Positions 1 through 64,000 of a DNA stretch of 64,000 nt are shown in pieces. The position numbers were made by a program, and so were the translations under genes. Positions within the stretch are counted from its first letter, which is position 1. Each line of letters opens with the position of its first letter. A model generated the notes under the pieces. That model was given only the letters and a program-made list of their open reading frames with translations, searched no databases and was not told the origin of the DNA. The DNA is from Blumeriella jaapii (Eukaryota > Ascomycota > Leotiomycetes > Helotiales > Drepanopezizaceae): contig VWND01000095.1 of assembly GCA_009599575.1 (NCBI GenBank), positions 682,001 to 746,000 on the forward strand. Reading direction: 5' to 3'.

Positions 1-699
1 AGCGGGTGCGAATACCCAATCTGGTGCAGCGCAATATCATCTTCGGAGTGACGACTCCCTGCGTGCGCGGCATAGGCTGCTCGTCGTTAGCATGGAGCAG
101 AACATGCGAAGAGGCAGGAAAGACGTACCCCCCGGTGTCGCGTGAGTGATGCGGGAGGTCACCACCAAGCCGGTCTTGCGCCCAGCGAACTTCGCCGCTT
201 CGAGGATGGACGCGACGGGTTCGATGTCATCGTTGACACCAATTGCTGCACATGCCTTTCTGTCAGAGACGGTCCTTTCCAGGGCCAAGAGGGGAGGCCA
301 TGCTTACCGCCGGCATAGGTCTTGAAGCCCGAACTATAGGCCGTGGCCGCCGCGGCGGAATCGGTGGTCAATCTGTCTGAAGACTGCGTCCTGACCGTGC
401 CGACGTGCTGTTCTCTTCTCAGCATTGCTCATCGACCCCGAGATCCAAGAGCACCAGGAATCGCTACGTACCAACTCATCCGCGGGCAGCTGGTAAGTCT
501 TGGGCTGGGCCGGGTTCTCCCCGTTCTTGAGCAAGGATGCGTAGTCTCGCGCCATCACCTGCGATGCGACGCCGTAGCCATCGGGAACGATGTAGATGAA
601 ATTCTTCGCCGGCGCGTCGTCCCAGTTGGCGTAGCCGGTCACGGCGGCGTTCGACACGCTCACGATGATTCCCACGGGCCACAAGGTAGAGACACGCAT
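1..699 (-). CDS. Alkaline phosphatase (5' part, runs off the window)
   Basis: Phosphomonoesterase of the alkaline phosphatase family (PF00245), which removes phosphate from many esters with a two-zinc/one-magnesium centre. Four exons can be placed: 699-472, 407-308, 245-129 and 76-1, with GT-AG introns and consistent phase. The first residues form a probable signal peptide (MRVSTLWPVGIIVSVSNAAV), so the product is secreted or enters the vacuolar route. Seen family motifs are PDGYG (metal-binding Asp near residue 40), GTVRTQSSD, the catalytic serine stretch TTDSAAAATAYSSG, AIGVNDD, GLVVTSRITHATPG, and EDDIALHQ after exon 4 opens. About 165 residues are present and the family is usually 450-600, so two thirds lie outside the window. 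No frame break is seen in the part present. Family assignment is firm; vacuolar versus extracellular location is not decided. Confidence 0.9.
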
Positions 700-3181
700 G
701 TTGAAGATAAGGAGCGGCTGAGGACGAAACGTCTAAAAACGAGTGTTTGTGTGTAAGGACAGGCGAGGAGCAAGCGAGTGCCAGAGATTGCTGCCAGGAG
801 AAGAGAGCGACGGTCACTGGAAGACGATGAAGACGATGATGATCTTTCTTCTTCTTGCTGGCGGGCGGCGGCAGGACTCATAGATATATCCGCCCATCTC
901 GGGCCGCCCATCTTCGGAAGCCGTGTTGTGGCAATGGTGAGAGCCATTCTTGTGGCAAACATTGGCAATTGCCAGAAATCGTTACGTACAAGCTCGAAAT
1001 ATTTCCTAAGTATGGGTCAGCGAGGGCTATTCTGGTTCACTCCACCGAGCAGAGCTTTACATTGCAGGGGGGCTTTTGCAAGGGTCAATAAAGTACCCAA
1101 GCATGCCGGAGATACTTGAAATAGATAGCATTGAAGCTACTTACGCAAATGAATATGAGCCTTCAATGCTCGCGCACGAGAGCGGCTCTTTTCATCTCTT
1201 TCACAAAGCATTGCTTGCTTGATGGCTCGCGGGTCGACCAAGCCGTCGTGGTGGTTGACGGCACGGAAGGAAATCCCTATCAGGGCATAAGTCGCCGACA
1301 TCCTTCGGTGTCTTTTTCGACGCCGCCGGTCCGCGGACTGGTCAGAAGGAATATCAGATCGGCCATTGTTCTTCGATCCGTGGCTGCGGACACGCATCAA
1401 TGGGCGTCCGCCTGTGCCAGCGTCTGCGGGCGGTTTGGGATTAAAGTTCCCACCGGCTCGGGACGAGACGGACAGCGAGCCCAGAGATTCCTATTCCAGG
1501 CGCCGTACGGATGCCTTCCCACTCGAGTTCTATGGCGGCGTTGGTTAGGCAGGTCTCGAGCTCGTTGGTCGGGTGGCAGAGAGCGATGCGACAGGACAAG
1601 CAGGATGCCGAAAACGATCTGACCACAGCTGTTGATTTCACCCAGGGGGGTTGTGTAATACACGGTTGAGACGTTGCAATAACTGTACGTATGTTGTATT
1701 GCGATGGGGTCTGTTCGGGGTAGAATATGTTTGGGGGTGCAGCCTAGCGTGCAGCAACGTAGCGCAAGCTTGGCGCAGCCACAGCATCACGTGCATCCAC
1801 GTGATCGCCACCCCAAAGATGTACCCCTAACCTCAAAGCGGATTCGGCATCGCCGGCCCTCTGGTCGGCGAGATGGGTCGATGGGAAGTGAGCCAGCATG
1901 AACAGGTAAATACATACACATTCAAGAACCGACAACAGCATTCCACGCCACACCTCTCAGCCAAGCCAGCCCACACGCATCTCGAAAGAGTAGACGAGGG
2001 AGATACGCGGTGCCGTGACTGCGGTCTCCAAACCTCCCAATCAACGAGTAGAACGCTGCTCCATCGAGCCTCCCGTTGAGGCTACTCGGGGGATCGGAGA
2101 CCATATGTCAAAAGGGAACACCCCCAAAACCGTGTGATATCTTGCCTATGACGCACTCACTTTCTTTCACGCTTCCACACAGTGTAGAGTACTGTAACAC
2201 ACGACTCGTATTCAAATAAAGTTATCCATCCAAATACGAAGCCGCGAAGCTTGTAGCAGCAGCTATCTGATGCGGCGGGAACTCAAAACACCTCGCGAAC
2301 GCAAACGTGATGTGATGTGATGTGATGGAGGAATTGTGTAATGGATGTCGTTTTCCCAAAATCCATGCCCGGAAATCGAGAAGGTTAAACCAACACGCGA
2401 TGGAGCACGCTGGGACACAGGGAATGGGAAATGCCGAGTTGCTGTGTCGGGAAGGGTCGGAAGCGAGCTTGTTTACCTACCTAGGTACCTATCTATCTTG
2501 TAAAGACGTAGCGGAAATCACACAGCCTCCTCGTCTTTTCATGTGCTATGTGTACTGTAATGGACACCCTCTCTTCGCCGCGGGTAGCACAACGATTGAC
2601 TTACTATACTGTACCTGCCCCGAACTCACCTCCCCCTAACTCACCTCACCGATGGCTCACACAAGTACACAGCGAAACCCGCCATCCATCCAGCCAGCCA
2701 TCCAGTCCAACAACCCACCCCAAACCAAGCCAATCCAACGCAGCCTCGAAAGTCGCAGCAAACATCCATCCATCCATACCTACCTACTGTACATTCCCTA
2801 TTCTCCCAATCCCACTCGTCGCTTTCAATCCCCAACCCGTTCATGCTCTTCCCAAACCCCGATTTCCCCCTTTCCCTCGACCCCCTCCCTCCTCCCTAAC
2901 TCGTCTCCCACCACCCCCCCCACCACCCCCCAAAACCACGTCGAGTCTTCCTTCTCCTCTCTTCCCCTAAACAATGCCTCCCTCCAGCAAGCCCGCCATA
3001 CACAAACCGCGGCACGCCAAGTACACAAACAAGTACAAGTACAAGTACAAACCCTCCACCCTCCAGCAAGCAGCAAGCAGCAAGCGGCAAGCAGCCCGTG
3101 CCTGTGCCTGCCACCCTAGCCGACGCCCAGGGGTAGCAGCAACACACGCCTGGCGGGTCGTGAGACCCAAGCGTGGACAGA
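700..3181. other. Intergenic, no supported gene (2.5 kb)
   Basis: Between the alkaline phosphatase start and a tetranucleotide repeat I find no conserved protein. On the minus strand at 1663-1137 two frames contain plausible but unrecognised peptide (for example CLTNAAIELEWEGIRTAPG and NHHDGLVDPRAIKQAMLC) without a convincing start, splice set or domain. From about 2480 to 3110 the plus strand is strongly pyrimidine-biased, with runs of CCATCCATC, CCTACC and CCCC. That is typical of promoter or UTR sequence and gives spurious proline-rich open frames. The motif TACTGTA occurs near 2190, 2554 and 2606. Confidence 0.5.
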
Positions 3182-3231
3182 AGAATGAATGAATGAATGA
3201 ATGAATGAATGAATGAATGAATGAATGAATG
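3182..3231. repeat. (TGAA)n tetranucleotide microsatellite
   Basis: About twelve near-perfect copies of TGAA/ATGA, followed by a degenerate AAAT-rich tail to about 3290. No coding role. Confidence 0.95.
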
Positions 3232-3534
3232 GATAAATTAGTAAATAGACAAGTAAAGAAATAAATGAATAAATACATAAATGAAAGAGAGAAGGAAAGT
3301 GCGGGCGTGTGGTTGTGAGTGGTTATCTGTCGTGGGCGTGGAGAGAAGGAGGGGGAGATGGAGAAGAGATGGAAATGAGGTTAGGGGACGGGAAGGAAAG
3401 GGAATGATGGAATGAGGTGAGTGTTTGTCTACGTGGAAGATCTCAGTCTCAGTCTCAACTCTCCTTTTCAAACTTTGTTAGCGCTGTGTATTATCGAGGA
3501 TTGATTGATAGGAAAAAAAGGGTGCCACCAGAGG

Positions 3535-3593
3535 ATCTCACACAGAGTCTAGAGAGAATCTCACACAGAGTCTAGAGAGAATCTCACAGAGTC
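3535..3593. repeat. Short tandem repeat, 23-bp unit, 2.6 copies
   Basis: The unit begins ATCTCACACAGAGTCTAGAG. Two copies (3535-3557 and 3558-3580) are identical, and a third is cut off after ATCTCACAGAGTC. It lies about 240 bp past the 3' end of RPL10. Confidence 0.9.
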
Positions 3594-3828
3594 AGCTAAT
3601 CGAGTCACGCTGAACAACTCTTCCTCTCCTTATGGATCACGCCAAAAGCGCGGACCGAGGTGGCGTCGCAAGATTCATAAGCAATTCCTTAGGTACACCG
3701 GATCAGAAAAGCAAAATGCCAGAAGACCTCTGCGCAGTCCATTCAGCCCCGGTGCGAATGTGCGCCTTGCCTATCTGTCCTTCCTTCCCACTAACCCCAC
3801 GCGCGAAACCCTGGTCACGTCCATCCAT

Positions 3829-4792
3829 CTATGCCTCCTGGAAAGCGTTGGGGAAGCGTCTGATGTTGTCAGCCAACTTGCCGTGGTTGCTCAGGAACTG
3901 CACGTAGGCGCCGTCGACCAAGACACGTCCACTGGCCTTCTTCTCCATGTACTCTTCACGACGCAGAGGAGTGAAGCCCCAGTTCTTGGAGACGATGATC
4001 TTTTGGCGACCGGGGAACTTGTATTGGGAACGGCGGAGAGCCTCGAGGGCGTTGGGGCGGACTGGGTGTTGCGTTAAAATTGATTCGTCTTAGTGGAACG
4101 AGAGGGGGGAGCCTACAAGAATCACGAGTGCGGATGCTCAAGATGATCTGACCGATGTTGACACGAGCAACGGTTCCGTTAGGCTTTCCCCAGGCTCCAC
4201 GCATACCAGTCTGCAATCTATCGGCACCGGCGCAAGACAACATCTTGTTGATACGGACGACATGATAAGGGTGGGCGCGGACACGGAGATGGAAGGCTTC
4301 CTTTCCGGCGGTCTTGGTCATGTACCTGGCCCATCATGTTAGCTGGTGGGTCGCTGCGTTCCTCCTCCATCGATTGTGGTCGTTGTCCACCCGTCGAAAC
4401 CCGAAATCCTCATTTGGTCACGACGGGTTCGAAATTGACCCCACTATGATCATGCCTTGTCGATGATGGGTATACTGACTTGTTGGCGCAAATACGGGCA
4501 GCCTCGAGGGCCTCGGAGGAGAGTTGTTCGTATTCGTTGGACACCAGGTGGATGCAGAGAGGGAAGTCGTCGACATTTGCCTTCTTGCGGCCCAAGTCGA
4601 AGATTCTGGTTCCACGTCAGTTCCGAGGCGATGGCAAGCCGGAGAAGCGCCATCTACCTGATCTTAGGGTCTGGGACACCACGGTTGAATCGGGACTTGG
4701 GGTATGGCTATTGCACCGTCAGTTTCCGCCCCTTCAAGCACGCTCCCACCCAGGCTGGCCGGTCTTGGGCGCTCTCGTCGCCACAACGCGCA

Positions 4793-4824
<32 letters not shown>

Positions 4825-4896
4825 CCTCTCCTCCTCGCGGATCGCACGCACCTTGTTCTTGCAGTAGCGGTAACATCTCGCAGGTCGGCGGGCCAT
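3829..4896 (-). CDS. RPL10: 60S ribosomal protein L10 (uL16)
   Basis: Structural protein of the large ribosomal subunit, family uL16 (L10e), which sits near the peptidyl-transferase centre and joins late in 60S maturation. Five exons: 4896-4852, 4707-4658, 4605-4480, 4325-4117 and 4061-3829, giving 663 nt and 220 residues, the usual length. The N-terminus [15 protein letters not shown] is the family hallmark, and the ATG at 4896 is fixed by it. Further conserved blocks are [70 protein letters not shown] and [19 protein letters not shown]. All junctions keep phase. Intron 1 (4851-4708) holds a CCGTCG hexamer repeat. The fourth junction gives [12 protein letters not shown], where homologues vary. 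It shares its strand with RPL30 1.5 kb away. Confidence 0.97.
4798..4824. repeat. CCGTCG hexanucleotide repeat in RPL10 intron 1
   Basis: Four to five copies of the hexamer inside the first intron of RPL10. It lies between donor and branch region and does not touch the splice sites. Confidence 0.85.
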
Positions 4897-5507
4897 CTTG
4901 AAGGATGCTGGTCGAGGCGTCTGTCGTTGGGGGGTTGTGGTCGAGGGAGAGGGGTGGACGAGCTTTGGTTTTGAGGTTGAGGGCCGGCCGGAATGGATTT
5001 CTCAGCAAAAGGGCGCTAATGATTCGCTTAGAGCAGCAGCCCTAAGTTTCGCCGCACACAGCCGGGTTTTGCAGAATTGGCGTGCTCGAGCCATGGCCAG
5101 TCGGGATTACACATCACAGCGGCAGAGCAAAGGCAAAGAAAGGGCAAAGGCACAATGGTTGCTTCACACGCATCGAGAGGGTTTCGTATGTGATGAGCTA
5201 GACTTGCTTTGAGGCATCCAGAAAGGATAGTTCTGGTGATTGCAACTCTCGGACTGCTACGGCGCGGCCACACTTGGTGCACTTGTCCCAAGGACCATCG
5301 TGACATGCTCCAGATCAGATCATACAATCCCCAGAGCATCCTCTCTCGTCCTTCCGCATCCCAGATTCCATGTTCTGGTTCATCGAGGCCGGAAAGGTGG
5401 TAGGTATCATTCGCTATGCTAGGAGAAGCTCCGCAGAACGTACATCGATCGCGTCGAGCCCAGTCCCGTCCTATCATCCTCCACGCTCCCTCCTCCACCC
5501 GCGCCAT
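4897..5507. other. Intergenic between RPL30 and RPL10
   Basis: A 611-bp spacer between the 3' end of RPL30 and the start of RPL10; it must hold the RPL10 promoter. I see no TATA box and no supported gene. Open frames here have no recognisable content. Confidence 0.5.
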
Positions 5508-6059
5508 CTATTCGGCTTGCGAGCTCAAGATGTCGGAATCTCCGCCATCCAAAATGGCCATGGTCGAGCAGCGGTAGAGCTTACCGCAGGCAGTACCGAG
5601 CTCAATCTGGAAGAAGAAGAAAGTGGTAAGCACAAGGTGCCCTCCAAAGTCCGAGAGACTTTATCGTTAGGCGGGTTCTCTCGCGGACCCGAGAGTCTGG
5701 TCGTTGAGATGCCGAGAAGCAGGCTTCATCCGGCCGACGCGGGGCCAAGGGGAGGGACGTACGTTGTTTCCGCTGAAGTGGTGGACGTTGGTCTTGGCCA
5801 ACATGGCGTAGCTGGCTCGACTTAGCAGATGTACCATCGAATTGACGTCGCGCACAAGGACGCTCGTTCACTTACTACTCGAGCTCACTCTTGCGGAGAG
5901 GGGGGGTGTTGCCGGCGATAATGACGAGCTTGGCCTTGCCGGAGCGGAGGGTCTTGAGGGTGGACTTGTAACCCAGCGTGACCTTTCCGGACTTCATCAC
6001 CAGCGCGAGGCGGGAGTTGATGCCGTCGGAGGACTTCTTTGACTTCTTGTGGGAGCCAT
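5508..6059 (-). CDS. RPL30: 60S ribosomal protein L30 (eL30), with a 1-nt frame break after the start
   Basis: Component of the large ribosomal subunit (L7Ae/L30e fold, RNA binding). Exons 6059-5876, 5811-5763 and 5606-5508 join in phase to give [40 protein letters not shown], then [20 protein letters not shown], and end with [20 protein letters not shown] before a stop. That is the complete conserved protein. The expected start codon is at 6059, and the bases after it read ATGGCTCCCACAAGAAG, whereas the family start MAPTKKSKK would need one more base in that stretch. As written, the ATG is out of frame with the rest by one nucleotide (coding sum 332 nt). Either a base is missing from the assembly or a real lesion exists. 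An upstream in-frame ATG at 6189 would add an unlikely 40-residue leader. Identity is certain; the start is not. Confidence 0.92.
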
Positions 6060-7449
6060 TGTTGCGTTTGAAGGTTCGGGGCGTCCTGGAAGTGCTGTTG
6101 TCGACGGGCGGGGTGTTGTCGGCGGGGTGGTGGATGGGAGGAGAAAAGAGGTGCAGAGATGAAAAAATTGGCCGTGAGAAGTTCTGCACCGGACCGACAG
6201 GATCGTGTATCGGGCTAATCGCCTAGCGTGGCACATCACGTGATATGCATTTTCTCTCGGAGTTGTGTCGCTCTATCTGTACCGTACCGTAAGTACGGAT
6301 AAGTTTTTTACATATATAAAATTTATACAAATGTATATATTAATACATGCCGCACATCATCTATCACTTGACGCTCCTAACATCATGGTCGCTATGACTC
6401 TGTATTTAGTATACGCTTTGATCATGATCATCAGAAATCATTTATCATAGCTCATATGAGATTCAGACCTATGATCTTCGATCAAGTGTCTAGTATGCCA
6501 TCATCGGTTCTATTATGTATATTAGATGCTCGTTGCTCCCACTGTGGTAGAAAGCAGACTTCAATTGATTCTTGATTTCAACACTCTGTTCTTACACCAG
6601 TACGTTGATCGTGATTTCTCCTCCACACATCAAGTACATACAGTACATACAGAACATACACCACCACGTCAAGTACTCTACCAAAGCTGTCTTCCACATC
6701 GACGAAGTCCAACTTACCCACGTATTCGCATCGCGTTCCCTTCTCCGTTCGTGTCTTCGTTCCAATGTAATCGCTTCCACCGTCTTGGACCCCATGTACA
6801 TGGATCATCCCGCAGGATCAGGCCTATGCTACGTGCCCGACATCGATTTGGATGCGTGCTATTTATTTCCTTTGGATGAGGGATGGAAAATGATGGCCGG
6901 GAAACAATCTCCCATTATGGTTCCCGACTGAACCATGATGATATGCGAGAGCCTCAGACCCAGGTCCTGGCTACTGACTGATGTTCGCTGTGTACAGTAC
7001 AGCAGACAGGACGTGAGCCACGAACGATGCGCAACGAAGGTTGTAATACTGTAAATTAAGCCTATCCTATCTCCATGTCAACCGCGAGGTAAGAGGCCAC
7101 CTCGCTCACAACAAAACCACCACGATACGGTACAGAAACACTCACCTATCTCGAGTCCGGTCGTGGAAAGTAGCTATTTGTATTGGTTTTTGTATTTGCA
7201 TGACGAGCTTGTTTTGGCCTACAGATCCCTCGCTTACATCCGAACCCGGTGAATCGCTCAAATTAAAAAACGCCCAGACACTCGGCCCTGGGTTTTCCCG
7301 ACGACAAGTGCATCTACAACAACAACAACAGCAAGCAACATTCCCCCTCCCCGAACCTTACCTGCGAACATCTATATACACCCATCCATACAAGAACAAC
7401 TCTTTTCTTCGCCCTCTCGTCGCCTCATTTGTATGATAGTATAGAACAC
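6060..7449. other. Intergenic, AT-rich in part
   Basis: 1.4 kb between the RPL30 start and the coiled-coil gene. It presumably holds both divergent promoters. An AT-rich block lies at 6300-6345. TACAGTA/TACTGTA motifs occur near 6638, 6992 and 7048, and a CAACAA run at 7318-7332 is probably 5' UTR of the next gene. No supported gene. Confidence 0.5.
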
Positions 7450-9433
7450 ATGTCTGCAGCAACCAAGAAGCCGCCCACGGGCACAGCAGCGTCGGGCCGC
7501 AAGCAATCCACCGACACGACCGCATCGGCCTCAGCTCGCCCTCCTACGCGCTCGACCGCTCCAGCAGCAGCAGCAGTCCCAGCAGCATCGGCGAGCGGGA
7601 TCGCGCGTACTCGCTCGGTTCGTAATGGATCTCCCATGTCGGCGCGAGCAGCCTTGCGCGGGCCTGGCGCCGGCTCGTCGAGTCTGAGCTCCAGCAGTCT
7701 GGCTTCCGATGGAGACGATGCCGCCCGCGCCGAGACAGTGGGTGCACTAGACGACCTGAAGGAGCGGCTGCGTCAGGCGGAGACGGCGTCCGAACAGTTC
7801 CAGAAGCAGACGCAGGTTTTGCAATCGAGGCTGGACGAGGCCGTGCAGGAGCAGGGAAAGCTAGAAGAGAAGCTGCACGAGAGCGAGGAGCGTCTGGAGG
7901 TGTTGGAAAATGAGAAGCGGGATGCTCTGAGACAGAAGCGCGAGATGGAGGCCATCTACGAGGCGGAGAGGAGCGCCATGACCAAGGAGAGGGAGGAGTC
8001 CGCGAACCGCGAAGAGGAGATGCAGGTGATCATCCAGCGCTTGAAGGACTCTCTCAACGCGAGGTCGAACGTGGACGAGGAAGGGAGGGTGTCGAGGCGT
8101 TGTAAGTCTGGCGATCCATCAGTGCGTGACATGACTGGCTCACCCATGGCAGCAAACAATTCATCCCCAGTCGAGAGCCACTTCGCCCCTGCGTCCGGAC
8201 TGAACCGCAGCGACTCCCGAAACAACTCCAAGATACTGCTACAGAAAGACAGATTGATCGAGTCCCTGCGACTAGAACTAGCAGAGGCACAGATCAAGAT
8301 GATGGAATCCGAGAACTTGGGCGGAGGGCGCATGCAAGAGGTTGAGCGACTGTTGCTCGAAGCACGCATGACCAATGCACGGCTGATGGAAGACAACGAA
8401 AGCTACCAGCTGCTCCTCTCCGAGAAGACGTTGACCGGCGACTTCGCCAAGAGCGAGTTCATGGGATCGGCATCCCACAATGCCGACGCCCTCAGCGCTC
8501 TCGAAGGTCGTGCCCCCGCAAGCCTGGCAGACGAACTATCCTCCGCCGACGACGCCGAAGGCGACAACTACCGCCGTCTCGAATCGGAGCTCAAGTCCGC
8601 AAAGGACTCCAACAAAGCCCTCACCCTTTACATCAACAAGATCATCGAGCGTCTGCTTCAGCACCAAGACTTCGAAGCCATCCTCGACCAATCCTCCGAC
8701 TTCATGCCCCCCGGCTCGGCAGTCAGCCCAAACCTCGACAAAGACCTCCCGCCTCCGCCTCAAGCAAGCGGCGCCTCCATCCTACAACGCGCCAAGACCG
8801 TTGCGATGGGTGGGAATCGCCGGCCCCGGCCGCAGTCCGTGATGCCCCCATCCACCCACTCGGCGTTCACGGATCCCGACACGGCGCCCAGCATTCCCTT
8901 CGGCCTCAACCGCACCTCGAGCTACCGCTCCGGCCGGCCCAAGAGCGAGCAGTACACCGGGGGCGCCGCCAACGTCATCAACCAGATGTATAAAGGGGGT
9001 GCTGGGTCCCCGCCGCTCCACGGGCCCCAATCCCCCCGACACTCGCAGTCCTTCTTCGCGCCCCCGCTCTCCGGGGCCAACCCCAACGCCGTGCACCGCG
9101 CCCCCAGCACCGGGCAGGTGCCGACAACGGGCAACTTCCCGGGCATGCGGAGCGAGAGCAACAGCAGCATCCTGAGCGACAGCACCAGCGGCGGGGAGGT
9201 CAGCACGCCGCCGAGCAAGCCCGCCGCGGCCGGAAAAGGCGACGACGTTCGCCGGCAACAAGCCGCGTCCGCTGCGGCTGGTGCAGGGCCACCCGGAGAA
9301 TCGCAAGGCGGGCGGCGGCGAGGACGACAAGTCGGCCAAGAGGGCGAGCTGGATGGGCTGGGCGAGCTCGGCGTTTGGGAAAAAGGAAGAGGTGGCGGTG
9401 GGGCCGAGTGGGGAGGAGAGTATCGCGGAGTAG
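7450..9433 (+). CDS. Fungal coiled-coil protein (M-protein-repeat type), one frame break near the 3' end
   Basis: Long coiled-coil protein of a family annotated in filamentous fungi as M-protein repeat protein; molecular role unknown. I prefer the ATG at 7450 (MSAATKKPPTGTAASG) over the one at 7429. A Ser/Ala/Thr-rich N-terminus (about 1-95) is followed by a heptad-rich coiled coil (about 100-205: LDDLKERLRQAETASEQFQK and on). An intron at 8102-8152 (GTAAGT..CAG, 51 nt, in phase) removes a stretch that would otherwise be read through. A second coiled coil (KDRLIESLRLELAEAQIKMM) and a Pro/Ser-rich tail follow. The conserved C-terminus TTFAGNKPRPLRLVQ ... RASWMGWASSAFGKKEE lies one frame over and stops at 9433, so one base is extra in the run at about 9233-9236 (GGAAAAGG). 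Without that correction the frame runs into an unrelated tail ending at 9522. Corrected length is about 643 residues. Confidence 0.8.
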
Positions 9434-11682
9434 GCGCTCTTCGTTGCATGTTTTGTAGCTTGCAAGTCCGGTGTTGGGGAGAGATATCGTGGTTTAGTGC
9501 AGAGACAGGCCAAGTTTTATGATGGACCGTCTACGGACTGGAGTGGGAAGGGGAGGGTTGGGAGGGGGGAGGCAATTGCTCCGTAGTTCTGATATGATAT
9601 CTGTATTAGCATTCGAATGGATTGGATTGGACTAGATTGGATTGGGTACCCTTCCCTTTTCTTCCTTCCCTTTCTTCCTTCGCTTTCTCCCCTCGCCTCA
9701 TCTCACTTCACCTTGTCTTTCTCCTGCTCAGGCAGGCAGGCGAGCGAGAGGGTTTCCGGCTCCGGTTCTGCTTTTTCTTTTGCTCCTGCTTTGCTTTTGC
9801 GGGATGTTTTCGCGGGACGTTTTCAAGTGCACGCGCATATGCTGTACATGTGTTCATGTTCGTGTTCAAGCTTCCTCTTTGCTGGTGTGTTTTTGTATTA
9901 TAATGGTGTGTACGGCTTATTTGGATATTTGGATGGATGTGTGTATGTATGGATTTACATGTGTATGTACATCTGTATCTCTGTCTGTAAAACCAGGACC
10001 CCCCTCCTCTCCCCTCCCCTCCACGTCCTCTTTCGTTCCACACCATCTACTTTCCACCCAACAATCAATAGCCGAGATATCGACTCGGGACGTAAACAAG
10101 GGACGTCGAACGACAACGAACGCCACATAGGGAAAGCCTCTTCTTTTTTCCCTTACTTGAATAAGGTGTCGTTTGCAGATGGTGGTTATCTGAGGCGTGG
10201 TGACAAGAAAGCATTGCCGGACAGACGGAACGGCACCTAACGCGTGTGGAGTGCTGCTTTGCTTTGCAACACTCCCGAGTCCTCGACGAATGGGAGCTAC
10301 GTGCCGGCCAGCGTCTGCTCCACGGTCACGGCCGCAAGACGTCCTGGAGAGCGGGATGCTGTCGCATGTATTGCTCGCGTCCACCAAGAGCCAGCCAGCG
10401 TCTGTTGACAGCCCGCCGTTCGACCTCGCTTTAGCCGAGCCCCGGCTCGTCTGCGTCTGGAGCTCCACGCCTCTCCCATCACGGTGCCGCTGATCGCCTT
10501 GTCGTCGCCGCCATACACGCCCGTTGCCTTGACACAGCCGGGCGAGGTGTGCCCGTACGACCGCGCACCCCGAGGCTGGAGCCAAGCTGCGCCGGTCGTG
10601 GGCCACGACGACGGACGTTCCTGTGTCCGAGGCCCGCCCCGACACGGGAGCCATGGAGCCAGGGGGCCATCGTCCGACGATGGCAGGAGCACGGCCGGGT
10701 CGGAAAGGAGCCTCAACCGCGATCGAGAAGCAAAAGTCGTCGAGTAGCAGGCTGGTGCATGTGCCGGGTTGGCCGGAAGCCGCGCGCGGGGCCTGCGACA
10801 GCCCTTGCGGTGGTGCTGGCTTGAACCGGGCCCGGTGATTCCCCTGCGTGTTTATTGTGTAGTAGCTTCTTTCTGCACGCGGTTCTGGGACCTGAGCTCG
10901 CAGTCTGCGGTTGGAGCCTGATGCTTGACCCAGCTGGCTCTTGGGCCGGGAAAAGTGATGGCTTCATGTTGGTCTGTGGTCGCCTTCGGGCAGTCGGATG
11001 TTGTGTAGACGTCGCTGTCGGCGGTGCTGGCGAAAGCGAAGATCTGTACCAAGCACATTTCCTTACCGCGAGTCCATTGCCCGACCCAGTTGAGCTTGTT
11101 CGCAGCATCGCATCGTCGGCTTAGGGATCAACCAGGAGGCCAGCGGTACAGGCTGCTTGGACTGCTGTGCGTGCTGTCCACGCAGAGATACATGAGGACT
11201 GCGCCGATGTACATCTGGAATCACCGTCGAGCATGCGATCGCGAGTAAAGGAGAGAACGTCGGCCACGAGCAGTAAACGCGTCGTGCCCAAATGTTGGCG
11301 CGGCACTGGATAGCATCACAACTCGACTGTTGACAGCTCAGGGGCACAGGGTCGCTTAGAAGGTCTCGCGGGCTGGGCTGGGGGAAGACCCGAAGAGAAA
11401 GAAGAAAAAAAAAAAAAAATCTCGCAAGAACCTGCACGCGATTGTGATTGTCTCTATCAGCATGACGTTCTGAAATGAAGTAGAGTGTTTCTCTGCGTAT
11501 TCTCCTATCTTTCTTTCATCCTCCAGAAGAAGCCCTTGAGATGAAATGCTCTGCTTGTGGTGACCGAGTTGTCGCTCCGGCCTCCCTCGCTTATCGAAAG
11601 CGCTAGTCACACAAAACTTGCATTGCGATATGTAAGCAGCGACAGGCTTCAACGGCATCAATTAGAATCGACCACGATTCAA
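9434..11682. other. Intergenic, GC-rich block with open frames on both strands
   Basis: 2.25 kb without a recognised gene. From 9600 to 10050 the plus strand is pyrimidine-rich. From 10200 to 11130 composition is GC-rich, and open frames of 120-245 codons occur on both strands (for example 10654-9917 and 10716-10297 on the minus strand). None shows a domain, signal peptide or conserved start, and their Arg/Ser/Pro-rich content is what GC-rich non-coding DNA gives. A poly-A stretch lies at 11405-11419. A fast-evolving or degenerate gene in 10250-10830 cannot be ruled out. Confidence 0.45.
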
Positions 11683-11824
11683 GGTGCATTGGTCTAGCGG
11701 TATGATTCTCGCTTAGGGTTCACTCTAAACATGATTGCGAGAGGTGTAAGTTGCCATTCGAGCATATCAACCCTTCTTCACATGCTAACGTAGTCCAGCC
11801 CCGGTTCAATCCCGGGATGCGCCC
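11683..11824 (+). tRNA. tRNA-Pro (anticodon AGG) with two intervening sequences
   Basis: The mature parts form a complete cloverleaf: acceptor GGTGCAT (11683-11689) pairs with ATGCGCC (11817-11823), one G-T wobble, discriminator C at 11824. The D arm is GGTCTAGCGGTATGATT, the anticodon stem CTCGC (11708-11712) with GCGAG (11737-11741), the loop TTAGGG plus T (AGG at 11715-11717), and the T arm CCCGG-TTCAATC-CCGGG (11800-11816). Intervening sequence 1 (11719-11735, 17 nt) is in the standard place after base 37, and its CTCTAA can pair with TTAGGG, as in normal pre-tRNA. Intervening sequence 2 (11746-11798, 53 nt) splits the variable arm (AGGT before, C after). It begins GTAAGT, contains GCTAAC 10 nt before its end, and ends CCAG, like a fungal mRNA intron. 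A and B boxes are intact. Mature length is 72 nt. Confidence 0.88.
11746..11798 (+). other. Spliceosomal-type intron inside tRNA-Pro
   Basis: A 53-nt insertion in the variable arm of the tRNA gene. The 5' end GTAAGT matches the donor consensus, TGCTAAC at 11783-11789 matches the branch site, and TCCAG closes it. The length equals that of the protein-gene introns in this window (51-59 nt). Deleting it exactly restores AGGTC plus a perfect T stem. The position is away from the anticodon loop, so the tRNA splicing endonuclease would not be expected to recognise it. That it is spliced is inference. Confidence 0.62.
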
Positions 11825-11851
11825 CTTTACAAATGCCGTTCGCGGCTTTCA

Positions 11852-11867
11852 TTTTTGCACTTTTTTT
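11852..11867 (+). terminator. Pol III T-run terminator of tRNA-Pro
   Basis: T5 at 11852-11856 and T7 at 11861-11867, 28-43 nt past the tRNA 3' end. This is the normal kind of RNA polymerase III stop and supports the locus still being a Pol III unit. Confidence 0.6.
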
Positions 11868-12391
11868 GTACCGAAATTTGTCGTGAAAATTTGCGCATGT
11901 ATTGTATAAGCGAGCCGACTAAGGCCGCCTTCTCACTGGGTTCAAGCTGAGTGAGTCCTGCTTAGCAGCAACATCATTACTTTTTGTATATTTGACTTTT
12001 ACTGTAGATAAATCTCATCGTTACTAGATTTGGTGACTTGATTAATAAATAGAGTTATGGCTTTTTCGCTAAGGCAAAAAAAGAATTGAAAGCAGAGATG
12101 TACAGGTAGAAAGATTGTATGCAAGCTTGTGCGCCATCTTTTGTTTGCGAACGTCGTGTAGCCTGCTATGGGCCTTAGAATAAGTCGAACTTCACGGGGT
12201 ATGGAAATTCATGATTTCATATTAAACAGAGCTTAACAGTTCATGCTAGGTCAACTTCCATTTATCATCGATGGAAGGCAGATCTTCGAAGAGAGCGTGT
12301 CGGACGGAAAGACAGACCAGACCGTCCACGCTATCACAGCATCCGCAAATCAAAAGGTCCTCTGTTGACAAAAGCTTCACAGCTATATGAG
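11868..12391. other. Intergenic between tRNA-Pro and the lectin gene
   Basis: About 520 bp, AT-rich from 11980 to 12110; nothing recognised. It contains the 3' flank of the lectin gene. Confidence 0.5.
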
Positions 12392-13651
12392 TTACCCCAA
12401 CCTTTCCCAACCTCCCCACGCACTACCAGTCCACCATTTGTGCCAGACAGCGTCGTCTGTCCCCAACGCAAATATATCAAGCCGATTCGCGCCCCAGCTC
12501 ACGGCAGTAGGGGCCGAAATCAGAACTCCGCCTAGGTTCTCCCAGGTAGGAGACCATCTGCCACCGGCGTAGAACTTGTGGTGCACGGCACCATTGGTTC
12601 CGGTAGCACTGCACGACCGTTGTTAGTCCGTTGACGCCCACACGCCCAAGGGGAACATGATGAAGGAGGCAGTGGGAAGAAGGCCCCAAGGCTTACAAAA
12701 GATCGTATCGCTCTGGGCCCCAGCTCACAATGCTGGGCTCCGAGATGAAGACCCCTCCCAGACTCTGCCACCCGGTCCAGGAGCCGCTGAAGTGGTTGAT
12801 CCACAGAGCACTGTCGGTTCCTCGGCCGACCACGGCCAAACTCCCAGGCCCGGAGGATGCGGCGGCGAGGGGCGAGGTGAAAGTGCCACCTAGGTTCTCC
12901 CAGCCGTTCCATCGAGTCCCATCCCACCATCGGTGGTAGGACGAGGAGTCGGTGCCGAGGCCGAAGAGGTCGAGGCGGTTGGCAGCCCAAGAGACCGATT
13001 TAACAGCAGAAGTGAGGACGCCATCCAGCGATTCGTAGGCGCTCCACTACCGCAAGAGACAGGTCAGGACAGCTTCTCTCATCAACAAGCGAGTGGGGGC
13101 GTGGGACAACCTACACCGGTCCCGTTCCACGACTGGTGGTAGGCCGCGTGGTTGGCACCCAGACCGAAGAGATCGAGTCGGTTGCTGCTCCAGCTGCTGA
13201 CATCCAGTGGAGACTCGAAAAGACCGCCGTGAGACTCCCAGCCGGACCATGATGTGCCGTCCCACCCTGCGCATGGCCATGTCAGTCCTGACGGGATGGG
13301 AAGTGCGATCCTCGGCCTTACATTTGTGCCATGCGGCACTATCAGTGCCCACGCCGATCACGTCGAGACGGTTAGGACCCCATGCGGCCACCGTCGGGAC
13401 GCTGGTGAGATCCCCTCCCAGAGATTCGACACCTCCCCACTACGCACGCGTGTTAGCTGGCATCCCTATCGCCTTCTCCACCGGATAGGCCATACTCTGT
13501 TGCCGTCCCAGTAGTGGTGCTGAAGATCGGAAGCGCCGTCTCCAGTGCGGAAGATGTCTAGCCGATTGCTTCCCCAGGAGGCTGCGGCGACGGCAACCTT
13601 GAGGAAGTTGCCGAGCGAACGCGGTGTAGCTTCAAACTTCCCCTTTGCCAT
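12392..13651 (-). CDS. PLL-like (DUF346) seven-bladed beta-propeller lectin
   Basis: Probable sugar-binding protein of the DUF346/PLL-like family (PF03984), related in repeat pattern to Photorhabdus lectins that fold as seven-bladed propellers binding fucose-type sugars. Exons: 13651-13496, 13439-13322, 13266-13115, 13046-12697 and 12608-12392, total 993 nt, 330 residues. I count seven repeats of about 45 residues built on W..WE.LGG...S.P..VSWG.NRLD.F..GTD.A..HKWW; clear copies are [31 protein letters not shown] and [20 protein letters not shown]. Repeat 5 is divergent ([19 protein letters not shown]). No signal peptide is seen at [18 protein letters not shown], so the protein is probably cytosolic, as many fungal defence lectins are. 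Ligand and role are inferred from the family only. Confidence 0.88.
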
Positions 13652-15958
13652 GGTGGAATAGCGTGACAGTGACAAAGTATGACCTGAGAGCCGTGGTCGA
13701 ATCGGTGAGTGCTCGATACGCGGGCGTTTAGAGGGGTTCTTAAGTCACAACTCGAGGACCGTATGGCAACATTCGCGTAGGACATGAGCACATACATACA
13801 CGCGGTGATATCCACACGGATCTGATGTGATGGGTGGCATGGTCTATACTTCGTTCTGGAGAGAGCTGAGATGTCATTGCCCTTTCCCTCCGTCCGACGC
13901 TTTGCGTCCACAACATCGTTTCTTCCATCATGGGCTTCTAGTGTAGCGAAGTCACTCACTCACGATGTCACGACCAAGCAACCCATCGGGAGATGCCCAC
14001 CGTCCACGCGAGCACGGAACCTCGGATTGCTGATCTCGATACGGAAAGAACCCCTTACCACCCGCGCTTGGTGTCGGCTCTACGCTCTGACCGACGGCTT
14101 CGAAAAGGCTGACTCTATCCAGATGGTCGTGGAGCGATGCCAGGACACAGGCGAGCCCGGGAGCCCAGGACCAGCTTCTCGTGCCAGCCCAGCGTCCGTT
14201 TTTGTGGTGTTTGGGTTACCCGAAGGCGCGCGTGAGAGCACGAGTTGGGGATCAGGTGTTGACGGCATGTTGGGTGGTGAGGGCTGAGCTGAGCTGGGGA
14301 TGGCGGGAGGGCGCGTCTCGCTAAAGCCCCTGACGAGCTTCGCTTCGCTTCGCTGTTGACGATTTGATCAATACCGTGGCGCGCTGTGGAGGGAACAAAC
14401 ACGGGCTGTGCGGTATCGAGACTGAACCGCGAGGAATGACTATGGGGGTGAGCATGGATGCGCTAGGTACTGTACAGATACAGCATGGACCCCAGGGTCC
14501 TTGTCTCTCTACCTGTTCATCTTGCACCCACCTAAACTTGCAGTGGCACCTGCATGGATAAAGACCTGTAAAAATGTCTCCGGAGCGGCTTCCACAGGTC
14601 GTTTATTGCTGATTGGTTGCCAGGAGGGTCTCCTCTCAGAAGAAGCCTACAGAGGCACAGCATTCAAGTGTTGTCCCTGTAAATTCTTGGCTAGTTTTGG
14701 GAAACGTTGCCATCACCACAACAACAACAGTCACAACAACACGAACTGAAACAAGGCACAAAATCTTTACCAACATCCAAGTCCGTGTTCAGCGGGCACC
14801 GAAAAGTGTCTTTTCATCCTAGCAGAAATTGGAAAGATCATCTGGCATTGAACATCTAGAAGTCCGGGGAACCCTTGTCAGACGGAAACAACACTTAACC
14901 GCCGCACCACCATCGTAGACATGGACATCCAGGCCTCTCCGACGCGGGTGCCCTGTTCCAGGAATCCGATCGCCTCAACTTCCCCAGCTTGCTCCTTGTT
15001 CCCACCGTAGTGCACGACTGGGAATCTGCGTGGCCGACCACGTGCGTGGATCGCGGAGCCGAGCCCCTTTCATTTATCTCCCCGACGGGCTTCTCATCCG
15101 CATGCGTGAATGAGCAACACCACGGCAAGCGATGGAAACCTGACTCCTTGGGCAGGTTTCACGCCCGAGACGTGACTCGAGGCTAGAGAGACGAAGAACG
15201 GTCGACGGACGTGGCCAAAAGCTTTCATAGGAATTGCATGTCGAACCTCACATCGCCGTCCTAGAACTTGGCGAGGGAACTGGCAGACACGAAGAATCGC
15301 AGAGTAGGGCTCAGGTGTGGTTGGCGTGGGCCGTTCTCACCAGCCCGCTTGCAGTCGCGTTTCCGTAGCCCTGGCAGCCGGCCACGATGTTCTTGGGCCG
15401 ACGTTTGGGTTTGTAATGCACTTGGCAATTACGATGCTGCTGTACTGTACGGTACTGGACTGTACGTCTGCGTACACGACGGTGCCAGCAGCTCATGCCA
15501 ATGGGGGTCACGCAAAAGAACAGAAAGAGACTGAATTGAGTGAAGCATTCCATGTTTTGGGCTGGGTAGGCATTCATTGAAGGTGACTCAGTGTTTCCCG
15601 GTTCTATGTAATAGGTAGTGTGGGTTGTTGATAGACGAGTCGATGATGAGACGTTCAACACACACACGCCTGTACTCCTGTTCCAGACAGCAAGTGCCAT
15701 AGTTCGCAACTCGAAACCGTGTGGGCGCCATGCCACCCACATCTTTTGCAGCCGATGCGACCTCCCCTCGCTTAGGGTGGCGGATGAACCTCGATTCTGT
15801 GTCGCCCAGGATCGAAGTGTTGATCGAGGTACAGTACAGATGGAAACCTTGCTGTGTACCTAAGCAAGCACCATGTCAGCAGCGTTCCACTCGCAAGATG
15901 TCGGTCGCCATACCTTTCCAAGACGTTACATCCTTGTGATCATGTCCCGACCAGCCCT
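13652..15958. other. Intergenic, no supported gene (2.3 kb)
   Basis: Open frames up to 143 codons occur but none has a domain, a splice pattern or a plausible start. CAACAACAACAG at 14719-14731 is a short triplet run. TACTGTAC-type motifs lie at 14467, 15441-15473 and 15829. I see no repeat longer than this. Confidence 0.45.
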
Positions 15959-16216
15959 TCACAACATCGCAGCATGGCCGATTGTGCGCGCTGAAGAGTC
16001 GACGACGTGCCCGAGAAGTCCTCTCGCAACTTCAGGCGCAGACGCGATTGCCGACTCGACCCTTTTGGTCAAGCACGTCAAGTCGGAGTCGACGCACACG
16101 GACTTGACTTTTCCGGACTTTTCCGTGACTTTCTTGATGTATGGTACGGGTGCCGCGATCACTTGTGCAGAAAAAGCGAGGGATGCAAGGTATATGGTGA
16201 TGGTTGACAATTGCAT
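15959..16216 (-). CDS. Small secreted protein, 85 residues
   Basis: Single-exon frame starting at the ATG at 16216. A clear signal peptide (MQLSTITIYLASLAFSAQVI, cleavage likely before APVPY) is followed by a short Lys/Ser/Val-rich mature part of about 64 residues with two cysteines (VCVDSDLTC) and an amphipathic C-terminal half (TKRVESAIASAPEVARGLLG). An open upstream extension to 16327 would bury the signal peptide and is less likely. A TATATA element lies on the upstream side near 16392. No family recognised. Size and secretion resemble fungal effector-like or cell-surface peptides, but two cysteines are few and that role is only a possibility. Confidence 0.6.
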   Translation of the reverse strand: MQLSTITIYLASLAFSAQVIAAPVPYIKKVTEKSGKVKSVCVDSDLTCLTKRVESAIASAPEVARGLLGHVVDSSARTIGHAAML

Positions 16217-16505
16217 GTTGGAGAACAGTGTTTGGTGAGAGGATACTGTAGGTGTAGTGTGGTTTGCTGTGAAATGAGCGTCAAATATGATTGAAATGAA
16301 GGTCTGACAATCGGCGAGAGAAGACAATAGAGTGATGATGGTTTTGTAGCAGTAGAAGTTCTAAAGATGTTCCCTGGCCGAGGAGGATGAGTATATATGT
16401 TCTCTCCTCCGTCCGCACCGAAGTCACCCCTACCCAATGATGACGTCGTGAGCAGCAGAAGAGCTTCCTAGATACATAGCACGTACACATGCGTGAAGCA
16501 AATGC

Positions 16506-16580
16506 TACTCGTGTGGCCAGGAACTCTGGGGACCCCGGAGTTCCTGGCCACGGACCCCAGAGTTTCTGGCCGTACGAGTA
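16506..16580. repeat. Nested palindrome, three copies of a 17-bp arm
   Basis: GGCCAGGAACTCTGGGG is followed after one base by its near-perfect inverse CCCCGGAGTTCCTGGCC, and then by a second inverse copy CCCCAGAGTTTCTGGCC. The outer copies extend to a 26-bp inverted repeat bounded by TACTCGT and ACGAGTA. No target-site duplication or coding content is evident. Confidence 0.9.
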
Positions 16581-17732
16581 AGTGACCGTCAAAAAGTCAA
16601 GTTCGATCAACGTCTTGTCATGCCAGTTTGGCGGCTCGGAGAAAAAGAGCCGCAGAAGGGGATTGTGATCTCCATCTAATGGTCCAAGACGCCCCTGATC
16701 TTTGCTGGAAACGCCGAAGCTGAGAGAGAGAGAGAGAGCTATGCGTCTGACAATCGCTTTCCCACGATGTCAAGTTGCAAAGGGATTCGCTCGCAGACTC
16801 CTTTGCGCGGTCAATACGTCGCGGACACCGGAGCGCTTCGTGAGGAGGAAAGTAAGATTTTCAACGCTGCCCCTTTTCCAACCCTCGCTTATTTGAGCTA
16901 GGACTTGTAGATAGGATCGTCGGTCGATCAATATGATTTCAGCTGTTGACCATCGAGTTCACTGACATAGTTCTTTGGGGTAAACTGTGGTATGACACGC
17001 TGCTCCACTTATTGCGTAAGTCGTCACATTGTCCAACTCGCAGTCTCGCAGAAGCGGTGTGGTGTGAATCTTCGGGGTTTCAGGGGCTTGAAGAACACGT
17101 GACTGCATGTACAGTACTGGGAGTGTGCCTGAGAGTCTGAGCCTGCCCCGGCGGTGATGTCTGACAAGTGCTAAGAGACGTATGTATTGTACAGTAAGGT
17201 ATGTATGATGACAGTACTGTACAACTATCCTCCCACCTCCGGAAGGAATGTTATTTCGACTAGAATTCCCAAGACTCAACCGCTTGTCAAATACACAGTT
17301 GGACTTGCGTGTGCTACGGAGTGGATTCTGTCACTGTATCTGCTTGTCTCGAGTTCATTAGCTAAAAGCAACTCAGACCTCCCAAGATGCACGCCTTGCC
17401 CTCTTGTAAAATGGTCGGGTTTTCATGGATTTCGGTGGGGAAAGAGTAGTACTGTAGATACTGTATCTCTGCGGACTTAGTCAAACCACCAACATCAACC
17501 TATGCTATAACATTTATGTATCACAAGAATCAATCTTCACACAAATCTTTAACGAAACTCTGAGACCGACTATCCTGCTTGCATTAACGACCTAATACTT
17601 GGCAAGCTCTTTACGAGAGCGGCTTGAGCGGGTGCAAAAGCTGTATCTGACCTCTTCGCTTATCCAAACATTTCACAGACGTCACAAATGTAGCAGGGAT
17701 TTCATTTGATAGCACTTGGATGTTAGTAACAC
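16581..17732. other. Intergenic with clustered TACTGTA motifs
   Basis: No supported gene. Five TACTGTA/TACAGTA sites occur within 17100-17470 (near 17109, 17190, 17211, 17446 and 17457). A GAGAGAGAGAGAG run lies at 16722-16738. Confidence 0.45.
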
Positions 17733-18341
17733 TCATTTCTGGAGAGAAACTTCTGAAGAAAAAGAAACACGTTTCAAGTGGTGGTGATGGGTTGGAAGTC
17801 TTCGGACCGACAACAGCGTATCTTTGAGGCCGCATCTGTGGCTGAAGTGTAGCTTGCTCGCCGATGCATTCTGCCTCGAACGATATTGGAAATGCAGGAA
17901 ACTGCCTTTGTTCTTGGGCTGTAGCTTGAAAAATCCCACATCGTAATCCGTGACGGGCTTAACCGATCTTTCCAAAACATCCAAGCATCGTGTTTCTATC
18001 ACAAGGCTTGGCTTGAGTTCTACAGAATATCCTGTTGAGTGTTCTTTCGAGTGTTCTTTTGAGTGTTGTGCCAAAGCGCGGTGTAAGTCAGCTTCTTTGA
18101 CGTCGTTAGAGCTATTCCAAAGCTTTTGGTTCTCCCATCGAGGCGATTCTTCGGTTCGGGACGGCCAAATAAATGGTGGGACTGCTGCCCCGGCGAATAA
18201 GAACCATGCAATCAATACTGCTGCTGCCAAACCGTGCGCATTCAACCTTGCTGGAACAACGGAACCACACCTTGATAGAACAACCAGGCCAGACTGAAAA
18301 GGCCTTGAGATGCCACAGCCGCTCATCGAGTTACATAGCAT
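17733..18341 (-). CDS. Hypothetical protein with one membrane segment
   Basis: Open frame of 202 codons, no recognised domain. Near residues 35-57 there is a hydrophobic segment (GLAAAVLIAWFLFAGAAVPPFIW) that could anchor a type II membrane protein, followed by a polar region with a short repeat (HSKEHSKEHS) and a basic, His-rich C-terminal part. The start ATG overlaps the first exon of the divergent ferroportin gene by about 30 bp if the latter starts at 18310; a ferroportin start at 18430 would remove the clash. Composition is natural enough to list, but no homology supports it and no intron is needed. It may be a chance frame. Confidence 0.35.
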   Translation of the reverse strand: MLCNSMSGCGISRPFQSGLVVLSRCGSVVPARLNAHGLAAAVLIAWFLFAGAAVPPFIWPSRTEESPRWENQKLWNSSNDVKEADLHRALAQHSKEHSKEHSTGYSVELKPSLVIETRCLDVLERSVKPVTDYDVGFFKLQPKNKGSFLHFQYRSRQNASASKLHFSHRCGLKDTLLSVRRLPTHHHHLKRVSFSSEVSLQK

Positions 18342-20113
18342 CCCGATCTCTCATTCAAGCAGCTCCGTCGGACGCCAGGGCGAAGTACCGACCCGGCAAC
18401 ACGACATCCTGTTCCGAGGCAGCATGGAACATGACCGAGAATCGCTCGACGCGCTTCTCGAGGGCGACGAAGCACAGAGTGATCACACCGCGCAAGAACT
18501 CCCTGTACAGGTGAATGAAACACGATGGTGGAAGTTATACGTCCTACACTTCTTGTTTATGTGGAATACGCGGACTTTTGAATACGTCTCGGTACGCACG
18601 AACACCGAACTCTGGCCCGATATATCTACTGAGATGAGTTAGATCATTCTTCTGGCGTCAGCTTTCCCCAGCAGTCTCACGGCGGCTTCGATCCGGTGAG
18701 CTTGTTTACATGTAACCCAGCTCGAGATCACGTGCTGAGATACCCAGTGGCATCGTCTCGACGCTCTCATCGATTTTGTTTGCTTCTTCAGTAGGCTCCT
18801 GGATCGATCAATCGCATAATCGAACCAGGCCTTTACATCGGAGCATCATGATCAACCACGGCGCGACTGTTCTCACCTATGTCGCATGGATGGTTTGGCC
18901 AGCTGTCGTTGACGAACGTTCGACAGTTGGCAGGAACATGTTATTCGCCATCATTCTTGTGCTCGATGTTCTTCAGGTACTAAGCGCCACCGGTAACAGC
19001 ATCTCGCTGAGCAGAGACTGGATCCCGGCTTTGGCTGATGTGGGTTTAAGCTCCGGACACTCGCTGACACAAGTCAACGCCGTGATCGCGAGAGTCGACC
19101 TATTCTGCAAAGTGGCATCCCCATCACTGCTCCCCATCATCGTAAATGCATACTCGCGGAGTTCCTGGATCACGCTTGTGAGCTTGACTACCGTGGCCGT
19201 CTGGGTCGCTGAGATGTATTGTCTCCATGATGTTTGCCGAGAAAACCCCTGCTTGATGTCCCCGAGGGATCTAGAACTCAGATCCGACGATGCCATGAGG
19301 GACGAAAGCTGTGGCACTGAGGCGACCTTCTTTTCACAGGCTTCAGGACTTTTGTATCATCGACCGGCTCTCCGCCTCCGACACTTCTTCTCGATCGCGG
19401 TATGGCCAGCCTCGATCACTATGGCGTTCCTCTACCTCACCGTCCTAGTCTACTCGGCAGCGCTCATCACGTATCTCTTGCACGCAGGGTTTCCTTTGAG
19501 CGTTGTCACTCTCGCCCGGACTTCCGGGAGCTTGATGGGTTTCGTCGCCACTTTCACCACTCCCAGACTAAGCAAGTTCTTGGTTGGAAGGTTGCCGGCA
19601 GGGTCCGCGCAAGGCATCATCACTCGGAGACTGAGCTCCTGGGGGATAACGGGACAATTTCTCGCCTTGGTAAGCCAGCTAGCTGCCAGTCCCACTTGAC
19701 AATGTGACGGCCTGCTAACAAGCAAGATTCCCGTCGTTCTGGTGCTGTGGAATCTGTCACCAGAAGCCACGGCAGACAGCAGCAGCACCTCCTCCACCGC
19801 CGCGCAGATTGGCATCCTGACAACCCTCACCCTGTTCGGCTTCCTCTCTCTGTCGAGACTCTTCCACTGGACGTACTCGCTGATGGAACAAGAGATCGAG
19901 CAGAGTGAAGTGCCTGCGTCGCAGCGCTCGACTTTCTCTGGAACGGGCCAATCCATCCGTTCGTGTTTTGATCTTGCGCACTGGGCTGCCACGGTCGTGT
20001 GGAGCAGACCAGAGCAGTTCAAAGGGCTCGCTGGCGCGAGTCTCTGCATGGTTGGTTGGAGCGCGCTGTGGTTTTGGATCTGGGCGAGGAGGAGTCGGCC
20101 AGTCTCTGTATGA
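18310..20113 (+). CDS. Ferroportin-like metal exporter (SLC40 family)
   Basis: Membrane transporter of the Ferroportin1 family (PF06963), which exports ferrous iron or related metals in animals and plants; fungal substrates are poorly known. Exons 18310-18591, 18643-18695, 18748-19669 and 19727-20113, total 1644 nt, 547 residues, all in phase. Family marks are LYVLHFLFMWNTRTFEYVS (TM1 region), ILLASAFPSSLTAASIRG, FASSVGSWID, SLSRDWIPALA (ERDW-like segment), NAVIARVDLFCKVASPSLLP (the conserved R.DL.CK..P segment) and a long C-terminal helix set. About ten hydrophobic segments are visible. Between the two halves lies a polar loop (about residues 260-300), as in the family. The N-terminal 40 residues before MEHDRESLDALLEGDE are not conserved, so 18430 is an alternative start. 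A possible protein diverges on the other strand. Confidence 0.88.
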
Positions 20114-21760
20114 ATCGTGATTCGGAGTGAAGCAGGAATGTACTCTGCTGTTCATGGGTTCCTGGTTGATTGACGGTGACTTCAGGTAACGCGAACTTCC
20201 CAAGTTCGGTGTGAGACTTATACGTTGAGATTTGAATCAGATGTAAATACCTTAGCATGATGTGATTCCGAGCCTTTCACTGCCCTCTTGTAAGGAGTTC
20301 GGTTCAAGCGGGAGTTTCATGATGGCTGTTTCCATGCTACACCCATAGACAGGAATCCTCTTCGACGACCTCGTCCTTGCCGCGCCAACAATTTCTCCGT
20401 TTCTCGAAGGCGCCCTCCAATCAAACCTCAATTTATCTCTTGAGGCTACAGACCAAAGATCGAGAGTCGAAGACGATGTGATTGTCGAGTCGAAAAGACG
20501 CGACAGTAGTGAAGTGGCATCATTCCCTGCGCTTGCCCTCTTTCTCAACTGGGATTGGTTCACCCAGAGCCACGCTCAACCTTTTCTCTCCGAGCAAATC
20601 GTTGGGCTAACACGTCTGATCGCTAGGTTCATCTCCATCACCCGACTAAGGTATGGCCTGGCAGTCATCTGTTTGCATAATCCCCTCCTTTCACATTTGG
20701 ACACCTGTGATACGTAAGGAAAGCCGGTCTCGAGGTCAATTAATAATTCTTGCTGCCAATTCTAGATCTGCTGTTAATGTCTAGGGTGTGATCGAAGACG
20801 TTTGACCTAGGATAACGTGGACAGTTCCACGCAGATAACTTTCACCTAAAGCGAGTTTCAATTTTGGTCCATTTCTCCAACACAATCGGAAAGACATCAC
20901 GAGCAAGAATTCTGAAGTAGAATCCCTGTGTGTGGTTTCTACAAGCCGCCTTGCCGTCACGTCATCCTCTGTTACTTTATGACTCTTCTAGGGAGATGTC
21001 AAACTAAGCAAGCATTTGTTCTTGGACGGTTAGGATCTTGTTCCTCGTAACACATGCGCAATATCGGGGTTGAGAACAAAACGCCATGGTGATTATTGTA
21101 GGAACGGTTGTGATAAGACAGAGATGACTCTAGCTTGATTTCTATTTCTTTATTTTAAAATTTACTACCTAGGTATGTTAGGGAGATCTGTTTATTTCAC
21201 ATTTCTGTTGAAACACTTCCACAATCCACAACCCGCAACTCTCCTCCTCTCTTTCAACGCTAAGAGAATCTTCTCAGGCGCAAAATTGATGTCAGAGAAG
21301 TCTCCTTTCTTTCCCATTGTCATCAACATCAACATCATCATTACAATCACCATTCCAGAGATCCCAACCAGATCCAATCCAATGCAATCCAAGCAGCGAT
21401 TCCCATCCTCATCCTTATCCAATCACATCCCCATCCACGCAACCAGTTTCTAGACATCACGCCATTTCCAACGCACGCCCAAAAAGAAGACGAACCAGAA
21501 AAAGAGTCGAACTTCAGCTTCCTCCTCCGCACCATGTCTTGCTCGGAGAAACTCTCGCCCGAATGGCTGGCTGCTAAGCAACGCTCGCCAGGCGAACTCG
21601 GATGGCTGGCTCACCCGTGTTCGAGAGAAGGCCGGCAAAGCCCCCTCGATAGGCTCGCCCGTCTAGCAGCCTTGCTCGTCTGGCTCGTCCCTTACACTCG
21701 TCTCCTCGTCTGACCGCTCGCAAGGCTCGCAGGCACGTTCGCCTTGACTTTGCCTTGCGA
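20114..21760. other. Intergenic, no supported gene (1.6 kb)
   Basis: A minus-strand frame of 103 codons (20563-20252) has no recognisable content. The stretch 20720-21170 is AT-rich and empty; CTACCTAGGTA occurs at 21165-21175. The pyrimidine-rich section 21300-21600 is the 3' side of the Vps62 gene. Confidence 0.45.
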
Positions 21761-23464
21761 CTACCCAACCCAGCTCCGCTTCTTCCCCTCCTTCAGGCTA
21801 TCCACAATTATGCACTTCCCATGACTCTGGCACACCTTGCTCCGGCCCAGATTCTTCCACCGAGGCCCCAGCGGCCCATTCACGTAGTGGTACTGGCCGA
21901 CGAAGCGCCATTGCCGCCAGTCACCCAGGCTGTAGAATTTGTCGCCCCAGCGCCCGCTGAACCACCACCAGCCCATCGGCGCCTCCGGGTTGTCGAGCGC
22001 CGGCTGCAGCGACTCCGCCATGTGCGCTCGCGGCAGGTTCGTCGTCATCATCCGCGCGTCCACCCCGTGCGTGATGGACGTGTTGAAGTGGTACGCCAGG
22101 TAGTTCTGCGCCGGGTCCCACAGAGGCCCGCGGTCCGTCACGTCTGCCAGCAGGCCAAAGGGCAGCACGTACGGGTGCGAGCCCGGCTGCGCGTACATGG
22201 CGTGACTGCCCAGAGCGCTGTAGATGACGGGGCGGCCCTCGCGGCCTTTTCCCTTGCCCTTCTCAACCGCAGCATAGGAGTAGGCGAGGCCGCCGGAGTG
22301 CGCGGAGAAGAAGACAGCCTTGGGAACGCCGTTATGGAAGCGGATGAGTGAGTGCTCCCAGTCACCGACGTGGTTGCCAAAGCGGATGTTGAGAACTGTG
22401 GTGCCCAGATTGTAGGAGTAGAAGTAGAACCAGTAGGCGTCGAGAATGCCGGAGCCTTTGTCGACCAGGACGAGAATGGCTGGAGCTGGGGAGTAGCCGC
22501 CTGGCTTCTGAAGGGTTGGGTTGCGTTTCTTGAGGTCCTCGCGGAAAGAGGCCTTGAATTTGGCTTGTTGCCGAGCCTGAGACTGGAAGGTAGACGTGAT
22601 GGGCGCGGAAACCTTGTGCTTGGGCCCGTAGGGATCGAACCACGTCTCGAGGTCTTCTTCGTTGGGAACAGCCCCCGATGAAAATTGCTCGTAAACGAGC
22701 TCTTTTGACTCCAGTTTGCTCTCCTCATTCTCGTCATCCTCCTCTTCGTCCTCGGCATCATACGGCACAGGCTTGTTGAAGGCACTGCTCAACCACTCCG
22801 GCCTCTCCTCCACATCGTCCTTGCTTTGCAAAAACACATACCGTCCCTTCCTCCCCTCGTTCAACTCTAGCAAATTATACTCGTCCGGCTGGTAGCCGGT
22901 TATGTTCAGATCCGTGTAATTCGAATACGGCATCACATGCCTCAAATGCTCCCGAATATCGCTCGGCCAGAACTGCTCTCGAGAACACAAGTGCACCAGC
23001 GGCGCGTGGTCGAGCACGAACCGCGGGACCTCCTTCAAGACCCTCGCGTCGCCCTCCCAGTCCCCCGGCTTCATGCGCTCCCCCGAGCCGGGGATCTGGT
23101 CCCACACGTACTGGGCATCGACGTCCTCGCCATCTCCTTCTTCCGGCTCATCATCCACCGTCTCCTGCTCCATCAGGATCTCCTGCTCATGCTTGATCCT
23201 CATCTCGCGGCGGTTGCCACCCCGCCGTTTCGTCCACGGCCGCACCGCCGGATCCGGGTGCCAGTGCGCGAGTCCGCACAGGCCGATGAAACGGCATGCC
23301 TGGCGGTCGAGCCAGTATTTGGACGTGGAGATCCAAACCCGATCCTCGCGCTGCTCGTCGGACTTGTGTTCGTTAGGGTCGAGATGGTCCTTGAGGGCCG
23401 AGAGACCGAAGACCGAGGCTACGATGAGCAGGGTGGCGATGCCGCCGCGGACGAGGAACTTCAT
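21761..23464 (-). CDS. Vps62 family protein
   Basis: Member of the Vps62 family (PF06101), related to yeast Vps62/Tda6, which were linked to cytoplasm-to-vacuole protein sorting; biochemical activity unknown. One exon, 567 residues, start fixed at 23464. An N-terminal membrane anchor (GIATLLIVASVFGLSAL) is followed by an acidic insert (around residues 100-120 and 245-265, Glu/Asp-rich) and the conserved core: QIPGSGERMKPGDWEGDARV, PRFVLDHAPLVHLCSREQFW, PAILVLVDKGSGILDAYWFY, RFGNHVGDWEHSLIRF, AVFFSAHSGG, VIYSALGSHAMYAQPGSH and GWWWFSGRWGDKFYSLGD. It ends in a basic tail. The C-terminal KCIIVDSLKEG segment is family-like. A complete and ordinary gene. Confidence 0.93.
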   Translation of the reverse strand: MKFLVRGGIATLLIVASVFGLSALKDHLDPNEHKSDEQREDRVWISTSKYWLDRQACRFIGLCGLAHWHPDPAVRPWTKRRGGNRREMRIKHEQEILMEQETVDDEPEEGDGEDVDAQYVWDQIPGSGERMKPGDWEGDARVLKEVPRFVLDHAPLVHLCSREQFWPSDIREHLRHVMPYSNYTDLNITGYQPDEYNLLELNEGRKGRYVFLQSKDDVEERPEWLSSAFNKPVPYDAEDEEEDDENEESKLESKELVYEQFSSGAVPNEEDLETWFDPYGPKHKVSAPITSTFQSQARQQAKFKASFREDLKKRNPTLQKPGGYSPAPAILVLVDKGSGILDAYWFYFYSYNLGTTVLNIRFGNHVGDWEHSLIRFHNGVPKAVFFSAHSGGLAYSYAAVEKGKGKGREGRPVIYSALGSHAMYAQPGSHPYVLPFGLLADVTDRGPLWDPAQNYLAYHFNTSITHGVDARMMTTNLPRAHMAESLQPALDNPEAPMGWWWFSGRWGDKFYSLGDWRQWRFVGQYHYVNGPLGPRWKNLGRSKVCQSHGKCIIVDSLKEGKKRSWVG

Positions 23465-24996
23465 GCCGGCGGATGAGGGCTCTCTAACTGGTGGTGATGG
23501 AGGGGGATTCGAGATTCAAGGTCGTGTAATAGGAGGCAGCATGCTCGTCGGCACAGGCGCAGCGATGTGTGGGGGGTACTGCTGGAGATTGTAGATGCGA
23601 ATCAAGGTCAATATGTAGAGATATGTAAACATAAAGAAGAGGGGTGTACTGTACTGTACTGTATGTACTATACGAGCAGCAACCAGACGAGGAACGACGC
23701 AGGATCGGTCGAACCAGCAGATGTGGCTCTCGGCTTGGGAGAAGAGATGACAGGAATAGTTACAGCAGAAGACAAGAGGTGGTCGGGTAGAGCCAGCTAC
23801 ACGTAAACTTTGAACTTTGATGCGTCGGTAGTTCCTTGTCGTGAGGTGAGTGTCCAGTGAGGTTGGAGGTCAGTCGTCGGAGGTCAGACCTGACTCGTCG
23901 GATGCTAGAGGCTGAGAGGTCCGAGGCTTGGCCGCATGGAGGTTAGCCTCGAAAGCCGAAAGCGGCTTCAATGTTTGATATCCAAGAGCCAAAACTCAAA
24001 TCACAAAGAGTTTTTGATCAGGGACAAAGAAGGATCCTTCGTACTGTACTCTGCGGGTACTGTAGGTACGCAAAGCAAAACAGCAAAGGCAACAAACAAA
24101 GGCCAAACCCACAGGAAAGCCAAGAACCGTAGCCACTTTGCACACCGCCATCGGCACATACCCAACTTGGAGAATAGAAGGATTTGGTACTTCCTTAGCT
24201 TGAGATTGTATCGTATTCACCAAGGGCTAAAAGCTAAAGGCTCCTGCGAAGGAACGCAGTTGTATGACTACTTACAAATACTTACGTTTAAGGGCCAGTG
24301 CGCCCAACTCTGGCCTTACCGAGATAAGCGACACATCAAAACATCAATAATGACAGGTACTGTACATTTGTCGAGCCTGTTGAAAACCCACACAGCCGCT
24401 ATAAAGCCAACGGGCTATTTCGCGTGGAGAGGGAGGAAACCTATATTCTGTATATGTATGTGCATTTCAGTCAATGGTTTATCAAGTGCCAATTGCTAGA
24501 ATCAAGACTGGAAGTGCTTGTTGTTCTTGTGTAGATGTACTCTGTAGATGCTTATGTCATATCGATAATAAATATGAAAGTGCGAACAGGAGAGAAAAAA
24601 AGGAGAAGACATGTGCAGGTACGTAGATATGAGCAGATAGGTAATGAGTAATTGAATGCGAAAGTGAGGATGGAATAAGCATCCCTGACCTTGACAAGAA
24701 AATTACCCGAAAAAAATTGGGTAAGCAAGAAGATTGACTGGGGTGTGATTAGGAGGGCACCTTCAAGATGTACCGTGATAGTTTGATACGAATAACAACC
24801 TGGCTGAAATAGGATTGGTGTAAGAGAAGTCGAAGCGGGATGTGTCTTGTCTTTCTTGGTCTCCAAAATCAGAGCGAAGAAAACAGAAGGGGCAACACCA
24901 GATCTCTAAAACCACAGGTGATGTTCTAATAACGTGATTTCAATACAGGAACTTCACTTGCTCCCCGATCCCAAGTTTTGGTTTCCTGAAATCAGC
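23465..24996. other. Intergenic, no supported gene (1.5 kb)
   Basis: TACTGTAC motifs cluster: a tandem GTACTGTACTGTACTGTATG at about 23647-23665, and further sites at 24042, 24059 and 24358. The plus-strand frame 23936-24499 (187 codons) is Lys/Asn/His-rich without domain or good start. Nothing else seen. Confidence 0.45.
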
Positions 24997-27672
24997 TCAC
25001 TGCCTACTCCCCATATGGCCCCTAAAGATCTCATATCCATCTTTGAGCTTGCCCACGCGATCCTCCAGCAAGGCCCTCTCTCTCTTCGCGAACACGGGCT
25101 CGCTCGCCACGCCTTCGACTTCGGCATCGCTCAGGCCGTTCACCACGACGGGCGAGAAGATCTTCTCGAGGCCGCGCACGACGTGCCGCTCGATGACCTG
25201 CGTCATGACGTTCGCGATGAACGTCTTCTGCAACACTTTGTAGATCGCGAGCAGGCAGTCCAGAGCCTCTTCGGAGGAGAAGGACTCCATGTGTTGTGAG
25301 GAGGTGCGGTTCCAGGCCGCGACGACTTTGTCGACGTCCATCGCGGTTGTCAAGACGAACGTCTCCTTGGCATCTTCGTCGTTTTGGTCTTCTTTGCTTC
25401 TGGCCTGGGCTTGTGTTAGTTTTCTTCTCGCGTGGGTATGGTGGGCAATGGGATGCTGCGGGTAAGGTAGAGAAAAAAGGCAGGTACACAGGCAGAGATA
25501 GGGTATATACCGCTGCGCTTTGGTTCGCGTCCTTGATCGTCTGCGCTAGCGCGAGATCCTGCCTCCTCTGGCGTCGCGCCTTGATGCTCTCAGTGTAGTA
25601 ATGATTATAATTGATCGGATACCCGCCAACGTCCTCCATCAAGGCCTCCAGCTCCTTCTCCGCCCTGGCCTTCCGCTCCTTCAACGCGTCGTGAATGATC
25701 CCCTCCCACAGCCGGCCCTCAACGTCCTTTGGACACTTATCTTTCAGCAGCGTCTTTAAGAAGTCGCTGCACTGCGCAGCGACGTGCTGGATGTGGTTCG
25801 AGGCCAGGACTCTCCACTTGCACGCCTGCTCCCAGAGCTCGCCGACTAACAGGGGGTTGTAGTTCCCGACGAGCTCACGACCGCGGGTGCGCGCCAGCAC
25901 GTGAGCCACCCATTTCAGGGCGTCAGGCTTCGACATGCGGATTGGTGGGCTGGCGTCGAGCCAGTGCCCGGTGCTTTCGACGGACTTTGGGTCGTAGGGC
26001 CAGAGGCCGTCGGACTCTTCGACATCGATGTGGTACCGGTGAGCGTTTTTCCGGAAGTGCTCCTGGGGGGTGAAATTAGCGATACTCGCCAAAAGGAGTC
26101 GCTCTACAGACAGGAGCGCTCGAAAGGAGGATCATAACCTACAGAGAACTCGGAGTTGAGGCGTTGCACGACCGCGCGAATGCGTTTGATGGACACGAGC
26201 GGTGCGTCGTCCTTAAATGCCTCTTGGGCGCGATGGAAGTACTCGCCCTCGTAATGGCCGTCCACAGCATCCTTCGAAATCTCGTAGATCTCCAGGCTGA
26301 GCTGAGACAAATAGGCCTTGCAATCTTCAGGGGTGGAGCGGCGTTGGCCTAGGATAGCGATCTGGGCTCTGGTGTCGGCAAGAGCATCCTCCAAGTCCTG
26401 TCGAAGCTTAGGAAGCTCCTGCTTGACATGCTCAAACAGGAGATGGCTCAAACGGCTTCGTAAGGCGACGATGCCGACGGAATCCTCAGGGAGAGTTTTG
26501 AAGTTAGAGGTGCGGAAGAAGGTCTTCTCGGCGATGTTTCGCTCGGCTAAGGAGCTGTCACCTTCTTCGAAGCTTCGGTTCTTCAGGACGTGCCAGCCGA
26601 GACGGAAAACATCTTCGTTTTGAGCAAGGGAGATGAACGACTTTTCGCTGCCGGAGCCGGCCGACAGGCGATCTGGCTTGGTGATGATACCCAATGTTCT
26701 ATCACCTTGGGGATCGTACTTTCGGACCTTGGTGAGAATTGGCTGATTGGCGTGATCGTTGGTGGCAGAGATGACGGCCAAGCAGATGGTCCGTCGGTTC
26801 TCGATGTAGCGATCCGTTATCTCGGCCACCATCTTGACATCGGCGTCGGTTACACCTTTGGTGGCATTGGCTATGAGGCCAGGAATATCGACAAGTGTGA
26901 GCTGCGGTCGGTGGGGTCCTTCAATCTCGATGCTCAGCACATCGCGCGCAAAAGCAGCTGTTGAAGATTTGGAATTGCCATCGATATCCATGCCCATAGC
27001 CTCCATGGCCATGTCCATGATGTCGGGAAGCTCATCGAAGTCGGTGATGCTTTCTTCAAAAGCTCTGATCTTAGCCTGTTCAGAGGCCGGTCGCTGGTCA
27101 TCGGGAATGACCTTGATTGTCAGTGCATCCCGCGGGGCGCGGCGCAGGATGATCTCCGTAGCAAAGCGAGTGCAGAGGTTATCATTGCGTGGGAATGGGA
27201 TCTCGGTCAGAGCTTCAAGAACGGAACTCTTGCCTGCGGATTGATCGCCACAAACAACGAGCTGTGGCAGGGCAAGAATGCTATCAAGCCCACACTTCCG
27301 GACTTGGGCGACAGTGTCGAGAATCCGACGCTGCTCGTCGGTCTGGAGGTCTTCAAGAGAGTCGGTCGTGCTCATCTCCTTGGCATCTTCTTCGTTGCTA
27401 TTGGCTAGCTTGGTGCTATCGACTTTTGTTGGCATTTCAACAGTGGGATTGGGAATTTCTAAGTTATCGTCGTCTATTTGTTGAACGGTTTGTTGATTGA
27501 CTTCTTCGGCGACTTCTGGTTGGACAGGCACCTCGATACCGTCTTGCTGCTGAGGTGTCGCGTTGAGGACGCCTGTAAAAAGCAGACCTTGAGGATGAGA
27601 TTCGAATTGGTGTTCCGTGTATTGGAATGGAGTACGAGGTTTTTTAAACACAGAAAACACGGAGTTGATCAT
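24997..27672 (-). CDS. Dynamin-like GTPase (fungal Mx-type)
   Basis: Large GTPase of the dynamin superfamily; such proteins remodel membranes by oligomerising on them. Exons 27672-26143, 26101-25511 and 25404-24997, total 2529 nt, 842 residues. The GTPase domain (about residues 120-420) shows G1 LPQLVVCGDQSAGKSSVLEA, the G2 threonine in LCTRFATEI, G3 LTLVDIPGLI and G4 GIITKPDRLSAGS. A middle/stalk region follows (LPKLRQDLEDALADTRAQIA). The C-terminal GED-like helix bundle contains DVDKVVAAWNRTSSQ and ALDCLLAIYKVLQKTFIANV. There is a 110-residue acidic, low-complexity N-terminal extension. The first intron is 41 nt, short but with GTAGGT and an in-phase acceptor before RLLLASIANFTPQEHF. No PH domain or transmembrane anchor is seen, so it is of the Mx/Vps1-like orphan group common in filamentous fungi. 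Cellular site unknown. Confidence 0.9.
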
Positions 27673-28849
27673 CGCTGGAAGACCAGCTCAACGGAAAGCG
27701 GCTATTTAATGGGCCTCCGCAGTTGAAGGCGGCGTTCTGAGCCAGCGGGAACCTTCTCGGTGTATTAAAATGAGACAAGGCCGTACAAAGATTTGATCGA
27801 CGCAGGAATTGATATCTTCTCTGGCCCCACGAGGCGGAATCTGCGGCGCGGAAATATGCATATCGTGAAGGGAGAATGGCAAACCGAAGAGCCGTGCTGA
27901 AAGAGAAACAAAAGCCAAAAAATTGCGCTTGAAACGCAATAAAAGCGATCTCAAATATCCTACATATCTTTTGGGGATGACTGTAGCGCCTTTGAGATGT
28001 CTTTCACTAGTGCTCTTGTTCTGAGGTTGCTAAAAATCAAGTCAAATACCAAATTTGATGAGATAAACTTTGGTGACCAAACACGCAAGGGGTCCTGACA
28101 AACACGCGTGAGTTTGAAGTGATTCGGAAGTCTGCACCACGGCATGGAATACTCTAGCGACAAACTGCAAGATGCCGTATGAGTGCCTCCGAATCCCTCA
28201 TCGTTGGAGGCAAACGGAATACTGTGACTCGAATTCTTCATGTGCGTTGGCATTGGGACCATTTCGGCTGTCAGCTGAATCCAGCATCTTGAGTATCTCG
28301 ATCGATAACACGTTCCACCATGGAAAGTCTGGTGGAGGAAGCTGATATTCGTATATTATAGTGGCTGATAAAAGCGAGTAAGTTCAGAAGGTGAATTCGG
28401 CAAATATTCTAGTAGTAATGGCGTTGGGCAGGGAATCGTAGGCCTAGCACTCGTACCAAGACGTGGGCAAGCTGTGGGTTGGCCCAGAGAGCTGTATAAC
28501 AGACAAAACAAGTCCGTTTGAAGTGCTTATAATAACGCCCGTTTGCTGGCAGGGTACAAATGTAAATGGTGGGACTGTCTGTCGTTCGTGATAGCTTCAC
28601 AGAAAGTGAGGTCTCTCGTTAGCGTGTGTTGTTGTTCCGGACTTTTGCCGCCCGGAACCTCACATTCACATCACTCTCACTCTTCAACTGCAGCTACGGT
28701 TAGTTGTCTATCCCAAACCTCTACATGACCTGCAATTTTATCTGCAGCTCTTGTCAGTTCCAGTCTTACCGATATCAAAAGCCGCAACTGATATATCTGG
28801 GCCATAACAACCAACGGCACGCTTCATGTCAGCGCCCGAGAGTTCCTGG
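27673..28849. other. Intergenic, no supported gene (1.2 kb)
   Basis: Upstream of the dynamin-like gene and AT-richer than its surroundings. Short frames here have no recognisable content. Confidence 0.45.
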
Positions 28850-29440
28850 GAGAGTCGAAGGGAACATCTGCATCGAGTATGGGTCCCTTCGGTACCTGCC
28901 CGAAGCCTCGACTCTCCAATTCATAGCGGAAAACACCTCGATGCCAGTTCCGATGGTACGATGTGCGTTTAGACACAAAGGTAACAAACACTGCCGTGGA
29001 GAGGATCGGAGGAAAGATGCTGGCAGTGAGCCGGAGTGACAGGAATGACAGGGAGAAGTGTCAAATATCGGACCATTTGAAGGGCACGATTAACGATTTG
29101 CGTAACTTGAAGCCACCGAGCGGACATGGTGTCTCGAAAATCTTCGGAGGACTGTTTTGGCCCCCGAGGTCGCTCTTCTGATATAACCGTTATGGCACAC
29201 CACATGCAGGACAAGCACCGTGGGGATCCCGTGTTTACGCATGGAGATCTACGTAGTCTGAACTGCCTTTTTCGTGGCAATGAGATCGTGGGTCTAATCG
29301 ATTGGGAAACTTCCGGGTGGTATCCAGGATATTGAGGACACACCACTGTATTATGATGCATGCTGATCCTATGGATCACTTCTTGAAGAAGGCGATTGGA
29401 AACACTTGGGGCCATTCCCAGAGGGGTAGGCAATAGAAAA
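28850..29440 (+). pseudogene. Decayed APH-family phosphotransferase
   Basis: Remnant of the fungal aminoglycoside-phosphotransferase-like family (PF01636, protein-kinase-like fold), spread over all three forward frames. Recognisable pieces in family order are EYGSLRYLPEASTLQFIAEN and TSMPVPMVRCAFRHKG (N-lobe), then after a shift VERIGGKMLA and LKGTINDLRNLKPPSGHG, then after another shift DPVFTHGDLRSLNCLF (catalytic loop with HGD) and IVGLIDWETSGWYPGY (metal-binding DWE), then a stop and a shift, and YYDAC, stop, SYGSLLEEGDWKHLGPFPEG. At least three frameshifts and two in-frame stops are present; one stop is TGA where the family has Trp, as a G-to-A change would give. No start is visible. It is not expressible as one protein. 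Confidence 0.8.
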
Positions 29441-30552
29441 AGACACGGCAAAAGTACTTTGGCAATGTTTGGACATACATGATTTTGAGCTTCATTTCCT
29501 CAAGCACAAGTCCGACTCCCTCTTAAAGATTGGATCGCCATTAAGATCACAGTATAGTCTTATTGCCACCGATAAGGTTGTTCGTCGCACCCGAGCTTTG
29601 ATCAAATTTGCCCTGGCCGTCGCATCGACGATCCAGCTTCTTCTTCTTCCTCAGATAGTTCAACCCAGCAATCCTGACAGCCTGCCATTCCTTCATACCT
29701 GTACCCAAAGCCCTGCCATCGGCTATTACCTCTCGAACTTAGCGATAATGATCCGATCCAGCAGCTTTTTCATCGTATGGAGGGCAGTGTTCCAGACTAG
29801 GAAACGCTGACTTAATTACGAGAGCGCAGTTTTAAACGCAGTATCATAAGACTACCTTACTGCGAGGCAGTTACGTGGCACCGAAGCGAGCTTGGAAGTG
29901 CACTTCTTCTAAATTTCAAACACTGGTTTACAATTCTACTGTTAATATTTGACTTGATTTGCTCCGTTCGGTCTTTGTAAACGTGGTGTTGCCTTATTTT
30001 TGCTGGACACACCGGTCCGATACGACCCACAGAACACTCGGCTTCAACAGCTTTAATCACTTGATTTATCGAAGGCCATTTCACAAATTCCATGGAAAAC
30101 TATCCCGCCTGTAGGGAAAAGGCTCAAATAGCGGATATTTGTCACACATTTCTTCTACGTAACTGCTTTTTCGAGGGTCTTAGATATGAAAAAATCCCCA
30201 GCTTAGCACGTCTCCAATGCCTTGCGGGAGGCTTGAGGTAGCGCAGTTTCACTGCCCCCTCCAGACGTCAAACAATATTATTATTATTATCATCATCATC
30301 ATCACAAACGTGGTGTTTCTTTTAGCAAGGGAAAGAGTACAGAGCAATGAGAAGCTCGCAAGCTCGCGCTGACAATGCTGAAACTGGTATGGCTTCTCAA
30401 ATGCGCGGATGCTCAAATTTTTTCACGCGAGGGAATCAAGTTCTCAAAAGCTGGCGGAAATTTGATGGTCTGTGGCTAAAATTCCCCCTTGATCATACAA
30501 ACAATGCCGCGTTCTATCCGCTTAGTTCGCAATTTGTACAAGCCGCCGTTTG
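29441..30552. other. Intergenic, no supported gene; ATT/ATC microsatellite
   Basis: A plus-strand frame to 29810 continues from the pseudogene tail without recognisable domain. At about 30270-30305 there is a compound (ATT)n(ATC)n triplet repeat. Otherwise nothing seen. Confidence 0.5.
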
Positions 30553-31527
30553 TTAAAATACAGCATCGCCTCGCTTTCCATGTACCTCTGCATCGTTATC
30601 AATCCACATGTCCGAGAACAACAGCCTGTGGTTACTAGTAAGCGGCCCTCTTTTGGGTTTATTCTTTGCTACCACAAATACCCTTGGGCGCACTTGAAAG
30701 CTGTTTTCAGCTGCGAATAAGAAATCAGAAGTCCAAGTATCTCTCCCTCGCTCAGTGGTTTCCGTCGCAATGAAATCTTTGGTCCTGTTTCGCCCTATGT
30801 CTGTCCATTTTAATCGAAGGAAATTTTTATATGCTTGGGCTTCCGGTGGAGAGCTAAGGGAAGCTGACAAAATAGCAGGTTTGCCCTTTAGCTGAGGCTG
30901 GATCGCACGAAGTGTCATCGCAAGCTTTTCAACGCGAATATGAAATTTTTGCTCGCGATCGTCAATGTGCGTGTTACCGACCCAAAAGACAACTTCCGTA
31001 TTCTTGTCTTTAAACAACACAAGATTTAGATACCCCGGGTAATCAATCAATTCATGGTGATCATGAATTTCACTATACAAAGCGACCGGTAGTACGCGCA
31101 GGACTTCCAATTGATCGGGCCGATACAAGATCGGGTTGTAATCATTGATCTTGACATCACCCCAGAAATTATCAGGATTTGTTGTCTCCCATTCTCCCTC
31201 AAGGCCTTCGATAACTTCCTTCACCTGGTTATGATCAATTCCTTGCAAGGAAATGATTGAAGTTTCGATTGCCTGTCTGTTGAGAAGTTTGATGGCGTGG
31301 TATCGTCGACAGCTGGCAGGCCTTATTGTGCACCTTATTTTCCCCACATTGATGTTCATCCAAAAACTATCCCACCAGGGGGCAAGTGAGGGTGACTGAA
31401 GCGAAGCCGCATCACTGGCAGCAAGGTTCCAGGACAAGAGCCTTATGTAGCTGTGGCGAGAGTCTGCTAGTGGCAGGCTTGTGAGCGCCAAAGCGGAAAT
31501 AATAGCCGAAAAGCGCATCTTGAACAA
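30553..31527 (-). CDS. Secreted EEP-fold protein with degenerate active site
   Basis: Belongs by sequence pattern to the endonuclease/exonuclease/phosphatase (EEP, DNase I-like) superfamily, close to fungal secreted EEP proteins. 324 residues, one exon, a signal peptide at the start (MRFSAIISALALTSLPLA, from the second Met at 31518). Family landmarks are in order: LLSWNLA, ISLQGIDHNQVKEV, NPILYRPDQLEVL, NTHIDD, AILSASLSSPPEAQAY, SDFLFA and TSNHRLLFSDM. Compared with the usual motifs (QE, GDFN, SDH) the catalytic Glu is Gly, the Asp/Asn pair is Ser/Leu, and the final Asp is Asn, so catalysis by the standard mechanism is unlikely. The frame is otherwise intact. A TATAAAG element lies about 70 bp upstream. 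I infer a pseudoenzyme or a decaying paralogue. Confidence 0.75.
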   Translation of the reverse strand: MFKMRFSAIISALALTSLPLADSRHSYIRLLSWNLAASDAASLQSPSLAPWWDSFWMNINVGKIRCTIRPASCRRYHAIKLLNRQAIETSIISLQGIDHNQVKEVIEGLEGEWETTNPDNFWGDVKINDYNPILYRPDQLEVLRVLPVALYSEIHDHHELIDYPGYLNLVLFKDKNTEVVFWVGNTHIDDREQKFHIRVEKLAMTLRAIQPQLKGKPAILSASLSSPPEAQAYKNFLRLKWTDIGRNRTKDFIATETTERGRDTWTSDFLFAAENSFQVRPRVFVVAKNKPKRGPLTSNHRLLFSDMWIDNDAEVHGKRGDAVF

Positions 31528-31594
31528 GTAGCGACAATTGAAAGTTAATCCATAGATAGAATTGAAATCGAACGCTGAAGGGACAGTGAGCTCG

Positions 31595-31602
31595 CCTTTA
31601 TA
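31595..31602 (-). promoter_or_regulatory. TATA-like element of the EEP gene
   Basis: TATAAAGG on the minus strand, about 70 bp upstream of the first ATG at 31527. Spacing is typical for a fungal TATA box with a short 5' UTR. Confidence 0.5.
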
Positions 31603-32755
31603 ATCAGTTTTCTGCTTCGGAGATGGCCGTTCGTGAAGATTTTCGCCGTAGGAATGTGAAATTTGCTAAAATTGACTCTAAAGGAAGACTTTCGCCGCTT
31701 GACGATTTTCCGTGCTTACCTGCCTTTTCTGTCATATGAATCGTCAGTACATACTTTCCTTCACCAGCTCCTCTAAACCTTTCATTTGAATTGCGATCGA
31801 GAGTATTTCTTAAAATTGGTTGCGAGCGGGAGAAGGAGCTTGACAGATCCATTCTCCGGCTCATTTCAGGCCCGACTGTTCTCTACCCCAATCGTGTTCC
31901 TATGTAAAAAAAAAAAAAAAAAGCCCGTCAACGACGAGAAGAGTGCGAGAAACAATGCGCTGGAACAGAACAGGTTGAATCTGAGCCGATGAGAAGAAAA
32001 TTACAAACAACGATCCGTCGGATATTAATCAGCAAGAATCAGCGTTAAGTGACGACGGAATATACACAGAACAGGGGGAGGGGTGTGGATGCGAGGATCG
32101 GATAGCTCGGCTATCTATAAGACATTTAGATCACCTATCGTGGGCCCATGCAGAGGTTTCATTTGGACCTATCTGTTTGGTGACCTTCCGCAAGGGAAGG
32201 TTTTCCTGATTTTGAAAGAATCTCAATCAAAAGCCCATCAGTGTATACATTTTCAAATGAGAAATATCGATGTTTGATTGTTGTAGTGGCTTGTACTGTA
32301 CAAACTGCAATACTGTACGTCGGCTGGGTTTCGGACGGCTGTCGGCGTCACGGAATCCGAGATAAGGACCGTATTACATCAGCCGAAGGGCTTGAATGCT
32401 TATAGCAAAAGATGTCGCAAATCAGCGATTAAGTTGAGAGCGAACCGGGCCTGTTATCAAGCCATGTAGGTAGATTCAAGTCAACATGGGAGCGAGCATG
32501 TAAGTCTAGAACTCTAAGTTCTAAGTCTGGCTGGATAGCGACGACCAACAAATCAAAGAGCCGGCTAGCATTCAGTCATATCGTCAGAGACTGTATGGGT
32601 ATATGTGTATTACTAAAGAACAATGGCATTCTTGAGAGCACAACAGTCCTGATGCAAGCTAACTCTACAGTACATCAGTGCAGCTAACCATTTACACGAA
32701 CACAAAAACATTCACCAATCTTCACAAAGTTATACATGCTACAAGACCCTTGTGC
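31603..32755. other. Intergenic, no supported gene (1.2 kb)
   Basis: A poly-A stretch lies at 31906-31922. Two TACTGTAC motifs are at 32294 and 32311, another at 32667. The 86-codon minus-strand frame at 31864-31604 has no recognisable content. Confidence 0.5.
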
Positions 32756-34515
32756 TTATGGCGTCGTTGGTCGAGCGTTGTTAATCTTGTACCCGCCTGT
32801 GACCGCTTTCTGAAAGACTTGAAGCTTGTCATACTTTTCAGATAATGTTTTGAGCTTTGCGACGTTCACCTTCCCGTATCCCCCTAACGGATCCTGGTAC
32901 TGCCCAGCGTAGTTCAGGTAGATGAAGGGGTTGTCAGTTTTGGTCTTAAGGGACTGGGTCTTAATTTCATGGATGCAGGCATAAGCGGCTTTAGTCAGAG
33001 CCTCGTCGTCTTCTTTGTCCTGCCAGGAGAGGTAAAGGAGGTACACTGTTCATGAAATGTTAGCGACCGGTTGGGGAAGGGGAAAGTGGGGGAAGAGGAT
33101 GGGGGGGGGGGTTGTGGTACGTACTTATGAGATTATCCTTGTTGCGGTCAAGGCCCATCACGTTTCCGCCGTTGGCAAGAGATGCATCATTAATGATCGT
33201 TGGGATTGGCTGGTACAGCGTGGTCCACTCAAGCCCAGCGGTTTCTAAAAATGGCTTGAGATGAGAGTTCGAGATGTCAACAGCGGACCGGTACATGGCG
33301 GGATCGTTGGCGAAGGTGAGTGTCACAAAGAGGTTCCTACGCCTGTGAGCATATCATAACATTAGTATACATTTCAGAAACGTACCTCACTCTCTGGTTG
33401 GTAGATCCAAGCTCCGTGGTGAGATCGGAGACGGTTGTGATTCGTGTAGTATCCACAAAAGCACCCGGTATCGCATTCAACTCATCGTAGATGGGAGGGT
33501 TCGCAACTGGGGCCGTATAGTCGAGGACCTGAGCATTGGTGTGGAGCCCAGTGGCAGAGCTGTACGAAGACATTTGGATCAAGTTGGCACGCGTGTCAGT
33601 GTGCGCATGGTTAGTGAAGTTGACAAATGCAGATATCTGTTGATCCTGAGTGGAGTTCGAATAGGCTCTTATGCCACCCCACATCTTGTCAAATGGAAAT
33701 GCCTTCAGATCGTAACGGGTCACGAGCCCGAGGTTGTTTCCACCGCCCTTGAGCCCTTGGAAGAGGTCTGCATTGTGGGTCGAGTTGGCATTGATGATGA
33801 GCCCCGAGCTATCGACCAACTCAACGTTTACCAGGCCATCAGCAACGAAGCCCATGGTCGAAGTGAACCACGAGTAGCCACCTCCAAGGACCAACCCTCC
33901 TATGCCAACATCAACATCACGGCCAGCAGCTACCATCAGACCTTCGGCTTCAAGCTTTGGGTAGATTTGGCCGAAGCGGGCGCCAGCTCCGATCGAAGCA
34001 ACTGTTCTATCAGCACTAACGGTAACCTCATTCATTCTCGTCATGTCAATCATGACTCCATCACTGGTAGAAGCGGCTCCGGCCCAGGCCGTATGGCCAC
34101 CACCTTTGATAGAGAAGGGACATCGGCCGATAGTAAGGTGTCGGATGACATCTGTAATATTTTTTGGACTGGTTGGCTTGTAGATGCACCATGGATTATC
34201 GAAAGTGGTTTGCAGTGACCAGAACCCTTCCATAGAAACATTGTACTGCGGGTCAGGGGAAAGAATGGTCGCAGACGTAAGGTATTTCTTCAGCCTGCCG
34301 CACTAGTATTTGGTCAACACGCATGAACATGCACGGGGTGCAGAACCTTTACTCACACACATAGTATTGCGGTTGAATTGTCTCGCACTCTTCTTAGGAG
34401 ATGGCTGCGCTTGGACTCTCCAGCCAGGTTCAAAGGCAAAGACTCCATCATCCTCGGGGTCCGTGGCGGCAACGACAGTGGCAACCAGCAAGGTCACGGC
34501 AAAGGAGATCTTCAT
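32756..34515 (-). CDS. Secreted FAD-linked oxidoreductase (BBE type)
   Basis: Flavoenzyme of the berberine-bridge/PCMH family (PF01565 plus PF08031), which oxidises alcohols, sugars or secondary-metabolite intermediates with covalently bound FAD. Exons 34515-34357, 34302-33386, 33336-33125 and 33045-32756, total 1578 nt, 525 residues, all in phase. Signal peptide MKISFAVTLLVATVVAA. The FAD domain has FSIKGGGHTAWAGAA (the His is the expected covalent FAD anchor), GAGARFGQIYPKLEAEGL, AAGRDVDVGIGGLVLGGGYS and LFQGLKGGGNNLGLVTRYDL. The C-terminal BBE segment is FIYLNYAGQYQDPLGGYG. The second-site cysteine of bicovalent members is not seen in the usual GRDVDV/C position, so binding is probably through His alone. 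Substrate cannot be read from sequence. Neighbouring redox genes in the next 12 kb suggest an accessory metabolic setting. Confidence 0.9.
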
Positions 34516-36654
34516 GATGAAACCGGTAGGAAAAACAAGCCCGAAGAGATCAAAGAGCGAATTCGAGTGTGCTGCGGGAAGAGATAGAAGAAGGTTCGTG
34601 TTTTCATACTTTTCCAGGATTCGGAACTCTCGGCTTGGCCGAGACCAACCCCAGAGATCGTAGCCCTCGATAGCCCTCACTTTGTGCAAACGAAGTAGGA
34701 GTGTAGGATCAGGAACCTAATATCCGATGGATAGAAGGTCTCGCGGCTGCGAATGGCCAGCTCCTGCCCTTTCGAATTTCACGTCTCATGGCTCGATCAT
34801 TTAAATTTCGAGTTATTGCAAGTGCAATTAATAATGTAAAAGCGGACTCCGGACCAGGGGGGGTTATGCATCCGGACTTTCGACCTCACGGTGGCTTCTA
34901 TACTGTTTACAGAGGAGAGCCGAAGCCGAATCAGAATGGAATGGTCAGAGTGGCATTGAAGCCACAAGTGCAGACACAAGTATCTTATCAAAACCCATCA
35001 ACGTCACTCTTGCTCGCTGGTTAGTTGTCTTGAAGGAACCGAAATCATGTCATTGATCTATCAGCTGATGATTAGATAGCTGAGCTACAGCAGATTCAAA
35101 GCGTAGCGTGGGAAAGTGGCATTTACCCTATCCCTGAGGACCAGGATTGAAATGTATGTATAGAGAGAGCATGCCTTATGGCCTCATTCAAATTCTAATC
35201 AATTCCCTCAGGCCGTGTTGTGACAGGATTTAACAAAGCCATAGCGCCAACGGGAAACTTTCCCAACCATTTTGAGCAAAACCCCTAAAGACATAATTCT
35301 TAATATAGTTGTGGCGGACTGTGCAGCTTGATAACAATGTTGAATAGTCTCAATTCAAATTCCATTGGATCCACCCTGCGCTTTCGCACGATCCTACTCT
35401 ACTTCTTAGCGGGTCCCAAGCGGAGTACAGGTCCTGACCCACTTCACTTTGACAGCTCTCATCTCTTTCCATACACCCGCAGTCCTACGCCGAGCATGAT
35501 TGGTGCACTTCACCACATTGTGCGGGCCATCCCGAGATTTTCTTGCATATGCCCGAGGACAAGAGCTTTCATCTTCTTGTTTTTCGTTCATCTATGTTTA
35601 TGAAAATGTCGAAATCCGTGGCATAAATCGGACTCTCACCCTGTCTGCCTCAGTGCATTGTTCGTTTCAATTTGGGCCATAGAGGTGCGCGAATTGGTGA
35701 TAAGGGGTGATGCTGTAGTGCTGATGATAGGTGATCCACTCCGTCAGCGGGAGATTTCCCTTACGTACGTAAGTGGAGGTCGACCAAAAGCAAAAATCGC
35801 ACTTACAATCACTCTCGCACGGTAGTATACTTATCTATATCCATGTTACCCCACACGCTGGTCTTAATGGACATGGGCACTTATGCAAAGCACTCCGTAG
35901 AAGCTTGCTCACAGCATTACCTCCTCACAAGTGATTCTACAACCAGGCCGCGTGAGTCTACTCAATCCCCCGCCGGATTTATCCTCAATCGGCATTTCGC
36001 GAAGATTGAATTTCGGAGCACTGGTGGGAACTGGTTGAATCCCTTAAGCGTTCATTCCCTTGCACGGGTAGACGTTCAAAGCACGAGCCAAAGGTTGATT
36101 ACACGCAGGAAGTAAAAACTTCTCGGGAGTCAATCGCCTTGTGAAACTGCATATCTCCGCAGAAGTCATAGCGTTACAGAGAGGAAGGGTTCGCAAAGAG
36201 TTAGGTGTGCCAGCCACCTTGCTCTGTGATAAAGTATGACAAGAGTCAAGTGAAGTTAAGCGAGGATGCAAAGCGAGACAAGAAGGGCAAGACCAGGTGA
36301 AGTGAAACACGGGATTTGTAGTGGTCGACAACTTTTATACTTTGACGATATCTGAAGCCTATCATTCCTTGTCTTCTTCCGCTGAGAAGTGAAGTGTAAA
36401 TCATGATACTACTTTGCTACTAGATGGTAAGGGTCTGTCTGCTACGATCATTCTGACCCTGGAATCACCTCCAAAGTACTTCAAGTATCCTTGTCTTCCC
36501 CTCAGCCTAGACTTCGTATACAGCTATATAATGAACTTGTAGTCTACGAAGCCTTGCAACGCCTTAGAATTCACTTGGACGCATTCATTTCGGACTTCAT
36601 CCGGAGTAAGCACTACGCAGTTTGAACACCACACACGACGTTACGATCCCCGTG
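34516..36654. other. Intergenic, no supported gene (2.1 kb)
   Basis: Open frames of 60-95 codons only, none recognisable. A TATATAA element lies near 36524, about 130 bp before the rhodopsin-like gene. Confidence 0.45.
36523..36531 (+). promoter_or_regulatory. TATA-like element of the rhodopsin-like gene
   Basis: CTATATAAT about 125 bp upstream of the ATG at 36655. Sequence and distance fit a TATA box; not proven. Confidence 0.4.
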
Positions 36655-37991
36655 ATGGAAACAAGTCCGCTGGCTGTCCTAAAGCCAAAGGACTACGATG
36701 AGCCCTTTGGTGCCCACAAAGGATGGAAACTTGTGGTTACAGCCTCTGTTACCCTGGGACTTTCTACATTGTTCCTATTCCTCCGTCTTTGGACACGGCA
36801 GCGCATTACCAAAGCTGTTGGTGTAGATGATTATCTCATAGTGGTGGCTTGGGTCGGTTCGATCTATCGTTGTTAGCTAAGGGCCAACCAACTGACGATT
36901 TTAAGGTTCTTGCCGCTACCCTGAGTATATCGGTTATAATTCAATGCCAATATGGAACCGGAACACACATATGGGAGCTCATGCCCAACGACTCGACAAC
37001 TTTCCTCAAGGTAAGTGGATTCGAACGCGGTCCAGCTATCTTCAGAACCAGTCACTCATTGCCTCTCAGCTCCAAATGGTTGTAGGCAATGCCTACAATG
37101 CGACCCTAGGTGTCTCCAAGGCCTCTATTCTGATGTTTTACGTCCGAGTCTTTACAAAAAGATCATTCCAAATCCTCGTCTACCTCACCCTCGGGTTTGT
37201 GGTATGCTACGTGGTTCCGGGTCCTTTTGTCATCGTGTTCTCCTGCCTTCCCGTTGCAGCTAGTTGGGACCTTACTTTAGCAGCATTACCGACTACGAAA
37301 TGTATTGACCGGCCTGCCGCTTATCTCGCAACCGCCGCCTTTAACATTTTCTCTGACATTGTGATCATTATACTCCCATGTCGAGAAATATGGAAACTGC
37401 AAATGCCTCGCAGGCAGAAATTGTCCTTGATGGCCATTTTCTGCGTTGGGTTTTTGTAAGTCGCACAACACAAAAGGTCTTCGTCAGATAGAAGCTGATC
37501 TTACCATAGTGTTTTCATTGTTTCGATCATTCGGCTAAAGTCTGTCGCACATCTGTTATATTCGTCAGATGTCACTTGTAAGTGGCTACCAATGGATTTT
37601 AATATCTTTGTAACGCCTTCGAGCTTTGTACTAAAATACTGTAGGGGACACAACGGAGGTTCTTATATGGTCCACCCTCGAAGCACACTTAACTATAGTT
37701 TGCGCATCCAGCCCGATGCTCAAGCCTTTATTCACACGTTTCCTCCCCAGCGTTTTCCGCTCCAGCGCATCAGATTCCGACGAATCCTATCCGTCAGCGG
37801 GACGAGCCCGAACCAAAGATGGCGTCTATGAGCTCAATGGGAAACGAAGATATGCCGATATCGAAAGCTGCAACACCATAGTGGTTGGCAGAGGTGGTAG
37901 TGTTGTCAGCTTGGACACGCCAAAACAGCGTAGAAAACACCGAGGAGAAAAAAAAAGGAAGGCGTGTTCGTCACGAAGACTGTGGAAGTGA
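36655..37991 (+). CDS. Rhodopsin-like integral membrane protein of the fungal Pth11-related type
   Basis: Seven-helix membrane protein of the large fungal rhodopsin domain family (PF20684), whose members lack retinal-binding function and are mostly uncharacterised; some act in surface sensing. Exons 36655-36852, 36906-37010, 37070-37455, 37510-37577 and 37645-37991, 1104 nt, 367 residues, in phase. Marks are WKLVVTASVTLGLSTLFLFL with RLWTRQRITKAVGVDDYLIV (TM1, then the D-D motif at the start of TM2), YGTGTHIWELM, GVSKASILMFYVRVF, CLPVAASWDL, DIVIIILPCREIWKLQMPRR and WDTTEVLIWSTLEAHLTIVC (last helix). The C-terminal 110 residues are polar and Arg/Lys-rich (QRRKHRGEKKRK). The first ATG at 36655 is used because the upstream open frame starts with TTG. 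No CFEM domain precedes the helices. Confidence 0.85.
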
Positions 37992-38742
37992 AGAATTGGC
38001 CATTTTCCGGTCAACAACACGGAACTCAATAGGAGAATATGATCAGGCCTTTTTACGATTGACGATTAGGGTATTATGTTACGTATCAAATGGAAATCGA
38101 GGCAAAAACTTCAACGTTCGAGCTAGCTCACATGTTGGTCTACCGCAGACAACAGCAAACTTCTTAAACTATCTGTCTTGTAACGAACATTACTTTTTGA
38201 AATACCGAATCTTCCCTTCAAAGCTGCAGCCTTAGTCACCGGCTTTCGGACATCTTTCAATCTCAAATTGTGATATTTAAGCTAAACTTAGCTTATCTAA
38301 CTTAGCTTCTTTGGCTACGATCCAGCTACTCTGCTTCCTTTGGGACCTATTCTCACTTGATTCTCGCATTCTCACTACGTACTAACTCCCTCAAATTTTT
38401 AATAACCACAAGAGCTTTCCAAGTAACCAGCCCAGAAAGTTTTATGTTTTTTCTTATTCTTGAAGATCTATGCTCGACATGAACATCACTCCTTCAGCCT
38501 CCGAGATGGTTTGGACCCTGCTCCTGAGGCAGCCCTGATGGAAATAAGAGTTCGAGAGAAAGTTTCTGCAGCGAGCAAGTATTTTAGCCGCTAGCGACGT
38601 GCTTGCTTGCTGATTTATGGTTTGCAAGGCTAGAATGCATAGTTTCGTTTCTTTATCTAGGGCCTATACAGAATAGTGCGGGTGAATGTACTATGTACTG
38701 TACTGTACCTGTACTTAGTAAAGTTTCTTTGGTCCCTGTCGA
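37992..38742. other. Intergenic flank of the transposon relic
   Basis: 750 bp with no gene; AT content rises from about 38260. TACTGTACTGTACCTGTAC at 38696-38714 lies directly upstream of the inverted-repeat element. Confidence 0.5.
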
Positions 38743-38744
38743 CT

Positions 38745-40116
38745 AATAGTGGGCTGCCTTCCCACATTTATTCTGCGGGCACTCGAATAATGTGGGGGAA
38801 AGCAAGTGTCCCACTGCATCCAAGTGTCCCATCTCAATTCATGATTTTTTACGATCGCATTTTATATTAAAATATTATTATTTAATTACGCCAAATTGAA
38901 AGGTAATAAAAGCAGAAAGCTATTTTTAGATTTTAAATTAAAAATTGCATTTTTATTAATTAAAAGTTACTAAATTACATATTTTCGTTGAATTTTTAAT
39001 TTTTTATTATCGCATTTTGTATTAAAACATTATCAACGCCAGATATTTAATTGTAATAAATTGATAAATGATAAAAACAGAAAGCTATTATTAAATTATA
39101 AGTTAAAAGTTTTATTTTTATTAATTAAAAGTTTTAAAACGTAATGTTTTGTTTGAATTTATTATTTTTTATAATCGCATTTTAAATTAAAAAACTTCCA
39201 ACGCTAGTTATTTAATTATAATAAACTGAAGAAAAGTAAGTTCAGCTTGCATTCGAATAGAATTTATAGAAATTATATGAAATTTTACGTCGGAATATTC
39301 ATTTTTGATTAAGTGAAAGTAATTTAAATCGTTTTTGTACGCATTTCCAATCAGAAATTGTATTAATTAAACGGCTACGAATCGTACAAATACAATATAC
39401 TTTTATTAAAACTAAATAAAGCTTATATAATTTTTTTTGCTTTCTAGCTATTTTACATATGCTTTTCAGCTTTTAAATATCGGTATAATATTTATATTCG
39501 GAAGGTAAAAAACAAGACGCAAAAGGTAAAAGAAAACCGTTAGTTTTACGAAAAGCTTTTGCTTAAGCGTATAATAAGTAAAAGAAGCTGCTTACGAGCC
39601 TTGGATTTTAGGTTGTAAAAGCAATAAAGCTGTAAAACAAACAAAAATCGTATTAAAAATAATAAATTGCATTTTTTTTGCCGAAAGTCTTGATATATAA
39701 TAAAACGCGAGCTTAATAAAGCTTTTATAATTATCGAATAGCTTATATCCGATTAAAAAGGTTAATCTGAATTATTATATAAAATATTTTAATTGCAAAC
39801 AAATGTAAATAGGCTTTTTAAATGCGAAAAAAAAAAAAGCGAAAAAAAAAATTGAAAATGCATACAAAACACTTGTTTAAATTAGTTTTTATTAATAAAA
39901 TTTAAATTTTTGATTTAAAATCTAAAAATAACTGCTTGCTTTTATTATGTCTTAATTTTATATAATTATATATCTGGCGTTGGTGGTGTTTTAATTTAAA
40001 ATGCGATCGTAAAAAATCATGAACTGAGATGGGACACTTGGATGCAGTGGGACACTTGCTTTCCCCCACATTATCCGAGTGCCCGCAGGATAAATGTGGG
40101 AAGGCAGCCCACTATT
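38745..40116. mobile_element. AT-rich inverted-repeat transposon relic (TA-flanked)
   Basis: Terminal inverted repeats of about 120-130 bp begin ATAGTGGGCTGCCTTCCCAC at the left and end with its inverse at the right. Both are flanked by TA, which fits the target duplication of Tc1/mariner-class (including Fot1/pogo) elements. Each repeat contains two direct copies of AAGTGTCCCA, a likely transposase-binding pair. The 1.1-kb interior is extremely AT-rich, has no long frame, and looks like C-to-T decay (RIP) or a non-autonomous element. Inside the left end the segment from TTTTTTACGATCGCATTTT onward is repeated about three times in tandem, period roughly 155-170 bp (starts near 38847, 39001 and 39168); one inverse copy is at the right end. 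Confidence 0.85.
38847..39235. repeat. Degenerate subterminal tandem array, 3 copies of about 160 bp
   Basis: Three copies share, in order, TTTTTTA..ATCGCATTTT, ATTAAAA, CAACGC.AG, ATTTAATT, CAGAAAGCTATT (first two copies) and TTTATTAATTAAAAGTT (first two). The third is shortened. They lie inside the left half of the inverted-repeat element. Confidence 0.7.
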
Positions 40117-40118
40117 AG

Positions 40119-41394
40119 GCCACCTCAGAACTCTCAACTTAAAGACGATGCAACTTCCTTCAAACGCGTCAAAATCAAATGGGAAGAATAGCTTTAGACT
40201 CGCCAATCATGGGGGAAAAGCATTCGTGTTAATCTTCCGTACAGTTCTTCGGATTAAATTGTTGTGTTTGCATAGTTAAAATGTTAGTCAAGATGTTGTT
40301 GTGCTTGCGTAATCAAAATAATGGTCAAGAGAAACAGGGAGCAAAAGATAACCGCTGCACGTTCGGACAGATATGTGTAATCTTCGTATCATGGACAAAT
40401 AACGTATGATGTAGAATTGTAGTCAGTGCGCAAGCCATAGCTCTGCTGATGCTGATCAGAAACTGGTACATACTGTGCCTTTGTGAAAGCCGCTCTGCAA
40501 GAGAAACCTTTAGAGTGGACCAGAAAAGCGCTCAGACCTAGAATTAACAGTATTTCGAGCATGTGCTGTGCTGTGCAGCACAGTACTGTACCTTGTCCTC
40601 GATGGATTCACTTTCTGCGAGACTTCCACAGTCAGCTAAACGCCATGTATGCAAGCCACGCACTGATAGCGACTTTTACAGGCACAAAGTCTTGGCTCCT
40701 TGCTAACTTCCCGCTGAAGCCCAGAGTGACGACCCTAACTTCTGTGAAGCCAGTCCGAGGGCCAAGAGGTACAATGACTACGGATTTCCAACTCCCTCCT
40801 GGACTACTGTCTGGCCAAGACGTTCATAACGAGTCATTGAACGACATGAATGGAAAGAATGCTCGAAGCCAGGTTGCCATCAGTCTCCGTCATGCCCAGG
40901 ATCTTCTTTTCGCGAACCCGATAGTGCTTACGCCATATTCGACCGATCGAGGAAACTCAAGAAGCATTAAAAAGCTAGGAAGAATCACTAGGCCAGTAGG
41001 AGCTGTCGCTAAGCAAACTCTCTAAGAGGATATCCGTAAGCGTAGATGAACGACATCTCGAAACAGCAGTCGGATTCTTGGAAGTCATTTGAAACAAACT
41101 CTAGTCTCCCGGTTTTAGCTTTGTGATGCTGGTCCGGACCTGGACCCCGAAATGCCGCACATGCGTTGCTGAGCCTCCCACGCTCGCAGCATTGGAGGAA
41201 GGGAAAACGTGGGGGATCGATATGCTAACTATCAACTCACAGGAATCGAATGCTGGGATAAGGCTCCAGCTAATATCCAAAGATACGCTGTCCACTCGAT
41301 CCTTGAGATGCATGCCCCTTCATGTCGTCAAACACTGGGAAGGTGGCGGCACTGTCGTGATTTAGGGTAACTACCATTCTTATCACTTCTTTGC
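40119..41394. other. Intergenic with one unrecognised open frame
   Basis: The plus strand is open from 40483 to 41025, but the first ATG is at 40561 (154 codons, MCCAVQHSTVPCPRWIHFLR). No domain, signal or intron pattern is seen. An open frame of 70 codons on the minus strand (41313-41101) lies just past the adenylating-enzyme stop; I could not match it to a carrier or reductase domain. GTGCTGTGCAGCACAGTACTGTAC at 40563-40590 combines two short palindromes. Confidence 0.4.
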
Positions 41395-43286
41395 TTAGTC
41401 ATCAGTCCTTCTATAGATGCTCTCAATCTCGTCCTCGAACTGCTTCCAAAAAGCAGCTCGCATTACGGTCCCCTTGTCCGTCACTGGAAACACGGTACCC
41501 ACAGGCAGAACGCCAACCATGTCCTCGCAAATCCGACCATAGCCCGGCATGTTTTCGTTGGCAGCTTTTATGGCTGGCATGAGGAGTTGCTTGAGTTCCT
41601 CCGCATGAGTATGTTGAGCAGCTGCCGAAGGGACAATCATCAAACCGGTTCGCGTCTTGCCATTCCCGAACACAACAGCCTCAGTCACCTGACTTTTCGT
41701 CCTCAAAGACTGCTCGAATGTCGTTGGAATGACTTTTCCACCCGTTATGAGGACTATGGTGTCATCTACCCGGGAATGGTATTTCCACTAGAAAGGAAGG
41801 AGTTAGTACTCGATCTATGTGGCATGTTCTAGGAAGAGGTTCGCTATCGTTTCAAGGATGAATCCTCGGACGTGATAATGGAGGAGGAATAAGATCCCTG
41901 GCTGACTTACAGCGTCCGCAATCTGCGGGTGAGGACTAAACAGATCTTTGGTCGCGTACGACCCATCTGGTCTGTTCGACGCAGTTTTTGGTGGCCAAGT
42001 GTCAAGCAAAACGAGCTCGTAGATTCCAGATGTCTGCTCTTCGAAGCGAATGAACCGCTTCAACTCCTCAGTGACTCGGAAATAATTCCACTTTGTCTGA
42101 GTTAGTCTCTCACTTAAACATCCCAAGATTTGTATGCGTCTCTAGATCCCTGCTCTAAACCACATGTTTTGAGAGTAGAAAACAAAATCCGAATGGAAGG
42201 AAATTGAGTTGCAACTTACAGCTTTGTCTCCCGCTGGCCTTGCAGACGACATGAGCGGCCAGACAGTCTCGGTACTTCACAGTATTAGTAATGGTCTTCA
42301 AAACGAGGATCCATGTGCCCTTGAACTCACGATCCATAGCCAGTTATGAGGTTGACACCATTAGCAACCAGTCGGTTTCCTAATTCATCCGGACATGCCG
42401 CTCCGAAAGCGGTAACAGCCTTCAGCTTAGCCAGCGCCGCTATGCCCTGTGAACTCGCGGCTAACATCTTCAAGGAATGAGGGACAGTGGCAAAGGCCTC
42501 GATGTCGTTGTTTTGAAGGACACAGAGGAGGTTGTCGTGGCTAGTAGGTAGCTTCGGGTTGTGCAGGTAAATTTTGTTCTGCCCGTATAGAGACCTGAAG
42601 AGTCCCACCATTCCAGAAGAGTGGTAGAGCGGAGACGTTGTAAAGGAAGTCGCTTTTGGGATCGAGGAGATTTGAAGCCCATTCAAGAACGATTTTGTTC
42701 GTAAATAGATCGGCTTTGGTAGACCCGTAGTACCGCTGGAGTGAAGTATCCAAGCAACTCTGTTTGATTCCTGCGCTGGTTCAAGGTGGGGAGTCATCAC
42801 AGTCTCGATTTCGCTGTCGGGTATCGGAGCATCGAAGCAAGCGTGATCAGCAATGTCGTAAATATTCCCTGACGGATAAGTATTCTTTAGGTCCGATGCT
42901 ATTTCTCGACAGCAAGGATCAACGAATACGTGTGTTGATTGGGTAGCCTCCAGCAAATGGACAGATACAGAGACAGCAAGTCGGGGGGACAGAAGGAGGA
43001 CTGCGTATCCTAGCTTGGACAAGGCAAACATGCTGATTAAAAACTCGAGATTGGAGAATCCAAGGAGCGTCACCACCTCTTCAGGCTCCGACGACGACGT
43101 TCGTGGTGGTAACAGACATTTGTATCTCTGGGCAACTCTAAAGGCCCAAACATCAAGCTGCCGAAAAGAATGTCCGACGTAATCGGTTCCTGAAGTTGGA
43201 TAAAACACAGTTGGTTTATCGCCTCGCTCTTTCGAATTGGCACATTGACGAAGCAGTTCATCGATGGTCACAGGTTCCGGAACCAT
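41395..43286 (-). CDS. Stand-alone adenylate-forming enzyme (NRPS-like A domain)
   Basis: ANL-superfamily adenylating enzyme (PF00501), which activates a carboxylic acid as its AMP ester. Its sequence style is that of the A domain of fungal NRPS-like A-T-R/A-T-TE synthetases. Exons 43286-42331, 42274-42220, 42090-41911 and 41787-41395, 1584 nt, 527 residues. Core motifs: ILHSSGTTGLPKP (P-loop), ITGYGSTETVWPLMSSARPA (A5), WKYHSRVDDTIVLITGGKVI (A7/hinge Asp) and PVTDKGTVMRAAF (A10 catalytic Lys). The junction GYGS/TETV is fixed by phase. After IYRRTDD there is a stop; no phosphopantetheine site, reductase or thioesterase domain follows. Either this is a genuine free-standing activating enzyme or a truncated synthetase. 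An in-frame upstream Met at 43355 is possible. Confidence 0.85.
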
Positions 43287-45110
43287 TTTGTCCGATATTT
43301 GACTAAGGTGGGGATGGAGATCTTTCAAGCCTGTAAGTAGTTGGTTATTGAACACTGGACATTGGACAAGAGAAAACCGTATGGGACGGACGAGGTACGA
43401 AACTGGGGACAGTGTGGTATATCCGGATCAGAAGTAGGTGCTTACGATAGTGAGATGACTAGCCTCCGGCGATGATGCTGTGGTGCTAGTGATGTAGCGC
43501 AGCAGATCCAGTGATGAATCACAGTCAAAGCGGGGGATAACATGAGGGGCGAGAAACTCTTTTCCGTAGCTAAATGCAGCGTGGTATAAACCTTCGATGA
43601 TCGTTTGTAAGTTTATATTGCAGAGTCGTCTCTGGAAGATGAAACTTCATACGTGAGCATGTGGGGTAGACTTTTACGCAGGTTGTTGGTTTGAAGTATT
43701 CCAAGACATTTCGGAGATTATTGGTGCTGGTAATACAAAGGGTTGATAGAGCAAAGTATTATTTTTAATAGAGGTGTGAAGTCTGTATTGACTGATCTCT
43801 GCCTGAGGTGCGCAGTGCGAAAGCTCGAATGGCAAGCCCTCAGCTCTACATCACGTGACAGAAATCTGACCGTTATACTCCATTGTTATCCCACAAACTG
43901 AATGCCCACCACCTATATATAAATACTTCCAGCAAAGAAAATGCAAGAACACCCAACTGTATGGTCACGTGAGGTCATAATATAGCAGCTCGGTCACGTG
44001 TTAGCGTACTGGCAGACGCACGACTACCCCATGTTCCTGCATTCGCACAATTAGTAGAAAGCACACAGATTTCACACCCACCATTTATGACAAGTCGTTT
44101 CTGTATCACCAACCTGTGATACCAACACTGATCAACACAGGAATCTTTGCGGCAACACTATTGCTGGGCTAGGGTAGGGGAGAGGGGTGAACCGCATTTG
44201 GAATCCCAATCTATCGATCACAAATGACAGTCCTCGACCTGCCTGCGGGTGATCGTCACATTCTGTATTATGAGAATAGCCATCATGCATTGTAAATGCT
44301 CGACTACCTGGGCATTGCTTTGTTTTTGCTTCTTTTCTGTACGCATGAAGTTTTTGTTTACACGTCAGTTTATCGGGCAAAATGAATATAACGAATCGAT
44401 GGCCACAAAAGCCGAACAGGTCAAAAGGAAGCAGGACATGTGAGGACGCTAAGTAGTGATTCACAAAGTGAAACACCTTCTTCAATAATCCTTGATGGGA
44501 AGTTGGACGCTTTCTTGCCTGGACTTGTAAACACACGAGCTTGCGCTATTGCTGCAAGCTCTCGAGACACAACACTACAAATCTGCTTCATGTGAAATTG
44601 ATGACTGTTCAAACAGATTATTTATTTCGGTTTTACCATAAGTACCGAATTCACTTTTGGGTTATCATAATCTCACGGGCCAAACAAATATGTATTCATT
44701 TGAACGCGTCTTAATTTTAGCCATTGTTCTGAACTAAGTCTGGATCATACTGTTTCCTGCCGTGGCTTCGAGATGATTGTTTCCTTTGGCATGTCACCGA
44801 TGTTCCCTTCTTGATCATACTGAATTGATCATCGCGTGTAAACAATAGGGTGGGGAAGTGATGTCACGCCTACAGGGCATCAACTCTAACGCAGTCATTG
44901 AGTTTAGTTTCCACTTAACATCGGCAATGTTGACCTAGTTAGGAAAGGGCATCGATCCTATTGATACCCGTATACATATGCCCTGTGTCAACCCAAGTCA
45001 AAAGCTCTCCAGGCCAGACTCAAGAAACCGCGCCTGGGCCATCAACTCTTGCCACCCCACTCTTCACGGATGGGGGTAAGCTGGGCTCAGAGCAAGCCAG
45101 CCAATCAGGT

Positions 45111-45148
45111 TTTTTTTTTCTTTTTTTTTTTTTTTTTTTTTTTTTTTT
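45111..45148 (+). repeat. Poly-T tract in the promoter of the DAO gene
   Basis: An almost uninterrupted T run (one C) of about 38 bp, ending 120 bp before the ATG. Poly(dA:dT) tracts of this kind commonly mark nucleosome-free promoters. Confidence 0.9.
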
Positions 45149-45189
45149 CAAAATCAACCTTGTATCAACTCAAGGCATCCTGCTACTCC

Positions 45190-45196
45190 TATAAAA
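45190..45196 (+). promoter_or_regulatory. TATA box of the DAO-type gene
   Basis: TATAAAA, 75-81 bp upstream of the ATG at 45271 and just after the poly-T tract. Position and sequence are typical. Confidence 0.6.
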
Positions 45197-45270
45197 CAAA
45201 AGCCAAGCATCTGTTCTCCACTCTCTATCTAGGTCACCAAATTTACGTTCCGAGATTTCCCAGAACAACA

Positions 45271-46752
45271 ATGACAGTTAGCGAGCTTCGCTTGGGCCAG
45301 TCCGGCCTCCCAACCCCCAATGCCACCAAGTCCTTCTGGCACACCCAGCCTTCCACTGCCCTCCTTGGCCACCGTACCACAGAAGCCCTTCCGGCGGAAA
45401 CGGATCTGGTCATTGTTGGAAGCGGTTTGTCAGGAACAAGCGCTGCTCATTTTCTGCGCGAAGATGAAGTCGGCAAGAAGCTCAGAGTAGTGATGCTGGA
45501 TGCCCGAGAAGCCTGCTGGGGCGCAACGGGACGAGTATGTGTACATGCTCGCACTTGAGACCGAGGCCCGAGACTGACCGGGAGACAGAACGGAGGCCAC
45601 TGCCAGCCGTTTGTGTACGCGAGCCCGCCTGATATCGCGGCGTTCGAGATGCGCAACTATCTGCACCTGAAAGAATTCGTTGGCAAGCACGAGATCCCGT
45701 GCGAATGGAGAACGCTGTCGGTCGTCCACGCATACATGAGTCCCGAGCTGTTCGAGCGCAGCTTAGCGACTTTCAAGAACCTCCTCGGCCAGGATCCTGA
45801 GATCTCGGAGCTTGTGACGGTCGTCGAAAAGACGTCGGCAGGTCCGTCGCTGGGGGACCTTCGAGTCCCGAATGCAGCAGGGGCTTTCCTACAGAAGCAC
45901 GCGGCCAGTGTGTGGCCTTACAAGCTCGTGGCCTGGATGCTGGAGGAGCTCTTGGAAGCCAACTCGAAATCGGCGCCGGCGTTCAATCTCCAGACCAACA
46001 CGGCCGTCACGCACCTCCAGAAAACGGACGACGGGACCTGGAATGTACATACACCGCGAGGAATGATAGCCAGCAAGAAGGTTCTGTTGACTGCCAATGG
46101 CTACACCTCGCACTTGCTTCCCCAGTTCAGCGATCTGATCGTTCCCGTGAGGGGAGAAATGAGCAGCCTTGTTCCCCCTTCGACTATGAAGCCGGGGAGC
46201 TCGAACCGGCCTTTCGACTACTCCTACAGCTTCGTCGGAAACGCTAAGCAAAACAGACACCAGGATGACTACCTGATCCAGAGGCCATACACGCGAGACA
46301 GCGCTGGCGGAGAGCTGATGTTCGGAGGTGGTCGCTCCTTCGCTGCTCATGCTGGAGTCGGGGTATCTGACGATTCGTCAATCGACCTTCCTGCAGCCGA
46401 GTACCTCCGAACCGAGATAAACCATGTTGTCGACATCAAGAGCAAGGACAAGGAGTTGAAGGCTAGCTACGAGTGGAGCGGAATCATGGGATACAGCCGT
46501 GACGAGAGGCCGTGGGTGGGAGAAGTGACGGAAGACTTGGGCCTGGGTGGCGGACGTGGACTGTGGCTGTCTGCTGGATTCACGGGCCACGGGATGCCAA
46601 ACGCTTGTCTGAGTGCAAAGGCCGCGGTCGATATGATCCTGGGGAAGAAAGACGGAGATGTCGACTTGCCGGATGCCTATCGGTTGAGCAAGGAGCGATT
46701 GGCGAAAGCGAGAGCATTGGACGAAGTACATATTGCGGACGCCAAGGACTAA
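45271..46752 (+). CDS. FAD-dependent oxidoreductase (DAO family)
   Basis: Amine/amino-acid oxidase-type flavoenzyme (PF01266), of the fungal group resembling gamma-glutamylputrescine oxidase. Exons 45271-45534 and 45589-46752, total 1428 nt, 475 residues. The N-terminal dinucleotide fold is TDLVIVGSGLSGTSAAHFLR, followed by LDAREACWGATGR/NGGHCQP across the intron, a junction conserved in this group. Later motifs are VLLTANGYTSHLLPQF, VPVRGEMSSLVPP, GELMFGGGRSFA, GIMGYSRDERPWVGEV and LWLSAGFTGHGMPNACLSAK (the FAD-binding C-terminal segment). No targeting signal is seen, so it is probably cytosolic. It diverges from the adenylating enzyme with 2 kb between them; a shared pathway is possible but not shown. 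Confidence 0.9.
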
Positions 46753-47332
46753 ACCCCGGAATTACTCTGCTGAAAATTTCGATCATCTTACAGGCTAAGG
46801 AAAAAGAGATCCCAGAGAAATCCTAGGACTAGACGTGTTAGCCACGTATGTGCCGTGTGTTCGAACTGATTCTTGAAGTGTTGACCTCGCTTCCAAATCG
46901 TAGGTTCACTTTCCCAGCATATGCAGTTCTTTATGGGGATGCGGAAAGTCCCATACGCCTTACAGTTGAGCCATCACGCACTACCAAGACCAACCCTTTA
47001 CTCTTATATCCAGAGCTCTCACTTCCTCCACAAAGCACACATAACGCTTGATTCTATCCTCGTGAAACGGCCACGTTAGACCAGGGTTATGGCCAACACA
47101 GGAAACATGGTCACATAAAAAGCAAGTGTCACTAGGTTTATTAGGGTGTAGATGGCATCAGATTGAAGCACAGATCCTGAGTATCACATCAGCACGTGAC
47201 TAGAACGTGCTCTCCTCGGTAGCAGCGCAAGCATTGTAGGTACTGTAACAACGACGCTGATCAGCGCAGTATCGCCCTTTTTATCCCTGGGTGAAATGTG
47301 AACATGGATTTTTATTCAAAGTCAAAAATGTA
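46753..47332. other. Intergenic 3' of the DAO gene
   Basis: No gene seen. TACTGTAAC occurs near 47240. The following 270 bp is a tandem repeat. Confidence 0.5.
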
Positions 47333-47600
47333 AGCAGTAGAAATGATTGCAAATGCTTAGTAAATCAAAACAGACGAAAGCTAATATAAGCAAAATCGAC
47401 AAGACATACAACAAATGTGTAGCAGTAGAAACGACTGTAAATGCCTAATAAAACAAAACATACGAAAGCTAATATGGGGAAAATCGATAAAAAGTACAAA
47501 CATCTACATAGCAGTAGAAACAAACAACTTTAAGTGCCTGGTAAGTAGTACTGTAAGACAAAACAGACGAAAGCTAACGCGAGCAAATCGATCAGATGTA
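47333..47600. repeat. Tandem repeat, about 88-bp unit, three copies
   Basis: Each copy begins AGCAGTAGAAA and contains in order an AAATGC/AAGTGC element, ACAAAACA, ACGAAAGCTAA and AAATCGA. Starts are near 47333, 47421 and 47510. Divergence between copies is moderate. No coding content; AT-rich. Confidence 0.85.
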
Positions 47601-47831
47601 CTGTACCAACATGTCTCCGTATATGCATCGCACAGTAAATGGGACTCGTAAAGCGTGATATTGTAGCAACAACAACCGACGAATGTCTCGATCGACACAA
47701 ACAGGCCTGAAACTTCGAGGCGTTTTTCTAAATGTAGGAATTGGCGTTTCGATTTTCATGTGAACGTGTACAAGTCAAAAGCATGAGATCGCAAAACGGT
47801 GGGAGCCAGACTTCAGCATCATTTCGCAAAT

Positions 47832-49714
47832 CTACGCATTATAAACCGGCAGATTCCTCGCCATAAAGTCCCACCACTTCGGCCTCGTCCTCCCTCCCCC
47901 TCGCTCCAGCTGCAAATGCTCCACCGCGCTCGCGGCCTCGATGAGCACGCCCTCACTCCACGCCGTTCCCATCAAGCACAGCCCAAACGGCATGCCCGTC
48001 TCCGGTCTGACACCCGCCGGCAGCGTAAGCAGCGGGTAGCCCGCCTGCGCCGCGACGTTCGTGACCTGTCCAACGTCGCTCGGCACCAACAGGGCCGTCA
48101 GCGCCGCGCCCCCGTTCGCGAGCGCGGCATCGATGCCATTCTCGCGGGTGGCCTTCCGCATGAAGTTCCAGGCCTGCCAGTACGTCTCGTTCACGGCGCC
48201 ACCCCAGGCAAGGGCGGCGTCGAACCCGTCCTGGCCGCTGGCGAACGCGGGGTGCACGCCCGGGAGCCCGCCCTCGGTGCCCACATTGACGATGTTGTAG
48301 GCGATCATGTCGGCGAGGGAGTGAATGGCGGTGTTGCCAAGCTCCGAGAGGTAGGACGCGATGTCGTTGTAGAAGTCGGCTTTCACGACCGTGTACTCAG
48401 ACTCGTTGGCGTGGCCGCGCGCGCGGCCGTGGTCCCAGTCCCAGCCGGTCGGACTCACGACGAGGTCTCTGCTGGGGATTTCCGTGCCGTTGATGATGGT
48501 GGCGCCCGCGGCTTCCAGCTGGGAGAGCAGGGCGAGGAGGGGAGGGAGCGTGGAGGGGGGCGCGTACTGCCAGAACGAGAGCCAGGGGAGGCCGAAGGTC
48601 ATGTTCTTGAGCGAGGCCGAGGTGGTGAGGTACTGGGAGAAGCCGCTGCTGGAGGCTGGTTGGACCAGAGTCTCGTTGTCGCGGGGGTCGGGCCCGTAGA
48701 TGGCATCGAGACAGTACGTGGCATCTCGCAAGGTGCGGGCGAAGCAGCCCACCGTGTCTTGGGTGTGAGATTCGGGGATCACGCTGGCTCTGCTCAGCTG
48801 AGGTCCACCAGGAGCATAGGAAGGAGGCCATGTTACCCGGCTCGAGATGTCAAGCCAACCGTCGGTTTGATGCCCACAACAGCGTTCCTCTCGGCTGGGT
48901 TGACGATGCTCCCATCGGTTTCCGTGCCCAGCGAAAACATGGCCATGTTCGCCGCCAGCGCCGTGGCACTGCCCGAACTACTCCCTCCCGGACTCATGGT
49001 GAGATTGTACGGCGACCGGCCCTGGCCACGGCGAGCAGAGTAGGCCTCGGAGTAGAAAGAGGTCCTCATGTCGGCCCATTCGCTCATCGTTGCGTGGCCC
49101 ATCAGCACCGCGCCGGCCTCCCGCAACTTTCGCACGACGTGGGCATCGCGCGGCACGACGGAGCCCAGCAACATCCACGAGCCAGCCGTCGTCTCCATCT
49201 TGTCCTTCGTGGCTATGTTGTCTTTCACGAGGAAGGGGATGCCGTGCAAGGGGCCGCGCAGGCATCCGCGCTGTCGCTCCCGGTCGCGCGACGCTCTCGA
49301 GTGCGTCGGGGTTGAACTCCATGACTGAGCTGGCTTCCATCGTCAGACACGAAGCCGACGAGGTGCGAAGGACATAACCGACCGTATGTATTCGTCGACC
49401 TGAAGCATTCGCTGCCAGTAGCACGTCACTATCTGCACCGACGACAACTCGTTTTTCGACAGAGCGCGTTGTAGCTGATCGATGGTAGCCTCCTCGAGCT
49501 GGAACCCATGGCATTTCGGCATGGGGAACTGCCCGCTGTCGCCATTCGAGCCGTTCTGCAGCGCGGGAAACTCATAGGGATGTGGTGATTCCAGAGTCTG
49601 GCTTTCGACGATGTGGCAGCCATTGCAGAAGCTGGGGACAGCAGCAGAGCTTCTGCAGAATTGGATTGAGGCACTGAGTACCACGATCACTCCGATGAAG
49701 GACCCTGAGAACAT
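47832..49714 (-). CDS. Secreted amidase (amidase signature family), one frame break
   Basis: Amide hydrolase of the amidase signature family (PF01425) with a Ser-cisSer-Lys triad. Exons 49714-49383, 49329-48837 and 48789-47832. N-terminal signal peptide (MFSGSFIGVIVVLSASIQF). Catalytic Lys in LHGIPFLVKDNIA; the Gly/Ser-rich signature PGGSSSGSATALAANMAMFS and LGTETDGSIVNPAERNAVVG carry the two serines; then GIKPTVGLTSRAG and HTQDTVGCFARTL. The C-terminal half holds GVHPAFASGQDGFDAALAWG and AGYPLLTLPAGV. The exon sum is 1783 nt, not a multiple of three. The frame of FNPDALESVA and that of RDRERQRGCLRGPLHG meet at about 49291-49295 in a GCGCG run, where two bases are missing (or one is extra). 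Everything else is intact, about 594 residues after correction. Substrate unknown; the mature protein is outside the cell or in the secretory path. Confidence 0.88.
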
Positions 49715-50994
49715 GACGCCCAAGGGACCGTGAGAAACGCGGAGAACGCGAGACAGAGGAGAGTGGGTGGCACGCTTGGTGAAAGTAGACCGACGATCTG
49801 CTCAGACCAGTAGACCATGCTGATTGAGATAGGTTGAGGAACACAACATCCCATTGGCTTTCAGCCTCCCCAAGGTGATGATCGGCAGATGCATGATAGA
49901 CGCATACGGTGTGTAGGACAGGAGATAGTAGCACTGTACCACCATGAGTTATGGCCTGACTTGGCCTAGAAACACGGCTGTACCGGACCGTTGAGGTGTT
50001 GTTCGGTAGCTGGCACGAGAGAACGTCAGTATTGAAGGATTTTAAGTATTGAAGTATAGCAAGTAAGACCAAAGCACCTGAGGTACATTGTGAAGAACGA
50101 GGCTCTGGTGTAAGGGAAATCTTGAAAACATCTGATACTGAAAATCTCACCTCGGCCCAGCGCGATTGTAATCGCTGCTACGCGAATCGCATGATGTCTT
50201 GAACACCGACGAAGAGACCTAAATAATACTGGATCTACGCCAACGATAGCCGTTGAACGTATTGAATCCTACGCAATGGCCGTGGATCCGTTGCGAGTGA
50301 TTGAAGTTTTGACGCGGGCGCAGAATCCATTTACACCACCGCTTTGCGACAGTAATGTGTGCTATTTAAGCTTAAACAAACAAAGCATGATACTTTACCG
50401 TAACATGCCTACCTATTTACGAAATACAACGTAAACAAAACGTGGTACTGTAAGGTTCTACAGTATTCCTGTTCTATAAAACAGTCACATATTTATCAGG
50501 CTGCACATTTTTGCTATGTCTATTTGGTCAGCGCAGCTACACCGGAAACACAAAATATCTGATCCAAAATTGACTTGTCATATGGATAAGATGTCCGATT
50601 TATGATATCGCAAAATTCCCAAACGTGCATTTAGGCTTGTGCTATGTAATGCCTTGCGAATATGATACTCCCAATAAGGTGACCGTGATTATCAGAGAAA
50701 CTGATAACAGACCAGAAACCGGATACCTACACTTGACAGAAAAATCAGAATGAAAATCAAGAAGACATCTAATGCAATTGACTGCAAATGTGATGTGACG
50801 TAAGCTGTAAATCATACTTGGGATTGGAAGATACCAATGATAACAAAAATGCATGGTGTGTGATACAGTAGCATTCCGGTGGCACAAGCGGGCGTCGAGA
50901 CGGATGACCTCGTGAAATCCGACCAACTCAACCAGCGGCCTAACATGTCCCTTTCCGCAGCCACAACACCACGACAACTATCCCCATTGTCAAC
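49715..50994. other. Intergenic, no supported gene (1.3 kb)
   Basis: Divergent promoter space of the amidase and the DUF92 gene. The 192-codon minus-strand frame at 50150-49572 overlaps the amidase start and shows no domain. TACTGTA motifs occur near 49934, 50445 and 50460. Confidence 0.5.
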
Positions 50995-52254
50995 ATGAAG
51001 GCCTACATTGCAGCGCCGATCATCCTGTTCATGGTCGTCCGCGCGTACGCTCACAACACCCTCACCCCGGCAGGCTGTGCCGTGGCCGCCTTGACAGCTG
51101 TCGCGCATGCGGTGCATCCATGGAGTCTCCCTTTCATGCTGCTCATAGTGTTCTTCCTCGCTGGCACAAGAGTCACGAAGGTCGGTGCAGCTTCTGCCAG
51201 TGTGAATGTCCTGCTGACGTGTGCAGGTTAAACATGATATCAAGGCGAAGTTGACGCTGTCTGCATCTGGCGCGTCTGGCGGCGAAGGGCCACGAACACA
51301 CGTCCAAGGTGCGACGCAAACGACTTCTCTGTTGCATTGATGCGATGCTGACCTGAATCCTTCTCCGCAGTCCTCGCCAATTCCGGCGTTGCATCTGTTC
51401 TCACACTGCTTCATGCGTACCAGCTACACCAACGGAACGAGGGCGTCCTTCCCCGAAGCTCGACCGACTGCTACGCGTGGCCGGGCGATCTCCTGGTGGT
51501 TGGGATCGTGGCGAATTATGCTGCGGTGGCCGCCGACACGTTCAGCTCCGAGCTGGGCATACTGTCGAAGAGCAAACCCCGTCTCATCACGAGCTGGAAC
51601 CTGCGCGAGGTGCCCCCGGGAACAAACGGTGGCGTTACATTGCATGGACTTGCGTCGGGGTTCCTGGGCTCTCTCGTCATTGTCGCTGCGTCTGTAGCCT
51701 TGATCCCATTTTGCCCGTCGAGGTTGGGAGGCTGGGGATTGAATGCCCGGAACCGCTTCGCGTTCGCGATGGCGATCTGGGGCGCATTGGGAAGCGTCTT
51801 GGACAGCCTCCTCGGAGGCTGGCTACAGCCGAGTGTCGTGGATACCCGTACAGGACGCATCGTCGAAGGACCGGGAGGGAGGAATGTCCTCGTCTCGAAA
51901 TCAGGACCGAACAGCATGCACTACAAGAAACGGGCCGAGATGAAGGCCACCCTACTCAGCGGCGAGGGCAAAGACTCGGTCGTTCAGCCAGCTACCGATG
52001 AAGCTGCGGAAGAGCGCATCGAGCACGAACTTGACGAGAAAATGGGCGGTCCAGATCGATACGACGCCAAGAAGAAGTTCAGGAAACCCAGCTTTGGCGA
52101 CGAAAAGCCCAGCCGGGTTGTGGAGAGCGGTTTGATTGGCATCCTCGACAACAACGAGGTCAATTTTCTCATGGCCCTGACGATGAGCTTCGGCGCAATG
52201 GGAATCGCAAGCTGGTTCTGGAATGTTCCCTTCAGCAGCATTTTACCAGTGTAG
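50995..52254 (+). CDS. TMEM19 / DUF92 membrane protein
   Basis: Integral membrane protein of the DUF92/TMEM19 family (PF01940). Relatives include plant VTE6, a phytyl-phosphate kinase, and animal TMEM19 of unknown function. Exons 50995-51180, 51227-51308 and 51371-52254, 1152 nt, 383 residues, in phase. Conserved pieces: FFLAGTRVTKVKHDIKAKL, GGEGPRTHVQVLANSGVASV, VGIVANYAAVAADTFSSELG (with the conserved ADT..SE.G), ILSKSKPRLITSWNLREVPP and GTNGGVTLHGLASG. About six hydrophobic helices are seen. A polar 120-residue loop near the C-terminus (from RTGRIVEGPGG to EKPSRVVESG) precedes two last helices. Function in fungi unknown; a CTP-dependent lipid kinase role would be inference from VTE6. The gene ends 204 bp from the 3' end of the convergent coiled-coil gene. 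Confidence 0.88.
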
Positions 52255-52457
52255 AGACGGGACTTTGGACTATGAATGAAACGAAATCAATATCATTATA
52301 TCTCAAGACATGAAAACAGAACGCCCAATACCCAAGGCTGACTAAATACCAGACATCGCTGTTGCAGCTTCTACCAAGATGAGACACTAGTCCATCATGC
52401 TTCACCACCAGGCTCCTCGGGCGCTTCCTGAATTTCCTTCCTCTGAGCCACATCTTC

Positions 52458-55400
52458 CTAATCTGCGCTGCCCGAACCTTGATCCCCTCGATCCTCGGAG
52501 TCTTCTGACTGGTCGTTCCTCGTCTTCGATCCCTTACGATCGCCTTTCGCTCTTGTCTCGACGAGCCTGTCGTTCATGTCTACGAGCAGCCACTTGTTGT
52601 AAATCATGGTGTCTGCTTCGCCAAGGGAGTCGACGTTTTCCCTGACATCGTCGAGGCTCTTCTGGGCCGTCGCGCCGTCGCCCGAATAATAATAGGCAAT
52701 AGCTGCCCAGAGGTCGCTCCTCGCAGTCAATCCTGGATCTTGCCGCTCCTCGAACTTCTCGTTGAATTCCGTTGCCAGTCTCCTAGCCAAGTTCGCAAAC
52801 TCGGTTGCTGTCGCGCAGTCGCCCTCTTGCTTGCCTCGCAGGACGCGCTGGGCCTGCATCTTGAGCAAGGCGTCGTCGACGGCGTAGATCACGAAGTCGA
52901 CTCTCGCCCATGCCAGGGCGTGCTGCGTATGTGCTCGGGCTTCCACTCTCTCCGAGTCCGTCAGGTTGCTGTAGTCACCGACTGCTTTTTCTGTGCCCCC
53001 CGTCAGCGCGTTCATCGTATCAGGGGCGCTCGTTCATGACTTACTGTCCTTGAGCCACTGTTGGTACGGGTTCAGGTTCGCGGCATCCCTTTCTCTCGCC
53101 TCACGCAGCTGAGCAAGCACCTCGTCGAGCTGCGCTTGTTTGGCTCTTGGTCGTCGCGCGGCCCTCTCCTCGTCTCGTCGTTTGAGAAGCTCGGAATTCT
53201 TCTGAATCTTCGCCAGAACTCCTACGGTCCTGGGATCAACTTTCCCGTCCCTAGCTTTCTGCTTACGAGCAGCCGCCTTCTCAAGCGCTTTTTGCGCCCT
53301 TTGTTGTCTCCTCTCCTGTTTGTCAGCCTTCTTCGCCCTGGCCGTGGCAGTTTCTATCCTCCTCTCATATTCCGCTGCCATGTTTCTAGATGCCTCTTCC
53401 GCGACTCGGTTTAGTTCCTCGGCCTTTGGATGCTGATTTCTAACGATTTCGTTCAATCGCTCGATCTCTGCTCGCAAACCCTGGTACTTTGCGAACGCCT
53501 CGGGACTATATCCAATCTTGGTAGGATCAAGTTCTGGCTCCCCTTCAAGTTCCTCTTCAGGCTCCTCTTCAAATCTTTCTCTCTCCAAGTCCTCGATCTG
53601 GTCTCGGAGCTTCCTGTTTTCCTGCTCCAGATATGCCGTCTGCTGCTGCTCTGTCGCAATACCCATCTCACTGAGCCCCGCGGCTTGTCCATGGACCATG
53701 CTATTGTTGGTCCTTACCTTCTCTGCGATTTCCTTGATCTGCTCCCGGAGCGTCTTTCTCCCATCCGGCTTCTCTTTCTTCCCGCTTCACAGTCTTCCAA
53801 CTTTTTCTGGCAGGCCTTCAACTTTTGCTCGCAATCGTCAAGATCCTTCTTGTAGCGTTCGACCTGACTCCTCAGGCGGTTTCTCTCTGGCAAATAATTT
53901 CCCTGGGCGTCCTTCAGTTCCCGTTTCAATTTCCCGATCTTCTGCTTCGCCTCTCTGATTTCCTTCTTCAGATCTCTCTCTTCGGCAGTTTTCTTGCCAT
54001 CCTCGCATTCCTCGAGTGTCATTTTCAGACTTCGCACCTGTTCTATCAGGCCCTCGTTCTGCAACTGGTATTTAGTGCTCTCTCTCTGCGTCAACTCGTG
54101 CTGTCGTCGCAACGCCCGAACAATCCGTTCGTTGTTCTTTTCGATATCCTTCTCCAACACCCATCCGGACGGCGGGTCCGCCTTCACAAGCGCCAGCTTC
54201 TCCTGGAGTCGCCTTACCGCCGCCTTCTCGAAAAGGATATGCTCCCCAAGACGCGCGTTAAACTCGTTTTCGGTGTACTTCTTCTTTGGCTTGGTGCGGG
54301 GAAAGTTCGCGATGGCGTCTTCTACTTCGTCGACCTCTTCCTCCGACTCGTCTGACGACTGTTTCGTGTCGTCGCCGCTGCGCGGGCCATCGCCGCGCAG
54401 GTATCGAACTTCCTCGACGAGAAGCTCAATCTTGCTGTTCAGCTTGCGGATCTTACCCGCTTGCGCAAACTTGCACTCCTCAATTGTGACGAATCCTGCA
54501 TCGTCGAGCTCTTTCTTCAGCTGCTTGTTCTCCTTGTCAAGTCTGCTGAGCAGCGTTTTGAGTTCGTCGGCATAGTCCTTTTTCTCTGCTTCACACGTAG
54601 ACTTCTTGACATAGTCTTCGCCCTTGAGCGATCCGAGAATGGCAATCTGTCTCTTGAGAGCGGTGATCTCGACGACCTCTTCTGAGTTCTTTCCTCCTTT
54701 GTCTGCTTTGTCTGCTTTCTTGGAGATCAGGTCCTCAACCACTTCCTTGAGGTGCAAAATTTCAGCATTTAGTTTTGCGATTTCTTGATCCGCGTCCTCG
54801 CCATTCGATCCCGGATCGGGATTGCCCTGACTTCTCTCTTCGAATCCCAATAGATTCGTACTAGCCCCCTCGGCAGCATCCTTGATCCGTTCCTTGAGAC
54901 TAGCAATTTCTTCCTTCAGCTTCCGATTCGCGGCTTCGTTCTGCGCGGCACACTCCTCCGCCGTCAGTAACGCGGCATCAGGCGCTTTTTGGAGGTTTGC
55001 GGCCTGCGTCTCGAGGTCTGAGCTATATTTTGTCAGATCACGGATCTCCGCGTCGTCTTTCGCGTGCTGGTCAAGTAGTCTCTTGTTCTTCTCTTTGACA
55101 TCCTGAAGCTCCGTCTCAAGCTCCTTGATGCGTTTCTCCAAGTTACCCGTTTTGGTTTCAAAGGCTGAGGTGTTCTTTACCATCAGCTTCGCAAACGATT
55201 CCTTGATAGCGATCTCTGTAGCGAGATCTTTCTTGAGACGCGCAATTTGCTCCCTGGCTTCTGGGTCCGAGGCGACTGGTGGTGAGGCCCCCAACTTTTC
55301 GAATTCATCTTGGAGCTCCTTCATCCTGTCGGCTGCTTCTTTGAGCGCCGTTTCGTTCAGAGCCTTGCACTCGTCCTTCGAAATCAACTCGTCGCTTCCA

Positions 55401-57116
55401 GTCCCAGTCCGACCACCCGACTTCTCGTCCAGGACGCTCGCATTCAGCTTCTTCTCGCTCTCCAGCTCTTTCTGCGTTTCCTCGTGCGCCTTCTGCACCT
55501 CTAAGAGTTTCCTCTCCAGGCTGGCTTTCTCGCGGATGTTTTTGGTGATGTCCGCCTGGAAGTCCTTGATGTCCTCCTGGTGTCTCCTGTCCTTATCAGC
55601 ACTCATCTGCGCGCACTCATCCTCGGTCATGAAAGCGCCGTCTTCATACTCATTGATTGCCTCTTGCAACCTCTTGTTCTCCGCCTCGAGCTCCTGGACC
55701 CTCTTCTTGCACTTTGCAACGTCGCTGTCGAGCTCGTCGCCCCTCGCTTCCTCGGCCGCCGCAAGCTGGTTCTTGACCTCCAGGTAGGACGCGCGCATCT
55801 TCGTCATCTCGGCTTGTTGCGCTTTTGCAAGCTTGTTTTGCAAATCGATCGCAGCGGTCTGGGCTTCGGTAAGGACTTTGAGTTTCAGATTTTGCTGTGT
55901 TAGCTCGTACGAGGGGCCCTGTGTGTCGTCAAGGGCTGCGTCGATGGCGGCGACGGCTTTCTTGACAAAAACAACGTTCTCGTACTCTGGATTTTTTTTG
56001 AGTGAGTCGAGAAAGTTCGTCACAGCTCCTGGGAGTATTCGCTGCGGGGGATGTTAGCTGTGCTTTTATGAAAAGGAGAATAAAGGATACGGGCGAAAGG
56101 AGGTGGAAGCAACTCGCTCGTCGAGGTAGGAAAGAAACCACTGGTTTCTTCTTCCAGTGGTTTCCTCTTCCCCAAGCCACCGGATCTTCAAGAAAGAATC
56201 CCGATACCCGTCACAAGGTATAGGAGACAAGAGCAGGTGCCGTTTCCCGCCTCGCTTTGCGAAGCAAAACAAAGCAAAACCAGCTCCACTCCCACGCGAG
56301 CAAGAACAACCAACCCGATACCACAAGATCCACCTCAAGATAAAAACACAGCTGGAAACCAAAACTTACCTTCCTACTCGGTCTAACCACCAACTTTTTC
56401 TCCTCCGGCCTGTCATCCCCAGTCTCCTCCTCATGCTCAACTCCAACGCCCTGCTCCCCCACAGCCGCCTCCATCTCCGCCGCCACCCTAGCCTCATTCC
56501 CTTCCTTGGATTCCCTATTGTCCGGCGTCAGCTCTCGCCTGCTCATTGTCGCGGCCCTCTCGCCGAGCGGGAAAGCAGGCGAGTCGGGCGCGGCCTCGCT
56601 CCATTGCGCGTTTTGGTGCGCCTCTCTCCCTCCCTCTCCCTCCTCCTCCTCCTCTCCCTCTCCCTCTTCCTCTCTCTCTTCCTCGCCATCTCCATCTCTG
56701 GATCTTGAGCTAGCGCCAGCGCCGAGATCCGAAGGCGGGAGCGACGCCATGGACACATGGAGGGCCGTCTGGGGTGCGACGTCATCGCCTAGACGGGTGG
56801 TAGTGTTGGGTACGAGAGAGAACCCGAGGAGAGCATCGAGGTCCAGGTCCAGGCTCTGCTTCTGGTTTGCGTTTTGGGCGTCTTGGGTTGTGGGAGAGGG
56901 GAGAGAGAGGATATTTAGAGACGCGTGCTGGCGCGGGATGGGCGGCACAGGGGCGTTGGGAGGTGGACCGGAGGGGCCTGCGGCTGCGAGGTTGCGGCTG
57001 CGAGGGAGGGATGGCCCGCTTCCGGCATCCTTCTCTATCTCTGCCTCCCTCTCGGTCTCGCGATCTTTTTCTGAAGGGGTTTTACCGCTTGGGTGGAGAT
57101 CGTTGGGACTGGACAT
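52458..57116 (-). CDS. Giant coiled-coil protein (about 1425 residues), one frame break
   Basis: Uncharacterised protein, mostly coiled coil. Exons 57116-56370, 56041-53045 and 52990-52458. Part 1 (249 residues) is polar, Pro/Ser/Glu-rich, starting MSSPNDLHPSGKTPSEKDRE. After a long 328-nt intron part 2 opens RILPGAVTNFLDSLKKNPEY and runs as heptad repeats for about 1000 residues (for instance RVQELEAENKRLQEAINEYE and EIAKLNAEILHLKEVVEDLI). Recurring short segments of the form EEC resemble one another (MTEDECAQMSAD, LISKDECKALNE, LTAEECAAQNEA, VTIEECKFAQAG). Part 3 (WLKDK/KAVGDYSNLTDSERVEA) is alpha-helical and less coiled. At about 53785 the frame of LEDCEAG and that of KKEKPDGRKTLREQI differ by one base at a GGG run; the uncorrected frame stops at 53714. 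Summed exons give 4277 nt, one short. Scaffold or septum/spindle-type roles are guesses; no domain supports one. Confidence 0.75.
56134..56164. repeat. Perfect 11-bp inverted repeat in the coiled-coil gene intron
   Basis: GAAACCACTGG, nine-base loop TTTCTTCTT, CCAGTGGTTTC. It lies within the unusually long first intron (56369-56042). Confidence 0.9.
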
Positions 57117-59783
57117 CTTGGCTTGACTTGCCTGTCAAGCGAGTCGTTGCTTGCTGGCTTGCTCGGTTAACTAACGGCGCGCGAGCTCCAAACTTTGCCT
57201 TGGAATGCCGCCGCGGCGAATCCTTGTGCACTTGGACAGTTTTATTTATTTATATCTGGTTGGGTATGCGCGAGCGATTCTTCTCTCGCGACGTGAGGTG
57301 TGTTTCGTGCGTTGGTACATTGTGAGCGGAGGGGAAGGAGGGGGGGGGGGGGGCGCAATATTGACATTCTCGAGAAAGGAGAAGGCCTCCTTTGTTGACG
57401 GGTCATCGACGGATGCGGCGACTTTTTGCTTCTAAGCGACTTTTGCATGCGTCGATGGGGATTGGGATGGATAAAGACATGGAACGGAATTGGAGGGAGG
57501 GATAGCAAACAAGAGGATTTTATGGGGGGGGGGGGGGTAAGGAGGGTGATGCTTTTGGCGTGGGTTTTGAACGGCATGGGATGGTTGGGGGAATGGGCGG
57601 GGAGCATGGCTTCGCTTAGTTGGAGTGAGGTGGAAAGAGCAACATCAACAAAAACAACAACAACAACAAGGACAACGGAAATTCGTCTCGGGGGTTGGGG
57701 ATATCAGACTCCTGCCACATGACAGCATGCTGGGCTTTACATGACGACGTACTGCAATAGAACAGCAGCAATCCCGTAGTGTACAATTTGTGACATGGTG
57801 ATCTGACGGTCGGTTCGGATATCTGTTTCCCAAGTCCCGTCGTCCTTCTGCAACAACGGCCTGTAGCGAAACGGTACATCCCATGTGTAATGTATACCTA
57901 CCATTGTGCTCGAAGGAGATTTACACCCCCCCTCTCCCGCGCGTCATTGCTAGGCGAGATGAGAAGCATCACTTGGCTTGTGCCGGCTTGTTTACAGTAT
58001 TTGCATCTGTCAGTGCGACTGCCCCCTTTCCCGTTCCGCCATTCTCCCAAACGGCCGAGATCCCGCTTCACCAACACACCACCCCCGAATCCCACTCGCA
58101 GCCTCAAACCCACCCACTCCATCACCACCAACAGTTCATCGCCACAAGCTGCCTCCTCCCTCATCACCGTCGCAGCCTTGACCAAAACCCCGCCCCCCCC
58201 CCCTTTCCTCGCCTCTCGCACGCGTGGCATTCGCTGGTCGAGAGAGGACGGGGGCTGTAGCTGCTACCTCCTGCTTAGGTAGGTACCGGGTGTCTGGACA
58301 GGCGAAATCGACGTGTGGCCCGGACAGGCGATGCGTTTGTATCCGCTTGCAGATGAACGGGTTGCCTATCTCAAAATAGGGAGGCTCGATGCGGATGCCA
58401 ATGAGACAAGGGAGCGGACGTTACACGTTACACGTGTGTGTGTGTATGTGTGTCTGCAAATGGTAAGTAAGTAGGGCCAGGAACAAAGAAACGCCATACC
58501 GAGACGGAACAAACACCACACCCGACAAAGGACGGCGAGGTTCTCGAAACGGGTTTCGTTGCATGGCGACGCAATCACCAACCAGAGAGAGACAAAGGAA
58601 TGTTTTGTCGTCTGAAACGCATTGTTGCGGTGCGAACCAGAGCGCATTCCTTTCGTGGAGCGCGTACCGCTGAATCAAATGAATGCCACGCGCTATGTAA
58701 GGTAGGTAGGTAGGTGATGGGAGCGGTAGCGGCAGTGGCTGTTTCCGGATCACGTTGTGGTTGAATCTCGGGTTGCAAATATGATTCGAACCCAGAAAAA
58801 CGGCTCAGAAAATTGGTCGGGTTGTGGATGGGTGTGTTTCTCCGCGAGAAAGAGCCAGATGGGGAGATGGCTTGCTGCTGGCTTGCACTTACCTACCTAC
58901 CTGCCTACGGCAGAGTGCAAAAAGTCCAAACACTCTCCTCCCGTGGGCAGCCTAGGCTATGTGTATTCGATTTCGCAGGAGGGAGGCTGGCCGCTTCCTG
59001 GTCCTTTGAGTGCACGGTACAGTAAAGCACCGTTTAGATGTGTGATATGTATGCATAGCTGCTTTTCCAACGTTTTTTTGTTACACTGTAGCTTCGCTCA
59101 CTGTTGTTTACTTCTTAGTTTCTCCTGCTAATCTTGCTCGAAGGATGAAAGGGCCTTCGTGATTTTTCGATCATGTCCGGTTGAGAATCTTGGGGTATCG
59201 GTGAACGCGGAATGGTACAGTAAGTATCGATTGCATCCCGAGCTCGAACACGCTTCATTACACACCAAACGTCAAACGCGTTAGTTGAAACAGCTTGAAA
59301 AGCGCGGCATGATGTTGATAATGAAGTTTCGTGTTAGTGTAGATTAGCTATCACTAATGGAGATCGTGTAAAAGCAGGAGTTGGAGCTGAAGGATGGTAT
59401 ACATAATCTTGATGTATGTATTGTATTCAGACGTTTGTTTACTATTAAAAGCGGCCAGCTAGCCTACCTAGGCTGTTTTGGCTGCCAAGATGGGAGGGAG
59501 TGGGTTGGGAAAGAAGGAAGAGTACGTAACTTACTAGAACATGTAATACCTGGTTATGTCCATTACAGTCTATGGTGCTACTTACTGTACCTGGGGCACA
59601 TGTCACGTTACTGCACGTGTGTTACATATGATCTCGGTGCAAAGTTTGACTTCTCTCTGATTAGATTAGATGCAAATCTACCTACCAGCCCGCCAGCCCC
59701 TCCCCTAAGACCCCATGACGCAACGAGATTAATGCAATAGAGCTGAGGACGTTACGCACGCGTAGGCCGATAGATCCGTCGGT
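57117..59783. other. Intergenic, no supported gene (2.7 kb)
   Basis: Holds the upstream region of the giant coiled-coil gene. Features: poly-G runs at 57339-57352 and 57526-57538, an ACAACA run at 57645-57669, a poly-C run at 58192-58203, a GTGTGT run at 58434-58450, TAGGTAGG repeats at 58698-58715, and CTACCTACCTGCC at 58891. TACAGTA/TACTGTA occurs near 59017, 59217 and 59584. Open frames are low-complexity only. Confidence 0.5.
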
Positions 59784-61079
59784 CTACAAGAGCACAGCAG
59801 CAACAGCGCCAACTCCCAACACGACGATTTCCAGACCAGCGCCCAGACGGCCCGCAGCAGCCGTGACCTCGAGGCCAGACGGGGTGGGCGTCTTGGCGGG
59901 CACGCCGACGGTGCCGGGCGTGGTGGCGCCGAAGGCCGTCACGGGGGTCGGGGCGGGGGTTTGGACGGTGATGGGCACGATGGTGGTGCTGTAGATGGGG
60001 TAGGTGACCGTGCCGGGGGCGGTGACGGGGTAGGTGGATTTGCCGATGGTGAGGACGGTCGACTTGGGGCCTGGGGTTGGGATGTTAACATTGATGATTT
60101 GCATTGCTGTGAAGTTGAGGGGGGAGAGAGGAGGGAGGGGGAGAGGGGAGGGAGGGGGAGAGAGACGTACAGTATGTTGTGGTGGTTCCGACGACGACGG
60201 TGGACGTCGTTGCCGGGTAGGTGGCGGTGAGAGTGCAATCTGAGAGGTTTTAGTACGTTTTACGTTTCCATTTGATATAGTGAGTGGCTCGGGGATCAAA
60301 GCATCGGTTCGCCCAAAGTCGAACTTACCCTTGACAGTCAGGGTGGTTTCGTGGGCGACGGTGTACGTCTGTTTCCCGAAGGTCAGAGTCGTCGCCCCGG
60401 GACAGTAGGTCGTGTAGGTCTTGTAGGTCTCCGTCGTGGTGATGTAGACGGCAGGAGCAGTAGCATAGTCAGTGGGGTACGCGATGCTCGAGTTCGCCGT
60501 GTGGACTGGATACTCGGAGCTGGCATCGGTAGAGTAGACTGGGTACCCGGAGCTGACGCCGGTAGGGTAAACCGGATACTCGGAGCTGGAGTCGGTAGGG
60601 TAGACCGGGTACTCGGAGCTGGAGTCGGTAGGGTAGACAGGGTACTCGGAGCTCGCCTCGTACGAAGACGGCGTATACATGGCCGGCGAAGAGCTCGAGG
60701 TCGTCTCGGCGCTGGTGGCGTAGGGAGCACTGGTGGCATCCGAGGTTGCGGCCGCCGTCGTCGAAGAGGCATGAGTTGCCGTGTAGGTGATACAGCTGCA
60801 CGCCGAGCTCAGAGGCTTCGGCTCACAGTTGGCGTAATCGGCCGGAACAGAGCTGATGGAGCCCGCGAGGTACTGGACGCAAAAGGGCGCCACGACGCCG
60901 GCGAAGCGCGCATCGATGAGGTTTCGGTAGCAGTTGTCGTGCTCCTGGAAGGGGTTTATGTGTTAGTCGGGAGACCGCGTTGGGCTGACGAGCTGAAGGG
61001 AAAGACCTACGCAGTCAGGGTATGACCAGGCATGGACAGTGGAGAGCAGCGCTCCCAGGCTCATGTAAACTCCACGCAT
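59784..61079 (-). CDS. GPI-anchored cell-wall protein with tandem repeats
   Basis: Surface protein made of a signal peptide (MRGVYMSLGALLSTVHAWSY), a Cys-containing N-terminal domain (YPDC, EHDNCYRNLIDARF, PFCVQYLAGS, ANCEPKPLSSACSCI), a Ser/Thr/Tyr-rich stalk with five tandem copies of about 11 residues of the form SSEYPVYPTDS (60517-60655), two Thr-rich adhesive-type repeats (LTFGKQTYTVAHETTLTVK and LTIGKSTYPVTAPGTVTYPI) and a GPI signal (GRLGAGLEIVVLGVGAVAAV). Exons 61079-61011, 60944-60329, 60239-60171 and 60106-59784 give 1077 nt, 358 residues. Such proteins sit in the wall and act in structure or adhesion. The first two repeat copies on the C-terminal side have diverged (GYPVYST, EYPVHTA), so copy number probably varies between strains. 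No enzymatic domain. Confidence 0.82.
60517..60655 (-). repeat. Coding minisatellite, about 33-bp unit, five copies
   Basis: In-frame repeat encoding SSEYPVYPTDS in the wall-protein stalk. Three central copies are nearly identical at DNA level (GGAGTCGGTAGGGTAGAC-type block), the outer two degenerate. Confidence 0.88.
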
Positions 61080-63447
61080 GGTGCTGAGGGTAAGTTGTGA
61101 TTTGGGGAGCGAGCGGAGGGCGTTAAGCGAGTGAAGCGTGTTGACAACGAACGAGTGACGGCGTGGAGAAACAACGAGTGATCGGGAGCAACGGCTGTGT
61201 GAAGAAGACGGGCTGATGAGAAGTTGGGAAGATACAGGGAGATTCCGAGCTTCAAATAATGGGACGGATTCTCCAGCGCTAAGGTAAGTGCCTTCTTCTC
61301 GAGATCTCCATGCAGGAGGTGAGAGGCCGCTTAAGTCGGATATGGCATGGCCATTGCATTGGGGCAGAGGTGATTCCTGGCCCTGCAGCTCTGCACGCGG
61401 GACGTTCTACCGGGCACATGGGACGCCGGACGGACGTGGGACGGGAAAAAGGGAGGAAAGAGAAAGAAAACGGCTCCCGGGCCGCTGTGTAAAGCAGCAA
61501 AAACTACCAATCCGAAAGCACGACGCGCTTAGCCCGACCTGCCCATCGCCTGCGCGTTGCGTGTAACGTTGCAACGGGACGAGAACGGAGCAGGACTAAG
61601 ACCCATCCAGGAAGAAGCAAAGCACCACCTGGTGTACTGCGTCACACCTGCGCCAGCTCTAGATCAGGAGATCGACGATACAGATAGGTAGGCAGGTAGG
61701 TAGGTGGGTAGGTAGGTAGGTAGGTAAATACCTTCGTCCAAGCGTGTGCTGACGAACATGCAAGCTCGAGGGGAGGTAGAGGAGTCGACGAAAACAAACA
61801 AACGCCCGCCTTAGCGAGAATGCTTAGTTCGAGCTTTAGCCGAAAAAGCTTGAATTTAGCGAGGGTGAAACACACCGGCTGGTGGAAGGGCCGTGCCAGC
61901 TGGCTGGATTTGGCGGCGGACGTACGGTACCTACGTACCAACCACAGTACGGCACACACAGGACATATCGAACCGATTCGCTTTAACAGAAGAGGTTCCT
62001 GACTAGGTCGCAGGGATCCTGTGCGCAGCCGGCCGGCACCAAACTGTCAATAGTGTGGCCGTCGCGTGTTGTGTTCGTGCCGCGAGCCGGCCGACTGTCT
62101 AAAGTGATAGAGATCTCCGAGACTCCGATAGATTTCCCTTGAGCAAGATGACTCGTCCAGCTAGGAAAAGGGTGTGGAACGGCCTGTCACAACCAGGGCC
62201 GAGCATTTACAGTACGTACGAACGAACGTAAACATTCAACTCAGCCTGAACGCACCCCTCGGCGAGGAAAGGTTCGGTTTTCCTAGTTCTCATACAGTGC
62301 TATACAAGCAAACAAATTCAAACAGTCAAAGCAGAGCAGAGACCGATTATGAAATAGCGAGCAGGCGGGCGACCTTTCCCAGTCTCGGACGAGGGACGCT
62401 ACTTACTCTTTCTTGATGATGTCTGGCTGAAGCCCCTGAAGAATGAAGAGAACCGTACTTACCTACAGTACCTGTGTACAGACCGCCAGGCTTAGAGCGG
62501 CAGTAGTTCCCTCTGCTTCCGGTCGTGTCTGGTTCTCGCCCGTCGCTGTCTCCTGTCCGTGTGTTGGACGTCGCGACTCGTGGAGCATGCACACCTACAT
62601 ACCGTACCACCACCTACTAGGTAACGTACTGTGCCTACGTATCTACGGTTTACGCAGAGTCGGTACTGTACGAAGGTATGTACAGAGGTACCTACAGTAC
62701 CTGATAAGCTCACCGAGTTCGCGTTCCCAGGATTTCGGTCAGCTGCGTGCGTTGTTGTTTGCGCGCTCGCTCACCGGCTCGCGTTGAGAATTTCCGTTAT
62801 GAAAAGCTCGGATGTTTGATGTGATATGTGTATCAAATATAGCGCGCTTCGAGCTTACCGGGGAGTAGGGGATAGGGGGAAGATCTGGTATCTCTTTTTT
62901 TTTTTGTGTGTGTTTAAAAAAAATGGTTAGGTTTCTAACATGTGAATAACATCGAAAAAGAGAAACGAGCGGTTTGCAATTAAGAAAGAACCTAGCTACA
63001 TAATTTCACTCCAATTCATTTCATTCCTTTGGCAAATTGGTCAAGCGAGTGAGCGAGTCCAAGTTCATTTCGCAGGCACTGAATCTAGCTAGATAGATAG
63101 GTCAAGATCGATAGGTTACATAGTTTATTCAGTTTACATCGATTCATCGACGAGCTAATGCATCAATAGTAACGAACCTATCCAAAGCATAATTTATCAA
63201 ACAACCGTAGGGGTTTATGGTGAAATGGGTTTCCTTCCCTATCTACATAGGTACACCGGCACATGCTCTTGTTGTTGCGTAATGGATGGATATCATCGCT
63301 AAACGAGAGCAAGCCAATTCAAGTCGAATTTATGCCTTTTGAAATGCGGTTCAGAATAGAGAAAGAGCAGCGCAGCAGCAGCAGCGCAGCAGAAGGAAAC
63401 GCCCTGTCAATCCCCCCCCACACCCCAATCATCCATCATCATCGCAT
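61080..63447. other. Intergenic, no supported gene (2.4 kb)
   Basis: A TAGG microsatellite lies at 61684-61727. From 62190 to 62710 there are at least five TACAGTAC/TACTGTAC motifs (near 62205, 62464, 62626, 62667 and 62693), the densest cluster in the window. A poly-T/GT stretch lies at 62896-62913. Open frames are short and unrecognised. Confidence 0.5.
61684..61727. repeat. (TAGG)n microsatellite
   Basis: About ten copies of TAGG/GTAG with two single-base variants. Confidence 0.92.
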
Positions 63448-63937
63448 TCATCCATTCTCTTCCTCGCCCTCATCCCAACCCCAACCCCGATGCTCATCCC
63501 CATTCGGCCAGATCAAAGCAGCACCCGCATCAGCATCAGTATCAGCTTCAGCATTCCCAAGCCCGAACCTCCCTCCCCCACCGCCTTCGCCGCCGTCGTC
63601 GCTCTTCCAACATACGATCCCCTCCGCCAGCGCCCAATTCACAAGCAAGTCATCCCTTCCCGCGTCCACACTCCCCTCCCCGCCGTCAAGATGCCTCGCG
63701 ACATGCTCCAGCCACTGATCCCAGCACTTTCCGCCCTCAAAAAAGACACCGCCCGCACGGCACTCCTCCGAAGGACAGCCAAGCTTCTGCGGCGGCTGCC
63801 GCTTGGTTCGAAGGCACTCATCCTGCAGGCGGCGAATCCGCTCTTCCCACGCGGGGTCTTTGGCTTTCGACGCGGCTGCCCCGGGGGTCAGGGCTGGGGA
63901 GTGGATGCGGCGGAGGTGTTGCGTGAAGAGGTCCTTG
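63448..63937 (-). CDS. C2H2 zinc-finger protein (3' part, runs off the window)
   Basis: C-terminal end of a fungal C2H2-type protein of the kind annotated as putative transcription factors. The last exon starts at 63937 after a TTTCTCTAG acceptor. It opens KDLFTQHLRRIHSP, which holds the two zinc-binding His of a C2H2 finger whose Cys pair must lie upstream, outside the window. It continues with a basic linker (WEERIRRLQDECLRTKRQPP) and a second finger-like element, LGCPSEECRAGGVFFEGGKC then WDQWLEHVARHL, a pattern this family shows after the classical finger. The tail is Gly/Asp/Glu-rich low complexity (DDGGEGGGGGRFG), matched at DNA level by CCG/CAT repeats. 163 codons present. Target genes unknown. 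Confidence 0.78.
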
Positions 63938-64000
63938 CTAGAGAAAGCGAATGGGAAAGGACGTCAGTGATGTGATACAGCTTCTGGGTGGAGGTGCGGA

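Follow-up and report, generated by a model that had tools for sequence, protein, structure and literature searches.

A tRNA-Pro(AGG) gene of Blumeriella jaapii interrupted by a canonical tRNA intron and a spliceosomal-type intron

Can a nuclear tRNA be matured by the spliceosome? The question is raised by a tRNA-Pro(AGG) gene that lies in the window, by which we mean the whole stretch of 64,000 nucleotides that was analyzed (C91:682001-746000 of a Blumeriella jaapii genome searched over 47.37 Mb and 91 contigs). The initial annotation had claimed that this gene forms a cloverleaf only if two segments are removed, namely a 17-nt one at the standard site after base 37 and a 53-nt one in the variable loop carrying GTAAGT, GCTAAC, and CCAG, and had weighed a spliceosome-matured tRNA against a silenced gene copy. 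The anatomy bears out each of these particulars, and we put at roughly 0.87 the probability that this is a functional nuclear tRNA-Pro(AGG) gene, whose precursor would contain two introns, one spliceosomal and the other destined for the tRNA endonuclease.

Anatomy of the window gene

The gene is encoded on the forward strand in three exons. Exon 1 (11683-11718; bases 1-37, reading GGTGCAT..TTAGGG, with the anticodon AGG) contains an A-box-like internal Pol III promoter element, TGGTCTAGCGG (11690-11700), and is followed by the 17-nt canonical tRNA intron between bases 37 and 38 (11719-11735; i(37,17) in the notation of ARAGORN). Folding predicts a helix between this short intron and the anticodon region, and its 37/38 site is that of canonical tRNA introns. 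Exon 2, TGCGAGAGGT (11736-11745; bases 38-47), is separated by the 53-nt spliceosomal-type intron (11746-11798), inserted between T47 and C48 of the variable loop, from exon 3 (11799-11823; bases 48-72, CCCCGG..GCGCC), which comprises the T arm and the 3' acceptor strand and harbors a B-box-like element, GGTTCAATCCC (11803-11813); base 73 is C (11824). The 53-nt segment opens with the donor GTAAGT (11746-11751), ends with CCAG (11795-11798), and presents a branch-site-like CTAAC, within GCTAAC, 9 nt before its end (11785-11789). Further downstream are T5 (11852-11856) and T7 (11861-11867) runs, which are likely Pol III terminators (11852-11867). An A box, a B box, and a T-run terminator are all present, as read by eye from the sequence against the consensus motifs.

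ARAGORN calls tRNA-Pro(agg) only with the 53-nt insert out. With that segment removed and the intron mode on it returns tRNA-Pro(agg)i(37,17), and with both segments removed it returns tRNA-Pro(agg), the only form that is called without the intron mode; a complete cloverleaf with the anticodon AGG is obtained once the introns are out. No tRNA is found by ARAGORN in the full window gene or after removal of the 17 nt alone, nor is one found in the unspliced window gene by a cmscan search against Rfam.

Further interrupted tRNA genes

A DNA search of the genome recovered, in addition to the window locus, one more Pro(AGG) gene on a different contig (C35:109037-109178, minus strand), with a T5 run shortly 3' of the gene and a 52-nt insert at the same site, GTAAGT..TCTAAC..TTCAG; ARAGORN likewise finds no tRNA in this copy when it is intact or lacks the 17 nt alone. 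The exons and the 17-nt tRNA intron are identical between the two copies (88/88 bases). The two inserts show 30 identities in 50 aligned pairs upon global alignment (Fisher p=8e-11 for exons plus tRNA intron versus insert), and their interiors, taken without the first 7 and last 4 bases, show 18 matches versus a shuffled mean of 21.2, with 933 of 1000 shuffles reaching 18. With interiors at the shuffled level and exons fully preserved, the exons appear to have been held while the insert drifted to near-randomness, the only features shared by the inserts being the splice signals; the exon identity could partly be due to gene conversion. The spliced variable loop, AGGTC, is by eye the same as that of the Pro(CGG) and Pro(TGG) genes L005-L007, and the borders of the insert are therefore fixed by the tRNA itself. 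In both copies these tRNA-fixed borders coincide exactly with GTAAGT and CAG, with insert interiors that are otherwise unrelated. The two-intron tRNA-Pro(AGG) gene is thus confirmed as a real feature, beyond chance. As a separate observation, the 100 bases upstream of the two genes (window 11583-11682 and the corresponding part of L002) show 68 matches versus a shuffled mean of 51, a resemblance that might stem from upstream elements in common or from an ancient segmental duplication.

A genome search for other intron-bearing tRNA genes, a check proposed with the initial annotation, recovered, along with the second Pro(AGG) copy, two Gln(CTG) genes and one Arg(CCT) gene. The pattern CTAAC..YAG with a B box further downstream gave nine matches (versus 14 in the control), comprising one Gln(CTG), two ordinary tRNAs (Ser, Asp), and six without a tRNA. 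The Gln(CTG) gene found thereby on C1 combines a 54-nt GTATGT..CGCTAAC..GTGAAG insert in the D loop with a 20-nt canonical intron. Its 5' exon pattern, searched with up to 3 mismatches, yielded 14 matches in the genome (versus 10 in the control), two of them exact, on C1 and C13; the 14 include two Gln(CTG), one Gln(TTG) recognized by eye, two His, the interrupted Arg(CCT), and eight in which ARAGORN sees no tRNA. The two Gln(CTG) genes, L050 (L050:1501-1645; C1:2439127) and L051 (L051:1501-1650; C13:823172), each carry a canonical intron and, at the same place in the D loop, a GT-AG insert (2/2) of the form GTATGT..CTRAC..AAG, 54 nt long in the former and 61 nt in the latter. Their exons are identical at 71/71 bases. 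The insert interiors are weakly similar, with 20 matches versus a shuffled mean of 16.2, a value reached by 42 of 1000 shuffles, and the 3' end is largely shared.

In unspliced form, L050 is not recognized by ARAGORN, and L051 is called as Met with an intron of 80 nt. If the insert is taken to end at AAG, just before TAGCAC, both copies give tRNA-Gln(ctg), and the Gln(TTG) gene in L052 by eye has GGT joined to TAGCAC without an insert (ARAGORN labels it Ser). Of the alternative acceptors, the nearby YAG yields no tRNA, and the adjacent TAG yields Ser(aga) in one copy and Val(gac) in the other. Because a TAG follows directly and a YAG lies 5 nt upstream, the use of the AAG acceptor is uncertain; AAG in an AAGTAG context is less usual, and constitutes the weakest point of the Gln case.

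The Arg(CCT) gene (L057:1501-1622; C18:515718) lacks a canonical intron and has a 51-nt insert in the T loop (L057:1559-1609), GTGAGC..CTGAT..TAG, whose CTGAT lies, counted by eye, 9 nt before the intron end. A T7 run is found downstream. ARAGORN recognizes tRNA-Arg(cct) once the insert is excised, and no tRNA while it is in place. The Arg case is weaker, with one copy seen. Moreover, G-U pairs make up 4 of the 7 in its acceptor stem, and its B box is cut in two at the DNA level by the insert; the gene could for these reasons be decaying. Judged from these sequences, all four genes found for two isoacceptors, and one for a third, bear spliceosomal-type introns, which occupy three different tRNA positions.

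Uninterrupted copies and the question of silenced genes

The foremost alternative to a functional Pro(AGG) gene is that intron-like insertions have turned these copies into silenced pseudogenes, with Pro(UGG) and Gln(UUG) decoding by wobble. The genome indeed has other Pro genes, two CGG and two TGG, and the Pro(UGG) tRNA of yeast is able to decode every proline codon, both of which count for this alternative. Its bearing on Pro(AGG) turns on an uninterrupted copy, which the initial annotation had named beforehand as the finding that would speak against splicing: none was found by the genome pattern searches, which a strongly diverged gene could escape. When up to 3 mismatches were allowed, a 28-nt pattern of the Pro exons recovered five genes (control 0), two AGG, one CGG, and two TGG, of which both AGG genes are interrupted, and an uninterrupted 27-mer around the insertion site, again with up to 3 mismatches, a single match (control 0), a Pro(CGG) gene. 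TTAGGR followed by a B box at 14-44 nt gave seven matches (versus eight in the control), none a tRNA by ARAGORN, and with the B box at 45-75 nt two matches (versus 13), both on contig C36, which lay outside the ARAGORN check. A separate genome pattern search returned seven matches (control 2), namely the two Pro(AGG) genes, three matches on C36, and two without a tRNA by ARAGORN (L008, L009). Another returned eight (control 7), two of them Pro(AGG); among the remaining six, the five considered (C17:362942 being left out) show no tRNA by ARAGORN, which could miss an interrupted one. An Rfam tRNA search listed 60 matches and scored 63 of 2167 candidates, and its list is for that reason no inventory; the 37 listed matches outside C36 include an additional Pro(CGG) gene (L100) and, by the ARAGORN labels, neither a Pro(AGG) nor a Gln(CTG) gene.

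Two side observations emerged from these searches. C36, which accounts for the other 23 listed Rfam matches, is rich in tRNAs, and its tRNA matches recur at spacings of about 51 or 61 kb; it probably represents a mitochondrial genome whose circle was traversed more than once in the assembly. In addition, ARAGORN shifts the introns of two Pro(TGG) genes (L006, L007) and one Gln(TTG) gene (L052, identified by eye) and labels all three Ser(tga); where fungal tRNAs bear introns, anticodons assigned automatically accordingly need checking by eye.

A review of tRNA introns, in the part of its text available, states that arm insertions in eukaryotic tRNA genes mostly affect one of many synonymous copies and are taken as pseudogenes (PMC4090602), a description that might also suit the Arg(CCT) gene, whose acceptor is rich in G-U pairs and whose B box is interrupted by the insert. 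For Pro(AGG) and Gln(CTG), however, the insert is present in every gene found and not in one of many, and we reject silencing by a unique insertion for these isoacceptors, as both copies found of each carry inserts. Furthermore, unselected copies would be expected to drift in exons and inserts alike, whereas the exons are identical between copies and the inserts have drifted. Finally, CCC and CCT make up 72 of the 160 Pro codons in seven ORFs of the window, one of them taken in part, which also argues against a silenced Pro(AGG) set. Altogether, the presence of inserts in both Pro(AGG), both Gln(CTG), and one Arg(CCT) gene favors a putatively spliceosome-matured tRNA over a silenced copy, and we consider the latter unlikely.

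Splice signals, maturation, and precedents

All five inserts are of the GT-AG type with a GTRNGT-like donor, GTAAGT..CAG in Pro (2/2), GTATGT..AAG in Gln (2/2), and GTGAGC..TAG in the one Arg gene, and none of the five genes is called right by ARAGORN when unspliced, the right call being obtained in Pro 2/2, Gln 2/2, and Arg 1/1 after GT-AG excision. Conserved exons around a drifting intron body are seen in the Pro and Gln pairs; Arg is a single copy. In a deletion scan of extracted sequences of at least 2900 bases, we deleted each segment of 44-70 nt that had GTRNG as donor, CTRAY as branch site, and AG as its end, and scored a hit when ARAGORN reported a tRNA spanning the new junction that it had not reported in the intact sequence. 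New tRNAs were yielded by 14 of the 228 GT..CTRAY..AG candidates, all at the five tRNA genes (Pro in seven overlapping records, Gln in six instances, three ending in AAG and three in TAG, and Arg in one), versus 0/282, 3/203 (all inside the Gln gene of L051), and 0/177 for the false donors GARNG, CARNG, and TTRNG; the scanned DNA being enriched for these genes, the scan gauges false positives, not genome frequency.

For comparison with mRNA introns, we collected intron-like segments that bridge ORFs from 42 sequences (237 kb, a few overlapping). A looser first pass gave 554 candidates versus 700 in the control without a branch filter, and 84 versus 61 with it. The ORF-bridging candidates with a GTRNGT donor number 27, versus 10, 7, and 2 for three false donors, and among the 15 of 44-70 nt the distance from branch to acceptor is 8-13 in 13, the set being small and inclusive of false positives. 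The Pro, Gln, and U6 inserts (see below), at 51-61 nt and with a CTRAY branch close to the acceptor (9, 10, 11, and 11 nt in Pro and Gln, 9 nt in U6), fit these candidates. Over 268 kb of strand-sequence, the complete set of signals is present 3 times versus a shuffled mean of 1.0, which we count, like the looser first pass, against the proposed reading. The claim of the initial annotation that the insert shares its signals and length with the mRNA introns of the window stands only roughly: the bridging candidates exceed their false-donor controls, in a small set. Avoidance of TTTT in the inserts was considered as a sign of Pol III transcription and set aside as uninformative, given that 0/15 comparison introns contain TTTT either.

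U6 snRNA is a small RNA made by Pol III, and its genes in fission yeast and other fungi are known to bear mRNA-type introns, providing a likeness to the present case in that a small structured Pol III RNA is interrupted by a short U2-type intron. In those systems, however, the host is an snRNA, whereas here the hosts are tRNAs, and the Pro and Gln precursors additionally have an endonuclease-type intron. A study by Canzler et al. from 2016 is reportedly devoted to U6 introns. In the present genome, a U6 search gave one match over the cut-off (82.8 bits) and four others below, and the former contains a 51-nt segment, GTAAGT..TACTAAC..CATCAG, between GGTC and AATTTG (C7:1619206-1619256; L029), which we read as an intron of the kind known in fungi. 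This putative intron suggests that, in the genome at hand, the spliceosome acts on a small Pol III RNA. The U6 intron also holds TGGTCAAGCGGT, and, as this resembles an A box, may contain promoter information.

A second alternative to spliceosomal excision is that the inserts are non-canonical tRNA introns, cut by the tRNA endonuclease at bulge-helix-bulge sites as in archaea and Cyanidioschyzon, and introns outside the anticodon loop do exist in some lineages according to the available text of the tRNA-intron review (PMC4090602). We nevertheless hold this to be highly improbable: the Pro inserts differ in sequence and fold and have no shared border helix (a weak argument, from single-sequence folds with the L002 stretch offset by one base), and the shared signals GTRNG, CTRAY, and AG would not be needed by the endonuclease. 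Retention of the insert, which would leave the RNA with an enlarged variable or D arm, is scarcely credible, given that its sequence drifts (and in Gln its length too), that tRNA-Pro is a tRNA with a short variable arm, and that the unspliced forms are unrecognized as Pro or Gln by ARAGORN.

Returning to a functional Pro(AGG) gene with two introns, we infer the following course of maturation. Pol III would transcribe the gene by way of the A and B boxes, which are intact, and stop at the T run that follows. The spliceosome would then remove the 53-nt U2-type intron, with U1 on GUAAGU, branching at CUAAC, and joining at CAG, which would restore the 5-base variable loop AGGUC and with it the tRNA body. 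Removal of the 17-nt intron after base 37 would thereafter fall to the tRNA splicing endonuclease and ligase; since the eukaryotic endonuclease needs an intact tRNA body, the spliceosome would be expected to act first. The same arrangement would apply to the two Gln(CTG) genes, with the spliceosomal-type intron in the D loop, and, in the Arg(CCT) gene, the spliceosomal-type intron would be removed from the T loop, there being no canonical intron.

Canonical nuclear tRNA introns are at 37/38, and the 17-nt intron is of this kind; the 53-nt insert, in contrast, is at another site and has GT-AG ends and CTAAC. Fungal U3 snoRNA genes are a further likeness, in that a structured non-coding RNA is cut by the pre-mRNA machinery, and the available portion of the 2017 paper describing them states that, among small structured RNAs, frequent interruption by an intron is known for U3 and U6 alone (PMC5832005); U3, unlike the Pro and Gln genes, is a snoRNA without a tRNA intron. 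Non-canonical tRNA introns of archaea, cryptophyte and chlorarachniophyte nucleomorphs, and Cyanidioschyzon merolae likewise occur outside the anticodon loop, sometimes beside a canonical intron. In the accessible text of the review, those of archaea and C. merolae are attributed to bulge-helix-bulge sites and the tRNA endonuclease, in contrast to the spliceosomal signals of the present inserts, and the mechanism by which the nucleomorph introns are cut is called unknown (PMC4090602). In the same text, nucleomorphs and Cyanidioschyzon are the eukaryotic settings given for non-canonical tRNA introns, insertions in the arms are otherwise regarded as presumed pseudogenes, and the word stem "spliceosom" is absent. 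Handling of non-canonical introns by tRNAscan-SE 2.0 is described for archaea in the available part of its paper (PMC8450103). Within the openly licensed literature, to the extent of its available text, we found no precedent for a spliceosomal intron in a nuclear tRNA gene. The Pro exon pattern had 0 matches in viral contigs and 0 in a collection of contigs from other genomes.

It appears quite likely that the only Pro(AGG) and Gln(CTG) genes found need both splicing systems, that Arg(CCT) may need the spliceosome, that the precursors pass the spliceosome before or alongside the endonuclease, and that more such tRNAs may be hidden, as tRNA finders miss them unspliced. If this is true, nuclear tRNA introns would no longer be the preserve of the tRNA endonuclease, as the rule has it, and the spliceosome would be capable of acting on a Pol III precursor that is short and has, in addition, to adopt the tRNA fold. 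Because the precursors would have to pass the spliceosome, the supply of Pro(AGG) and Gln(CTG) decoders would depend on it, linking decoding capacity to the spliceosome. Such genes could also explain apparently missing isoacceptors in annotations, with ARAGORN calling none of the five unspliced genes right and Rfam missing the window gene.

Elsewhere in the window, a single-exon gene on the minus strand (21761-23464) codes for a VPS62-like protein with 85% identity to its counterpart in Drepanopeziza brunnea and 75% to that in Diplocarpon rosae.
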